This document shows, in pieces, positions 1 through 64,000 of a DNA stretch of 64,000 bases. Position 1 is the first letter of the stretch. Each line of letters begins with the position of its first letter. The stretch is from Lunularia cruciata. Lineage: Eukaryota; Streptophyta; Marchantiopsida; Lunulariales; Lunulariaceae. Position numbers and translations under genes: made by a program. The notes beneath the pieces were generated by a model. It saw nothing but the letters and a program-made list of their open reading frames with translations. It was not told the DNA's origin and made no database searches. The stretch is from NCBI GenBank assembly GCA_948567375.1, contig OX419755.1:48130291-48194290 (forward strand), given 5' to 3'.

Positions 1-515
1 ATTAATTTGACCCCTTGAGTAGTGACTAAAAACATCAAATAAATTAATCAACACACAAAAAGAGCTCAATCCTCAGATTTAATGCAAGCAGTCCAGTCTC
101 TAGGACCGAAATGAACCGAAATGGAATTCAGTTCCAGGTGAAATAACCCATCAAACTGTATTCTATAGAAGTGATTGATTCTGTTGAATTTTGCCAATTG
201 ATTATCGACTAAGAGGCAGTGCCGTCTATCATCAGTGCTCTTTCCTACTGAATTTTGCACCTCAACTGCAAGAGTTCCGTCGATCTGTTACAACGGGGCT
301 GATTGCTCCCTCGAAATTAAATTCAGCTATTAATGTCAATCATCCACAGTCGTTTATGACTATAACTCAAATACTCTTAAGTTTTATTGAGATTATTAGA
401 AGGATAAATGCATAAGGGACGCATAAAGATGTAATTACCTCTAATCTCGAGACAGAACAAAAGCTAACTACGAAAATGAGTAGAAGTGAGACCGAAATGA
501 AACCGAAATCAGGGA
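1..515. other. 5' flank without a recognised gene
   Basis: No recognisable coding sequence on either strand; only short ORFs with no family resemblance. The stretch is moderately AT-rich and repeats a short word (ccgaaatg or gaccgaaatga) several times near 105-125 and 490-505. It is best read as intergenic DNA upstream of the TL29 gene. Confidence 0.6.
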
Positions 516-725
516 AACCTTATCCTGTAAGGAAGCCTATGATATCATCGTCTCGAGGATAACATCACCTGGAAGCTCTCCAGGAGCGCCACGTGGCGTG
601 GCAACCCAGCCGAGCCCAGCTGAGCTAAGGTCACTCGGTGCTCTCGCTCGCAGTCGGAGCAGCTGCAGCAGTGCATTGAAGTTGAAATTGATCGATCAAT
701 TTGTCGATCGATCGAAGCGGAAGCA
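516..725 (+). promoter_or_regulatory. TL29 promoter and 5' UTR with I-boxes and a G-box
   Basis: A perfect palindromic G-box (GCCACGTGGC) sits at 588-597, about 130 bases before the TL29 start codon. GATAA-type I-box cores lie just upstream: CTTATC at 519-524 (reverse orientation) and GGATAAC at 557-563. I-box plus G-box is a classic pairing in light-regulated promoters of photosynthesis genes, which suits a thylakoid protein. No clear TATA box is visible. The DNA from about 640 to 725 is rich in CAG/CTG and is probably 5' UTR. The transcription start cannot be placed from sequence. Confidence 0.5.
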
Positions 726-1772
726 ATGGCGCTCTGCTGCAAAACTTCGATTCCATCTTCTTCTTTCGTCGATTTTTCCGCCGCCGTTTGGCATGCCTCG
801 AGAGGTGGAAAATTGCGGCAGAAATGTGCGAAAAGAGGTGTGGTAGTCTGTGCACAGGAAGAGCAGAATGAGGAGATTGATTCCGCTAGGGTTTTGGACA
901 GAAGGCAGACATTAACCCTTGGGTTGGCGCTCGGAGCTGGTGTAATTGGGAGTGGTTTTCAACAACAGAGTGATGCCAATGCAGCTGATCTTACGCAGAG
1001 ATTTCAGAGGGGAGATTTTCTCGCTTCAGTGAAGGAGAAGCTCCGTGGGACGGTGAAGGACAACCAGAGTCTGGTTCCCGCGCTTATGAGACTTGCGCTG
1101 AATGATGCGCTGACCTACGACAAGGATTCCAAGACCGGGGGATCAAATGGTTCGATTATTTTTGAGCTAGACAGGCCTGAAAATAAAGGACTTGAAGCCG
1201 CGGTGAAATTACTGGAAGGAGTTAAGAAGGACATCGACGCCGCTTCGAAAGGGGGGCCCATATCTTGGGCTGATTTGATCCAGCTGGGAGCTCAATCGGC
1301 CACAAAGCGCACGTTTATTGACGCTGCGATTAGGAAATGCGGTGGGAAGGAGGAGAAGGGGTTGCAGCTGTATCAGGCGTATGGATCCAATGGACAATGG
1401 GGACAATTTGACAAATTACTAGGGCGCAAGGATGCGGCAGAAGCTGATCCTAAGGGTAGAGTTCTGCTATGGGAGGACGCGTCACCCGTTGATATTAAGG
1501 AAAGGTTTGCTCAACTGGGAATTAAGCCTCGGCAGATTGCCGTGTTGTCTGCGTTTTTGGGAGACAACCAAGCGGGAATTGAGAATAAGTTAGTCGCTGA
1601 TCCGGATTTCACTCCTTGGGTGAAAAAGTACCAGATTAGCAGGGAGACAGTATCTCAGACGGACTACGAAGTAGATCTTATCACCGCCTTCACCAAGCTC
1701 AGCACTCTCGGACAGACGATAAACTACGAGGCTTACTCATACCTGGTCCCCAGGAAGCCACTAAGGTTCTGA
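726..1772 (+). CDS. TL29: Thylakoid lumenal 29 kDa protein TL29 (ascorbate-peroxidase-like, APX4 family), intronless
   Basis: A single open frame of 348 codons. Residues 1 to about 45 look like a chloroplast transit peptide. A twin-arginine lumen signal follows: Arg59-Arg60, a hydrophobic stretch (about 64-77) and an AxA site at Ala84-Asn-Ala86. Cleavage there leaves a mature protein of about 262 residues, matching the 29-kDa name. The mature part begins ADLTQRFQRGDF and reads as the peroxidase-fold family of TL29. This family is related to ascorbate peroxidase but lacks haem-ligand function and is found at the photosystem II lumenal face; its role is unsettled. Length is close to that of angiosperm TL29 (about 350 aa). 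The first ATG of the frame is used and precedes a typical transit peptide. The absence of introns is unusual, since I recall seed-plant TL29 genes being multi-exonic. There is no poly(A) tract downstream to prove retroposition. Identity is high-confidence; in-vivo role is not deducible. Confidence 0.93.
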   Translation: MALCCKTSIPSSSFVDFSAAVWHASRGGKLRQKCAKRGVVVCAQEEQNEEIDSARVLDRRQTLTLGLALGAGVIGSGFQQQSDANAADLTQRFQRGDFLASVKEKLRGTVKDNQSLVPALMRLALNDALTYDKDSKTGGSNGSIIFELDRPENKGLEAAVKLLEGVKKDIDAASKGGPISWADLIQLGAQSATKRTFIDAAIRKCGGKEEKGLQLYQAYGSNGQWGQFDKLLGRKDAAEADPKGRVLLWEDASPVDIKERFAQLGIKPRQIAVLSAFLGDNQAGIENKLVADPDFTPWVKKYQISRETVSQTDYEVDLITAFTKLSTLGQTINYEAYSYLVPRKPLRF

Positions 1773-4700
1773 GATAGAGAATTGTAGGTTTTGTACAGTA
1801 ACGTGGAACCAATTTTTCGGAGAATAATTCCCTCCGTTTGTACTCACCGTGTATCTTAAGTTCAAACGCAATGCTGCTGAAAACATGAATTGATGTGCCA
1901 ATGTGTCGAGTCAAGATGCAACGAATGGAGGTGAATTTATGACACTCTGTGTAGTGGAGTGCTTTTTAGTCGTAGGATAGGGTATTGATGTTCTTTTAAA
2001 AGTTCAACTTTGAATATTAACTCCATGGTCATTGTAGATCTTCACAACGGAGAAAAACATGTCAGGTACTCCTTTGGACGATGGCAGAGTGTATGCGCTT
2101 CAGGTGTTGAGGTCCTAGTAATTCGTCGCCCAATTCTCTCCCGGTTGCTTCCCTGGATGGCCCTAATTTCGGTCGCCTTTCCATCAAAAGGATTTTCTGG
2201 TCATTCAATTGAAGTCCCTTGAAAGGTCCCGGTGGGACCTGATACATTATTTACCATAAGACTGCACGCAACTTCCAACCATACACTTCAGGAAGCAAAT
2301 ACCGAAGAGCTGATCAGATTGGCAAACTGCGGGTGTTTAAATGACTTACCGATCTGCGCGAGTGATCCCGTTGCCCATCATGCTCAAGGAATCAAGGACC
2401 TTCACGGGGAACACCAGAATTGGCTCTTCATGGGGATTTAGAACTCGCTCAAGGTGTTACTCGGTTTGAGCTTCTGAAGGATTTGGTCGAGACATTACCA
2501 CTCTTTTAACTTTTGGCACGCGAGAAGCAGACCCAAAAGGACGGCTCTGTGTAAGTTTGGAAGAGCAGCAGCAGATCAAGAAGGATACTGTGAGCTTGAA
2601 AATCTTGCGGGGAACACAGATCTTATACATCTGAGATTTGAGCTGGAAGGCAAATGTTACAAATAGGGAGTGGTAAGAATAAGCTTCTCAGAAGTTATAA
2701 AAATTGATTCTCTTTACGATCATGGATTTCCCATGTTTGAAGAGCACCTCAACTTCCAGTTGAAACCTATCAGCTACCTACAGTAGTTTCGGCTCCTCGG
2801 GCTTCGAAGGGCACTAGAACTAGAAAACTCTACGTTGGCCAGTGCTGATCTCGTCAAGCCCTCTGCTGGTTTCGAGTGTGGAGGGACCCTTCGAGCTTGT
2901 AGATTTGATGAGCAAATCATTACAGCCGACTTTCGTGCAGTATATTGGACAGGGCGTTGAAACTGTGGACATCGAATGCCTGGGTTTTGGGCCCTCCATG
3001 CTATCTATAGATCACCCGTTCCTAGAACGGCTTCTGCTCTAAAAAACCTATATCTCCCGGTCCAGAACTATTCAGCGCTCATCAGTCCAATGCTCTCGAG
3101 AGGTAAGGATCTGGAGCGCTGACATCCATCAACAGGGGTTCTCCTCGGACACCATTTGTTATCGGGATTTAGAGCAGCTAACTTCTTGTGGAAGCCCTAC
3201 TTTGGCTACTCACTTTGTGCTTCCCCTTGTGCCTCCCTGCACAGGAAAGGGGCAAACTATCACGAGGTCCATAAGGATCAGGTAGATTTCTTTGGAATAC
3301 ACATTCATCAGTGCTGATTCCAGCAAATCCCACGAGATTCGTGAGGTAAAGTACCGACTGACTACTCCTGTCGGTACTTAATCTCAGAGTCTATGGCCTG
3401 GTCTTTTCCGTAGTACCTGTCTTTCACTGTCTTAGTCTGTACTAACCAATGTAGATAGATCCTCGGATTTCCAAGATGGACTGCCTGTACTCCGAAACTA
3501 GTGCGTAACCAGCTCTAGTTACGCCCATGGAGTTTTTAGCGCTACCTGCATGAGTTATTTCATGAGTTTCAAACTATTCTGTAAAACCTACATGCTCAGC
3601 TTTTACTCATCTTACATTTGGCGCATAGTACGAGAACAACTGTACCACCAAGTCCAACAGTGAGCTCAAAGGTGTGAAGCTCCTGTCAGCTGATCCAGTT
3701 CAAGTTCATCACAATCTCTATGCAGCACCAGCTGTAAGCTCCAAGAAAAATTGTGCAATTTGAAAAGAGATTCCAGTCCACAACAGCCATTTTTCAGCCT
3801 TTTCAGAGGGTTGGTTGGCACACCAAAATCTGTGCACACGAAGGAAGCGTGCCACAAGTTCAGTCAATGGAAGTTCTGCACTAAAGAAGCATCAGGAGTT
3901 AGAAAGGTCTTAACTTTTGATTCACCCAAGGCCTTCAACCCAAGTGAGCTCAAGAGCTGAGGATGCCGACGAGAGCCAGGGACCTGAGATAGATACCACT
4001 GCCTGAACTTTAGCATCGTAGTGATGTAAGCAAGTTAGGGGGCCTAGATCCGAGGCATTTGGATAACGACGAGCCTCTGAAGTTCAGAACTCATAGACGC
4101 CTAGCACCTATAGGGACTTGACAAAATAACTGACTGGCCTGAGAGAAATTTATCATAGAATGAGGTCATACTTACGGAGAAGGATATTGATCTGCAGTTA
4201 CCGCACTAAGAATCCACTGCGCTCAAAAAGTCCTTTTTAAATCGATGTGTCAATAAATCAAAACTGATGTTCGAGCTAGAGCTAGGCGAGGTAGAACCTT
4301 ATTTACCCAAATTTTGTACCACTTCCAGTTTTCGAGTTACCGTTGCATCAATGTACTTAAAGATAACCGTTAGTACGGTTATATAAAATCGTGAGTGTAC
4401 ATTCTTATTAAAACAGTCACTAGTTCTCATCATGTAGCGAAAAATGTGATGATACACAGTTGTGATCACTTGAACAAGAGAATATCGAGCATATATGTTT
4501 ATCGAGCAAATGTTCATATATGCGCTCGGTCACATAAGAATTAGTCAATCCGGACAAGTCTGTTGATCTATACCAAGTGGCAGGTATTGATGGAGCGTGC
4601 AAGAAATTAGCTCGAGAACCACAATTCACATTCGATGCTTCTAATGGCAGAGTCCGTCTAATGGCCAAATGTTTGTGGTTCAAACAGTGGTACTATGGTT

Positions 4701-6929
4701 CTTGTCTAACACTGGAGGTAGGGATGGAACACGCGGCGGTCGAAGTATGTGTACGTGTTTTGAGGTGATGCGGAGACTTGAGTAAATCAGACAGCGCAGT
4801 CCAAAATTAAGAAACTGTTGTAGATTTTATTCGATGACACAAATGCGAAGAAACTGGTAAACGGTATCAGATTTACAGTAGAGTTTGAATATCCATGAGG
4901 ATGGTATCACAAATTATAGCATGGTGTTGGTAGAAAGGAATTCCCTCTCAACTTTTATCGTCATCGAATTTCTATTTAGCATCAGTGACAAGACTTGATT
5001 GCAGAGATGCCTTTACTGTTCAACCTACACGAAATGAACAATGAGGACTAATGATTTTGAGTTCCTGTTATAAGAAGATAAGTTTCCCAAACCGTAGGAA
5101 AGAATTTGAAGATTGCCACATGTTTGGATGCACCTGCCTGGACGCGTGATGGTTGAAATAGTCTTCGTCCATCACATATTCCTTGGTTCTCCGATTCTTC
5201 TGCTTTTGTGCTCTAGTTGTCTTCATGCAGTGGAGCTGGACAGTGCTTCTTTCCAGTCCCTTATTCTTCTTGAAATCACTGGAGTGGGAAACTGACCACG
5301 TCCACTCTATTGATATACAGCTTCAGAAATTTAGTTACGCTGGATATGTCAGGTGCTTCTGGTGCTGTAGTCGTGGGCTGAACCCGTTCGTTACTTCGTG
5401 TGTGGGTTTCATCTTCTACTACCTAAAGATGTCGTGGTTGTCAAGTCTTTTGACAGATAAGAGAAGTCCGTATTAGCTGGAAGGGCTATCCATTCAGGGG
5501 GAGGGAACCATCAGGTGATTTCTAGTACATTTACCTTACAGTCTGAAATCTTCATTTTCTCTCCGCCCGGACGATTTTGTATTTAGGTTCCCAGAAGTAG
5601 TGGGGTAGAATGATTCACTGGATGTTCTCCAGGGGTAAGCTTTGGAAAGTTTATTTAGCACCGACAGGAAGACAGTTCCTGATGGGGATATACATGTGTG
5701 AGCATGAAATCTTCAGTGTAGCAGATGAGTTAGAACGCATCATGTCTTCCTCTATTGGAGAAATCAGACGGATGGCCGTTAGACTCCAAACAGGGTCGAG
5801 GGTCTTGTGCATGCCTGAGCGAGCCAGTCACATGTCTGGCTGGTTGGCTGTCTGGCGAGTGAAACGGTTCACGCTGAACAGGACGAGAGATCAGAGGAAA
5901 AACTTGGTTGGCCAAGGGAAAAGGCTGTGAGAACGCCATCTGCTGAAACTTCATCTTTCCACTCCGACTGTGCATGTCACCTTTCAGTATTTTCACGTCA
6001 GTATAGTACATGAAGCATGCTTAGACTCCACCTTGATGTTGAGCTTAGAAATCGAATGATAACTTTTCCGTAAAGCAGACTGCATTCTATTCATGTGGAA
6101 GAGACGACAAACTGGATTTGGCTAAAACAAGTCCCCTGAGTCCCTGGTGAGTTGTTGGTACCTTCACGTGTCAATCTGGAAGTGCTAGCAAAGTTTGTTA
6201 GACTTCACAGAGGCTTTCATACAAAGATGTTTACAAAGAACATTTCATAGTTGAAAGCCTCGTCTCCGCTTGCGCTGCAAGAAGACTCTGCAGACGATAT
6301 CGGATCATCACGTGGGCGTTGAACAGCGAGCTAATAGTTTGGTCTGGCTCCAACATTATCATCCGTCTAGGAATCTTGGAGCAGATTTTGCTCAACGATT
6401 AGATACCGCAATGCTATGGAGATGGGTCATCAACGTGCAATTTGTGGAAGGAGGTGCCTAGCTCTGTCAGCAAATACATTGGATATCTCCCTGCCTCTGG
6501 TCTTATATTACAACCCCACTGTCACAATCGCGAAGAGTGGTGCATCCTCACGAGTCAGCAGGAGATTATAATTGAAGCATAATAACTCCTATATATGCTG
6601 TAGATAACTTCATCGGCTTTAAAAGTTCGCCATTACCGGTAGAATTAGATTCAACAGAGGACTATAATGGATAATTTGTCTACAGAATTGACCATTCTAC
6701 CGCATAGGTTTGATCTTATTTACTAAGTTCAGTCATCAGCCATTTCATCTTCTTAAACTCCCGAGGTCTCATGATTATGTAAAGCTTGAACACTTGACAT
6801 ACACTCGATATCCCACATCGTTAAATACTTGCACAATTCCGTTTACTTCTGAATTATCAACAATGGTCAGCAAAGCAACCACTGACTTCTTTTGGTGATA
6901 AATTCACCGTATGAATGCGTATCCCACCT
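1773..6929. other. Intergenic stretch without a recognised gene
   Basis: The first 200 bases are probably TL29 3' UTR and the last few hundred probably PDCT 3' UTR. Between them I see only short ORFs (60-110 codons) that match no family I know and no convincing exon chain. Composition is balanced and CpG is common, as in the genes, so this is not the transposon-type DNA seen after 36 kb. A non-coding transcript or an unrecognised, rapidly evolving gene cannot be excluded. Confidence 0.5.
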
Positions 6930-8396
6930 TCAAATCCAGAACAACAAGAGTTTATTCTCTGGATCGCCGAAGTCTTTGGTTTTTGCAGCCCTCGCTTTCC
7001 TTTCTTCATACTTGCCAGCCATATGGTCACAGGCCCAGCCAGCTACAGCTCCCACAATCAGGTCTATAGTATAATGACCTCGAGTGGCAAGTAAGCGAAA
7101 CCACTGTAGAACGTTCAGAAAGTCCACAGTGGCAGCAAGTCTCCATCTTCGTTCTCGTCTGAGGTCTAGTGACGCGATTACAGAACCTCCAATGTGCCCA
7201 GAAAAGAAAAGGAAGAACGACACATTACCAACAGGGAAGTCCAGCTCTGACCCAAGAAACTCCTGCATGCAGCAACATCCACTTACGGCTTAAGTTAGAG
7301 TCTTCATGTCGTTTGCTGGAATCCGTGAACAATTGCTTGACAACAACCACTACCGTAAAGTGAGAGAATCTTCACCTGCAGCTCAGATTTTTAATGGAAC
7401 CGTACACAAGACTGTACCCTCCCAAACCAGTCATGCAACTCAAGTCTTCCTCAAGTGGCCTGAGAAGTCTAGGGAACTTTTGAGAACTTTTGAGTACGGA
7501 AGTGAATAATAATAAACGCAAATTCAACTCTTTCTTTGCATATCCTTAGAAGATGGCAACTGAATTACTAGACACTGAGCTCGAGAAGAGAAAGAAGCTC
7601 AAAGACGTTAGCCTGTGTATTGAAAGTCCTAAGGAATGGTCGAAAAAGGTAAGACTAAACTACTAGCTTAGTGCTAGCATCCTTTTGAATTCACGGATAA
7701 GGATAGCGAGCTGCTAATTCTGCATGAAAAACAAACACTCTCCAGGAGAAACCCACCTGAGGAAGTGGAAGCTGGGTGGAGTAACCCATGAGCCCGCGAC
7801 AAGTGTATAGCAGAAGAGCCGCCAGTGTGCCCCTTTTCCTACCATCCACCATCCATGCCCAAATGATGTACCCAATCTGTAAGAACACAAAAGCCTGCGT
7901 GACATGATGCGGTACCACCTGATTAGTCACAATTGCTGCAGGGCCCAGAGATATATGAGCCTAACTTAAGACCATGACAGGTTGAAATCATCAGCTTTTC
8001 CTCGGCCAATGACTGAACGGCCTTTCAATGCTCGTTATCTCCCACAAAAATTCGCAAGTTTCTTCGCTGGAAGATTGTGAACGTGATTGAAGACTTTAAA
8101 GGTAGAGAGATAAAACGCACCGTGTTAAGTGCAGCCGTTATGGAGTTCAACATGGGTCTGTCTCTGAAGTATTCATACAATGCGGCAGTGTAGTGAAATC
8201 CAACGTCAAAGGGTTGTTTTCCCGGTGCAACCATCTGGAGAGTGTACTCCAGCTTCATCATCATCAGCAGGTTGCATCCCAGAAGTGGGATCAGTGGATG
8301 CGAGTGCACGTCCCAGAGAACCGTCTTGATTCCCCGCAGCAACAGTGCAGGAAAGAGATGGGTGAAAAAAGCCGCTACTCGAACGTACCGCAACAT
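6930..8396 (-). CDS. ROD1: Phosphatidylcholine:diacylglycerol cholinephosphotransferase (PDCT/ROD1 type), 3 readable exons
   Basis: Exons on the minus strand: 8396-8121, 7894-7757 and 7262-6930. All junctions are GT/AG and phase 0, giving 248 residues. The product is a multi-pass membrane protein of the lipid phosphatase/phosphotransferase superfamily. PDCT moves phosphocholine between phosphatidylcholine and diacylglycerol in the ER, feeding polyunsaturated acyl chains into storage oil. Diagnostic blocks are KLEYTLQMV (exon 1), TCRGLMGYSTQLPLPQ (exon 2), FPVGNVSFFLFFSGH and RGHYTIDLIVG (exon 3). His161 (FFSGH), His201 and Asp205 (GHYTID) are the expected catalytic residues. It is shorter than Arabidopsis ROD1 (about 300 aa) because the variable N-terminus is missing. 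The frame is open upstream of Met at 8396 to a stop at 8472, and an acceptor-like CACAG ends at 8433, so another 5' exon may exist. A sphingomyelin-synthase-like relative is the alternative, but the middle exon is ROD1-like. Confidence 0.88.
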
Positions 8397-8432
8397 CTTG
8401 GCCAGCTGCTGCTGCTGGTAGCACGCTCGATG

Positions 8433-10951
8433 CTGTGACGAAGAATTTTCACAGACAAGATTGCTATAGAGCTATCAACTCTCGCATCTGCTCGTGCAGG
8501 GAAGAAGGAGACGAGAATTTCCACTGGTGATTATGAGATTTAAACACCTCAGAGACCATTTCGGTTCCTTCTTTTCTAACCATTTTGTTCTTCTTAATCA
8601 TTTTCTTCAATTCCTGAATACTGAAAAGACAATGCTCAAGAAAGTTTACACCACCATTTATCTTACAGGAAGTTGAATGGCATCATCATTATAACTCTCA
8701 GTTAATTTTTTCTGCATACCTTAAACCACCACCACCATCACCAGGACAAAGTATTCGGCATTCAAGGCCGTTTTTAATCACAACGCAATCGACACTCGTC
8801 AAGCCCAGCTCCAACGAACGAAGGGGGCAGTCGTCGATCGACACCCACTCAGTTTCCTCGATCACATCGAAAAGATTGAACTATTGGTGCTACTCGGCTA
8901 CTTCTCGAGAATCTCTGTACTGTTTTAGAGAGCTTAACCCTAACCCTAAGGTGAGGGATATAGATTGATGGATAGTTCGTGATCTTAATCTTCTTCCACT
9001 GTGGAGGTCATCCATCCAGCACTGTTGAGATACAACATGATGTCATGGAATCGTGTGGTCTCAGAAGGTCTCACTGTCAGTTTAAACTTGCTTTATCTCA
9101 TCTGCGTCATCACTGTACGGTAGTTCTCGATGAGCAGTAGTAGTGGTAGTCGTAGTACTCTCAAGCTGGAGGTCCGCAACTTTCAACTTTCTACTCTCAC
9201 TGTACTGTAATTTATCTCTGGTGCTGAATGACCTCTAACTGTCGACTCTCAATTAGACCCTAAATGAGGGAATCTCAACTTCTCCTCTTGTCACTCAGAC
9301 ATTAACTCTGTGATGTCTGTTAGTCATCTTCCTTGCACATTCTACTGATGGAATCGGTCAATCAAGTCAATCTCTGAATAACTATGAAGGCCGGGAACTA
9401 GTAGTGTGTCGGCAATTCGATCCTACTCCGAAAAGACATGGTGTTTCTTGCCTGACAGTAGGCTTCAAATACTTGACAGATCTGCCTAATTGGAGCTTCT
9501 GCTCTGACTACTTTTCACTATATATAAAACCTCAAGGAATCTCGTAGCTTGTCGGGCTATCCCTGCCAATGTGTGCGGGCCCACGTTCTCAGATTCTCCG
9601 GGAGCGAACCCTGCCAAGGAGATTTGAAGTCCGTTCTCTTAGACTGGATGGAGAGGTCAACCAGCCATCGAGGAAGACTTGCTAAGTAATGCAGCTCCAG
9701 GCTAATGAAGCATTTAGGGAACCACCAAATTTGCCTCACTTCCTTGAAGTACATGGCAAGTTTTCGCCTGATTGCCTTCCATAATTCACAGCCATTAAGT
9801 ACCTCTGCCAACAAGTTTTTGGTTCGTTGGATTGGCTGATGGACCTGTTCTTCTCACCAACCGATGGGCCAAGTCATGTTCTTTTTAACATTCTTCCTTA
9901 ACACTTGGCATGCAGCAGCACATTTGACTGAGAACAGACGAGACACAGTAAACCTTTTGTCTCGAATGTGATAATAGCTTGCCCGAAGGTTTGACAGGCA
10001 AGGTCAATGCTCCTTCTTTAAGCAAAAACAAGTCTTTGTGTCTGGTTTAGTCGTGACCCGGAGAGAATGTGAAGACGAATGAAGGGAAACAAAGAGGAGC
10101 GACAGTAGAGTAAGAATGGAACCATCAAGCATGACGAAGTCTCAAAACAGAGTGAAGCATGATGACGAGGGAGATATGGACAACATTGTATTGTCAGCTT
10201 GTTTGTAAATTGACAAGGGGGCTTTCTTTCTAGCCCCAAAAGAATGGTAGGAACTTCCCTAAACTACAAAATTCACACACGTAGGATTCGATATTTGTCT
10301 AGTCGCCGAATTTGAGTTCTAAATTGTTCCATGTGTGTGTCTGATTGACGATGCTGTACGGTTGTCGGTCGATTCACCAGAGCTAGTAGTAGTCGTAGTA
10401 GTAGTAGAAGTAGTAGTAGTGGTGCTAGTAGTAGTATATGCGATGCTCGAGTAGGGGCCCAGCGATCAAAAACCGGCAGCCACGCCTCGGAGAAATGGAT
10501 TTGATCGTTGCAATTCGCACTCTCCATGGAATGACTTGATCTCAAACTCACTTCTTCGTGTGTCTGGAGATGGCAGGGCTGGGCTCAGCTATTTGTCTGT
10601 CTGACTTGCTGGCTGGCTGGCTTTCTCTCTGAGTGACTCCTCTGTAACTCCTCACGCCACCACCGTTTCCAGATGTTGTCAAAGAAGATGATGTCGTTGT
10701 GTGTTGTATCGATATCCAGTGTGAGTATGACCAATCTACTACCTACAGGGAGCCAAGAAGAAAATATCTGGCTCTAACGTGAACAACGAGGTGGATAGAT
10801 AGATTTTTCTTTCCAGGGATGTCTTTCTTTCAGGATTTGCTGCTGAACTCTACAGTACTGGATATGAAACGGCTGAAGATGATAATGCCGATGATGATGA
10901 GATAGCTGGTGCTATCGTGATATTTTGAGGTGGTCATAGGAGATGATCATG
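8433..10951. other. Interval between PDCT and the dioxygenase gene
   Basis: No supported gene. It may contain the missing 5' exon and promoter of PDCT (its high-coordinate side) and the 3' UTR of the dioxygenase. A TAG/AGT-rich microsatellite lies at about 10380-10440 and shorter GTA/GAT runs at 9136-9165 and 10875-10905. Minus-strand ORFs at 9557-9814 and 10273-10551 match nothing I recognise; the latter owes its Leu-rich run to the microsatellite. Confidence 0.5.
10380..10440. repeat. TAG/AGT trinucleotide microsatellite
   Basis: An interrupted run of (TAG)n and (AGT)n units on the plus strand. Similar impure tracts occur at 14640-14725 and 24030-24070, so this motif is a recurrent component of the intergenic DNA. 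Confidence 0.8.
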
Positions 10952-13900
10952 CTAACTTGAGTTGTTGTTTGTGTAGGAGTTGTAACTTCTGTGTAGCTCG
11001 ATGCCAGCCAGGTAGCGTTGTCTGTTGGGCCCCAGTTGAGCATAAAACGCCTTGATGTAGTCTGCATACACTATGTTGGGATAGATAGCGGGATGGTCCT
11101 TGTCAAGTAAACCCGCAGCTGGGCCGATCAAACAGGCATGTGATGGCGAGAAGAACGTGGCTACGGAGGTCCGAGATTGCCGATTGTTGTTCACTACTCG
11201 ATGTAAACAGCTGCTGTACTTCCCGTTGCTCAGAATCTGAAACGCAAACAATACCAACAATGCCAATCAGAATCCTCTGGTCACCACCAGTCCAGGACGC
11301 ACATCAACCAACTAGCCAACAAACAAACACTTCCTCAAGCGTGCTGCTACAGTTCTTCCTACAGTGCAGCCCGGCTCGTGGGTTCTTTCTAATGCTGGCT
11401 TATCCCTGTTCGCTTTAGCAGTGGTTCGCGACTATTTGTTCTCTCCACTCAAAGTCATGCTCCTATACCCAAAGCTAGCTATAGCCACTTTGATTCTAGG
11501 ATCCAGAAAACCCATATCTCTCATCCCACTGTAAATGAAGGTGGGTAAGGTGATTTTAGTCCAAATTTTTGTGCTCTCAACTCAAAGCTCACCATTAAGC
11601 TAAACCACCAGGATTCTACACATAGCTACGTATAAACCCCTTCCCAAAACTGCTGCAGTACCATAGGTGAATGGATCGAACGACTGTACAAGTTTCTGCT
11701 CTTGAACCCAAAACTCGTCATAAATTGAATCATCAGAATTCTGGAATGCTACTTAGCTTTATACAACCTTCTGATAGCCATGAGCCAATCCATCTTAAAG
11801 CGGCAGGAGGAATTGAAAAGGGCTGAAATCGATAATGGAACGAACCTGCAATTGATCGCCGACGTTGATGACAAGAGCATTGGGCACAGGCTTGACATCG
11901 ATCCAGCGGTCGTCCTTGAACACTTGCAAACCACCAACATCGTCTTGCAACAGCATTGTAATTGTGTTGGGATCAGAATGCGCTCGAATTCCCATTGTTA
12001 AGCTCGGGTCGGGGCAAGGCGGATAGTGGTTGATTGCCATTACAACTTTTGGCTCCCCGCAGGCTTCGACTAAATTATTCGTCTCCAGGCCAAGAGATTC
12101 GCTAATTATCTTCAGAAGCCTGACAGCCAGTGCCTGTTGCTGGTTCGAGTACTCTTCTAATGTATCTCTGTAATGCATACAACAAAATCTTCAATTTAGT
12201 TCAAGTTTCAGAAGACCGGCTCATTGAATGACTGACTCAGAGTTCTATCATCAATTAACCTGAAAAGCCATACTCAATTCGATCATCAGATGTCTAAAGA
12301 TATTATATATGCAGCCCCAACTCCAGTTCAAATGCATCAACTCCAATTCCTCCCTTTGTCCGAATCGCAATTTCGACTTTGGTACTCTTCTCGGGCCTTT
12401 CCATGCGAGATTTTCGCAAAGCTATGTACTCCACTCAGTTTCTGAAGCAAACGGTTTTGGCGATCTGTGCCGACATTCTAGCTGCAGACCTTAGAGACTC
12501 TCTATTCTACTGGCATGTTTCTCCCGATGGATTGATTCCTGGCAGAGCACTCAAAAGTGAAGCTACCTCAATTAGGAGTGAAGAAAGGTGGGAATTGCAC
12601 GAGGCCACATACGAGCAAGACTTGGGACCTTCATAGGTTTTTGGTGTCAAACCATATCTAATTGGAGTTTACTGCCAGTTCTCCAGTACTCGGAGTATTT
12701 TCTGGGTAATTCCTTCAAATACTTTCACATACTGCGGAATTGGTAGTAGACACCAGAATATCTCTAAGTATTGCGTTGGACTAACTGCTGGGACGTAAGA
12801 AAGTCCACTCAAAGAGAGAATTAGACGAAGAGTGGATAGCAACGATTTTCCTTGGAAACCAATGAAGAAAGCGAAAAACAATCCTTCTAGGATTGACGAA
12901 TTGAGTCAAGTTCTCTGAGGAAGAAAGAAAAAACTCGTTCTGAAGTACAGATGTTGTCACATGAAACCAATGATGAAATTGAAGATCAAACGTCTATAAT
13001 TGACGAATTGAGTCAAATTTCTGAGATAGAAAGAATGAGTTCGTTCTGGACAAACCTATGTCGCTTCCATGAAACCAATGATGGTAGCGAAGAATCAATC
13101 GTGTATGATTGCGGATTGTGTCCTGAGGTAACAAGAACTAACAATGTTGTCTCCATTCAAGCGATAGCATTAATCTTGTCCTCTGATAACTGATAAGTCA
13201 ATCATCTGGAGTAGAAAGGATGAACTCGCTCTAAAGATAAGAATAATGCTGTGCCCATGAAACCGATGATGGAAGTGGGATAATCAATCTTCTGTTGAAT
13301 GATGGAGTTCCCCTATCTGAGACAGAGAGGAAGAAGTCGCTCTGAACACAAAAGTATGCAGTCCCCGTGAAACCAGTGATGAAAGCGAAGGAATCAATCT
13401 TTTGATGATTGATTGAGTTTCCTTATCCTGAGATAGAAAGGAAGAGCTCACTCTGAATACAAAAGACAGCTCTCCCCATGAAAATAATGATGAAACTAGA
13501 AAATCAACCTTGGGATGATTGATGGTATTTCCCAATTCTGGGGTAGAAAGGAGAAACTCTCAACACAAAAATATGCTTTCCCCATGAAACCGATGATGAA
13601 AGTGAAAGAATCAATCTTCTGATCATTGACGGAACGAAGTCCTTTCTGAGGTGGAAGCGAAGAAGTAATCTCACCTAAAACCAGCTGGTTTCTGGGGCCA
13701 AAAGTCTTTTGCAACGATAGATTCAGGAGCACAATTGAGCTTAAGGACATCCCGCCAGTCTCTGTTGCCTCCACCGCCAAAATGTACAGGACCTGCTACC
13801 CTTGCTGCCGTGCTACATTTCATCTTTTCTTCTAATGGCTGAGCGAAAAACTCATGCGATTGCTGTGCCATGTCCTGGACAAGCTGACTGGGGAGGCCGT

Positions 13901-14237
13901 GATTCAGAACCTGGAAGAATCCCCAGTCTCTACAGGCCTGAGCTATTGCATCCTTCAACGGCTGACCAGAAAGAGCTTCAAGATCAATGCATGGGATTTC
14001 CTGCTCCATTTTCAAAACTGCTGCAGACGACGGTGTGAATCGCCGCTCACACACAGGCTTCACATAATATGATGGAACTTCGCGGACTCGAAAACTTTCC
14101 ACCATCTCCTTCACTCCTTTTACTTCGTGAAACCGAGGCAGTTCTGCGAATGGATCGTCCTTCACCCCTTTCACCTCGTGGAACCGAGGAATTTCAGAAA
14201 AGGGATCCGTCGGACGGCTCATAGTCATTGCTGCCAT
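10952..14237 (-). CDS. 2-oxoglutarate/Fe(II)-dependent dioxygenase (DOXC class), 3 exons
   Basis: Minus-strand exons 14237-13675, 12167-11846 and 11236-10952 splice in frame (phases 2 and 0) to 389 residues. The N-terminal DIOX_N domain begins near IPCIDL. The 2OG-FeII domain in exons 2-3 has all ligands: iron-binding His251 and Asp253 (HSD) and His307 (HRVV), and 2-oxoglutarate-binding Arg317 and Ser319 (RTS). WGFFQVLNHG and HYPPCPDP are typical of plant DOXC enzymes acting on flavonoids, hormones or other specialised metabolites. The best general match is the DMR6/flavone-synthase-I/F3H-like set, but the substrate cannot be read from sequence. Start chosen at MAAMTMS; an in-frame Met upstream at 14378 would add 47 unlikely residues. 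Oddity: residues 11-26 and 28-43 are a near-perfect repeat of DPF.E.PRFHEVKGVK, encoded by an adjacent 51-bp duplication with many synonymous differences. Intron 1 (about 1.5 kb) holds a minisatellite. Confidence 0.9.
12850..13660. repeat. About 105-bp minisatellite in intron 1 of the dioxygenase gene
   Basis: About seven or eight imperfect head-to-tail copies of a 105-112 bp unit. Each is marked by a word like CATGAAACCAATGATGAAA, with copy starts near 12850, 12961, 13069, 13257, 13369, 13480 and 13585 and a degenerate copy around 13160. The units share a second block, like TTGATTGAGTT...CTGAGATAGAAAGGA, and a third, CGCTCTGAACACAAAA. Short ORFs running through it are by-products of repeat periodicity. 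Confidence 0.85.
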
Positions 14238-16025
14238 CAGATTCGACAAGTACAAAGAAAACCAAATCTTTAGCTCTATGTATTGGACAGCTGATATATG
14301 TACGCTGCAGGGCTGGCTGGTTGATTGGAGAAGCAACCCGCTCAAAACTGATGTGATGCTAGCCACAGACCAGAACATGCAGCTGCTGCCGCCGTGGTGC
14401 TGCTAGCTGAACTAAGAGCTGCGCTCGGAGTGAGCTGAGCTGAATCCCTGATAATAACAATCTAATACTAGCAACTCGAACAAACGCTTTGAGAGCTGCA
14501 GGAAGGGGCATCAAGCTAAACAGATCCTCAGCAATCGGGAGCCCCGAACGTGGTCCAGGGGCATATTTCTTAGAAGTCCAAACTGGGATGATGATGGAGG
14601 TGCTGCAGCGGTGCAGATTCACGAGATCAGCGGGGCAGAGAGTAATGGTAGTTGTAGTAGAGCAGTATAGTAGTAGTTGTAAGATTGTTGTTGTTGTTCT
14701 TGTTGTTGTGGTAGTAATAGTAGATAGAGCTGGATCCCGGATGCGGTTGTGAGGGCGGGCGTGGCGTGTGGGAGTGAGTGAGTAAGGAAAGCTACTAGCC
14801 GGGGAGCTAAGGGGAGGGATCTAACCGTTTTGAAGCTGTGAGAGATCTGGAGAGCAGCGCTATTGTCCTGATAGTGATTGTGAGGTGAATTTGGACTCGG
14901 ATTTATAATGAGGAAACCAGTAGTAGTTGTAGTCTGGAACCAGTCAGGTATTTTCCTTTCACAGGCAAGCTGCACGAGTATAGCTGTAGTAGTGTACAGT
15001 GCCTACTTCTGCCATGCCGGCAGGTGGTGAATGCCCAAACTCTCTCCTTCCTTCCTATTCCTCCGCCTCACGTCTCCATCTCTCACTCTCAGTCCTTTTT
15101 TTCCCTCCTCCTGTTCTTCTCTCTCTCGTTCTCTCCGTCCAGCAGTGATAGACGTTCCTGTTGCCGCTGCCCCCACTTCTCCCTGTCCGCCAATCAGATT
15201 GAACCATAGCAGTCGAGTTTGTACTACGTCCTGACGGTCGCTCTCTGTCGCTCATATTTTAATCAAACGTAGTCGTCATATTCCTTGAGCAGCTTCTCTG
15301 TGAGACTCAACTCCGTCTCTCTCCTAAGGATTAAGTAGTATTTTGAGTGGGAACTACGGAAGTATAAGAAGCAGCATTAGCAGTAGTGCTCTTGTTGTCG
15401 GATGGTACGAATCTACCAGGGAGATGAAATGAGATGAGTGGAAAGGTGGGGCGGGGTGTATATATCAGGAGTACCACCAAGGACAGCAGCTGCTCTGAGC
15501 GTGGCCCCCGGCGGCTTTGCCATGCTATTTTATGCTCATTTCTCCTTCTTTCTTCAAATCATGGCCACGCGCTTGCCCCAGCAGTAACACGCGTCTCTTG
15601 ACGTCATCTCAGCCGTCTCATATCTCTATCTCCCCGGACTCTCCTAAATGTATGGGTCCGATATGTTGGTAGTAAATCACTTTCAGACTTTGATATCTGT
15701 CTCCAAAGTTACCCGTCCGATACTTGGTAAAAGATCTCGCTCACAGGCTTCAGTTCTCTCACCAGGGAGTCTCTTTATTCCTTTGTTTTCTTTTCACTGA
15801 GACTTCGATTTCTGTCCGAGCCTGCAGAGCTCATTAGATTCTTCCGCATGCCGATATGGATCTTTATGAGTCAGATGAGCTCTTTGAAAATCTCGAAACT
15901 GTTTCATTTCTCTGAGACTGTGATTTTCTTTCTGCAGTACGTACTGTAGATTATCCGCCATGCCGATCTGTCATCTCCATCTTCTTCTCTAGGGTTAATC
16001 GGAGCGGACAGACTCCACCCATGCC
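14238..16025. other. Dioxygenase upstream region, repeat- and pyrimidine-rich
   Basis: 14238 to about 14700 is expected to hold the promoter and 5' UTR of the minus-strand dioxygenase, but no TATA box or cis-element stands out. A GTA/GTT microsatellite occupies 14640-14725. From 15040 to 15200 the plus strand is strongly C+T rich. Nothing recognisable is encoded. Confidence 0.5.
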
Positions 16026-16301
16026 ATGGCCACAGCAGCTGCTTTCTGCTTCGCTGCGGCTTCTGCTGCCTCTCCCCTGGCCTCGTCCTTCCGTCTTCGT
16101 TCAATCCCTCCATCCTCGTCAGCTATTATTCCTTCCCTACTTCCTTCACAGCTCCACTACTACGGTCCTCCTCTCTTTCCGATCATTCTTCCTCGTGTCA
16201 CCGTTGGATCTGTCAAGTTAAATCTGCACGATTCTCTTGCTTTTCCTGTTCCTTCTCTCCCCCTCGTGCCCTCACATACGAGAAGAACTGCCATTCGCTG
16301 A
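16026..16301 (+). CDS. Possible transit-peptide-like small ORF or first exon
   Basis: A 91-codon frame opening with an Ala/Ser/Phe/Arg-rich segment that resembles a chloroplast transit peptide. No mature-protein family is recognisable after it and no convincing downstream exon follows. The surrounding plus strand is pyrimidine-rich, which alone yields Ser/Leu/Pro-rich frames, and a second frame at 16021 is similarly open. It could be the first exon of a gene whose remainder I cannot see, a decayed gene, or chance. Confidence 0.2.
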   Translation: MATAAAFCFAAASAASPLASSFRLRSIPPSSSAIIPSLLPSQLHYYGPPLFPIILPRVTVGSVKLNLHDSLAFPVPSLPLVPSHTRRTAIR

Positions 16302-17393
16302 TTCAGTACCTCAATCCCCTCTCATCTCTTTCTCATTCGAGCTCCTCAAAGTTACCATGTAGCCGTAATTACCAGTTGCTGCTGCTCAAGTACCGTACTC
16401 CTATTCAGGTCCGCGCACAGGCTCAAATTACCTAAGGCTGTGCGCGATCGCTACTTGGATGTCCATTGCGCGATCATGCCGTAGTGCAAACGAGGTCCAC
16501 TGCATAATAAAGATTCGACGTTACAGCGAATATTCAATGATGTTTCTACAAATAGAGGAAGATTCTGAATCCACCAAAAGATTCGGAATCTAACCAATGC
16601 ACGATATGAACCAGCTAATTACGTCTTCTTTTACATGTATTCAGGCGCACATTGAAAGGGCGCAAACTTTTTCGATTTATTGCACGCCTGGTGCGCGGAA
16701 CTAAGTAGCAGTTCTCTTAACTCTCTGAATTTACAAGAGATTTACCATGTGCTGGTCACCGCGAGGAAAAGAGGAGAGAGATTGCACATACTGTAACAGG
16801 AGAAGATTCCGCGTACGGCAGTGGTCAGACTCGACGTGGCGAATGAACCTAAAGTAGTTAGTGAAGCTGCAACCTTTGGTCAAGAATCTTGACTTACAAC
16901 AACCACGTTCCGAGCTCTAGTCCCGATGCTCAGACGAGCAAGAGCTCGAGAGAGGTGATGATGAATGTATGATCAGGTTGGGTGTTCGGTTCTGTTCACT
17001 GAGAGAATGGAATGTAGAAAGGGAGAGTCATGGTGAAAGGGAGTGGTGCGGTACAGTCTATATTTACGATTTGGAACAGGACACAACAAGGATTGAAATC
17101 CCAGTAAAACTGATTCTGAGAAAACAGCAGACATCCATCCTTATCCTTCCATATCAGCTGCAGCTCTTCTCTGGGCCGAGGAAAGAGCTGGACTCTGGGA
17201 AATGACACCGAACTTGCGTGGGATGGCTGGCTGCTGGCTGGATAGGTCCTCAAGCGGAACTGTTGTTGTTCCTGTTGGTGCTGAAATGTCAAAAAGACAT
17301 TCATTCCATTCTCCAACAGCATTTCCCACAAACTACTAACTAACTAATCAATGAGCAGCATTGCCCGATCCACGTGAGGAGGAGCACCCATGG

Positions 17394-17420
17394 ATGATGA
17401 TGATGATGATGATGATGCTG
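17394..17420. repeat. (GAT)n microsatellite
   Basis: A run of eight to nine GAT units in non-coding DNA. Confidence 0.8.
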
Positions 17421-17929
17421 ATGGCCACAGACAGAGTTCGCCAAAGCTGAATCTGGCATCAATCTCTGCAGGCAACTGTCACTGTACAGTTGGTTGACAT
17501 TATTCCGAAATCAGTATTGGGAACTTGGGCTCGTCCATGCCCCCTTTTCAACCAACTTAAACCCACCCATCCGTTCTCAGATTACTCCTCTCCGCCACCT
17601 CAGTTGAGATAAAATCTCACAAAAGTGAGGAAAGTCTCAGATATTTCCTCCATGCGGGCAGAATAGTACTCGGTCCACCCGAACAATTATCAGCCCATCC
17701 GCATACCGGCAGTTTCGCCAAAGCCGGTTCCCGCCAGCGCTCATCTGTCTGGTGACGTGGACGATCTGGAAAGGGCACCATTTCACATCTTCGTCCACAT
17801 CATCTACCATGGATCCACGATCAGTTCTAATGTGGCCAACAGGCGCTTTACATGCAATGTAGCATTGGAAATGGTTGTTCATGTCGATGCTCGAAACTCT
17901 GATTGATTTCATATTGAAGGATAAGTCTA

Positions 17930-18480
17930 TATGAAAGATAAGCTTATTCCTTGCGGAGATGAAAGTGTTTTTTGCAATTGATTGTTCTTGGTAATTATAA
18001 TATTACCATATTATGGTTATTGATTAGTAAATCGTATGAGATGTATGTGATGGACACAAGCCTATGCAAGAGTTTACTATATTAGATAATAGGGTATTAT
18101 TTGATTGTTTATATTGTAATTCAGTTTTCACTTATCTAAGTTAAAATTCATTGCCCATCAATAGTGTGGCATGTACAATATATAATAATATAATATAAAT
18201 CACACTAGATGATGTTATTTCGAAATCTAACGATATTTTACTTACAAATTATTTATATAAAATATATGATTTCCTAAATTATAGAAATATATCATATCAT
18301 ATCATATCATATATACTATATAAATTTCTTATTCCAATATTATTGATAAATTTCTTATTAATAGTATCGAGACGTAGTTCAGATAGGATGCTATTATTAA
18401 TGTTTAGTTCCAGTTTACCCTCCTGAGTTTTATTGTTGTAAGATTTGATGGAGTTAATATCTTATGTGCAATACCTTATG
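17930..18480. repeat. AT-rich island of about 550 bp
   Basis: Composition drops abruptly to very AT-rich, with runs of TATA and a short CATAT pentanucleotide array at about 18291-18313, flanked on both sides by balanced DNA. No ORF and no clear terminal repeats or target duplication were found. It may be an old insertion, organelle-derived DNA or a matrix-attachment-like segment. Confidence 0.5.
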
Positions 18481-18564
18481 AGCAAAAGCATTTCTTCCAA
18501 GTTACCTACATTCACACTCAGGCAATGAACTTCATATGACCTTTTTGTCACCTCATCCTTCTCA

Positions 18565-18915
18565 TCATTCCAGATAGATAGCATGGGGATTACACGTGAT
18601 CCTGAAGCTGGTTACACAGGTCAACGCATAAACTTTTTCCATTCATCATCTACAACACGCCCACAATCAGGCCCTGAGCTCCATGTCACCTTTTTCCACG
18701 CCAGCCCTCTCACAATGCCAACTAGTGAGCATGGGTTCTTACATGTAAATTTTGGAACTGTTTCTACACGGCACTGTCCTTACACTCCCAATCAGCCAAA
18801 TCAGCTCCGTGTTACTTTTGCCATCTCAGACCTTCTCGTTATTCCAGATAGACAGCATGGGCTTTACTCGTGATGCTGAAACCGGTTATGCAGGTCAATG
18901 CCTGTACCTCGGTGA
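18565..18915 (+). repeat. Diverged direct repeat, period about 270 bp
   Basis: The segment starting near 18570 (CCAGATAGATAGCATGGGG...CTGGTTACACAGGTCAACGC) recurs near 18843 (CCAGATAGACAGCATGGGC...CCGGTTATGCAGGTCAATGC). A weaker third match to the GCATGGG core lies at about 18728. An ORF spans the array (18583-18873) but has no family resemblance. Confidence 0.6.
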
Positions 18916-19145
18916 ATGAAGAAGCAAGCTTCGGTGTGGGGGTGGATCGAGCTAGCTTGAAAAGTCCGACGGCAATGTCAAAACAAAATGAAAAGCGTGA
19001 GTTAGAGAGATCGAGTCAATGGTGGAGTCGTCAGGGAGGGAATCAGTCACCAGGAAACGAGAGGGAAATTAGGACTTTGTGTGTTGTGGGGGCCAATAAT
19101 TGCGTTCGGGAGGTGATGTGGTGGGGAGGGAGCGGATGAGGAGAA

Positions 19146-19177
<32 letters not shown>

Positions 19178-19180
19178 AGA
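19146..19180. repeat. (CTG)n microsatellite
   Basis: About eleven uninterrupted GCT/CTG units in non-coding DNA. Confidence 0.9.
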
Positions 19181-21737
19181 ATCAAATGTTGCACGAGCAG
19201 CGCGCCGTCCGCCCGGTCGCAACACCAATGCATTGGCTATGGTAGATGAAGACAAGGAAGCCTGCAGAGCTGAGAGCTGCTAGCAGATAAGCAGATGCAG
19301 CCAGCAGCCAAGCCAAGTAAGCATGACTCTTCTGGCTTTAGAAAGGAAAATTGGCACAGTGCACCATCGTGACACGGAATTTGAGTTTGTTCTTCTTTGC
19401 CCACCTGACCGACATGTGGACGGAATAAAGTGTGCTCCTGCTCTTCCATGCAAGTATCCATGATCTGCCATGTGATGTCGACTACTCTCGCCTCGCAACG
19501 GCCAAATTCTCGAGAACCCCCACCTCCCCTTTACTCGATTACATGCTCTCGACTCTACTCTACTCTACTCTTTTACCACTCTACTCTTCAACCCTCCTCT
19601 TCCCTCCAGCCTTCAGCGCAGGTCTGAGAAGAGAATCGCCCCTGACAACAACAACGACATCACCATCAGCCCAGGACCCGCCTTTTCCTGCCCAAGTTCC
19701 GAATCTTCTTGCCTTTGCTTCGTCCCTTCCACCCTCCCACTGTGCATTCTGTTTCGTCTCTGTCATATGCCTTGGCACAGAAACCGCCATCTTCTTTTTC
19801 TGGAGGGACGATTTGCCTTTAATACGGATACGGTACAATTTCCTCCAGGTACAATAATGTTTGCCTACGAATTATTTTCTACCGCAGCAGTAGTGATAAT
19901 TCTGGGTGCAATTGAAACTTCAATTCCTAAGACTTACTAATCTACTACGACAAAAGTATTCGTGCTATTCGTCCCTCAAAGATTATATTTGCGATTCAAA
20001 GGACTTGGATGAAGTATGTGGAAAGCTCGGCAAAATGACCCCACCCTTGGCTAAATCTACCAGCAGAAGAAGTCTGACGGGATCTTACACCTGTGCGAGG
20101 GTTCGAATCTAGATCAGGGTCTGCTCCAATCCCAACAGGAAGTAAGGTGTACCTTTTCGAACTATATGCAGCAGCTCGGAGGATAGGATCTCTTCAAAGT
20201 TGACACTGTGCCAAAGCTTGGACTGTACTGATGGTTCTCGGGAACGCAAACCGCGAAAGGAGCCGTGCTGATCATAATTTTTTACGTGATCAGAATAGCT
20301 GGTGTTTCTTCACTGCAATCCATCCAATCATTCCGGGAAAAGAAATCATTGGTCTATTTTGTTGTCATCGACTTAGGTCAGTGCTCGCTCCATTCATCAC
20401 TGGGAATAAAGTAAGTTTCTCGTGGCATGCGAAGTCTGTCCAAAGTCCATGCCCTCCCCTCCCCTTCCCTCCTAACCATTATCTAACCCAATCCTGAAGG
20501 ATATTTTCACTACCGGCCACGGGACTCATGTCCCGCGACGTCCAGTACAGCACACAAAACTCGTCCAAATCTTCCACATCGAATCTGTCACGAGCTTCAA
20601 ACGGTAGATATGAAAGATTTTTTAGTAAGGTTATCTAATTTATTCGAACGTTGTTTTGCAATGATTGAAGTTCCTTCCTTCCATTGACCAAAAACTCCAT
20701 CATCTTCCTTTCTTCGTCATCTAGCATACATTCAAAAGGCCCCTATTGTATACAAAGCCTTCATCTCCTTCTCCTATTCGACTATTTCAACCCAGAGAAG
20801 TGAGGGACTCCTTTGTCTTAAGACGGTGTCAACGCAACATGTCAAATGATTTCATGAACAAAGTGCCAAATTTGCGTTCAAATGAATGTAGGTGGTGTAC
20901 TTTCCGGCTAAGTGAATTGGACCTGGAGAGGTAGGAGGTAGTAGTAGGTCATTGAGAGAACGGAGAGACAAGAAGCAAAATGTGAGCGTAGAATCTGTAG
21001 ATAATGGACATGCAGAAAGGCAGCCAGCACAAATCTTATCATTAACCTCCAATATGAGGAGTACTGTACTGAGAAAGCAGCCATCATCCATCACTATAGG
21101 GAAAGTACTTTACAGGCCGCAAGAATATATACCTACCCACGTACGGGGAATTGTTTTCCCCACGAGAAACTAATGTCACACGTGACAAGCGAACGTAGAC
21201 AACTGAAATGGGTGCACTACACTACACTAAACTAGAACAGTACACTCATGACTACTGCTGCTGCTGCAACAAATCGTTCACGGTTTGACCGTATGTAAAT
21301 CACAGTACACAGCACCACTGACTGACTGACTGACCGTTTATCTTCCATGTAAGTTTCTACCAGCGGCCCCAGTCATCCGTGTAAGGGCGGTTGAATCTGA
21401 AATAACGTTGTTGCACTTTGTCGTTGTTGTTGATCCATCTGGTTGCAGTAGCTGTAAGGACTCAAGGACATGGTACTCACTGCATTCATCGTATCGATTG
21501 CTCTCTCGCTCCTCTATCTCGTACACTACTACTGGTGGTATGAAAAAGACTTCAGCTGCAGCACGATTCTGGTGGATCTCCTACGAGAAAAATCTGAGTA
21601 GAGAAAGAAAACATTTTAAACAATTGGCAAGAGTTAGTTGAAACCACATGGATTTGGTCCACTCCAGACAGGATCTTATCCATTTTCGAGTTTGTACTCT
21701 TCTGGGAGGTGGTAATTCAACGTGAGTGAGTGCTTGA

Positions 21738-21778
21738 CATTTGAATGGACCTGCCACTTTGCCAGGTCCATTCAAATG
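21738..21778. repeat. Perfect 16-bp inverted repeat with 9-nt loop
   Basis: CATTTGAATGGACCTG at 21738-21753 is followed after nine bases by its exact reverse complement at 21763-21778. It is not followed by a T-run and lies in no gene, so a terminator role is not suggested. The stem is shorter than a typical miRNA precursor. Confidence 0.85.
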
Positions 21779-24700
21779 ACCACAAAACTTATGATTAATT
21801 TCTCGGACATGATGATCACACAGCACAGACGTCTTAGAACTAGTGGTAGCTTTCTTCCAAACACTGAGAGAGACTTGAGAGCAACGCCACGGACCCCATG
21901 CTTGAGAAGTAGTAAATTATGCAGACGGCCTTGTAAGCGTTACATGTGCAGACGAGAGTATTCGATTCAGGACAAAAAACATAATAGCTGTGATCTGGCT
22001 ATAAAGCTAGCTAGCGGGAGATCGGAAAGACCCGAGGTACTACGGCCTAAGTAAGTGATAGGAATAGGACGTCGTATACAGAGAAAGTTGACAAAGACCC
22101 ATCAGGCAGTAGGCGGAGAATGGTGTTCGAAGACAATTTGGTCCTATAATGCTAATTTGTATTTTACTTTTGGAGCTGTGAGTTGGAATTAGAGTTGAAG
22201 TTGAAGTTGAAGATACCTTGCTTTCTTCTTTCCCTGGTTTGAATCCAATCATACCCACCTGGAAGGATGGAGGAAAGAATTTTAAATCATCGGGTAGTCT
22301 GAGCAGCAGTGACAACTATGTAATCTTGAGAACTCGCTCGAACTCCTATCCAGAAGCCGTGGTAGTAGCAGTAACGTGGGTGGTCAAGCACTTCCTTTTG
22401 ACTTCCGTTGGAGAGAGGAGGAGAAGAAGATAAGCTCAGGAGGCGCGAAGCGCCACCCGAGAACAGCGTCACCCAAGAACAGTAGCTCTTCGAGAATCAA
22501 AATACAGTGGTGTCATGTAGCTGCTTGGGCCCTTGCTGTACTTCCAAAAGCTCAAGCACCAGAACTCCAACTCAACTGCAACACAGCTGCTGTCGGTAAG
22601 TCCACGACCGGGGAGGCCCACATCTAAGACAACGTGTTTACAGACGTCTTAAACCTCCAGATTTATCTTACTCTCTCTACAAGCCCAGGAGCTTTGCGAA
22701 AGAAAAATGAAAGGAAAAGGATTTCCCCTTGCGATGTCCGAGTAAATTTCATCCTCAAAACATCTGGGCCCTTGAGTTAACCGTGAGATTCGTTGAATTG
22801 ACTGAATGGTTCGCTGAATCTGAGTCTGAGTGTAATAATTTATATTCGAGCATGCATAGATGGAGAGGGTATAGCCCTTCGAAGAACTCAGCGAGCAAAC
22901 TGGTTCAGTGAAATTATTCTTCAAGGCAGAGGGAACTTAATTACTGTGCAGCCGTTCAGATTATTCCCTGGGTGTGACGAGGCTTATATTTGAATGAAAA
23001 AATCAGAGTAGAGTCAATGCAGCCATTAAGATAGTATCCCCTATGTCTGATAGAGGCTGAGTAGAATGATTTAAATTAGAGTAGGATTCATGCCCAAATG
23101 TAAAGGCCCTGAAGAAACTAATGTATATATCCTTCGGATGAGTGATAAGTCTATCTGGTATCAGAGAAATCTGTACACCCTTTGATCTATGCTAACAAGA
23201 GCTACTTCATCGAGCGAAAAAGATTCCTTTAATTCGAATCGAATGTCATTTGTTTGACTGCTGCTGTTCCTATTTCAAAATTCTTTGAAGTGCATCAATC
23301 TTTTTATCGTCTGCCTCGTGCCACTGAGTTTCAGGTTCAGGACGAGACTGACCTAGGAAAGGTCAGCTATGACAACACCAAAGAGCGCTGCTGCTGCCTG
23401 TCCATAACATTCCAACAAATAGCATATCGCAGTGTATCCAAACTACAGCCAAATCGAGACCATTACTGAACTGGGCCTCGCTCGTCTGTCGGAGGTGGGG
23501 GGAGGAGGGGGAGAGGAAGCACGCATGCACGCAGTATTCCCAACGGATAAATTTGCGAACTTTGCGCCGACCTCTCGATTTACCTCTCTCTAGCTGCTGC
23601 TTCTGCTGTCTTTTTCGGGCTTAAATTACCGCCTGCATAAGTTAGAGTATCAGAGCAATCGGCAACCTGGCAGTTGCGTCCTCCAAGGAGCCTCTTCAGG
23701 TACAACCCCACGTGGCAATCTCGACCAGTCCAAAAACTCCATCACGGGTTTAAATAAACATATCGCCCTCCCCTGCTGCTTCTAGATCGGCCCCCCACAT
23801 CTCCCTCTGTTGCCAATATTCCCTTGTTTGTTGCCAAGTTGCTGCACAAACTGTTAGGCGAATCTGTCACGAAATCGTCACCACCTCCGGGATGATCGCA
23901 TGCAGATCATGGCTCCTCTCCATCTTTGACCCCCTCCTTCTTCCTTCCTCATCCTTCCCTCACTCCTCCCTCCCCCATACTCCTCCTTTGACTAGGATGG
24001 ATGCCCTTTTTTCCATGTAGTATTGATTTGTCAAGTAGTAGTGGTAGTAGCAGTATTAGTTGTAGTAGAGCGAGAGTGAATGAACAGCTTCATCATGCCC
24101 ATGAAGATGTGGATATATAAGCCTTACAACCTCCCCACCATCGTACGGACACACAAAGATTTTTTTGTTTGTTACGAAGTACAACGGCTACAGACCTTAG
24201 CAGTGTCCACCAAGTACAAAGTACACATATCCTAACCCAATCGGGTTCTGCACTCTTGCGATAACTTACATCCTGGCCGGCACCGACGCTTCAGGCAGAA
24301 ATATAGAAAGAAAGAAAGGAAAATCCACCCTCATCAAGCCATTTCCAGATCCATTACATCAAGGAGGCTCTTACTACGATGGTTCCAGACCCAACCTCCA
24401 CGTCCACTTGCTCCTGGTTCCAAATGGATTCGAAGTGGTGCCGATTTGGGGAAGAGGGGGGAGAGGGACCAGACAGTTTAGTAAGTAGTGCCTGTTTATG
24501 GCCAGGCCGTTTGTCTCTCGTGATGGATACCAGAGAAATTTGGCTGATAACAGTGAAATAATGTCAAGTGGAGGAAACGAGACTTACTGATATCACTGCA
24601 GAAATCTCCATGTAGTCAGTCAGGGCAAGAAGTCGTAGTAGTCAGAGTCTTAGGATGAAGAAAATTGTTAGCTGATTAAATGCACAGTACAAGGAAAGAG

Positions 24701-25172
24701 TAGCCAGCTTGATCGACGGAGATACCAGAGAAATGCATGAAATCCACTAGCAGAGATGCATGGAAGCCACCCACCACCCACTTGCCTGCCTGCTTCCTGC
24801 CTGCTTGCCTCCGGACAAACATGCACGACCCGGATAGACCGCATTTCCTTCATTCTTATGTATTCTCTTTCCAATCCCAAAGCGTTGCTAACAAACAACT
24901 CTGCCATGTCCCTTGCCAAACTTTCGGACCTACGTTTCTCCAGCGTCACCACTCACTTTCCATGTTTCAGCTCATGACAAAGATTTGCTTCTCGTCATTC
25001 CTTCTCTGCAGCTCTTTCTCATTTTCACTTTCTCCAATAGCCAATTGTCAGACGGACCGACCGACCCCCAAAGGCTCTTGCATCACCAGATGCGTCTGCA
25101 CTGCGTTGCAGTTTGTGGCGAACTCACCAGCTTTGTCTCATGTATCCAAGATATTTCACTTCGCTCGAAAAA

Positions 25173-25772
25173 TCAAATTCTGTTGAGCATATACAATACC
25201 TCTCCTCTGAATTTTTCTAGTTTGTCACATATTTTACTACATCTAATCATATCAAAAGACAATCCCGAAATCCCGTTCTCTTCTGAATTGGTCAGGCGGA
25301 ACAATTCAGGCGGAAGAACAATTGTTCTTCTGTCTCGCTCAGGCATGCGCAAACGATGTTGTCCTTCGACATATTCCTCTGTTGGAGTGAATGATGAGTC
25401 ATTAATTTTTGCCGTTACCACTGGGAGTACACGAGTACAAATGCGCCACGAGTTATGTGGTCTGTAGGAGAGACTGCTCGGGATGGATCTTTGTCTGTCC
25501 ATCTTCGAGGATGAATCTTTGACAAGGACCCCGTACGATGCCCTCCCGCGACTGATTTCCGCGACACCAAGTACACTGATCGGATTAGATTGCCCTTCCA
25601 GAAAGCTTGATCCTGCCGAGAGAGAAGGGAAAAATGTTGTGGGGATTCCAAGAATAACTGACTGACTGACTGACTGACTGACTACGTAACAACAACACTC
25701 GTAGAGACCACGAGGCACGAGGTAAGATTCACCTGAAGCTGGGAGGGAGGCGGCAGCAGCAGCATCTAACAC
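25173..25772 (-). CDS. Unrecognised 199-codon ORF, doubtful
   Basis: The longest non-family ORF in the left half. Residues about 27-42 derive from the adjacent TGAC repeat (SQSVSQSV), which argues against a conserved protein. The C-terminal half is charged but shows no motif I know. No introns or neighbours support it. Confidence 0.15.
   Translation of the reverse strand: MLDAAAAASLPASGESYLVPRGLYECCCYVVSQSVSQSVILGIPTTFFPSLSAGSSFLEGQSNPISVLGVAEISRGRASYGVLVKDSSSKMDRQRSIPSSLSYRPHNSWRICTRVLPVVTAKINDSSFTPTEEYVEGQHRLRMPERDRRTIVLPPELFRLTNSEENGISGLSFDMIRCSKICDKLEKFRGEVLYMLNRI
25658..25683. repeat. (GACT)n microsatellite
   Basis: About six GACT units; a shorter GACT run recurs at about 25813-25830 and another at 21318-21333. 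Confidence 0.85.
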
Positions 25773-26513
25773 TGCTACCTGGGTTCCCTGATGTGGGTTT
25801 CCGAGAAGAAAACTGACTGATTGACTGACTGATCAATACTGCTTCGCTACGTAGCGCATAGAATTCCAGCTCGTTAAACTTTTGCTTTCATGCAGATAAG
25901 TATACAATAAGTGTGACAAGAATCTTCGAACCGCTCTCACTTCACTAGACAGGTTAAGTCTAAAGTTAAAGAGATCCTCACATGGGGCGCAATCCCGACA
26001 CCAATAGGTCAAAAACTGCTCGTGGGTCGCCGCCTTACTACCACGTACGATGGGAGGGAGACAAATATCGGGAAAGGAGCGGTCTGGACTTTGACAATTG
26101 TATCAGAATACCAATTTACACCAAGCCATCAACTCCGTAAAGATGGGGCTGCTTGACGACAGAAAACAACCATGATTGGTAACGTCTACGGAATAGAAGA
26201 ATGACCTCTAGACTCCACGGTATCTTTCCCAGTTGATTGCAAAGTATCAAAATGAAGCATTCAAGTCTCTAGCTCTGGGCCTCCTTAACGACAGAAAGCA
26301 TCCACGATTGGCAATGGCTCAGCGCAGAAACAGTAGGACGAAAGGATGTACTTCCTAGTTGACAATTTTGATGTCTAAACCTTCTCCGCACATGCACAGA
26401 GCACCAAATACCTCTTTATGACGAAAAAACATTATGTGCAAAGAAGATCCATATATACACAGGAGCACAAAAGCGAGATAAACAGAAACAATCGTATATT
26501 TCGAATGTAGTGC

Positions 26514-29500
26514 TCAAGATACAATCCGAGGGTAAAGTAGGCCGCAAACACCGATGAGGATACCCATCACGCTTATGCACATTCCCCCTATTAAAGCCCA
26601 GTCTACCCATGACCATCTTTCCTTCAAAATCTCCAGGGCCATGGAGCCCTTGCCTCCCTTGTAGTTTACTGCTCTTGCTTCTCTACGGCTTTGATACTCA
26701 TCGTCAACAGTCATGTACTCGCCGGTTAAGTTAACCCCTATTCTCTGACCCCTTTGAGATCTTCCCACCTTCCTGCTTCGAGAATTTGACAAGCCATGTC
26801 TTTCATTCCTAATATCCGTTGCCAAGATATTTATGCCCTTATTCACATATACCGGCCTAAGCCCAAGGGAAGTGACCAGAATAGCTTCAGGACCAGTCAC
26901 ATCCTCCTGTGCAAAACTTCCTTCTGATCCACCTAACAGAGAATTTGCTTCACGTCCACCAGTGCCATGAGCTGAACCTGAAGAGCAGCTTTTGTTAACA
27001 TTAGCTGAACCCTCGCCACAGGCGCCAGGCTGAGATCCGTTTACGGAACAACAGCTGCTGGCTAGATTTTCATTTCCCATGTGGTGTCCACGAACCGATT
27101 CTGAAGCGTCCCACCAGCTTGAATTACCTCCACTTTTGACTGCATCCTCAGAGAGAGGAAGGACGGGTTCACCCATCACAGACCATCTCCCAATAGACGT
27201 TATTGTCACATCAACGCTGCTGCCTAAGAGAACTTCTGAAGCTGGAAGTAAAACTTGTACGTATGACTTGGTGTGGCCAACCTGCACAATTGAGCAATGG
27301 ACTTAGTAGCCGTTCGCAGCACTCAGAACCATCGACCTAAATGCAGGAACTGTCTCTCAGCAGGTATATTGAGTGTATGAATATAGAACCCGTTCCTTTG
27401 AACACGGTTTTCACGATCAATTCTCAGCAAGCACATTATCCTTCAGTAAACCAAACAGAGTTGCAACTATTACTTGGATGATAGGCCCATCTTTCAGGCA
27501 AATGAGGACCCTTGGTGAGGGTTTGTGAGGGTTAATTCTCCAAGATTGCAGAAGAAAACCTTGCCTCTCATTAAACACTTGTCAACTGCTTAAAGGTCGA
27601 AGTAGTTCTCTTCCAAAACAACTGTTGGCAAGAATACCAACTACTACGGTAACAAACTTTACCTTGACACAATTTAGCGTAACAGTGTCAGAGTACGTCT
27701 CATGATTCCAGACTATTTTGTTTCTTATTTAGACGATTATTGTAAGACGGTTATATATCCTAAACTTGCGAAAGAGGTTATTCGGGCTCTAAGAACCATA
27801 CTTTCATGCCTACTTACTACTGGTAAAGTAATGCCTAGACTACATACCAGTCAGTCCGAATCCTTTGTAGGGATATGCACCCCCGCACAAAACTTATAAC
27901 GAGAAACTAGTCTAAAACAATGCATGATTCATTTTAATTTGACAACTAGGCCTTCTCTAAGTCACAGAAAAAGCTACGTGATCCGAGAGAGAGAGTAGCG
28001 TACAAGGTGGATTCCATCTGCAGCAACGTCGGTAACCCAGACTCTTTCCCTTCGCCCTTCCATACCCTCGTAGGGGTTAAACTTCTCAAAGACACTAGTC
28101 AGTTGCCGACTGCGCTTCTTCACCTCCGCTGTGGGTACTCGCTTCATCCTGGCTGCTGGTGTACCTGATTACACAAGGTCCAGAAAATTATGAATGCGGT
28201 GTGGTTCAGAGCGCACTACGACCCAGCCAAAACAACTTCACGCTTGTTCATTCTACCAGAGGAACAGTTATCAGCACTCTTTACAGACCTGGTCTTGGGT
28301 AGAACTGTGAAATATGAACCTGCGGCAATTTGTACTCTTCAATAAGTGCCACTGTCTGTTCAAAGTCCTCCGCAGTTTCTCCTGCATTACAAAACGTGAT
28401 ACTTTATCAGTTTCTTCCCCCGGTTGAATTCTGATAAAGCTGCTCCTACATCTCCGCTTCAAACGCAGAGGTGAGTACAACTGCTCACCGTAAGTTTGAC
28501 CCTGTCATGAAATGTGATGTATCTACTTCGGTCAGATTACAGTTCCATAGACCGAGAAAGTGGTGACGAAAGTAGAATTGTACACTCAGTAGTTACATTG
28601 CATAGAATACTACTCAGTAGATATATAGGTATACGAGAACAGAAGGCGTTCTGGGAACGTGTTATCCAGAACTCATGAAGTGCAAATGTTCGATAAACAA
28701 TATGTACATGATATGCAACGCAAGTAGTATTAAATCCCGAGGGTAGAATGCATGGAAGGTAAGCTACACGCAATGCTAGAATAGTATCAAATCCCTAAGT
28801 TAGAATGCATCGAAGGTAACCTGCAGCAATGGCATAATCGAAACAAACAAACATATTGGAAAACCGGCGTATATAGAGAAGAAACATCATCGAATGAAAG
28901 GCGAAGTAAATGTCACGTGGAAACCATTAGATAGCAACACGCATATTTGAGATGCAGCCTTCAAAGAAGCGGATACCGACCTCCCACATAAGTAGAGAAA
29001 TAAATACATCAGGAAGAAACGGGCAGCTGAAAAGGATGGAGATAAACTGTGGCAAGAGACAAGTAATAGTCTGTAAATATCGCGGGTCAAGGAAGAGCTG
29101 AGTCAGGAAACGAAAATCGGGGAAGGTGTATGAGACAGAGCACTAGAAGTAGAAATCGCTCAGAGAACAAGTGAAGACGAGCAAAGCATCTGAGGACTGG
29201 ATATCGATATATCACAGCAAGCGCTATGGACGCCTGAGTCCAGAGAAACCAAACAGCTGAGGGAAGCAGAAGACGGCCATAGTACTCAGTAGATATATGA
29301 GTAATGGGAGTAGTAGATACACTATGAAACACAATAAAATGGTCACCGACCTGGAAAACCACAGATGATATCGGTTGCGATATGAATCTCAGGGACCAAG
29401 CGAGTTAGAGTGTTGACGACTTGCCGGAACTCTGCGACCGTATACTCTCTTTTCATTGCCTGTAGATATTCATGTCGGGCAAGTAATCAAGATAAGATTC

Positions 29501-32500
29501 AGCTACGAAATCGACTATTCATCTTATGAAGCAAATACAACCTGTCTAAGACAGCTCGCAACCGCAATCTTGTCAATGAAAATATTGACGTCTGATGAGT
29601 ATGACCGGGGTAATGGTGTAGGTAGCTTCACTTTAGTGTATAAGCCGGAGCAAGTGAAACACTAGTTGGAGACATATGGTGATGGACCGAAACAGAACTG
29701 GACAGGAGCTAACCTCGCTACCGATTGAACAGGCTTGAGCTAGCCAAACGGACCTATGAGCCTATATATCGAGCCCAAGCCAAAGGTAAACTTCTATTCG
29801 AAGTAGGCTATCCCCAAGCTTCTCACAGCAACCTCCACTGAGCAAAACGGCCGGAAGTCTCTAAGGAGGTACGATCACAGGCAAGCACACGGAAAAACAG
29901 GGTAATTGAAGGGACACTCTTTGCGTTAAAACTGATCATTCGTGTGAAGGGCCATCGATGAGGTCAGAAGGACTGAGGCTACGGTAACAAAAAAATAGAG
30001 GAGATAACATACCCTCAAGACGGCATCGCTTCCAGCTTGGACTGGAATATGAATAAAAGAGTACATGCAAGGATGTCGCAAAGCTTCTGCTATTGCCTCC
30101 AAGTGCTCCAAGATGTAGGGTGGATTCGTCATTCCAATCCGCAGCATCGTACTTCTATCCTCTGGAAGCTCTGCTACAAGAGCTCGTAGTAGTGTTGGCA
30201 GGTCGGTTCCTATGTCACGGCCTGCGTACATAACGCCAGATCGTCACTGACTTATTCACAAAGTGCCAATTATCTAAGACATGGAATTGTAATTAAGTAG
30301 CAGCCGGGTCGACGTTGGTCTGGCGAACTGTGGACCAAGTATACGAGGGCATTGAGATTTCAGTGCTCAAACTTATCGGTGATTATATACAAAAGTGAAT
30401 ATACCTAGTATCATAAAAGTATGTGTTAAAGATGGCTGAAAGTATCGAGGCAAAATTTTACGTTCGTCAGGAAGAGGTTCTCGTCACAGTATGGTGAGCT
30501 GTATTATTCGTATGCTCTTCCAAGTAAAGTCTACTAGCATACATAACATCGGAGTATGATGCAACTCACATCCTGGTAAACAGAAAACTTCATTGGCTCC
30601 AACTTTTGGCCAGGTAGATGCTAATGCAACGACATTTTGTCTTGAACTATGATCATTTTTAAAAGTCAGTACAAAGACCCGTTCATGATTTAGATGTACT
30701 GGAAACATCCGACACATGGTGGAGAAGATAGCTCGAGGAACATGTACACTCATATTGCGTCATAGTGAAGAATATGAGGGGACCTCCTGGTCCCCTGATA
30801 TTCTTCTGGTATTACACCAAGATCATGCATGCTTAACAATTTAGAATGGGGAGCCTCTGAGTTTACCGTAAGCTCCTGTATCCTCACTACTGAGCCATAT
30901 CTCTCTCACTCCATCAGCTATAACCGACCGTACCCTGTCAACCTGTCACTCAGCAAGACATTCCACTTGGAGATTTAATATCGCAGCTTTCAGGCATCTC
31001 CTTTAGTGCAACTGAAATCATTGCCGATAATGATAGATCCTAAAGAAAGCCTTCCTCAGTTCCCAGTTCCATCAATTGCTGTTGCAAGTAATTGCATGTG
31101 AAAAGACAAATTTTCCAAGACAGGATAAAACTTTCTACCAGTTGAAGTGGACTTCAACGTTTGCCGAACTTACAAGTGCAGCTACAGTGTAGCTTCCAAG
31201 ATGCCCACGTGCATGCTTTGTCTTGCAGTAGGTGCAAGCCCCAAGACATCCCACGTTGATCGGAACTATCTCAACAAACTTGTTCTTTCTAACCTGTGGC
31301 AAAATACAACCCAGTATCAGATGAAACGTCCAGACATGAATTACAAAAGCAAAATAGATCTACAGTATTTACCGTACCCGCTTGTTAGATTTCTAAGGAT
31401 TAATCACTCTTGTAATTTTACGGGAGTTAAGAATCAGAACCAGATGGCCAACCCGTCAATCATTCTTAAACGGTGCAACTGTGGCATTGGACCAGCATAA
31501 TCACCTTCGGTAAGTCAAGAGCAGGCAGAGTTTTCCGCCTTAATAATCGGATTTCATGACCCTTCAGTGTCTCCTCCACTACCTCCACAACTCGATCTAT
31601 CTGTTGCACTCCAACAATGCTTACTCCGTCAAGATCCTTCAAGTTACTATTTCCTTGAGGAACGCAACCAGCTACCACCAGAGGCTTCTTCGCTTCCTTG
31701 CCCCTACGAATTATAGTCTCCATGGCTGACTGGCTTGGATTTTTCACAGTACATCTGCAAGTGTAGTGAGAGCATATTTTCTTTATGAAAGGAACCGGAA
31801 GAATACGCAAAGTTGGAAGAAACAATGTAAGATAGAGAAGCCAAGGGAGTCGAACGAGCAGTTCATACATATTTGAGAAATGGGAGCAGAAGCCGTTCGA
31901 AGAACAGGGAATCCAGAACTCACTAAGTATGGGACCGAGAACTGCATATGAATTACATAACCGTTTGCGATTCGAAATGAATTGAATCAAATGAAATGGA
32001 ATGTAAGTGAATCTAACACTACGAAGATAAGCAAAAATAAGGACGTAATTGATACATTTCATAAGTAGCAGCTGCAGAGAACTACTATACATCATGGAAC
32101 AAGAACCAAGACACAACAGATTAAGCATCTGACGCTGAAAGCAGGGGAGGACCACCAAACAGAGAAACAACGAACAAGCAGCAAAAGACAGAGCTTTAGT
32201 TGAGGATGGGTCGAGTGGAGCGAAGTGGGAGAGGAGAGGATGGAGTCTTGGGTGTGTCGGAGGGGAGAGCGTGTGAGGACTAAATAGTGTATATTGCAGC
32301 ATGCTCTATGAACACATGAGTGCAAAAAAGTCTGAGCACGAAGCAGTTTATATATATTTGAGGATTGGGAGCAGACGCAGTTCGAAGTCTATACATGTTG
32401 AGTAATGGAATAGAGAACGAGTAGTAAACAATCCAATTTCAGGCAGTCCATACATAAAATACAATTTTCTTTGATGCGCGCTCCTATACATGAGAAGCAT

Positions 32501-34755
32501 TTGCCCTTGCAAAAATAAGATGATCTCCAGACTTTCGATATCAGCTTTAGACAATCGGTCAGCTGACTTCATCTATCTTCATAGCACAGCATTCTACAGA
32601 AGAACTTTTCACAGATTTCAATATCTAAAAGGATAGCCTTGGTCCTCACTCGACAGCATAGGCGAGACTCTAGAGCGAGCTCGAGCGAATTAATTTGGTC
32701 CAAGGTCTACAGGAACCTTAAAAAGCTCCAACCATCCACCTAGGAGGTGACACAGGTCATTTCAATAATATTAACCTTCACGAAAGCTCATGCCTCAAGC
32801 TAATGTCCTTATGGACAATGTCACTACGTCAGTATGAGTTAACAAATAGAACTCACGTATTTATAAGCCACAGATCAGCTCCATCCGGCTCTTCGGTGAT
32901 GGAATAGCCATAGGAAGCAAGCTGGCCAGCCATGTACTCGCTGTCACTCTGCACGTAACAAAACCAGAGCTGTATCTCAGAATTTCACGATTGCGTGGTG
33001 TATTAGAGATACCGGACTTCTCTCATGCCATAGGTCCCTTGCATAATATAGACGTAGATAGCTAAAGACACTTTCATTAATGAGTATAAAACCCGTTACC
33101 AGAGAAGGACACTACACCAATAAGGTGGTGCTGTCGTAGCCTCTCGACTAAACCGTAGCATCTGGATGGGCGACGAGGAAGAGAAAGTGAAGAAAATCCT
33201 GCAAGGGATGAGGGATAAACTCCCTTGTAGAATGATTGCTGAACAAAGATGCTGCAAGCTCTAAGCTCTCAGGGATCTTCTCACTAAATCATCGTAAAAA
33301 CTCAAAATATATTACCAAACGGTGAAACGCCTTTGAAACCAGACTAGTGAAATGTGGGATTGACCCCGAACATAACCAAGATCTCTGAAGATAATGCAAT
33401 AGGTCCCAATAATCCGGGACATGCAAAGAACTGAAGCGAGCAATAGAGACTATACACATAAATGGTTCCTGTATTCCGATCACAGACCAGGGCACCGCTC
33501 GAGGTCCCTGAAGAGCAGTTTCTTGGTGCACAGCGTCTTTGCATGTGACCGAGTAATGAACGGTACTCCGACATTATCATCATGCGTGTTTTATGTGATG
33601 GTTCCCCATCGTATCAATCTTTCAAGAGAGTTGAACAGCGTGTGTCCAGATTTTGAAGTTCTAGCTTAGTTCCCACACCGATATCTCTTAACGCTTTTGT
33701 AAACGCAGTTTCGTCTTGGCAGTTTCAGGCCTCATGGACTCGGCTCTGCGCAATATCTCTTGGGATTTTCCAGAAAAGTTTTGCTTTCTTCACCACCATG
33801 TTATCAGACCATGTAATCCCCAAAGCCTTGAGTTAGAGACGAGAATCCGTTTCCGAGAGCTGCCTACGCCAATTCGTTTAGCAATGTCCTGTCATCCTAT
33901 TCTTCCTCCACTCTTTCCCCAGAGCTGTGATATGTTTGGTACTGATACCCAGTGCTCTGTACCTTTCCCCCTGTTAAAGATGGCATTTCTCATCTCCAGG
34001 GTCCGCCATTAAACATCTGCCCACAGTATTAGCTTTTCTTATACGTTCCCACCAACCACCTTTTCTTATATGTTCCCACCAAGCCAAGACCATTTCCACC
34101 ATACTTCTCTAGAACCCAACCCCGAGGTCTTCATTGTACATCCAAATTCAACTGCTGCCAAATGTTTCGGGAGTTACGTCCACAAACACTCGTCTATTAT
34201 CTGGAAGTTAAAGGAGAGACACTGTTCTTCACAATTGATGCTCGCCGTAGCCTTTTTGAGAGAAGAAGGAAATACATATGAATTTACCTGATTGTGAGAA
34301 CAACCAAAGGTCTTTAAATAGATAGTCTGCAAGGAAATTGAAGTAAAAGGAGTTAGAACTGACATCCTTCTGCAAAATAAGTTGCTGCAGGGGACGATCA
34401 AACTACTGAAAAATCTTCTTCCTTCTGAAAAGAACGGCCAATGACACCGGTTTTGGTGCGACTTCCATAAAAAATTCAAATAAACACAAATTGCCTCACG
34501 AAATTCTAAATATTACTAAATGGTGTAGCATCAAACCTGGCATCCTGGAATGAAGCTGCCTGATAACTCAGAAGAAGACAGACGCTCCGAGAATCTGACC
34601 ACAGAGGCCCTCTTCGTTGATATATTCTTACGTGACTTATACGAAACTGAAGAACGCAACTCCCTCGGAAAGCCAGCCTCCGACCCTTTCGCCATGTCCT
34701 CGATATCCTCCATCTCTCCTCCTCCTTGTGCCGCACTGTCCTCACTAGAACCCAT
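26514..34755 (-). CDS. CDKAL1: Threonylcarbamoyladenosine tRNA methylthiotransferase, CDKAL1 type, 11 exons
   Basis: Minus-strand exons: 34755-34537, 34326-34288 (39 nt), 32948-32857, 31754-31505, 31293-31174, 30942-30867, 30221-30013, 29459-29351, 28381-28289, 28164-28004 and 27281-26514. All have GT/AG borders and agree in phase, giving 711 residues. The enzyme converts t6A37 to ms2t6A37 in ANN-decoding tRNAs such as tRNA-Lys(UUU). The N-terminal MTTase domain carries its three 4Fe-4S cysteines: Cys82 (KTFGCSHNQ), Cys118 ([12 protein letters not shown]) and Cys147 (VAGCVPQG). The radical-SAM CxxxCxxC is Cys216/220/223 (GCLGACTYC). [11 protein letters not shown] and [16 protein letters not shown] are family blocks, and a TRAM domain follows ([12 protein letters not shown], about 457-498). 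A low-complexity linker then leads to a C-terminal membrane anchor (about 681-705) implying ER tail-anchoring. It is longer than the Arabidopsis orthologue (about 600 aa), mostly in the linker. Start: first Met of exon 1 in frame with a MEDIED block. Confidence 0.95.
28725..28835. repeat. Tandem duplication in a CDKAL1 intron
   Basis: A unit of about 57 bp containing AGAATGCATGGAAGGTAA occurs twice, at about 28728-28775 and 28785-28831, with several substitutions. The wider intron DNA (28540-29345) shares diverged words (CAGTAGATATAT, GTAATGGGAG, CCAGAACTCA) with the intron at 31790-32420, suggesting a dispersed intronic repeat. Confidence 0.55.
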
Positions 34756-36889
34756 CGTGCCAAAACTCCAACAATCCTCTAATCCTCGATCCTCAAATTC
34801 CCATCAGAAACTCCCAATGCTCACTCCTTCCTCTGCTCCACACGGTAGGGTTAAGTTTCTGAACCCCTACAACAACACTAAACCTCGTGAAATTTAACAA
34901 ATTCTTCGTGCTGCCGATCAACGTCGAAGTTCCTGCAATCCCTCTGTTCTAGAAGAAACACGCGACAATTGATTTTCGACTCCACATTGTAGTGCACGAA
35001 TTCAGAACCCCATGGGCCACCATTTCTTGGAGCTCACCTACAGCATTGAAGTGCTAGCAACCGCAGTTATGCCACTCGATTCCGTGGGTGACGAAACCCA
35101 TGCTTCTGTAGCACTGACGGGAGGCATGAATACCCCGCACACTGCAGATCCAATACACATCAGAGGCTTTCAGAGGCTTTTCCACGGCATGAATTCGGCT
35201 TAGAGAGGTTAGGTCCGTAAACTTTTTTCATGTAAACTCATACAGAGCTTGTACAGAACTGGTCCGTTTTCAAATATACTTCTAATGTGTGCTTATTGGT
35301 CTTTTGGGGATTAATTTTGGGTCGAAGAATAAATTAACTTTTTGGTTGTTGAAAGAGCGGAAACAACTAGTTGAAATACTTGTCTATTCAGTGATTGATA
35401 TGAATTCCTTGTCCAAATTAAAATAATGAGAATCCTTCGAACCGAATTGGATGGAACTCATCCCCCTCTCATTTTCCTTCAACCTGCTCATTGGCGAGTA
35501 AGTAAAACAGGATCTTTACGCTCAAAAGCTTCTAAATGCACTAGTATGTGCTTGTATATATGTACTCATATGAGCGCGCGCATATCTATTTTCTCACGAT
35601 TTCTCAACTGCGCTTTGGTGTGCGCAGGCAGGTCTGCAAAGGTCTTTCTTGTGAACGCTCAAGTATATATTGGTTTGAACTTGTTTGCTTGTTTTGTGTG
35701 ATCTCGGAGTGTATTGGTGTTTATGATGGTTCCTTCTTCTTTGATGCGAGAGGGACAAGAAAGAACATTTGTCTAGCGAAGTTACTTCGCTTATATGCTG
35801 GAAGCAAAGGTGCTCTATTGAGGAAATGAGGAATAAATCCCCTTTGGACTATTTGTCCGCTGGAAATCTTTCCTTTTGGGTGCAACGGTGGATCCTAGAA
35901 AACTTGGCCATACCATTCTATTATATGGATCAAAGGTATATGAAGTGAAGTAACTAAAAGTACAATTCTTTTTTTAAATGTCAATAGGGCAACATTGAAA
36001 ATATTTGAATCTGTCTGATGGAGCAAGCAATACATCCCAAGAAGAAGAAGCGTCTGTCTATTCTAATTTAAGCAATTGTAAATCTTGGAGGATAAATAGC
36101 ACCGTGGAACTGGTTTAGTGAATAAAGATATATGGCACCATCAATAATTAGGAGATTTTGTGGTGATAATGATCTCATGAAAAGCCAAATAATGTCTAAG
36201 CCTTTAACCTCTTCATATATCCTAGTAGCAATTATCCTTGTCAAATAAGGTATAGGTTGTACTACTATATGTTCTCCTTCCGAGAGGAAATAGTCACAAG
36301 GATTGAAGGAGGTGTACCAACTTATGGTGATTGCTATCCATGTAAGTAAGAACCTCAAACTAGCTCTCACAATCTGATATAAACTTATGCACTCCAAGTT
36401 GAGGCATACAAAGGAAGGTGCTCGTTGCTCTATACATTATCCATCCAAACCCTTTTATCAACTCATACCACTTACTTAAGAGGGATTGGTATCCCACATG
36501 ATATCCACTAGACATTTAACATCCAAAAGAATAATATTTTTTCTCTCCTCCACATAGCTACTTATCCAATGAATAATTTCCAATACAATGGTATCTTCCT
36601 AATCTAATAGCTAACTTTCATGAAGTATATTAATCTCATTATTTATACCTTGTGTAAGATGTAAGAGTGGAATATCACATGGAACTTGAGGTTTCTTACA
36701 CTTAACTTTCCAACAATTACTTTAAACCCTTGTATTAAGTTGTTCATCAACCATCCTTGTTCTCATCTAGAGAGTGTGTAACCTCACAATTATTGATCAA
36801 ATCCTAACATTAAGTGTCTCAAGTGTCTTTTTTTAGTCCCAAAGGTATGTGTAGGCAACGGAGCATAAGTCCTAGACTTATCTATAGTC
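34756..36889. other. CDKAL1 upstream region and boundary to transposon-rich DNA
   Basis: The first few hundred bases are the expected CDKAL1 promoter; no defined elements stand out. ORFs at 35426-35829 (plus) and 36068-36397 (minus) match nothing I recognise. Beyond about 35.9 kb the DNA turns AT-rich and CpG-poor like the retroelement block, so the minus ORF there is probably a transposon remnant. Confidence 0.5.
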
Positions 36890-37276
36890 TGTATGGAGTT
36901 AGCAAATAGAGACAAATGAAAGTTAGCAAGTAGTAAGTAGAGGCTAATGAGTTAGCAAATAGGCCAAATTAGCCAAGATTTCTAAGGATGTTTTCACAAC
37001 ATATAGGAAGCTTCTTGGTACTTTCCAAATATTGGATAATGTGTATCCCAAGTAGACAACTTCTTGGCAAAAGTTTCTTGGGAAGCTTCAAGGCTAGTTT
37101 AGCTTGCACTCTAAGAAGGCAGCTTCTATGAAGCTTCCCAAGAGCCTTGTTTTTTCTCTATAAATACCAGAGCCCAAGCTCGTGCTAGTCATTCAGATTT
37201 TCCCTCATTCAAGAGTCCTAGTGTGATCTTCTACTTTGGTCTTCCATTCTACTATTTCTCTCCTTGGTCTTTTGCA
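36890..37276 (+). repeat. 5' LTR of Ty3/gypsy family A
   Basis: The sequence begins TGTATGG and ends TTTTGCA. It has a TATA box (CTATAAATACC) near 37157 and is followed after one base by a primer binding site. It aligns along its length with the solo LTR at 45141-45626, which confirms both ends. No matching 3' LTR is found near the end of this element. Confidence 0.75.
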
Positions 37277-37277
37277 T

Positions 37278-37292
37278 TGGTATTAGAGTAGG
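37278..37292 (+). other. Primer binding site (initiator tRNA-Met type)
   Basis: TGGTATTAGAGTAGG lies one base after the LTR end and resembles TGGTATCAGAGC, the complement of the plant initiator tRNA-Met 3' end used by many LTR elements. The mismatches are C-to-T changes. Confidence 0.7.
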
Positions 37293-40200
37293 AATGGAAT
37301 GGAATTTATGGACCACCAAATCCATTCCCCCAATCCATTGGGATTGTCACGTCCGTGTACTACTTAAGCATCATATCATGTAGTTCATCATATCACGGTT
37401 TGGGCAGAACTTTCTAAATGTGGTCACCTTGTCCAATAAATCATTGATACTTCTTATTGTAAATTACATAGAGTGGTGAACATGTTGCATCTATGTGTTA
37501 ACTTAGATAATTGCATGTAGTTTGATAGAGTAGTAGCCATGGTTGTAATGTCCAAAATTGTCATTGTTATGTAGCAACAAATCAAGCACCTTACTCAATT
37601 ATTGGTAGAGGGAGATCATCAATGACAAGAGCACATAGGAAGAGCATTATTTCAAGAAGGAGAAGAGAAAATCCAATTTCTGAAGCCTAAGATATTTGAA
37701 GGCAAGAATCTCTTGGGTGCAATAGAGAATTTTGTGTTTGCTTGCAAACATTATTTTGAAGTTACAAATCTTCGAGATGAACAAAAATAGATTTTTGTGG
37801 CTTTAAGCCAATTAGATGTAGTGGCAAAACTATGGTAGCAATTTTGAGTGGACCAAGTTCACTGGCAATTTGTTTCACCAATCTCAATGTGAGAAGAATT
37901 CAAGAACTCAATAATTAAGAGATTCCAAGCTCTAAATATTACACAAGTCATATGATAGATTGGTAAAATTGAAGCAGATTGGTTTTGTGAGGAGCTACAT
38001 CACTCAATTCTAGATCATGATAATGCAAATTTTTGAGACATTAGAAGTTGAAGCTTTAGACCAATTTTTGAGGAGCTTGAAATCCAAATAGGAAGTGACC
38101 ATACAAGAGCCTAAACACTTAGAGGAGGTCATGTAGTTGACTGAGTGCTTTAATTTGTTGGTTGCCACAACTTGGTCTTGACCTTAGCCTTCATAGAGCC
38201 TACCAACACATTAGACATTGGTGGAGGAGCCAGCAATGATGGAGATGGATGTTGTCCAATAGAGTCCACTTGGTACTACAAACAAGGAGAAATTGCAACA
38301 AAATGGTGGTTGTTTTTATTATTATTGAATTGAACATTGCATTGTTGAATGTTCACTCAAGAATGGATGACCTTGACAAATTGCCTAAATGGATTTTGTG
38401 AATGCAATGATCAAGGAAACAAAGCACCCCAATAATAGATATTGAATCATCTATTAGGAACCTTATTAGTTCCAAAGGGATTGAAGGTTTGACCTATGCA
38501 AGTTTACTTCTCTTGCAAGGTATGATATTTGATTGTGTTGTACAATTTTGGTTGATTTTTGGAGTTTAGAGAACAATGAATGAATGTCCAAAAATTATAT
38601 AGTCATGTCCAATATAGCCAATATTTAGAAGTAGATTAAAGATGATGGATGTTAGAAAGGGATATATATTTTGTACCTCACATACTACTACATTCAAGAT
38701 TGGGAAAGAGTATTTGGAGTGTATGAGGGTAAAAGTTACTGATTAGGTTGTTTGGCACCTCTTAATAAGACATCTAAGAATAATCAATCTTAAGATGGAA
38801 AGTTTGTCAATAAAGTAGCTATAGAGTAAGCTTTGGAGGAAGATATTCCAATTTTTGTAGAGTGGATCAAGCCAATTATGCACAAAGAATCTAATGAAGG
38901 CTAGAAGCCTCATCAAGCAATGGTTGACCTGATAGTTTAGGAGTTTGTAGATGTGTTTCTGGATGATTTGCCAAAAAGGTTACCTTTTGATCATGGTAAG
39001 CCTTTCAAGATTGAGTTATTGCTAGGAAGTACTCCAATGAGTAGACCAATCTATTGACTCTAATCAAAGGAGTTGGAAGAGCTTTGAATAGCATTAATTG
39101 AATTTTTGGAGAAGGATTTCATATGACATAGTACATCTCCTTGGGGAGCATTGATACTATTTGTCCCAAAGAAAGATGGAGTACTTTGCTTCTATATTGA
39201 CTACCATGATCTCAATAAAAAAATTGTGAAGAATGTGTATCCTTTGCCTTGAATTGCTGACTTGCTAGAGCAAATCATCAATTCAAGTGAAGCACAATAC
39301 TTCTCCAAGTTAGATCTTTGAAGCTGCTATTGGTAGATTCCCATTGATTGGAAGATGTGCATAAGATTTGCTTGCATACAAGGTATAGGTATTTGAATGG
39401 ATAGTTCTACTTTGTGGGTTCATTTATGTTAAAGTGGTCTTCATGGATCAAATGCATTGGATGTTTGGGTTGTTGAATTAGTATGTGGTGGTATTCTTGG
39501 ATGATATTTTAATCTATAACAAGATGGAGGTAGAATATATGAATCACATATGAGAAGTCTTAAGACAAATACATCAATGGAAGTTTTACTACAAGAAGTC
39601 AAAGTGTACCTTTTAGTAGAAAGAAGTTACTTTCTTGGATCATAAGGTCTCATTGGAGTGTATCAAGATGAAAGAGGAGAAAATCAAGGCCATTACTAAT
39701 TAGCCTACTCCAAAGGATACTACATAAGTGTGGCATTTAATAGATTGGTAAGTTTTTACCAACATTCATCCACTACTATGCTCATATGGCCATACCTTTG
39801 ACAGATCTCTTAAGGAAGACCTCAAGCTTTTAGTTGACCACTAAGTACAAAGAAGCATTCAAGAAAATGAAGCATATAATGTCTTCACAACACATCCTTT
39901 AACCATATGATCCTCAACTACCTTGTGTACTTGATTTTGATACTTTTAACTTTACCATTAGTTGTGTTGCAACAAGAATTTCCAAATGGGTTACATCCCA
40001 TTGCCTTTGTGTCTCATCAACTAAACACCATAAAAGGAATTAATCTAATTGAGATCAAGAGAAACTAGCAATGATATATGCCACCAAGGTATGGAGGCAT
40101 TATTTCTTGGGAAAACAAGTGATCATGTGAACCAATCACAAACCTTTATTATAGACGTTACATTTAAAGCACATGAAGAGTCAACATCATTGATAAGGAG

Positions 40201-41060
40201 AACAACTATAATTTTTTGACATCAAGCTTGAGTACAAGCCCGGTAAGTTCCATGTCATTCACAATTCCCTATCACAATGACTTGATTTGAAGACTCTTCC
40301 TACATCTCTTGTCATGGTAGCAATTACAAAAGTGTCAATTGACCAAAGATCCAAATCAAGTTTAGAATTGCTTTATAGCAAGACTTCTTTTTCAATTTGT
40401 ACAAGGTTATCCTGTAGCACATGACAAGGAGTACAATACCTTTCACACAAAGATGGACTTTTATATTGTGATAATTGCCTCTATGTTCCAACTATAGGTG
40501 ATCTACACTTGGTGCAACTTCAAGAGGTGCATGACTTACCACTTGCAGGACACATGGGGTAGACAAGACCTTGAGTACTCTATAACAATAATGGTGGTAG
40601 ACATACATGGCATATGAAGTCTAAGACTTTGTTTGATCTTGTGAGAGTTGCAAATACAACAAAGCTAGAAACCAAAAACCGGGCGGACTACTCCAACCAC
40701 TTCCACAATCGAGTGAACTACTCTCATCTTCTTGATGGGAACATGTTAGCTTAGATCTCATGGTGTTTATTGATAAGCTTAGTAAGAAAATCCATCTAGC
40801 ACCAACCTTTGATACAATGGATACTCCAATGTTGGCCCAAATCTACTTCAAGAATATCTTGAAGCATCATAGGATGCCCCACATCTTCATCTTTGACTGT
40901 GATCCTTGATTCATTGGTAAATTTTGGAAACCACTCTTCAAGCTACTTGGCACCAAGTTTGCTCTATCTATGGTCTATCATCCTCAAATTGATGGGCAAA
41001 CCAAACATGCAAACCTCACCTTGGAGATAGCTTCATGCCTTTGTCAACATTCATCATACC
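37293..41060 (+). mobile_element. Decayed Ty3/gypsy retrotransposon, family A copy 1 (gag-pol remnants)
   Basis: No long ORF survives, but translation across stops and frameshifts shows polyprotein order. Gag-like sequence lies at about 37620-38160 (FEGKNLLGAIENFVFACKHY). Reverse transcriptase covers about 38940-39720, with [32 protein letters not shown] and the active-site version FLDD in VVVFLDDILIYN (near 39490). RNase H remnants (HPIAFVSHQLN) lie near 39990-40040. Integrase covers about 40490-41050, with FIGKFWKPLFKLLGTKF and YHPQIDGQTKHANL. Most stops are TAG, often where gypsy proteins have Gln. The element is on the plus strand, inactive and old. Confidence 0.85.
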
Positions 41061-41229
41061 AATAGGGATGCCTCTCTTATGTTTGTTTAAGATTCCTACA
41101 ATAACTCCAAGCATGCAAGCATTGGATTCTCTCCCTTCTTCCTTTATTTAAGCCAAGAACAACTTGTTTTAGATTCTTTTCTTGCTCCACCATCTCACAT
41201 TTCTCATACTTTCACCTTCTTGTTCACAA

Positions 41230-42010
41230 TATCTATAATGTTTCAAGGACAAAAGAATCCAACAGAGGAAAAACAAGAGAAGAAACACAAGGTTTTATTC
41301 CTTGCTATTCTAATGCTCCAAAGGAGCACCTTGTCTTTATTATATAGCAAAGAGGATCCATGTAAAAGGAGCTACACCCTTGGATCAAATACATGAATTG
41401 GTGACATGTTATCAAGTTCCATCCTTAGATTAGCTTCATGGATTGGTGACATGTCAATCCTTGTCCTATTTGGTTGGTCAAACAAGTTTTACCAAAGGGA
41501 ATCTTTGGAGAATCTTCATATAAGAAGCTCAAAACAACATGGGTGAACTGCAATTGAAAAGTTCTCAATGGAACAAACAAGAGGGGAGAATGAAATGCCT
41601 TTTCCTCCTTTTTAATATCATCTTGTTTGCAAAAGAAATACCATTTTCCCAAAAAGGAGGGAATCTTCCATTTTTTGAGAAGCCTAATACATTTTTTTAG
41701 GCCTATAAAATTTGGCTTTGAAATTTTCAAGGTGTTTTCAACCTTGCTTTATTAACTTTTTGTACTCTTTGGTGATAGTTCTATCTGATATACTTAGACA
41801 ATCATATTTAACATCCTTAAAGATATTGCCAAACCAATTTCCACCTCTAGATAATATATCTAGCTAATGGTATTACAATATCTCACTCCTTACAACAAGC
41901 CAAATTTAATCTCCTTGTTGACAAGTGTGACCTAACCCATAGTGTATCTATGGAGCATTGTAGGACAAGGGATTGCATGATAGCTCTTATGCGGCTGGCC
42001 TATCTTTGGA
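41230..42010. repeat. Repeat R, copy 1 (downstream of family A)
   Basis: About 750 bp that recurs in the same orientation at 47590-48285, and partly near 62735-63115. Shared landmarks are CACCTTGTCTTTATTATATAGCAAA, GGATTGGTGACATG, TGGTTGGTCAAACAAG and CTCTAGATAA.ATATCTAGCTAATGG. It follows both family A copies at the same distance and is probably part of that element's 3' region or an LTR of a nested element. It has no coding content beyond a 101-codon shadow ORF. Confidence 0.65.
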
Positions 42011-42650
42011 ATTGGGGAAGAACTACGGGAAAGATTCTTGTAGTGCACGTAGTCATACTACAGGACTACGTCTTTTGTAGGACACTTAACCTTGGAGATG
42101 GCTCATAAGTCTATCATCTTTGAGAGCCTGTTAACCTCCTTGGTTATCATTCTATACTCACCAATCTTCATGCTTACTATAAGACTACATGACATCTCAT
42201 GGTAGAATCATAGTTCAACAAGGATCAATCAAAATATCGTCATACAAATTTATATTCATCCATCAAGTCTAGTAGTCATCCATGCACCAAGCCAAGAGCC
42301 AATTAGAAAAGGCACTTAAGCTTTAGAACCCTTGGGTATGGGTTATCACTTTACAATGGAGGACTATTCTTAGCCTTGCCTTGCAAGAAATGCCTTATTG
42401 CTATCAATTCCTCCTCTCTTATTCAAGTCTTGCTCCTTACTCTTTATGAAGCTGCTAATGATTGATTCAAGACTCTCTTTACTAATGCTAAAAAGCATCC
42501 ATCAATCAACTAACACTTTACAATGGATTGAGCTTCCTTTTATATCTAGGTTCAAAACTTAACAAGAATAAGTTTTCTCCTTCTCAATCCTTCCTCCTTG
42601 GCGGATGTCTTCTTCCAATACCACCCCCATCAATGCCAATTGGCTCTATA

Positions 42651-43337
42651 ACTAACACCCATTTGTACATGTGTGTGGTCTTATGATATTTAGCTTGGTA
42701 TTACAAGTACTTGAGAGATATTATTTATATAGAGATAAAGGATGGTTCTACATTAGTCATGATTAGCTAAAGTTAGTCATAGCTAAGATAGAGGGGACCT
42801 TAATTTACAGGAAGTGGAAAAGATGAGAACCACTATTTTGGATTCTAGTGTGTTGACTTGGTATTATTCCTTGGTGTTTGGCTTTGAGGAAAGAGTTGAG
42901 AACTCTTGGGCCTGTAAGGCTTTTTGTTTTGGATTCTTCTATAGTCTAAGGATAGCCCATGTGAAGGAATCCTTGACTTAGTGGTTGGGTCAAGATAAGA
43001 TCACATGCTTAGGGGAATATGCCCATGTGAATGGATATTCCTTTCTACTTTTTGACTTTACTTGACTTTTAGCCTAGTAACTTGAGTTACTCCAGTAATT
43101 AGTAACTTTGGTACGTAATTATTTCACAAGTATATAAACAAGGGGTGAGGAGGTACTCATCATTCTTTCATTTGCAACTATCTCTCTCATTGAGTTCTCT
43201 AGTGAGCAATGTCTTGAGTCTTGGAGTGTTAGACTTGGAGGAGTATGATGGAGTTGGGGTTCCTTGCCTTTTTTGTCCATGGTGCGCTACTATAATAGCC
43301 ATCAGAGGTTCATCCTAAGTGAGAGATAGGCCGGGTC
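42651..43337 (+). repeat. LTR-like sequence B, plus-oriented arm
   Basis: About 685 bp matching the reverse complement of 48287-48970 almost throughout. It starts near CTAACACCCATTTGTACATGTGTG, carries a TATA box (AAGTATATAAACAAGGGGTGAGG) near 43131, and ends near GTGAGAGATAGGCCGG. The TATA box and the TAACACCC start suggest an LTR of another element family. Confidence 0.65.
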
Positions 43338-44659
43338 ATAGCGCCTAATCCTTGATTCTAATCTAGACTATTCTACCTAAGTGCATTAACATGCCACACC
43401 TAATCTTGTCCTATTATACTACATATCAATAGGTTTCTTGCACATTCTCCCATTTGTCCTATATGTCATAGGGAGAATCCGTAGTGGGAGTCATGTAGCA
43501 TCTTACCCACAACAGCAATCCCATACTCCATATCCCACAACATCAACTTGCTCATAGCTTATAAAACCTTTAGCACCTATTTTGCTTGGATAATATAGCT
43601 CTCTTCTAAGTGCTTGCTCTTCAGGCAAGCCCCTTTTTGAAGCCTATTGCTTCTTCTTACCTTTGTTTGCAAAAGGGAAGAACTAGTTCCTCATCTGATT
43701 GTAGATACCCATATGATCTTTGTCTTGGTAGTCCTTAAAGATAGCATCCCATACTTGGATAAATCATCCATACAGGCTAGCTCCAAGGTCCTACCTAAAC
43801 AACAACCCGCCATGTTTGCATGTTCTAAGAGGTACATAGAGGTAAGGTTGTCAATCTCATCTTGGAAAAGGTTGAACATACTATTTTCTTCAATATCACC
43901 ATGACCTAAGTGGTGATATAGTTGGGCTAGGGTATTGCAATAAATGGTTGCTTGAAAGATGATTGGATCTTGAGTCGCATACCATTGTTTGGCATGCTTC
44001 TAGCATATCCATAATTTCCCATACTCCAATGGAGTGGGCTTATATTTCTGGCCAATAGTGTGGCTTCTTCTCATAGGAAGAGTGTTGGATACTATAAGCT
44101 TGTGGTATGTCTAAGTCCAACATCTCCTTCACTTGCTCTTTGAGGACCCAAAGAAGAGCATCTATTGGTGCAAGAAGCCCAATGGATTCCATGCCTCTTA
44201 TGTTAGTTGTTGGAGGCACATGTCCTTGGATGCTAAGGAATAGCCAACATAGTAAGTTGTTAGTTGCCACCATCAGCCTTGCATGGTTTTCAAAGCATAT
44301 GGTTGCATGAGGGATTGTATCTCATCTAAGTACATAGCAAAAATCCTCATGGACAGCTGTACAAATTATCAGGTTTCTTACTCAACCCTCCCATCCGTGT
44401 GGTAAAGCACAAGTAGCCCATTAACTTTGGGCTTCTTGGACTCCAAAAAGTAAACCACAACTCCATGGCCATTGGGGTCCACTAGAGTCTTCTTCCTTAT
44501 CATTCAAGTCCACATCTCACTTCTTGCCAAAACATTTAATCATGCAATTTCTCAATGTGGCAAAAGATAGTGAATACTTGAAGGGTTGAGTTTGTGAATG
44601 CCTCACTTGTTTCTCCAACACTATAAGAGGATTAAAATTGGTACAAGTTCTTTGTCCCA
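43338..44659. other. Transposon-derived spacer without recognised domains
   Basis: AT-rich, CpG-poor DNA. Short minus-strand ORFs at 43691-43879 and 44040-44273 could be remnants of an oppositely oriented element; no motif is recognisable. Confidence 0.4.
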
Positions 44660-47400
44660 ATCACATGAAGCAGCCATAGAGTATGCTTTGTAGAGTGGAT
44701 CAGGCCAATTGTGCATGGAGAATCTAATGAGTGCTAGAAGCCTCATCAAGCAATGGTTGACCAGATTGTTCAGGAGTTTGTAGATATGTTTTTGGATTAT
44801 TTGCCAAAGAGGTTACCTTCTAAATGTAATATGCACTTCAAGATTGAATTATTGCCAAGAAAGTACTCCAATGAGTAGACCAATCTATTGACTTGCACCA
44901 AAGGAGTTAGAAGAGCTTTGAATAACACTAACTAAGTTTTTGGAGAAGGATTTCATATGACATGATACATCTCCTTGGGGAGCACCGGTACAATTTTTCC
45001 CAAAGAAGGATGGAGGTTTCACTTCTATATTTAATACTATGGTCTCAATAAACAAATTAAGAAGAATGTGTATCCTTTATCTTGAATTGATGACTTGCTA
45101 GAGCACACTACCTCCAAGTTGGAACTTTGAAGCAGCTATTTGTAACAATATGTAGTTTATAGACAAATAAGTCAAGACTAACAAAGTAGCAAATAGGCTA
45201 AATTAGCCTAGAATATTTTAGAAGCATCTAAGAAGCTTCCTAGTACCTTCCAAGTATTTTATCACATGCATGCCAAGTGGTGACTCACATGAGGAAGCTT
45301 CTTGGGAAGTTTCCTAACTAGCTTAGCTTGCACGCCAAGTAAGTGGCTTCTAGAAGGAAGCTTCTTGGGAAGCTTCATAACTAGCTTAGCTTGCACGTCA
45401 AGTAGACAATTTCTAGAAGGAAGTTTCTTTAGAAGCTTTCTAGTTTGCTTGACTTGCACTCCAAGAAATTAGCTTTAAGGAAGCTTCTCAAGAGCCTTGT
45501 ATGTTTCCCTTTAAATACCAAAGCCCAAGCTCATACTAGGCATTTGGAGTTCCCTCATTCAAGTGTTCCAATGTGATTTTCCACTCTGATCTTTCATTCC
45601 CCTATTTCTCTCCTTGACCTTTTATACTATTGGTAGATTCTTATTGAAAGGAAAGATGTGTAGAAGCTTGCATTTCCCACAAGGTATGGATATTTTGAAT
45701 TGATATTTCTACTTTTTGGGTTCATTAATGCTTTAGTGGTCTTCATGGATCAAATGCATTAAGTGTTAGATGGGTTGTTGGATAAGTACATGGTGGTATT
45801 CTTGGATGATATCTCAATCTATGGCAAGATGAAGGAAAAACACATGAATCACATGCAAGAAGTCTTAAGATGATTATGTCAATGGAAGTTTTGGAAGTTT
45901 TACTATAAGAAATCAAAGTGTGTCTTTTGGCAGAAGGAAGTTACCTTCTTGGGTCATAAGGTCTTATTGGAGTGTATTAAAATGAAAGAGGAGAAAATCA
46001 AGGCCATTACTAATTGGTCGACTCCAAAGGATACCACATAAGTGTGGGCATTTAATGGATTGGCAATTTTTTACCAACATTCATCCATTAGTATGCTCAT
46101 GTAGCCATACCTTTGACTGATCTCTTAAGAAAGACCTCAAGCTTTTAGTTGACCACCAAGCACAAAGAATCATTCAAGAAAATGAAGCATATAATGTCTT
46201 CACAACACATCCTTTAACCATATGATCCTCAACCACCTTGTGTACTCGATGATGCTTCTAACTTTACCATTTCAGTTGTGTTGCAACAAGGATTTCCAAA
46301 TGGGTTACATCCCATTGCCTTTGTGTCTTATCATATAAACACCATAAAAGGAATTACTCTACTTGAGATCAAGAGAAACTAGCAGTGATATATGCCACCA
46401 AGGTATGGAGGCATTATTTCTTGGGAAAACAAGTGATCATGTGAACCAATCACAAACCTTTATTATAGACATTACATTTAAAGCACATGAAGAGTCAACA
46501 TCATTGATAGGAGGAACAATTATAAATACTTGACATCAAGCTTGTGTACAAGCTTGGAAAGCTCCACATCATTCATGATGCCCTATAGCAATGACTTGAT
46601 TTGAAGAGTCTTCCTACATCTCCTATCATAGTAACAATTACAAAAGTTTCAATTCACTCAAATGTCTAAATCAAGTTTAGAATTGCTTTATAGCAAGACA
46701 TCTTCTTTCAATTTGTACATGGTTATCTTGTAGCCCATGACAATGAGTACAATGCCTTTCACTCAAAGATGGACTTTTATATTGTGAGAATTGCATCTAT
46801 GTTCCAACTATGGGTGATCTACACTTGGTGCAACTTCAAGAGGTGCATGACTTACCACTTGCAAGACAGATGGAGGTAGACAAGACCTTGAGTACTCTAT
46901 AACAATAATGGTAGTGGACATACAAGGCATATGAAGTCTAAGACTTTGTCTGATCTTGTGAGAGTTGCAAATACAACAAAGCTAGGAACCAAAAACCAGC
47001 TAGACTACTCCAACAATTTCCCCAATCAAGTGGACTACTCTCATCTTCTTGATGGGAACATGGGAACTTAGATCTCATCACATCCTTACCAAGGATGAAC
47101 TTAGGTCATACAACAATCATGGTGTTTATTCATAAACTTAGTAAGAAAATCCATTTAACACCAACCTTTGATATAGTGGATACTCCCACATTGGTCCAGA
47201 TCTACTTCAACAATGTCTTGAAGCATCATAGGATGCCCCATGTCCTCAACTTTGACCATGATCCTTGATTCATTGGTAAATTTTGGCAACCACTCTTCAA
47301 GCTGCATGGTACCAAGTTTGCTTTATCTATGGCCTATCATCCTTAAATTGATTGGCAAACCAAACATGTAAATCTCACCTTGGAGAATATATTTCGTATC
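44660..47400 (+). mobile_element. Decayed Ty3/gypsy retrotransposon, family A copy 2 (5'-truncated)
   Basis: It aligns with copy 1 from its pre-RT region (GTAGAGTGGATCA.GCCAATT at 44690, copy 1 at 38861) through integrase. Gag, primer site and 5' LTR are absent. Reverse transcriptase is split by the solo LTR at 45141-45626 and resumes at 45632, with VVFLDDISIYGKM near 45793-45832. RNase H remnants and integrase (FIGKFWQPLFKLHGTKF at about 47270) follow. Stops differ from copy 1 in part, so the two decayed independently. Confidence 0.85.
45141..45626 (+). mobile_element. Solo LTR of family A inserted in copy 2, with 5-bp target duplication
   Basis: The 486-bp sequence starts TGTAACAA and ends CCTTTTATA. 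It is flanked by CTATT at 45136-45140 and 45627-45631. The uninterrupted paralogue at about 39325-39340 has CTATT once, so the empty site is preserved in the same window. It aligns with the LTR at 36890-37276 but is about 100 bp longer. The difference is explained by a roughly 62-bp unit (GAAGCTTCTTGGGAAG...AGCTTGCACG) present about three times at 45293-45480. Confidence 0.9.
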
Positions 47401-47589
47401 TTTGTCAACATTCACCATACCAATTGGGATGCTTGTCTTGTGTTTTTTGAGTTTGACTACAATAACTCCAAGCATGCAAGCATCCAATTCTCTCCCTTCT
47501 TTATTAATTTTAGCCAAGACTCACTTATTTGAGATTCCCTTCTTACTCCTTCACCATCTTACATTCTCATACTTCCACCTTCTTGTCCA

Positions 47590-48286
47590 CAATATTTGTA
47601 ATTTTTCAGGATAGGATAATCCCCAAGAGAAGAAACACATTGTTTCATTCTTTGATTTGATGCCCCAAAGGAACACCTTGTCTTTATTATATAGCAAAAT
47701 CAAATAGAGCTACATCCTTGGATCAAATACATGGATTGGTGACATGTCAATCCTTGTACTATTTGGTTGGTCAAACAAGTTTTACCAAAGAGAATCTTTG
47801 GAGAATCTTCATAAAGGAAGCTCAGAACAACATGGGTGAAGTACCATTGGGAAGTTCTTGATGAAACAAACAAGGAGGAAGAAGGCAATGCCTTTTCCTG
47901 ATTTTTTGTCTTTTCCTGTTTAAGAAGGCAACACAATTTTCCCAAAGGATGGAATCTTTCATTTTTTGAGGCTTAATACATTTGTTTGGGCCTCCAAATT
48001 TGGCTCTAAAATTGTGTATTTTTGCCCTCTACCCTATTACTAGAATTACTCTTTTGGCAACACCTCTATTTGATCTACTTAGACCATCATATATAATATC
48101 CCTAAAGATATTACAAAACCAATTTCCGCCTCTAGATAACATATCTAGCTAATGGTATTATAATATTTCACTCCTTACAACAAGCTAAATCTCATCTCCT
48201 TGTTGGCGGGTGTGACTTAATCCATAGTTTATCTATGGGGCATTAGGGGACAAGGGAATTGCATGATAGCTCTTATGCAGCTTGTG
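47590..48286. repeat. Repeat R, copy 2
   Basis: Direct repeat of 41230-42010, ending at GATAGCTCTTATGC where it meets LTR-like sequence B in minus orientation. Its position after integrase mirrors copy 1. Confidence 0.65.
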
Positions 48287-48970
48287 AGCCGGCCTGTCTC
48301 TCACTCAAGATGAACCTCTAATGCTTATTATGGTAGCGCACCATGGACTAAAAAGGCAAGGAACTCCAACTCCATCATACTCCTCCAAGGCTAACACTCC
48401 AAGACTCAAGACATTGCTCACTCGAGAACTCAATGAGAGAGAGATAGTTGCAAATGAAAGGATGTTGAGTACTTCCTCACCCCTTGTTTATATACTTGTG
48501 AAATAGTTACGTACCAAAGGTTACTAATTACTGGAGTAACTCAAGTTACTAGGCAAAAGTCAAGTAAAGTCAAAAAGTATAAAGGAATATCCATCCACAT
48601 TGGCATATTCCCCTAAGCATGTGATCTTATCTTGACCCAACCACTAAGTCAAGGATTCCTTCACATGGGCTATCCTTGGACTACAGAAGAATCCAAAACA
48701 AAAAGGCTTGCGGGCCCAAGAGTTCTCAACTCTTTCTTCAAAGCCAAACACCAAAGAATAATACCAAGTCAACACACTAGAATCTAAAATAGTGGTGCTC
48801 ATCTTTTCCACTTTCTCTAAAGTAAGGTCACCTCTATCTTAGTTATGAATAACTTTAGCTTATCATGACTAATCTGGAACATCCTTTATCTCTATATAAA
48901 TAATATCTCTCAAGTACTTGTAATACCAAGCTAAATATCACAACACCACACACATGCACCAATGGGTGTT
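48287..48970 (-). repeat. LTR-like sequence B, minus-oriented arm
   Basis: Reverse complement of 42651-43337 with scattered differences. Its outer end reads TAACACCCATTGGTGCATG on the minus strand. The two arms enclose about 4.9 kb containing family A copy 2 and so make a large inverted repeat. Confidence 0.65.
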
Positions 48971-49310
48971 ACATACTTTTGAGCGTTGGTGCTCTGGTGT
49001 GCTCTCAGTAGTGAGGTTGGAGTGATGACCAATCAGACTACCTTTGTTTCTCTCCGGTGAAGCAAGAAGTGATGACTTGCAGATCATGAGAGTGCATGTT
49101 GTGATGGTAGGTTATAGGTTACCCTTTCCCCTAATGTAATTATCCTAGTTAGAGTTACATTAGTGAGTGGTGTTTTGTGGGTATTGGCACTTGGTGGTGC
49201 TCAGTTGGTGTTGGTGTTGGCACTTGGTGGAGTACTTGTGGTTTTGATTTGCAGTTGAAGTTTGTGGTTCCGATTTACGGTTGCAATTATGGTTATTTTG
49301 TCAGGATGGA

Positions 49311-49958
49311 TTTCTTTGGGGATTCTAGAGGAGTTAGCAATGCAATACGCAGTGGGTTTACTTGGAGTGATACTTGGTATCAGCTTGTATCTCAGGTCCC
49401 AATGAGGGAGGAGATTGACTCTGAGTTGGAGTTCAATATAGGAGTTGATTAAGTTGAGAGTGCACTTGGCATGTTTGTACCGTTTTTGTGGAACATGGAC
49501 AAGATTTATAGAGCCTCCAAAGGCCCTAAGCGTTACTCTAGTATAATGGGTACCATTGATTTGGATGACTTCATCCAAGAGTTTGATAGTTGGTAAGATA
49601 TGCAACAGATGCGGAAACTTTGTTTACACTCTTCATGGCATGGAAGGGGTTGTTTCAGCATTTAGAGGGTCCGCCAATGGACAACTACCATGAGTTTAGG
49701 AGAGCTCATTTGGAGGAGATTGAGTTATGGAGACAATATTGGTCTCCTAACTATATCTCCATCACTTCAAGCTTGGTTGCCATGAGTAGATTGGCTATAT
49801 CCACGAGTTCTAGCTCAAGTAGTGTTGTTGGAGCTAGTGGAGGTGCACTAGTTGGAGATAGTGCTACCACGAGTGGAGGTACCACGGTAGGAGGTGGTGA
49901 GGTATCGGGGTTTAATCCCATGGTGGAGTTCTTCCAATGTTTGAGGCAGAACTACTAA
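49311..49958 (+). pseudogene. Gag-like remnant of the methyltransferase-bearing gypsy element
   Basis: Two frames separated by a stop and a frameshift: about 49311-49452 (FFGDSRGVSNAIRSGFTW) and 49590-49958 (LEEIELWRQYWSPNY, then a Ser/Gly-rich linker). A further piece at 50038-50170 (NFTQGVTKAQEVEFWYGIL) resembles the end of a gag domain before the zinc knuckle. Assignment rests on position and gag-like character. Confidence 0.55.
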
Positions 49959-50518
49959 GGAGTGCAGACCGACAAGCTGAGGAGCTTGCAGGAGTCAGCG
50001 GAATGCTAGAGAGAGCCTATGTGAGGCATACACTCAAATGAGGCAGCTGATCAATTTCACTCAAGGAGTTACTAAGGCCCAGGAAGTTGAGTTTTGGTAT
50101 GGGATATTGGACAAGGAGTTGCAACATAGAGTTTGTGATGCTACGTTGTTAAGGTTACTTTGCCTACTTTGGAAGTGGTCTTTGGTTTGGCTGAGCGTAT
50201 TGAGCTCAACATGGTGGAGGAGAAGGTGGTGACATTTGGATTTGGTAGGGAGATCTCATCCACATCTGTTACTTCTTCTAGAGTGCACCGGAGTGCACCA
50301 CGCCTTGTTGGATTTTGAGGATAGGTGGACAGCCTAGGTCCTATGGAGTGAGTGGAAAGCCTATTGTAATTAGACCCTTACCTTCATTTTTGGGTCAATA
50401 GTAGCTAGTAAGTAATGGTGTTGCTTGTTGGACTTGAGGTGGACCTCACCATAGGAGAGAGTGTACTCAAGGCAGGGGACCTGATACCTCTAGTGCATTG
50501 CAACCAACATAGAGGCAG

Positions 50519-50560
50519 TGTGAGCATTGCCATAGATTTGGACACACTAGTGACTGATGC
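50519..50560 (+). pseudogene. CCHC zinc knuckle of the gag
   Basis: Translation gives CEHCHRFGHTSD*C, the Cys-X2-Cys-X4-His-X4-Cys nucleic-acid-binding knuckle of retroviral-type gag. A TGA replaces one residue before the last Cys. Confidence 0.75.
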
Positions 50561-51454
50561 TTTGACCTACACCCGGAGTTATGGAGTGGTAGGGCTGCTA
50601 TGGAAAGTAGTAGAGGAGCTCTAATTCATGGAGGACTAGGTGGTAGAGGTGGTGGTAGAGGATCTACACCTATTAGAGATGCGATACTTGCCTTTACTTT
50701 TGATATAGCTACGGCTACTTGGATTGAGCAGTTGGAGCAGAGATTGGCTAGAATGGCCATTGCTTAGGGGAGATCAGATTCAAGTGTTGAGGCTTCCACC
50801 TCATATGCTGATGATAGAGATGTTTTGGCCTTCATGTGTGGAGTAGCACAGGTGGATGCATCTACAGTAGTGATTAGGAGTGTAGTACGTGCTCCAAAGC
50901 CTAGAGGAGCATTAGTGGATTTGGCTCACAAAGAGGAGAGGTTGGGAGATAGGTCAGACTTCCCTAATCTTTCATGCTATCTAAGGCATTGTAGATGACA
51001 TCCATAGCTCCTAGACGTCCCAGTGTAGGTGTGGTAGGTGGTGATGGGGTGCATGATGGACTACCTATTAGTCAACCACCTGCTACTATACAGAGCCTAG
51101 CATGATGTTGGGGGCGGCTCACCTGATTATGCGGTGCCCTTTGTTTCAAGCCAGTGACATGTTTACATTGGAAGTTGACCCAATGTTCCAATTGGTTGCC
51201 ATGCTTTGTGAAAGTAGGGATGATGCGGTTCCTACTGCTAGAGCAAAGGTGGTTGATAGTGGAGGTGACTTGGTTGAGGAGTATGGGATCCGTTCAGCAA
51301 CCACTAGTTTATAGCAGGCAATAGTGGCTAGACTAGAGGAGTTGCTAGCTAGACCGGCCTTTGAGAGAGCACAATTCACACTTGGTGTTGTCTTATTGGA
51401 TAACTAGAGGGGGATTTTCCATTTAGTGGGACTTTCATGGAAGGTCTATACACC

Positions 51455-51848
51455 ATAGAGAATCTTGTTAGACTTTGGTACGCAACTCCTTATGTTGGGG
51501 AAGGTTGTAATAGTCGGTCTGGAGTTATGAAAGACTAATATGGAGAGGTGCCCATTTCAAATCCAGACATCTCTAGGTGGTGGTTCAACACAATACATCA
51601 CACGTGGAGAGCTATTTGTTTAGCTTCAGTCCGGTCATCCAACTAATAGCTCGGTGGTGAGAGCTCAGGCTATTGTGATACTTGAGTCACACAATGTGCT
51701 AGTTGGGAGAGCAGTTTTATACCCTATGGGTTTCAACATTGACTATTGGGAGGAAACAACCTCCTATAGACCAGGTTGGCAGTCTGGTAAGGGATGGGTA
51801 TGTTGCCTACCAGTACACTTCAGTAATGGCAATCTTGGCTCACTATAG
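51455..51848 (+). pseudogene. Retropepsin-like aspartic protease remnant
   Basis: RILLDFGTQLLMLGK contains the protease active-site region, with DFG at 51471 where an active enzyme has D(S/T)G. It continues in frame through PFQIQTSLGGGS and VLVGRAVLYPMGFNIDYW, with stops at GLEL* and LFV*. It lies between the zinc knuckle and the methyltransferase, as expected for gypsy order up to that point. Confidence 0.7.
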
Positions 51849-52201
51849 TCCAAGACCATGGCAGCATCAGTTTTAGCTTTTAATGGTGCAGTTACTTAGC
51901 TTGGTGACTTGTTGGAGGGGAACATCCATGTAGAGTACCAAAGGAGATCAACACTCCAGTACCAAAGGAGATCACTCAGATTTAGAGTACAAGTGGGATT
52001 GTTCCATCCACCTTGGATGTTTCATTATGGAGTTCAAAGGAGACATTGTAACAGCATGTAGATTAGTTGGTGCAATAGGCTTGCAGTGGAGCCTTTGTAC
52101 CATCAAGAGATGAGTGTGAAGATGAGCCTCTAGAGTCAATTACTTTAACACCTCTAGATACCACACTCATTGCATGGCAGTATCCAGTAGAGAGGATATG
52201 A

Positions 52202-53135
52202 TTAGAGTTGTTTGGTGGGATTAGCATCAAACTAGTTGCGGTATTACAGGCGGGTATACAAGTATAGAGGTACTTGTATGTGGAGAGAGACTAGACTACT
52301 AGGTGAGTCTCTCTACATCATGAGGCACACTTGGCCTACCGGTATCTTAAGTTATTACTAATATAAGCAATCAAAGGTTACTAGAAGGCCCTACCAACAA
52401 ACTTTTCCTTACTAGGAGCGCATGATCTGGAAAGACATGGGCCTATTCACTTGGTGATTTTTGGATGGCCATGTCAGAGACATACATGTGTAAGCCAAGG
52501 TTTGGGTCTTCAAGATCCTCATTTTGGTGTGTTTTGGGAGATGTTATGGATACTACGACATCTCTAGGTTCATCAGTTCATTTCTCCAGCTTACATTTTG
52601 GACAACATTCTTTTGATGGATGATTCTCATACTGAGTGGTCCATTCTTGGATGGAACCTACTATATTGTTAGATGTAGCTAGAGTAAAATCATGGGCTAA
52701 TTATCTTTGTCTTTGGTGGACAAACCTCTTACCCAAAGAGGTTTTACAATGTGCTTATAATGGGATTCAACGACTTGACCACATCCTTGTTGATGATATC
52801 TTGGATGTTGGGCGTTAGTCTCAAACGGTGGTAGTGGCTGATAGGTCACCTATTATAGTGGTGAACCTAGTTGGATAGCCTAGAGCCACATTTCCCACAC
52901 TCATGAGTTTCTTAGGCTCTCATGCTTTGTGAGAGGGCTGACCTAGACTGGTTTGGGATTCACAATTAAAGCAGTTGGTGGAGCCCAACGCTAATGAGAG
53001 AGAGCAAGCAATGGGTTTTTGCACCGGTATTCTTGCTATTTTAGTAATGTTAGAGGCATCCAAGCGTCAAGTGTTAGGTCCCGCTATGGACCTAAAGTGT
53101 TTGACCTGGATTATGAGCCTTGGCTTGGTAAAGCA
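52202..53135 (+). pseudogene. C5 cytosine DNA methyltransferase domain inside a gypsy polyprotein
   Basis: From 52202 one frame stays in register for more than 130 codons, broken only by stops (four TAG, one TAA, one TGA). Motif I is ELFGGIS at 52205-52225, followed by LVAVLQAGIQV. The next strand, YLYVERD (52271-52291), supplies the AdoMet-binding acidic residues. Motif IV, GWPCQ, lies at 52463-52477 with the catalytic Cys codon at 52472-52474. After one frameshift the protein continues as WANYLCLWWTNLLP (about 52696-52737), where C5 enzymes carry the Tyr/Arg-rich region before target recognition. PRATFPTLMSFLGSHAL and EPNANEREQAMGF follow, and then RQVLGPAMDLKCLTWI, the C-terminal motif X block. 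These are the ordered motifs of a C5 methyltransferase of roughly 300 residues, closest in feel to DNMT3/DRM-type enzymes. Host genes of this class are not retroelement components, so capture is inferred. This copy cannot be active. Confidence 0.82.
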
Positions 53136-53499
53136 GCATAGGATGCACTTGATAGATATCACCACTCTGACACTTGTGAGCTCTATGCCTATCAAGATGA
53201 TTCAATCATATGTTGGGAGTGATGGACTGAGTGGACATGGTATTCTTGAGATACAACCAGTAGCTACTAGGGAGAGTGGTCTACTTGGAGTCCATCTAGG
53301 TGAGTGTGGGCTACTTGGACTACACCCTTGGTCCACTTGGGGATGCAGCTAGAGGACATGTGGAGCTTGTAGCTAGAGTGGAGGGAGTTTTTCACACAAA
53401 GGTTGGGACCTCTAGTGGTCGGAGGCATGACACTACTGCTCCCAAGGGCCCAGTGTAGTAGCCAGTCAGTACGTCTTCCGCTCTTGCGATAGTTACAAA

Positions 53500-54025
53500 A
53501 GATACTTGGGAGCTAGATCTTGGACCCAAGCTTATTGGAGAGGAAAGACTGAGAGTTTGGAGGTTCTTGAGGAGCTACACAAGTTGTTTTGCCTTCCGTG
53601 TGACAGATTTAGGTGCTTTAAAAGGACCTGGCATACAGAGTGAGCTGACTAGAGATACACTAGTTTTCCAACATCCTTATTGCTATACTGGCATGGAGAG
53701 GACATTGATTTAGAGCCAGAGTATAGACCTTTTTGAGGCTAGTTTGGTGGAGATCTCACATAGAGAGTATGCATCAACTATAGGGATGTCTGCCAAGAAG
53801 GATATGCATGGCAACTACACAAATAGGCAGATGTGTGGAGATTACCATCCTATCAACAGACTGACCAGGGCTGATCGGTATGCCATGCTTACATCAAAGG
53901 AGATTTTTGATGCATTGGGTATGCAAAGGTCTTTAGTACTTTGGATCTTTGGTGGGATATCATCAGTTGCCGATCAGAGAGGAGGAAAAATCCAAGACAA
54001 CATTCTAGGCTATTGATCCTCATGA
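53500..54025 (+). pseudogene. Reverse transcriptase, N-terminal part
   Basis: Reads CFAFRVTDLGALKGPG, then an intact frame from 53744 with AKKDMHGNYTNRQMCGDYHP and RADRYAMLTSKEIFDALG, the fingers and palm of a Ty3/gypsy reverse transcriptase. After a frameshift the frame reaches KTTF*AIDPHD near 54025 and stops where the insertion begins. Confidence 0.85.
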
Positions 54026-55933
54026 TGCTGTAGGGATTGTAAGCTTTTGAGAGTGCACTAAGCACTTGGCTGCTTGCTCTTAGGCTGTTTACTTTGTCCA
54101 TGATTTGAGAGTTTTTTATGCTAGCTCTATGTTTTGGACTTGATGACAACAACCCTGGTCAATTTGTCTTTGGTTGGTCCTAGGTGTAGACATTTCTCAA
54201 TGGCTATATGGGTTGGCTTCTCAAGTTATTGTTGTCCTTCATGTGTTATTAGCTATTATTCTTGGTCTATTATTTGTGGTTTTAATATTGTCCAAATTGG
54301 TGGGTTTGCAAAACTAGTCTAGTTTGGGCTTACAAAACTGGCCTGATTTGTGTGGCCAGCTCAGGTTGGTGCAACCGGATCAGCCATTTGATCCAAATTG
54401 CATAAGTTGGTCTAGAAGATTTGACAGTGGAGTTCCCTTGTTTTCCCTAACACTCTTCTTGGAATTTAATGGGCGGATTCAATCACTTAAGACAACACAA
54501 CATTCATCACAATGACAAGTCTTGCAATTTATAAACACCCTTTTGAAAACTCAAATTGTTTCAAAGCACACAATGACCACCTCAAAGTTTCTACGAGTGC
54601 TCAAGCAGTAAAACAAGTACCAAGCAAAGCAAAACTCTGAGCAACTTTGCAACACAAACTTCTTGTTCCCCAAACCACTACTCAAAGAAGTCTCCTACAC
54701 TAGCAATCCCATCTGGCTCTTGATGGTTTCACCTCTATCCTTGTCAACAGCCAACTTCAAGCTTCTCTATATCTATTTGGTGCTAATTTGGCTATAAACT
54801 CCTCTCTTCCTTTGTCTCTGTTCAATGCGAACTCAACTACAAAACTCCTATCTTCCTTTGTCTCTATTTAGTGCAAACTCAACTCCAAACTCCTCTCTTC
54901 CTCTTATCACAACCAAGGTCTAAGCTCTGTTATAGTCAAGATCTAAGCTCATCTCTGTCCAATCACGTTCACGATTTCACTTAAAGAATTTCTTAGTAGT
55001 ACTTTCCCTCTATTCAGTCCAGATCATGACAACTTCAAAATCCTTCTCTTCCTCTACCTCTGCTCAAGTCAGACCACTCCAAAATTTTCTGTCCAGACCT
55101 TCCTCTCTAGGGTTTCCCTATCTAGACCCTCAACTTTGGGAAATTCCTCTCTGGCTCTCTTTAGCCGAGCAAATTCAACTTCAAAGTATCTCCTCTACCT
55201 TTGCTTATGCACTGCCAGATCACTTTGATAGTTTCAGCTGCTCTCTCTTTGTCTGATCTAGTCTTTCCTCCTTCAAATCTCTCTCTTCTCTGCCTAGTCC
55301 AGACCTTACTTTGACTGAAATTTCCTCCCAAGTTTTTTCTCTTGCCCAATTCCTTCCATGCCTTCTTCTAATGATTTCTCCCTAGTCCCGTCACAGTCAA
55401 AGTGAAATCTCTTGAAGCACTCTCTCACTCTTTGGCCTTGTCACAGTCAAGCTAAAATCTTTTGAAGAACTCCCTCCCTCTTCCTCCTATCACAAAATTA
55501 CAAAACCTTTTCAAAGAATTCCCATCTCATTTGCCAAGCCTCTTCCAGTCCTAGTTTCTCTCGAAAGTCCCCTCACTCTATCCATGCAGAAGCCCATCTC
55601 TTGAAATTTCTCTTTCCCTTTTTCTGTCACTATCCCAACAACCTCAAAGCTAACCTTCTTCTTCCTTGTCAAAGCACACTTGATTCCCTATCTTCATGTC
55701 TCTTCCTTGCATAGGCCTATATTCTTCCTTTGATTCCTCTCATACTCTCTCTCGTCATAGCAAAGCCTTTCCTTAGAAATTTTGATCTTCCGACCTTCCT
55801 GCTCAGTCCAAACTTTCCCCTCAAAGGTTCCCCTGTCTAGACTAAGCTTCTTTGATGCTTCTTCTTTCTCTATGTCCTTTAGCCTGCACAGCCCTAATGC
55901 CATTTGAGATTCTCATTTCTTGTCAACTAGCCC

Positions 55934-56276
55934 TTCACTTTGAAAACCTTCTTTCTTCTTCCTGTCATAGTCCTCCGAAGCTCACTATCCTCCAAATCCT
56001 CATCTCTCTTGATCTTTCTTCTCCTCTATCCAGTGCAAAACCCTATCCTCTTGAACCTCCTTCCTTCTTGTCACTTCCTTGGCATTGGTTCTCTAGCTCA
56101 TGCACACCTGGTTGAGAGGAGAGGATATTCAAAAATATCCTCTCCTCTCAACCAGCACCTTCACTTTGAAATTGCATTCTTTCTTCTTCTTGTCATAGTC
56201 CTCTAGAGCTCACTATCCTCCAAACCCTCATCTCTCTTGATCTCTCTTCTCCTCTATCCAGTGCAAAACCATGTCT
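55934..56276 (+). repeat. About 110-bp repeat, two copies 235 bp apart
   Basis: The segment CACTTTGAAA...CTGTCATAGTCCTC...GCTCACTATCCTCCAAA.CC...CTATCCAGTGCAAAACC occurs at 55934-56042 and again at 56160-56268 with few differences. The perfect hairpin at 56108-56155 lies between the copies. Confidence 0.8.
56108..56155. repeat. Perfect 22-bp inverted repeat with 4-nt loop
   Basis: The 22 bases at 56108-56129 (CTGGTTGAGAGGAGAGGATA then TT) are followed after CAAA by their exact reverse complement at 56134-56155. One arm is purine-rich in otherwise pyrimidine-rich DNA, so it arose as a local inverted duplication. Confidence 0.92.
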
Positions 56277-56280
56277 TCTC

Positions 56281-56284
<4 letters not shown>

Positions 56285-56347
<63 letters not shown>
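56285..56347. repeat. (CT)n microsatellite
   Basis: About 63 bases of uninterrupted CT dinucleotides, the longest perfect simple repeat in the window. Confidence 0.97.
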
Positions 56348-56349
<2 letters not shown>

Positions 56350-56376
56350 TGTGTCACATCCTTCACATGCCCTTCC

Positions 56377-56545
56377 CAAACCCCTCTTTCTCTCAAAGGT
56401 TTCTTTCCTTGCACAACCTCATCTCCTTTGATAATTTCTTCTATCCCTCTATGTTCCTATCCAAACCCCTCTTTCTCTCAAAGGTTTCTTTCCTTGCACA
56501 ACCTCATCTCCTTTGATAATTTCTTCTGTCCCTCTATGTTCCTTT
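56377..56545 (+). repeat. 85-bp tandem duplication
   Basis: CCAAACCCCTCTTTCTCTCAAAGG through CTTCT.TCCCTCTATGTTCCT occurs twice head to tail (from 56377 and 56461) almost identically. A more diverged copy lies at about 56936-57006. Confidence 0.85.
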
Positions 56546-57720
56546 AGTATCTCCTTCAAGAAAATCTCCCTTGCCAACCATGTCCCAAATCCCTCTCTTT
56601 TTGCTCCTATCACACTCTACTCTTAAAACCCTTACACAAGCCAACCCTCCCTTTGATTGTTCTCCCCTACTACACTTCACTCTCAAAAATCCCTCTATAG
56701 GCCAGTCCTCAAAGCATAAACATCATTCTCCTGTTCAAGCCTCCTCTCATAATCCAAAATCTCTTCCCTATTCAGACAAGATCAGGCCTTCACTCCAAGC
56801 ATAAGACATCATTCTCCTTCTTGTTTAGACCAGATCAGCCTTCCCTTGAGTTTGCTTCCCCACCAGTTCAAAAACCCTCTCATTCAATTCTTGTCCCTCT
56901 GTCCAAGCAGCCCCCACATGCCTCTTCTCATCTTCCTCTTTCTCTCAAAGGTTCCTTCTCCTGCACATGCTCATCTCCTTCAATAATATTTTTTGTCCCT
57001 CTATTTTCCCCAAAACTCCTCCCTATCCTCCATTGTCCAACCTAAACCTCCCGTTCTTGTCCTTCTCCTTCCCTTATCTCCCTAGCCTTTCTTTCTTTCC
57101 AACATGCCTTTTTCCATGTTTTTTGTTCACTTTCTTCTTGAAGCCCAAAAATGCTCTTTTCCTCTTTCCACGTGCACTTCCTTTGGGAATTTTCCCTACC
57201 AACCCTTCTATCCTACCTTGCTCCTTCAAAAAAAAAACTCCTTCTATTTCTACCAAGCCTCTTCCACTTATTTCCTCAAAAAATTCCCCTTTGCAGTAGG
57301 CCCTCATCCTTTAAATCCTAAACCCTCTTTTCTCACAATTTTCTTCAGATTTTTCCTTGAAGACCCCAAACTTCTCCTGTTCAGCCTTCAGCTCATGTAA
57401 CACATAAACTCTCAAGTTTTTGAACATCCCAAAGAACTCTTGAGCTTATGTCACATAAGAGAAACATTTGAGCTTTTGCACCATAAGAGAAACACCTTGA
57501 GCTTATGTAACACTCAAAACTCTCCCAAGCTTATGTAACACTCAAAATAAGTCCCGAGTTTACAGCAGCACAAAACAACCTCCAACTTAGCAATGACATA
57601 AACAATACTCCCTAGATGCAATAACATAAAATGCCAAGTCATTGTAACATAAGAAGAAAAAAAATTCTCTCACACCAAATGGCACCAATGTTACGTGTGG
57701 ATTATTTTACTGACAACAAT

Positions 57721-58080
57721 GGCAAGGATGTGTCATATCAATAGAGGTTCTTATCGTTTGGGTTAAAGAACGTTCTTGCCAAGTTCCAAAGGGTCATGGA
57801 CAGGATCCTAGCAGGATTGGATTTTTCTTGGTGCTATATTGATGACATTTTGGTCTATAGCACTATTGTGGAGGAGCATGAGAGACAATTGTTGGAGGTG
57901 TTTGAGAGGTTGAGATCTCATGGACTCAAATTACATCTTGGGAAGTGTATGTTCTTCCATGAGTAGGTTGAGTGTTTGGGTCACACTATCTATCCTGGAG
58001 GACTTGGTGTTCAGCAGACCAAGGTGGAAGCTATTGCACGTATTCCTTGGCCTACGGATGTGAGCAGAGTGAGAGCATTC
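57721..58080 (+). pseudogene. Reverse transcriptase, C-terminal part
   Basis: In one frame it reads GKDVSYQ*RFLSFGLKNVLA, FQRVMDRILAGLDFSWC, then the catalytic YIDD at 57835-57846 and ILVYS, followed by HGLKLHLGKCMFF and VECLGHTIYPGGLGV. It continues the fragment that ends near 54025 and has two in-frame TAG stops. Confidence 0.88.
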
Positions 58081-58081
58081 C

Positions 58082-58620
58082 TTGGGGTTGGAAAACTTCT
58101 ATCACCACTATGTTAGAGGATTTAGTACCATTTCCAAGGCCTTGACAAAGCTGACCGAGCTTACACAAGAGTGGTGTTGGGGAGATGAGCAGGAGAGAGC
58201 TTTTGTAGAGCTCAAAGAGAGGTTGATATCTGCTACTATTTTGAGGAGACCGATCAGAGGACGGCCATTTCAGGTTCATATTGATTGGAATATGTTGGGG
58301 CTTGGAGCAATTCTTACCCAACATGATGAAGAGAAGGAGTTTTTGGTGGCCTATGCTAGTCACTCCAACAATTTTGTGGAGGCAAAGTATAGTTCATATG
58401 AGGGAGAGTGCTTGGCAACAGTTTGGGCAATAGCACATTTCCGATGTTACCTATTTGGTAACCCCTTCACTCTCATCACTAATCATCAGCCACTGAAGTA
58501 GTTGATGGAGTCCAACAAGCTTTCATTGAAGCTTGCATGATGGGCTTTGATTTTACAGGAGTATGATTTCACAATTTTTTATAGACCTAGAGTGGTGAAC
58601 CATGATGCAGATGGGTTGAG
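58082..58620 (+). pseudogene. RNase H domain of the gypsy polyprotein
   Basis: A 140-codon open frame (58082-58501) reads LTELTQEWCWGDEQERAF, FQVHIDWNMLGLGAILTQ, YSSYEGECLATVWAIAHF and FTLITNHQPLK, the Ty3/gypsy RNase H with tether. After a TAG it continues from 58547 as LQEYDFTIFYRP and NHDADGLSRNP, the standard end of the domain. It is shifted by one frame from the reverse transcriptase upstream. Confidence 0.88.
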
Positions 58621-58626
58621 TAGAAA

Positions 58627-58703
58627 CCCAAGAACTCTGTACCTGATTAGTCATTTTGGTGCACCAGTTGAGGTTTTGACTGATCAGGTACAGAGTTCTT
58701 GGG
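58627..58703. repeat. 27-bp inverted repeat at the RNase H/integrase deletion junction
   Basis: The 27 bases at 58627-58653 (CCCAAGAACTCTGTACCTGA then TTAGTCA) have their reverse complement, with one mismatch, at 58677-58703. The loop is 23 nt. The right arm encodes integrase sequence (LTDQ region), so the left arm is probably an inverted copy made during rearrangement. Confidence 0.9.
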
Positions 58704-58905
58704 GGATTTTTAGGTCTTGTGTGACAAGGCTTTGATTGATCATCGTACTACATCTCGAGATCACCCTGAGGCAAATGGCTTAGTAGAGAGAGTGGTTCAG
58801 ATGGTGAAGAGAGAATTACAAAAGTATGGTTTGCAGAGAGGCCACTTGGGAGATTGGGATCTCAAATTACCTTGGTTGGCCATGGGCTATTGGTTTAGCC
58901 AATGT
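58655..58905 (+). pseudogene. Integrase fragment
   Basis: HFGAPVEVLTDQ carries a catalytic Asp. After a frameshift, DKALIDHRTTSRDHPEANGL and VERVVQMVKRELQKYG carry the catalytic Glu region, and GHLGDWDLKLPWLAMGYWFS follows. The H2C2 zinc-binding part and the first catalytic Asp are missing, since RNase H is joined directly to mid-integrase by a deletion. Confidence 0.82.
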
Positions 58906-59090
58906 TGTCAAGACAATAACCGATGTGTACTATTGATGTCATTTGGTGTGAAAGTTTTGTTTTCTTGCGTTGCAATGACTTTGGGTTTTTTTTTGGTTAT
59001 TGTGTCTCATGAATATTCTTCATGCCATTGTGAAGTTGGAAGTTTTGTTAATATGTGTGCGCTTGAAAGCTCTTGATGATACATAAACTC

Positions 59091-61537
59091 ATGAGTATCT
59101 ATTAGTTTGCATGAAAATAGGAGTTTTTTTGGAGTTTCACATTTGGGGGCTTAGACTTGTTACAAGGACTCTAGACTTTGTTTATTGTCCAAATAAATTT
59201 CAAAGAGGATTTCCAAAGCTGAAGATAGTAGACTTGGTCTAGCAGTCTATATTGGTAGAGCATCTTATTCCTGGCTTTGATGATAATGTAAGAAGGGTGA
59301 AGTCAAGTGCTCGTCAACTTTTCCCAAAATGTGAGAAGGCTATACTCCTGAAGGGGAAGGTCTGGACTGGAATGGAGAATTCTGAAAGATGGAAGGATAG
59401 GAAGATGTTGAGGAGAGAGTTTGAGTTGGAAGGGCAGAGGATCAAGAAGGAAGTTTGAATGATAAACAAGGATCAAAGAGGTTTTTGAGAAGAACAAGAG
59501 TGACAAATACCAAAGGGGAAAAATCAGAGGTCTTAGGGGTGACAACTATCAAAGGAGGGTTTCTGAGTGACAATAAATATTGATCAAAGGGGTTTTGTAT
59601 CCAATAGACAGAGCTTCCTAGACTTTTCATCATCATCATTAACGGTGAGCAGCCTCTTAGCAGTCCAAGAGTGAGTGAGAACGAGAGGAAGCCTTGGAAG
59701 GGCAACACCCATATAGTGAGGAGATAGTCAAGAGAGTATGCGCATTTGGAAAGATTGAAAGTTGTTTCTATTCTCACAGTTGGAGATTAATCAAAGAGAG
59801 CACCTGGAGCTTTGAAGTTGCACATAAGCAGCTGCAGCAAGCATTGGCCATTGTCCTTACGTTGCAAACTTAAGATTTCATGAGCAAGAAGTTTTTGTGT
59901 ATGGTTTTTAGCTGTCAAGTGTTCTTATCATATAGAGGAGATACATGTTGGAGAATAGTAGAAAGGTGAGCTGCAAAATCCAACATGAAGATTTATGGAC
60001 AATTGGGATGGACTCATGGTGATTATGCAATCATATTGTTTGCTTAGGTTCAAAGTTGAAATCCCAGCTAACTTTGTGCTCCTACTATTCTATAGCGGAG
60101 TTGGAACATTGAGAAGGACGAGGTGGAATTTTCTTGCAAATATAAGCATTATGGTATCTTATATGCGGTAGAGTTCAATTTAGTTTTCCATTTCTGGTGG
60201 CATTAGAGCTCATGTTAAACACTATGAAAGTGATCATCTCAGTGTAGAGCCTCTCATCTTCTATGATATTCTAGGATAAGTTTGGTTTAAAGTGTGCACA
60301 AGATTCACATTATTCTCTGCCCAAGCAAAAGGTCCATCATTGGACATTGGCTTTGACAAGACTTATTTAGGATCCAAACACGGGCAGCTTGCATTACCCA
60401 AAGCCTGGCACTTATGCTTAGCACCTAAAGGCCGGAAACTGTTGTGTTTACAATTCAAGTTACTGGTAAAGGCATCTCAACCTTTGGGAAAGATCATGAA
60501 TTGCTCATTGTTGATGACAGCCGCTATGATCACCATGTTTAGATGATAGTCGCTCAAGCCAAGAAGTGTGATCAGAAACTTCATCTTAGAGAACAGTACC
60601 TCTACACACCGATAGGATTGAAAGGTGTGAACAATGAGGAATATTGTGAGGAGAGAGTCCTGGCAAATATAGAGAATTCTCAAAGGAATTTCTGGTAGGA
60701 TAGAGGGTCTGGCAGGTAGTGATGTATCAAGAGGTTTGGGGGTGTTGACAAGACAAGGGAAGATAGAATTGTGAAAGAGTTTTCTTTAGAATAGTGAAGT
60801 ATCAAAGAAGGATTTGGCCAAGATTGTGAAATCTTGAAGGGGTTTGGCAGAAATCCAAAGAAGTCTCAAAAGGGTGTGATAGGGAAACATAAACAGGAAA
60901 GGATCAAAGGTAGAAACCAATTCAGCCTAGGTGCAAGCAGCTAGATGCAAATCAAGGATGTTATGTAAACCCCACCAGACCAGACCAGTCCAGTGCTACA
61001 AATCCACCAAGCCAACCATACTACAACCAAGAACGATAGCTAATAGCACATGAAGGACAGCAATAATCCTAGAAGCCAACCCAAATAGCCAATGACAAGG
61101 GTCGTCACCTAAGAATGCTTTTCAGTCACTCACAAAGAAGAAAGCCTAAGCGCAAGCAACCAGGTGCTCGATGCATTCTCAAGAGCTTACAATCCCTGCA
61201 ACACCGCCAAGCCTCCTTAGCATCCTTTCTCCTTCCTACTCTATGGATGAGATCCAGATTTACTTCTAGCTATTTTTCAAGATGCTATTGTAGTTTTGGA
61301 CTTGGATGATCTAGATATATGGATGAGCACATGTTCTCAACGGGTAGAGATCTTTTGGAGAGTGATGTTGATGGCCTTTGAGAACTTGTGATTGCTCAAC
61401 ATAGAGATACCTTATGCTATGCTACCATTTGAGTAGGAGGTTAAAGACCCTCAATCCACCAATTTCATCCATGGGACTATGTATATCTATGGCAAATAAC
61501 ACCAACAACACTTGATGTTTCAACAAGTTGCACTATC
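59091..61537. other. Retroelement-derived DNA without recognised domains
   Basis: 59280-59560 and 60640-60900 are purine-rich on the plus strand and resemble the reverse complement of the C+T-rich insertion at 54.5-57.4 kb in composition and words (GGTCTGGACTGG, AGGATAGG). They may belong to an inverted relative. ORFs here have no recognisable family. Confidence 0.4.
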
Positions 61538-61837
61538 TTGAGAGTGGGTGAGGTTTTGCCATCTATAGTCCTTGTGTTAGAAGGATGTGATGGTGTTGTT
61601 TTGAAGGACCATGTGCACAATTGTGCACCATGCCACCTCCCAAACATTGATAGTACTATGGACCCAAGCTTGGTGCTTGTACGTGCAGGCTTGAGGTGTA
61701 TGTTATGTGGCTCTTCTGGTGGAGCTGCTTCTATGTTAGTGTGTGATAGTTGTTCAAGAGGATGGCATATGGCATGTATGATTCTTTCCTTCATGGTGGT
61801 TCCTCAAGGACAATGTTTATATCCTAGATGTACTTGA
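61538..61837 (+). pseudogene. PHD-finger ORF, probable retroelement fragment
   Basis: An open frame of 99 codons. The C-terminal half reads as a PHD zinc finger, C4HC3: Cys54-X2-Cys57, Cys69-X2-Cys72, His77-X2-Cys80, with the motif LVCDSCSRGWHMAC typical of PHD domains, then a final Cys98 in YPRC. The seventh ligand is Tyr95 and the usual Trp two residues before it is Cys93, so the finger is damaged. The N-terminal half has a short NCAPCHLPNID segment. PHD fingers usually read histone H3 tails. Its place in CpG-poor retroelement DNA suggests a domain carried by a transposon, perhaps of the same lineage as the methyltransferase-bearing element. No flanking polyprotein is readable, so that link is inference. 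Confidence 0.6.
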
Positions 61838-62002
61838 CCTATAGCTAGTTCATTCTTTATATGGTATAGACTGCAAACATGCGACTAATGATGGGGCTCC
61901 ATAGCACCCGACCTTCTGATCTTTGCCCATCATATGGTATACCATATACTTGGAGTGGATGGCTATCTAGAGTAAGAGGGACCTAACTGCTAGCTAGGGG
62001 GC

Positions 62003-62676
62003 AATTGTGGTACTTTAGAGTCTATGTATGACTTATGTGTGAGTTGTGCTTCCATAGTGTATGATGTTGACAATGATGTATGTTGTGTAGTAATGTATAT
62101 ACGCATGATAGTTTTCACACCATTTATAGTGTCACATCTAGATTTCTCAGAGACTAGAGTTGCAATGATAGTAGTTAGAGGTATTTGAGCAGTTTCCCAT
62201 AGACTACTTTCTAACGGTCAAATTTCATAAGAATTACAAATTTTTTATTTAGGGTACTAACTTCACGGTGGGGCCCATCATCACTTTGCACCATTTGCAC
62301 CATCAAGTGTGCCATCAGTGGGACCATTAGGGTTTCATAATTAGCTTGAGTCTAGGGGTATACTTTCAAAGTGCAACTTTAGAGAGCTCACTTCTTTGAT
62401 GTTGAGCTTTTGAGTTCCTGGCTATGGTGGACAGAGGCCGGCAATTATCACCTGGATTCTCTTAGCTAGAGTGGGTGTGGCTTGACTGTAATCAATACCT
62501 AGTTTTTGGTAGTTTATAGAGAAAAAAATTAAGAACTGATCTGAGTTGAGTTTATTTGAGAGTTGTCAACAATCTAATTATTGTGGCACTTTAGAGTCTA
62601 TGTATGACTTATGTAAGAATTGTGCTTCTATAGTGTATGATGTTGACAGCAATGTATGTTGTGTAGCGATGTATGT
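62003..62676 (+). repeat. About 98-bp direct repeat, copies 576 bp apart
   Basis: ATTGTGG.ACTTTAGAGTC through GTATGATGTTGACA..AATGTATGTTGTGTAG occurs at 62003-62100 and 62579-62676 with few changes. The spacing could reflect short terminal repeats of a small element or a segmental duplication. Confidence 0.75.
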
Positions 62677-62734
62677 AGGCACAGCACAAACCAAGGGGAG
62701 GTAAGGATAGCCTTTCCTCCATTGGGAGGGAGAT

Positions 62735-63115
62735 TTGCATATTTTTGAGGCTTAATTCATCCGTTTAGCCCTCCAAAATTGCCTTAAATATTTCAGGCAT
62801 ATTTCAATTCCTACTCTATTAGTAGAAGTCCACTTTTGGTGATACTTCTTTCTAATCTATTAAATCCATCATGTGTAAGATCCTTCCAAATGATACAAAA
62901 CTAATTCTCACCTTTAAAGCATATGTCTAGCTATTGGTTCTAAGGTTTTCAAGTCTATTTTGGTTTTTGCCCTATTAGTAGAAGTACTCTTTTGGTGATA
63001 CTTCTATCTGATCTATTTTTTCCATTATGTATAACATCATTCTAGATGTTACTAATCTGAACTTCACATCTAGATCATATGGCTCTCTAGGTATTACATT
63101 ATGACCAATTATCTT
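62735..63115. repeat. Repeat R, copy 3, internally duplicated
   Basis: It matches 47955-48175 (TTTTTGAGGCTTAAT.CAT, CCCTATTA.TAGAA, CTTTTGG...ACTTCTATCTGATCTA). The block TTAGTAGAAGT.C.CTTTTGGTGATACTTCT occurs twice, near 62819 and 62976, so this copy contains an internal duplication of about 155 bp. Confidence 0.65.
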
Positions 63116-64000
63116 GTAAATTTCAATTAATTTTGGGTTAACAAGCAATGAAATCTGATGCAAAGAATTCTAAAGAAGATATTATCATAAGCTCCAATGA
63201 GTTATCCTATCTTCAACTACAATTAAATATAAATTTCTTGATTTAAAATTATGGTTGAATGTTTGTAATGTGTATATGTGTTGATAATGCTTACATGAAT
63301 CTTTTGGCCACAACTTTGAAAAAAATTATGCATGAACTTGGAGTGACACCTATACAAACATTTTGAATTAGGATTTACGCAATAGAAATAAAACTAACTT
63401 TATGAAATTGTAACATAATTGCAGTGGTCAAATTGAAGCTTATTATATTTCATTGGAAATTTTATTTTTCAAGCTTTTCATTGAGCCATAAAACATTTAA
63501 AACAAAGCAATAGATAAAAAGTTATCTTAGTTTGAATTTTGGACTTGTTTCCATAACAAAAATATATAAAATTTATCTTTTTGGAGCACAAGTTGAAAGT
63601 ATCTCTTGGAATATAGGTTGGAAGAAGTTTGTAGACAAGGCAAAGATGCTCTAACAAAATCATGTACCAGAAACATAAAGAGTTGTAATTAAGCTACTTG
63701 TATTTGGATAATCTCTATGTTTTACATGTTTGATTGTAAGCCCAATTGGCTAGGATTGTGTGCAACTATTATACCTAGGTTTCCTTTTATAAGGTGTATT
63801 GTAAATTTTTCCTTAAAGATGCTAGAAGTGATGACAAAGAAATTAGAAGTTCATATTGCGATTGTGAATTAGGTTGCACTTTCCAACCCTATCAAAAAGG
63901 TAGCTTTAGAATTAATGCATAAGTTCTTGATGGTTAATATTATAATGGCATATCCACTCATGATAGGGTACATACGACCACCTATCCATAAACTCCATAG

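What the first reader, a model, noticed from the sequence alone, without database searches (positions are those of the whole stretch)
52202..53135. Ty3/gypsy retrotransposon carrying a cytosine-5 DNA methyltransferase between protease and reverse transcriptase
Seen: ELFGGIS, VERD and GWPCQ stay in one reading frame for about 90 codons with only substitution-type stops. After one frameshift, WWTNL, EREQAMGF and LGPAMDLKCLTWI follow in a second continuous frame. Upstream are gag, CCHC knuckle and protease; downstream is a gypsy reverse transcriptase. Known: these are ordered motifs of C5 cytosine methyltransferases, with the PCQ Cys catalytic. From memory, de Mendoza and colleagues (2018) reported retrotransposons that acquired cytosine methyltransferases in a charophyte alga and dinoflagellates. 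A land-plant element with the gene embedded in pol would extend that. Inference: the element may once have methylated its own or host DNA, for example to shape silencing or target choice.
Basis: partly seen in the sequence, partly recalled or inferred. Interest (0 to 1): 0.9.

Follow-up and report, generated by a model that had tools for sequence, protein, structure and literature searches.

The report
Jumping gene carrying DNA-methylating enzyme
This is a worn-out copy of an abundant plant retrotransposon that carries its own DNMT3-like DNA-methylating enzyme; relatives in liverworts, peat moss and green algae suggest an old lineage of such elements that may methylate its own DNA copies.

Summary
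Window 52184-53142 is a decayed C5 cytosine methyltransferase (MT) between a retropepsin and a Ty3-type RT: its two frames score 171 and 229 bits against an MT profile without window sequence; the best of 1,560 control frames scores 1.5. Pfam misses the decayed pieces.

The host genome holds many young copies; 20 of 20 chosen by RT alone carry MT sequence at the expected place. Relatives occur in Marchantia, Riccia, Calypogeia, Sphagnum, Closterium and environmental contigs.

Best reading: the MT is made with Gag, packaged, and methylates the element's own DNA. Identity is shown; that function is inferred. Closest known: KnitGypsy-Dnmt3 of Klebsormidium (PMC5890265). My searches found no land-plant report.

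The parts
48975..62682 (+). Remnant of the Ty3-type element (pieces 48975-54022, 57721-58630, 58647-58900, 61204-62682); the 5' repeat A1 and part of the leader are not found
   Evidence: blastn of L016 against the window, 85.9-93.7% identity per piece
49178..50126 (+). Decayed gag part of ORF1
   Evidence: mapped from L016 1586-2512, 920 of 927 bases; Pfam gag only hinted at in L011 (E 0.07, below cut-off)
50519..50560 (+). CCHC zinc knuckle
   Evidence: mapped from L016 CEHCHRFGHTSDRC
51465..51749 (+). Decayed retropepsin-like protease (active-site stretch 51471-51485)
   Evidence: mapped from L016; Asp_protease_2 in relative L002 at 7.8e-4, below its cut-off
52184..53142 (+). Decayed C5 cytosine methyltransferase, DNMT3-type fold; motif I 52205-52225, IV 52463-52477, VI 52595-52612, VIII 52696-52725, IX 52996-53016, X 53074-53094 (motif numbers are my reading)
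   Evidence: mapped; profile scores 171 and 229 bits in two frames
53456..53464 (+). Place of the in-frame stop and its context; reads TAG TAG CCA here, TAG CAR YYA in 24 of 24 G000 loci and in L002
53633..54022 (+). First part of reverse transcriptase
54023..57720 (.). Insertion interrupting the RT, not identified
   Evidence: gap between L016 pieces
57721..58114 (+). Second part of reverse transcriptase
58115..58627 (+). RNase H
58647..61256 (+). Integrase remnants (58647-58900 and 61204-61256), partly deleted and interrupted by 58901-61203
   Evidence: 305 of 672 bases mapped
61691..61834 (+). PHD finger at the end of ORF2
   Evidence: 144 of 144 bases mapped; Pfam PHD 2.2e-10 in L016
61995..62003 (+). 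Polypurine tract
62004..62110 (+). Repeat B1
   Evidence: 90.7% identity to B
62113..62580 (+). Repeat A2
   Evidence: 79.4% identity to A
62581..62682 (+). Repeat B2, right end of the element
   Evidence: 92.2% identity to B

Best explanation
The window holds a dead copy of a large Ty3-type retrotransposon family whose Gag-protease polyprotein carries a DNMT3-type C5 cytosine methyltransferase. Shown by sequence: Gag-CCHC-PR-MT is one open frame in the best copies; a single UAG in CARYYA context follows; RT-RNase H-integrase-PHD continues in the same frame; the repeats are split (A1...B1-A2-B2) with TGTC...GACA ends and 4-bp target duplications. Inferred: most ribosomes stop at the UAG, so the MT is made at Gag level and RT-IN-PHD at a lower level by readthrough. 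The MT is packaged and methylates cytosines of the element's new DNA before or at integration, so that new insertions arrive already marked, escaping recognition as foreign or limiting their own harm. The PHD finger helps choose the chromatin for insertion. The DNA passes through a form in which the B and A ends are joined (GACA-GC-TGTC), and the DDE integrase cuts there.
Against: No activity, readthrough or packaging was tested. The Klebsormidium enzyme showed no activity in yeast, which its authors call inconclusive. In type B relatives the MT lies inside pol (RT-RH-MT-IN), and in Closterium P0045 no stop separates MT and RT, so Gag-level dosage is not general. Pairwise MT dN/dS is 0.46 in G000 copies, and 9 of 20 copies have stops or an indel in the MT. 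The C>T decay of the window copy can be due to host methylation alone.
Confidence: 0.55

Rival explanations
1. Same element, but the MT acts on host DNA or on chromatin around the insertion site rather than on element DNA, for example to shape target choice or silence competitors.
For: A PHD finger rides on the integrase ORF, with CHD4 (7.7e-12) and KDM5B (9.3e-11) PHD fingers as matches among solved structures; an enzyme made with Gag could act outside the particle.
Against: No test here; no nuclear-targeting evidence was sought.
Confidence: 0.15
2. The MT is kept for another role: RNA methylation, nucleic-acid binding or a structural part of the particle, without DNA methylation.
For: de Mendoza et al. 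raise RNA methylation for the LINE-borne DNMT, and KnitGypsy-Dnmt3 showed no activity in yeast.
Against: The catalytic Cys is invariant in the 9 diverse sequences, and the fold is nearest to the DNA enzymes DNMT3A/B. In 10 of 11 intact G000 MTs the stretch GWPCQGH is unchanged; the eleventh keeps PCQ.
Confidence: 0.15
3. Two or more separate captures of MTs by Ty3 elements gave types A, B and C, instead of one capture followed by moves within the polyprotein.
For: Different places of the MT; the positions of Closterium and type C are unresolved in both trees; sampling was by MT only.
Against: All 20 MT carriers lie on one side of a 100/98 branch in the RT-RNase H tree; retro MTs lie together against host DNMT3, DRM and a phage enzyme (98/97); PHD is found in types A and B, and below cut-off in C.
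Confidence: 0.35
4. The MT at 52184-53142 is a chance insertion of a host gene piece into one element.
For: The window copy alone is broken and nested.
Against: 20 of 20 RT-chosen copies have MT sequence there; host DNMT3 and DRM are distinct; in 11 of 20 fetched copies motifs I, IV, VI and X share one open frame.
Confidence: 0.01

Closest known systems
KnitGypsy-Dnmt3 of Klebsormidium nitens (de Mendoza et al. 2018, PMC5890265; abstract, sections 9, 10, 11 and search passages read)
   Same: LTR Gypsy-type domains with an unrearranged Dnmt3-type MT; repeats described as those of a DIRS element; purifying selection on the MT.
   Different: There the MT is said to be in the Pol polyprotein ORF; here it ends the Gag-PR frame before a UAG. 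Main-text word searches found no mention of PHD, readthrough or protease. Its sequences were not at hand, so kinship was not tested.
SymbioDIRS-Dnmt3 and SymbioLINE-Dnmt of dinoflagellates (same paper)
   Same: A retrotransposon carrying a DNMT; the DIRS type has A/B split repeats.
   Different: Tyrosine recombinase (DIRS) or LINE machinery, not a DDE integrase; the paper calls their origin independent.
DNMT3-embedding retrotransposons mentioned in PMC12344493 (2025; passages only)
   Same: States that some DNMT3s are embedded in 'LTR Copia and DIRS' elements, as reported in streptophytes and dinoflagellates.
   Different: The passages seen name no land-plant element, leaky stop or PHD finger.
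DIRS/PAT/Ngaro elements (split direct repeats; recalled)
   Same: A1-internal-B1-A2-B2 plan.
   Different: DDE integrase and 4-bp target duplications here.
Tobamovirus-type stop-codon readthrough UAG-CARYYA (recalled)
   Same: Exact context in 24 of 24 G000 loci and in L002.
   Different: In a retrotransposon, between MT and RT.

Membership tests
Ty3/gypsy retrotransposon | RT, RNase H, then DDE integrase in this order | tested here: met
   L016 ORF2: RVT_1 3.3e-31, RT_RNaseH 4.1e-35, Integrase_H2C2 2.6e-18, rve 1.2e-12; nearest solved chain is Ty3 Gag-Pol, 2.4e-93
Ty3/gypsy retrotransposon | Two plain long terminal repeats | tested here: not met
   A1 at the 5' end, B1-A2-B2 at the 3' end in the fetched copies
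KnitGypsy-Dnmt3 | Unrearranged Dnmt3-type MT in a Gypsy-type element | tested here: met
   motif order I-IV-VI-VIII-IX-X; DNMT3 fold
KnitGypsy-Dnmt3 | DIRS-like repeat structure | tested here: met
   against the legend
KnitGypsy-Dnmt3 | MT within the Pol ORF | tested here: not met
   MT ends the Gag-PR frame before UAG; type B relatives do have it in pol
KnitGypsy-Dnmt3 | Purifying selection on the MT | tested here: met
   shared variants, ratio 0.30, p 0.002; small numbers, typed neutral proportion 0.755
KnitGypsy-Dnmt3 | Common ancestry with the K. nitens elements | not testable with these tools
   no K. nitens sequence was retrieved under that name
DNMT3 methyltransferases | DNMT3 catalytic fold | tested here: met
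DNMT3 methyltransferases | Descent from eukaryotic DNMT3 rather than from a bacterial or phage enzyme | tested here: inconclusive
   hhalign E 5.5e-13 for host DNMT3 exon, 9.3e-15 for a phage enzyme, 1.3e-9 for host DRM; tree does not place the donor
DRM methyltransferases | Rearranged motif order (VI-X before I-V; recalled) | tested here: not met
   order I to X in the copies; the host's own DRM (L004) shows the rearranged order
DIRS/PAT/Ngaro | Tyrosine recombinase | tested here: not met
   Pfam finds rve and no tyrosine recombinase in L016 and L002 ORF2
DIRS/PAT/Ngaro | No target-site duplication | tested here: not met
   4-bp duplications in 7 of 8 copies with both ends read
Chromoviruses | Chromodomain at the integrase end | tested here: not met
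   Pfam gives a PHD finger and no chromodomain in L016 and L002
UAG-CARYYA readthrough | UAG followed by CAR YYA | tested here: met
   24 of 24 G000 loci L007-L030 (L016 was the query) and L002
UAG-CARYYA readthrough | Readthrough product is made | not testable with these tools
   needs a reporter assay

The most novel reading that the evidence does not exclude
One old clade of Ty3-type elements across streptophytes (Closterium, peat moss, liverworts and unnamed environmental hosts) has carried a de novo C5 methyltransferase and a PHD finger for much of streptophyte history, moving the MT within the polyprotein. In the land-plant branch the MT is made at Gag level before a leaky UAG and methylates particle DNA, and the DNA integrates through a joined-ends intermediate cut by a DDE integrase: a retrotransposon that writes its own epigenetic state.
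Probability: 0.35. Interest if true: 0.88.

Novelty: new variant of a known kind. Interest (0 to 1): 0.76.

Why it matters
Cytosine methylation is a main weapon of plants against transposons; here an abundant transposon carries the same kind of enzyme. Relatives annotated in Marchantia, a laboratory plant, make the question of why transposons take up DNA methyltransferases testable. The split repeats with a DDE integrase, and the enzyme placed before a leaky stop, are further testable oddities. Some Marchantia and Sphagnum entries that UniRef names DNA (cytosine-5)-methyltransferase appear to be transposon copies (P0007; P0069 and P0094), which matters when host methyltransferases are counted.

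Tried and rejected
Pfam and NCBIfam on the decayed pieces gave nothing useful. Plasmid records gave no match. Rfam and tRNA scans of the window found nothing. A PF02008 search did not complete and was dropped. Considered and rejected: the MT is a DRM (motif order), a stray host exon (20 of 20 RT-chosen copies have it), or part of a chromovirus (no chromodomain). I considered that A2-B2 is an ordinary 3' LTR; rejected because B does not follow A1. Whether the MT came from eukaryotic DNMT3 or from a bacterial or phage enzyme could not be settled; with P0001 (N-terminal half) the best solved matches, DNMT3A 9.9e-7 and a DRM 1.9e-6, are nearly tied. In VIA-align only chains already ranked by Foldseek could appear, so families not listed are not excluded. 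An RT tree with fewer outgroup rows gave type A only 68/59. The dN/dS script failed on the MT domain and was rewritten; the tree script failed in its display and was rerun. Paper searches on DNMT-carrying retroelements; on PHD fingers 52; on split repeats 80; on the readthrough context 111; on a liverwort genome 58. Opened beyond PMC5890265: passages only of PMC8616336, PMC10952607, PMC12344493, PMC9861306 and PMC11244446. The other papers were seen as listings only. Most subscription journals are not held.

Full report
OBSERVATION. The decayed pieces alone do not reach Pfam and only brush NCBIfam dcm (E 0.09). A protein search with the N-terminal half gave 4 proteins (E up to 10 allowed), E 6.4e-44 to 5.5e-33, 56-59% identical. 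Pfam gives these PF00145 at 1.2e-9, 0.12, 1.4e-4 and 1.1e-5, 2 of 4 over the curated cut-off. An HMM built from 38 homologous proteins, none of them the window, scores two frames of 52202-53135 at 171 and 229 bits; the best of 1,560 control frames scores 1.5.

THE GENOME. The window lies in a 566-Mb genome. PF00145 gave 123 scored matches, all over the cut-off, among 2,161 first-look candidates, with open frames up to 1,428 aa. Of the eight loci cut out, four were host-type by my reading: L003 (DNMT3), L004 (rearranged DRM), L005 (CMT-like exon), L006 (second DNMT3-like exon); four (L007-L010) are elements. A DNA search with 300 bases of RT gave 2,028 first-look candidates, 40 scored; 29 of 40 are identical over all 300 bases. 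The family is thus young and may number about two thousand copies, but only scored ones are confirmed. That the host is a bryophyte, probably a liverwort, is inferred from the nearest relatives and from its having both DNMT3 and DRM.

ANATOMY. I fetched 20 copies chosen for long open frames. All 20 have an open frame of 200 aa or more with motif IV; 11 of 20 have motifs I, IV, VI and X in one frame, 7 of them with the CCHC as well; 3 of 20 (L011, L015, L016) have RT, RNase H, integrase and PHD motifs in one frame. Pfam: L011 ORF1 PF00145 1.9e-7; L016 ORF2 RVT_1 3.3e-31, RT_RNaseH 4.1e-35, Integrase_H2C2 2.6e-18, rve 1.2e-12, PHD 2.2e-10; the gag family is only hinted at (0.07) and the protease is below cut-off in L002. 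ORF1 and ORF2 are in the same frame, parted by one stop. The junction query (from L016) matched 24 G000 loci, L007-L030 including L016: in 24 of 24 TAG is followed by CAGCCA, CAGCTA or CAGTCA, which fits CARYYA; L002 has TAG CAATCA, which also fits; the window has TAG TAG CCA. This is the tobamovirus-type readthrough context (recalled). The copies are near identical, so the independent weight lies in the variants within YYA and in L002. In Closterium P0045 the frame runs from MT to RT without a stop.

REPEATS. Self-comparison shows A (about 450 bp) at the 5' end and B (about 107 bp)-A-B at the 3' end. A at the 5' side is found in 18 of 20 loci (75 bp only in L012), and B1-A2-B2 in 18 of 20, with B2 cut by the locus end in L015 and L026; L019 and L028 show one B each. 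The ends are TGTC and GACA. Where both ends lie in the locus, 7 of 8 have a 4-bp duplication (L012, L013, L022, L024, L025, L027, L030); L023 has none clear. The B1|A2 join reads GACA-GC-TGTC, and a polypurine tract lies directly before B1. L002, a contig with identical 127-base ends, has the same 16 bases CACGACAGCTGTCACG, although its non-coding stretch shares no 12-mer with the family's A, B, leader or 3' UTR taken apart. My inference: a two-repeat circle or tandem with unit B-A, opened at an internal B|A join, gives exactly A-internal-B-A-B. De Mendoza et al. say that the repeats of KnitGypsy-Dnmt3 are those of a DIRS element while the domains are Gypsy.

IS THE MT A FIXED PART? The 20 copies above were chosen by MT. 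So I fetched the expected MT place of 20 copies chosen by RT alone (20 of the 29 identical hits). All 20 have MT sequence there: 18 over 596-600 bases, L041 over 352, and L044 in two pieces with an internal loss.

SELECTION AND DECAY. The MT is free of stops and indels in 11 of 20 copies. Variants shared by two or more copies are 13 nonsynonymous and 14 synonymous (per-site ratio 0.30; binomial p 0.002 against a typed neutral share of 0.755), singletons 49 and 18 (0.88; p 0.37); Fisher p 0.02. RT behaves alike (0.23 and 0.62, 8 copies). Pairwise MT dN/dS is 0.46. The numbers are small, and related copies are not independent. At 4,833 sites where five young copies agree, the window copy differs at 555; 382 are C>T or G>A, hitting 88 of 251 CG, 161 of 527 CHG and 133 of 1,712 CHH sites, the pattern expected of methylated, silenced DNA. 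A1-A2 identity ranges from 89.9 to 99.8% in 9 copies. L015 lies in the MT gene, and L022 in the A repeat, of another copy, by my reading of their flanks.

RELATIVES. L011 ORF1 (MT region) found 44 proteins; only the 7,992 candidates sharing most words were scored. An MT alignment found 300, of which 120 are listed. Named hosts: Marchantia polymorpha (15, 59-72% identical) and M. paleacea, Riccia sorocarpa, Calypogeia fissa, Sphagnum fallax and troendelagicum, Closterium NIES-53 and NIES-54. P0052 and L002 are filed under bacterial MAGs, which I take for contamination. Layouts: A, PR-MT before RT (land plants, L002, Closterium); B, RT-RH-MT-IN-PHD (environmental); C, MT-RT-RH-IN (P0048); P0040 could not be assigned. 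PHD by Pfam: type B 2e-10 and 2.2e-13; type C 0.0023, below cut-off; none in Closterium P0045, which ends in RNase H.

TREES. MT tree of 75 rows: B one clade (97/98); A without Closterium one clade (95/85), with G000 in a 100/100 clade holding the Marchantia rows and Calypogeia; 34 rows have no layout, and Closterium and type C are long and unplaced. RT-RNase H tree of 26 rows: 20 MT carriers are split by a 100/98 branch from 6 rows taken as MT-free: Ty3 and five from this genome, three of these near identical, whose upstream regions I did not read. Sampling was by MT and the root is unknown, so one capture is favoured, not proved. In a tree of motifs I-IV retro MTs lie apart from host DNMT3, DRM and a phage enzyme (98/97); the donor is open.

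MECHANISM. Shown: order, stop context, repeat plan, duplications, conservation. Inferred: readthrough, packaging, methylation of element DNA, insertion choice by PHD, joined-ends intermediate. Two SymbioDIRS DNMTs methylate CG in yeast; the Klebsormidium one did not, which the authors call inconclusive; they suggest methylation of cDNA for DIRS elements. The window copy itself is broken.

COMPARISON AND NOVELTY. The nearest known element is KnitGypsy-Dnmt3. Beyond the text I read, new here are: a probable land-plant host with very many copies, a clade over several streptophyte hosts, the MT in the Gag-PR frame before a leaky-type stop, the PHD finger, and 4-bp duplications measured with split repeats. 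A 2025 paper mentions DNMT3s in 'LTR Copia and DIRS' elements of streptophytes, citing the 2018 report (passages). Six searches on DNMT-carrying retroelements showed no land-plant report. I file it as a new variant of a known kind.

Noticed in passing
G000:C1:48270096-48270446 (locus L004), about 76 kb beyond the window's end: A host DRM-type methyltransferase with rearranged motif order, the nearest host C5 methyltransferase seen; not part of an element by my reading.
   Followed up: partly
window 54023-57720 and 58901-61203: Two unidentified insertions break the element; the first is CT-rich, with a CT microsatellite near 56290-56350.
   Followed up: no
window 45706-46077: Remnant of another Gypsy-type RT, 32% identical to L016 ORF2.
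   Followed up: no
L002 (CADCWO010000201.1): A contig filed under a cyanobacterial MAG carries a complete-looking Gag-PR-MT and RT-RH-IN-PHD element and has identical 127-base ends; probably a contaminant.
   Followed up: yes
P0027 and P0043, C-terminal ends (protein records): After the PHD finger these type B proteins have a long extra region with a DPW...SPP/SPH-like look that suggested to me a second methyltransferase-like domain; Pfam at E up to 0.01 found none there.
   Followed up: partly
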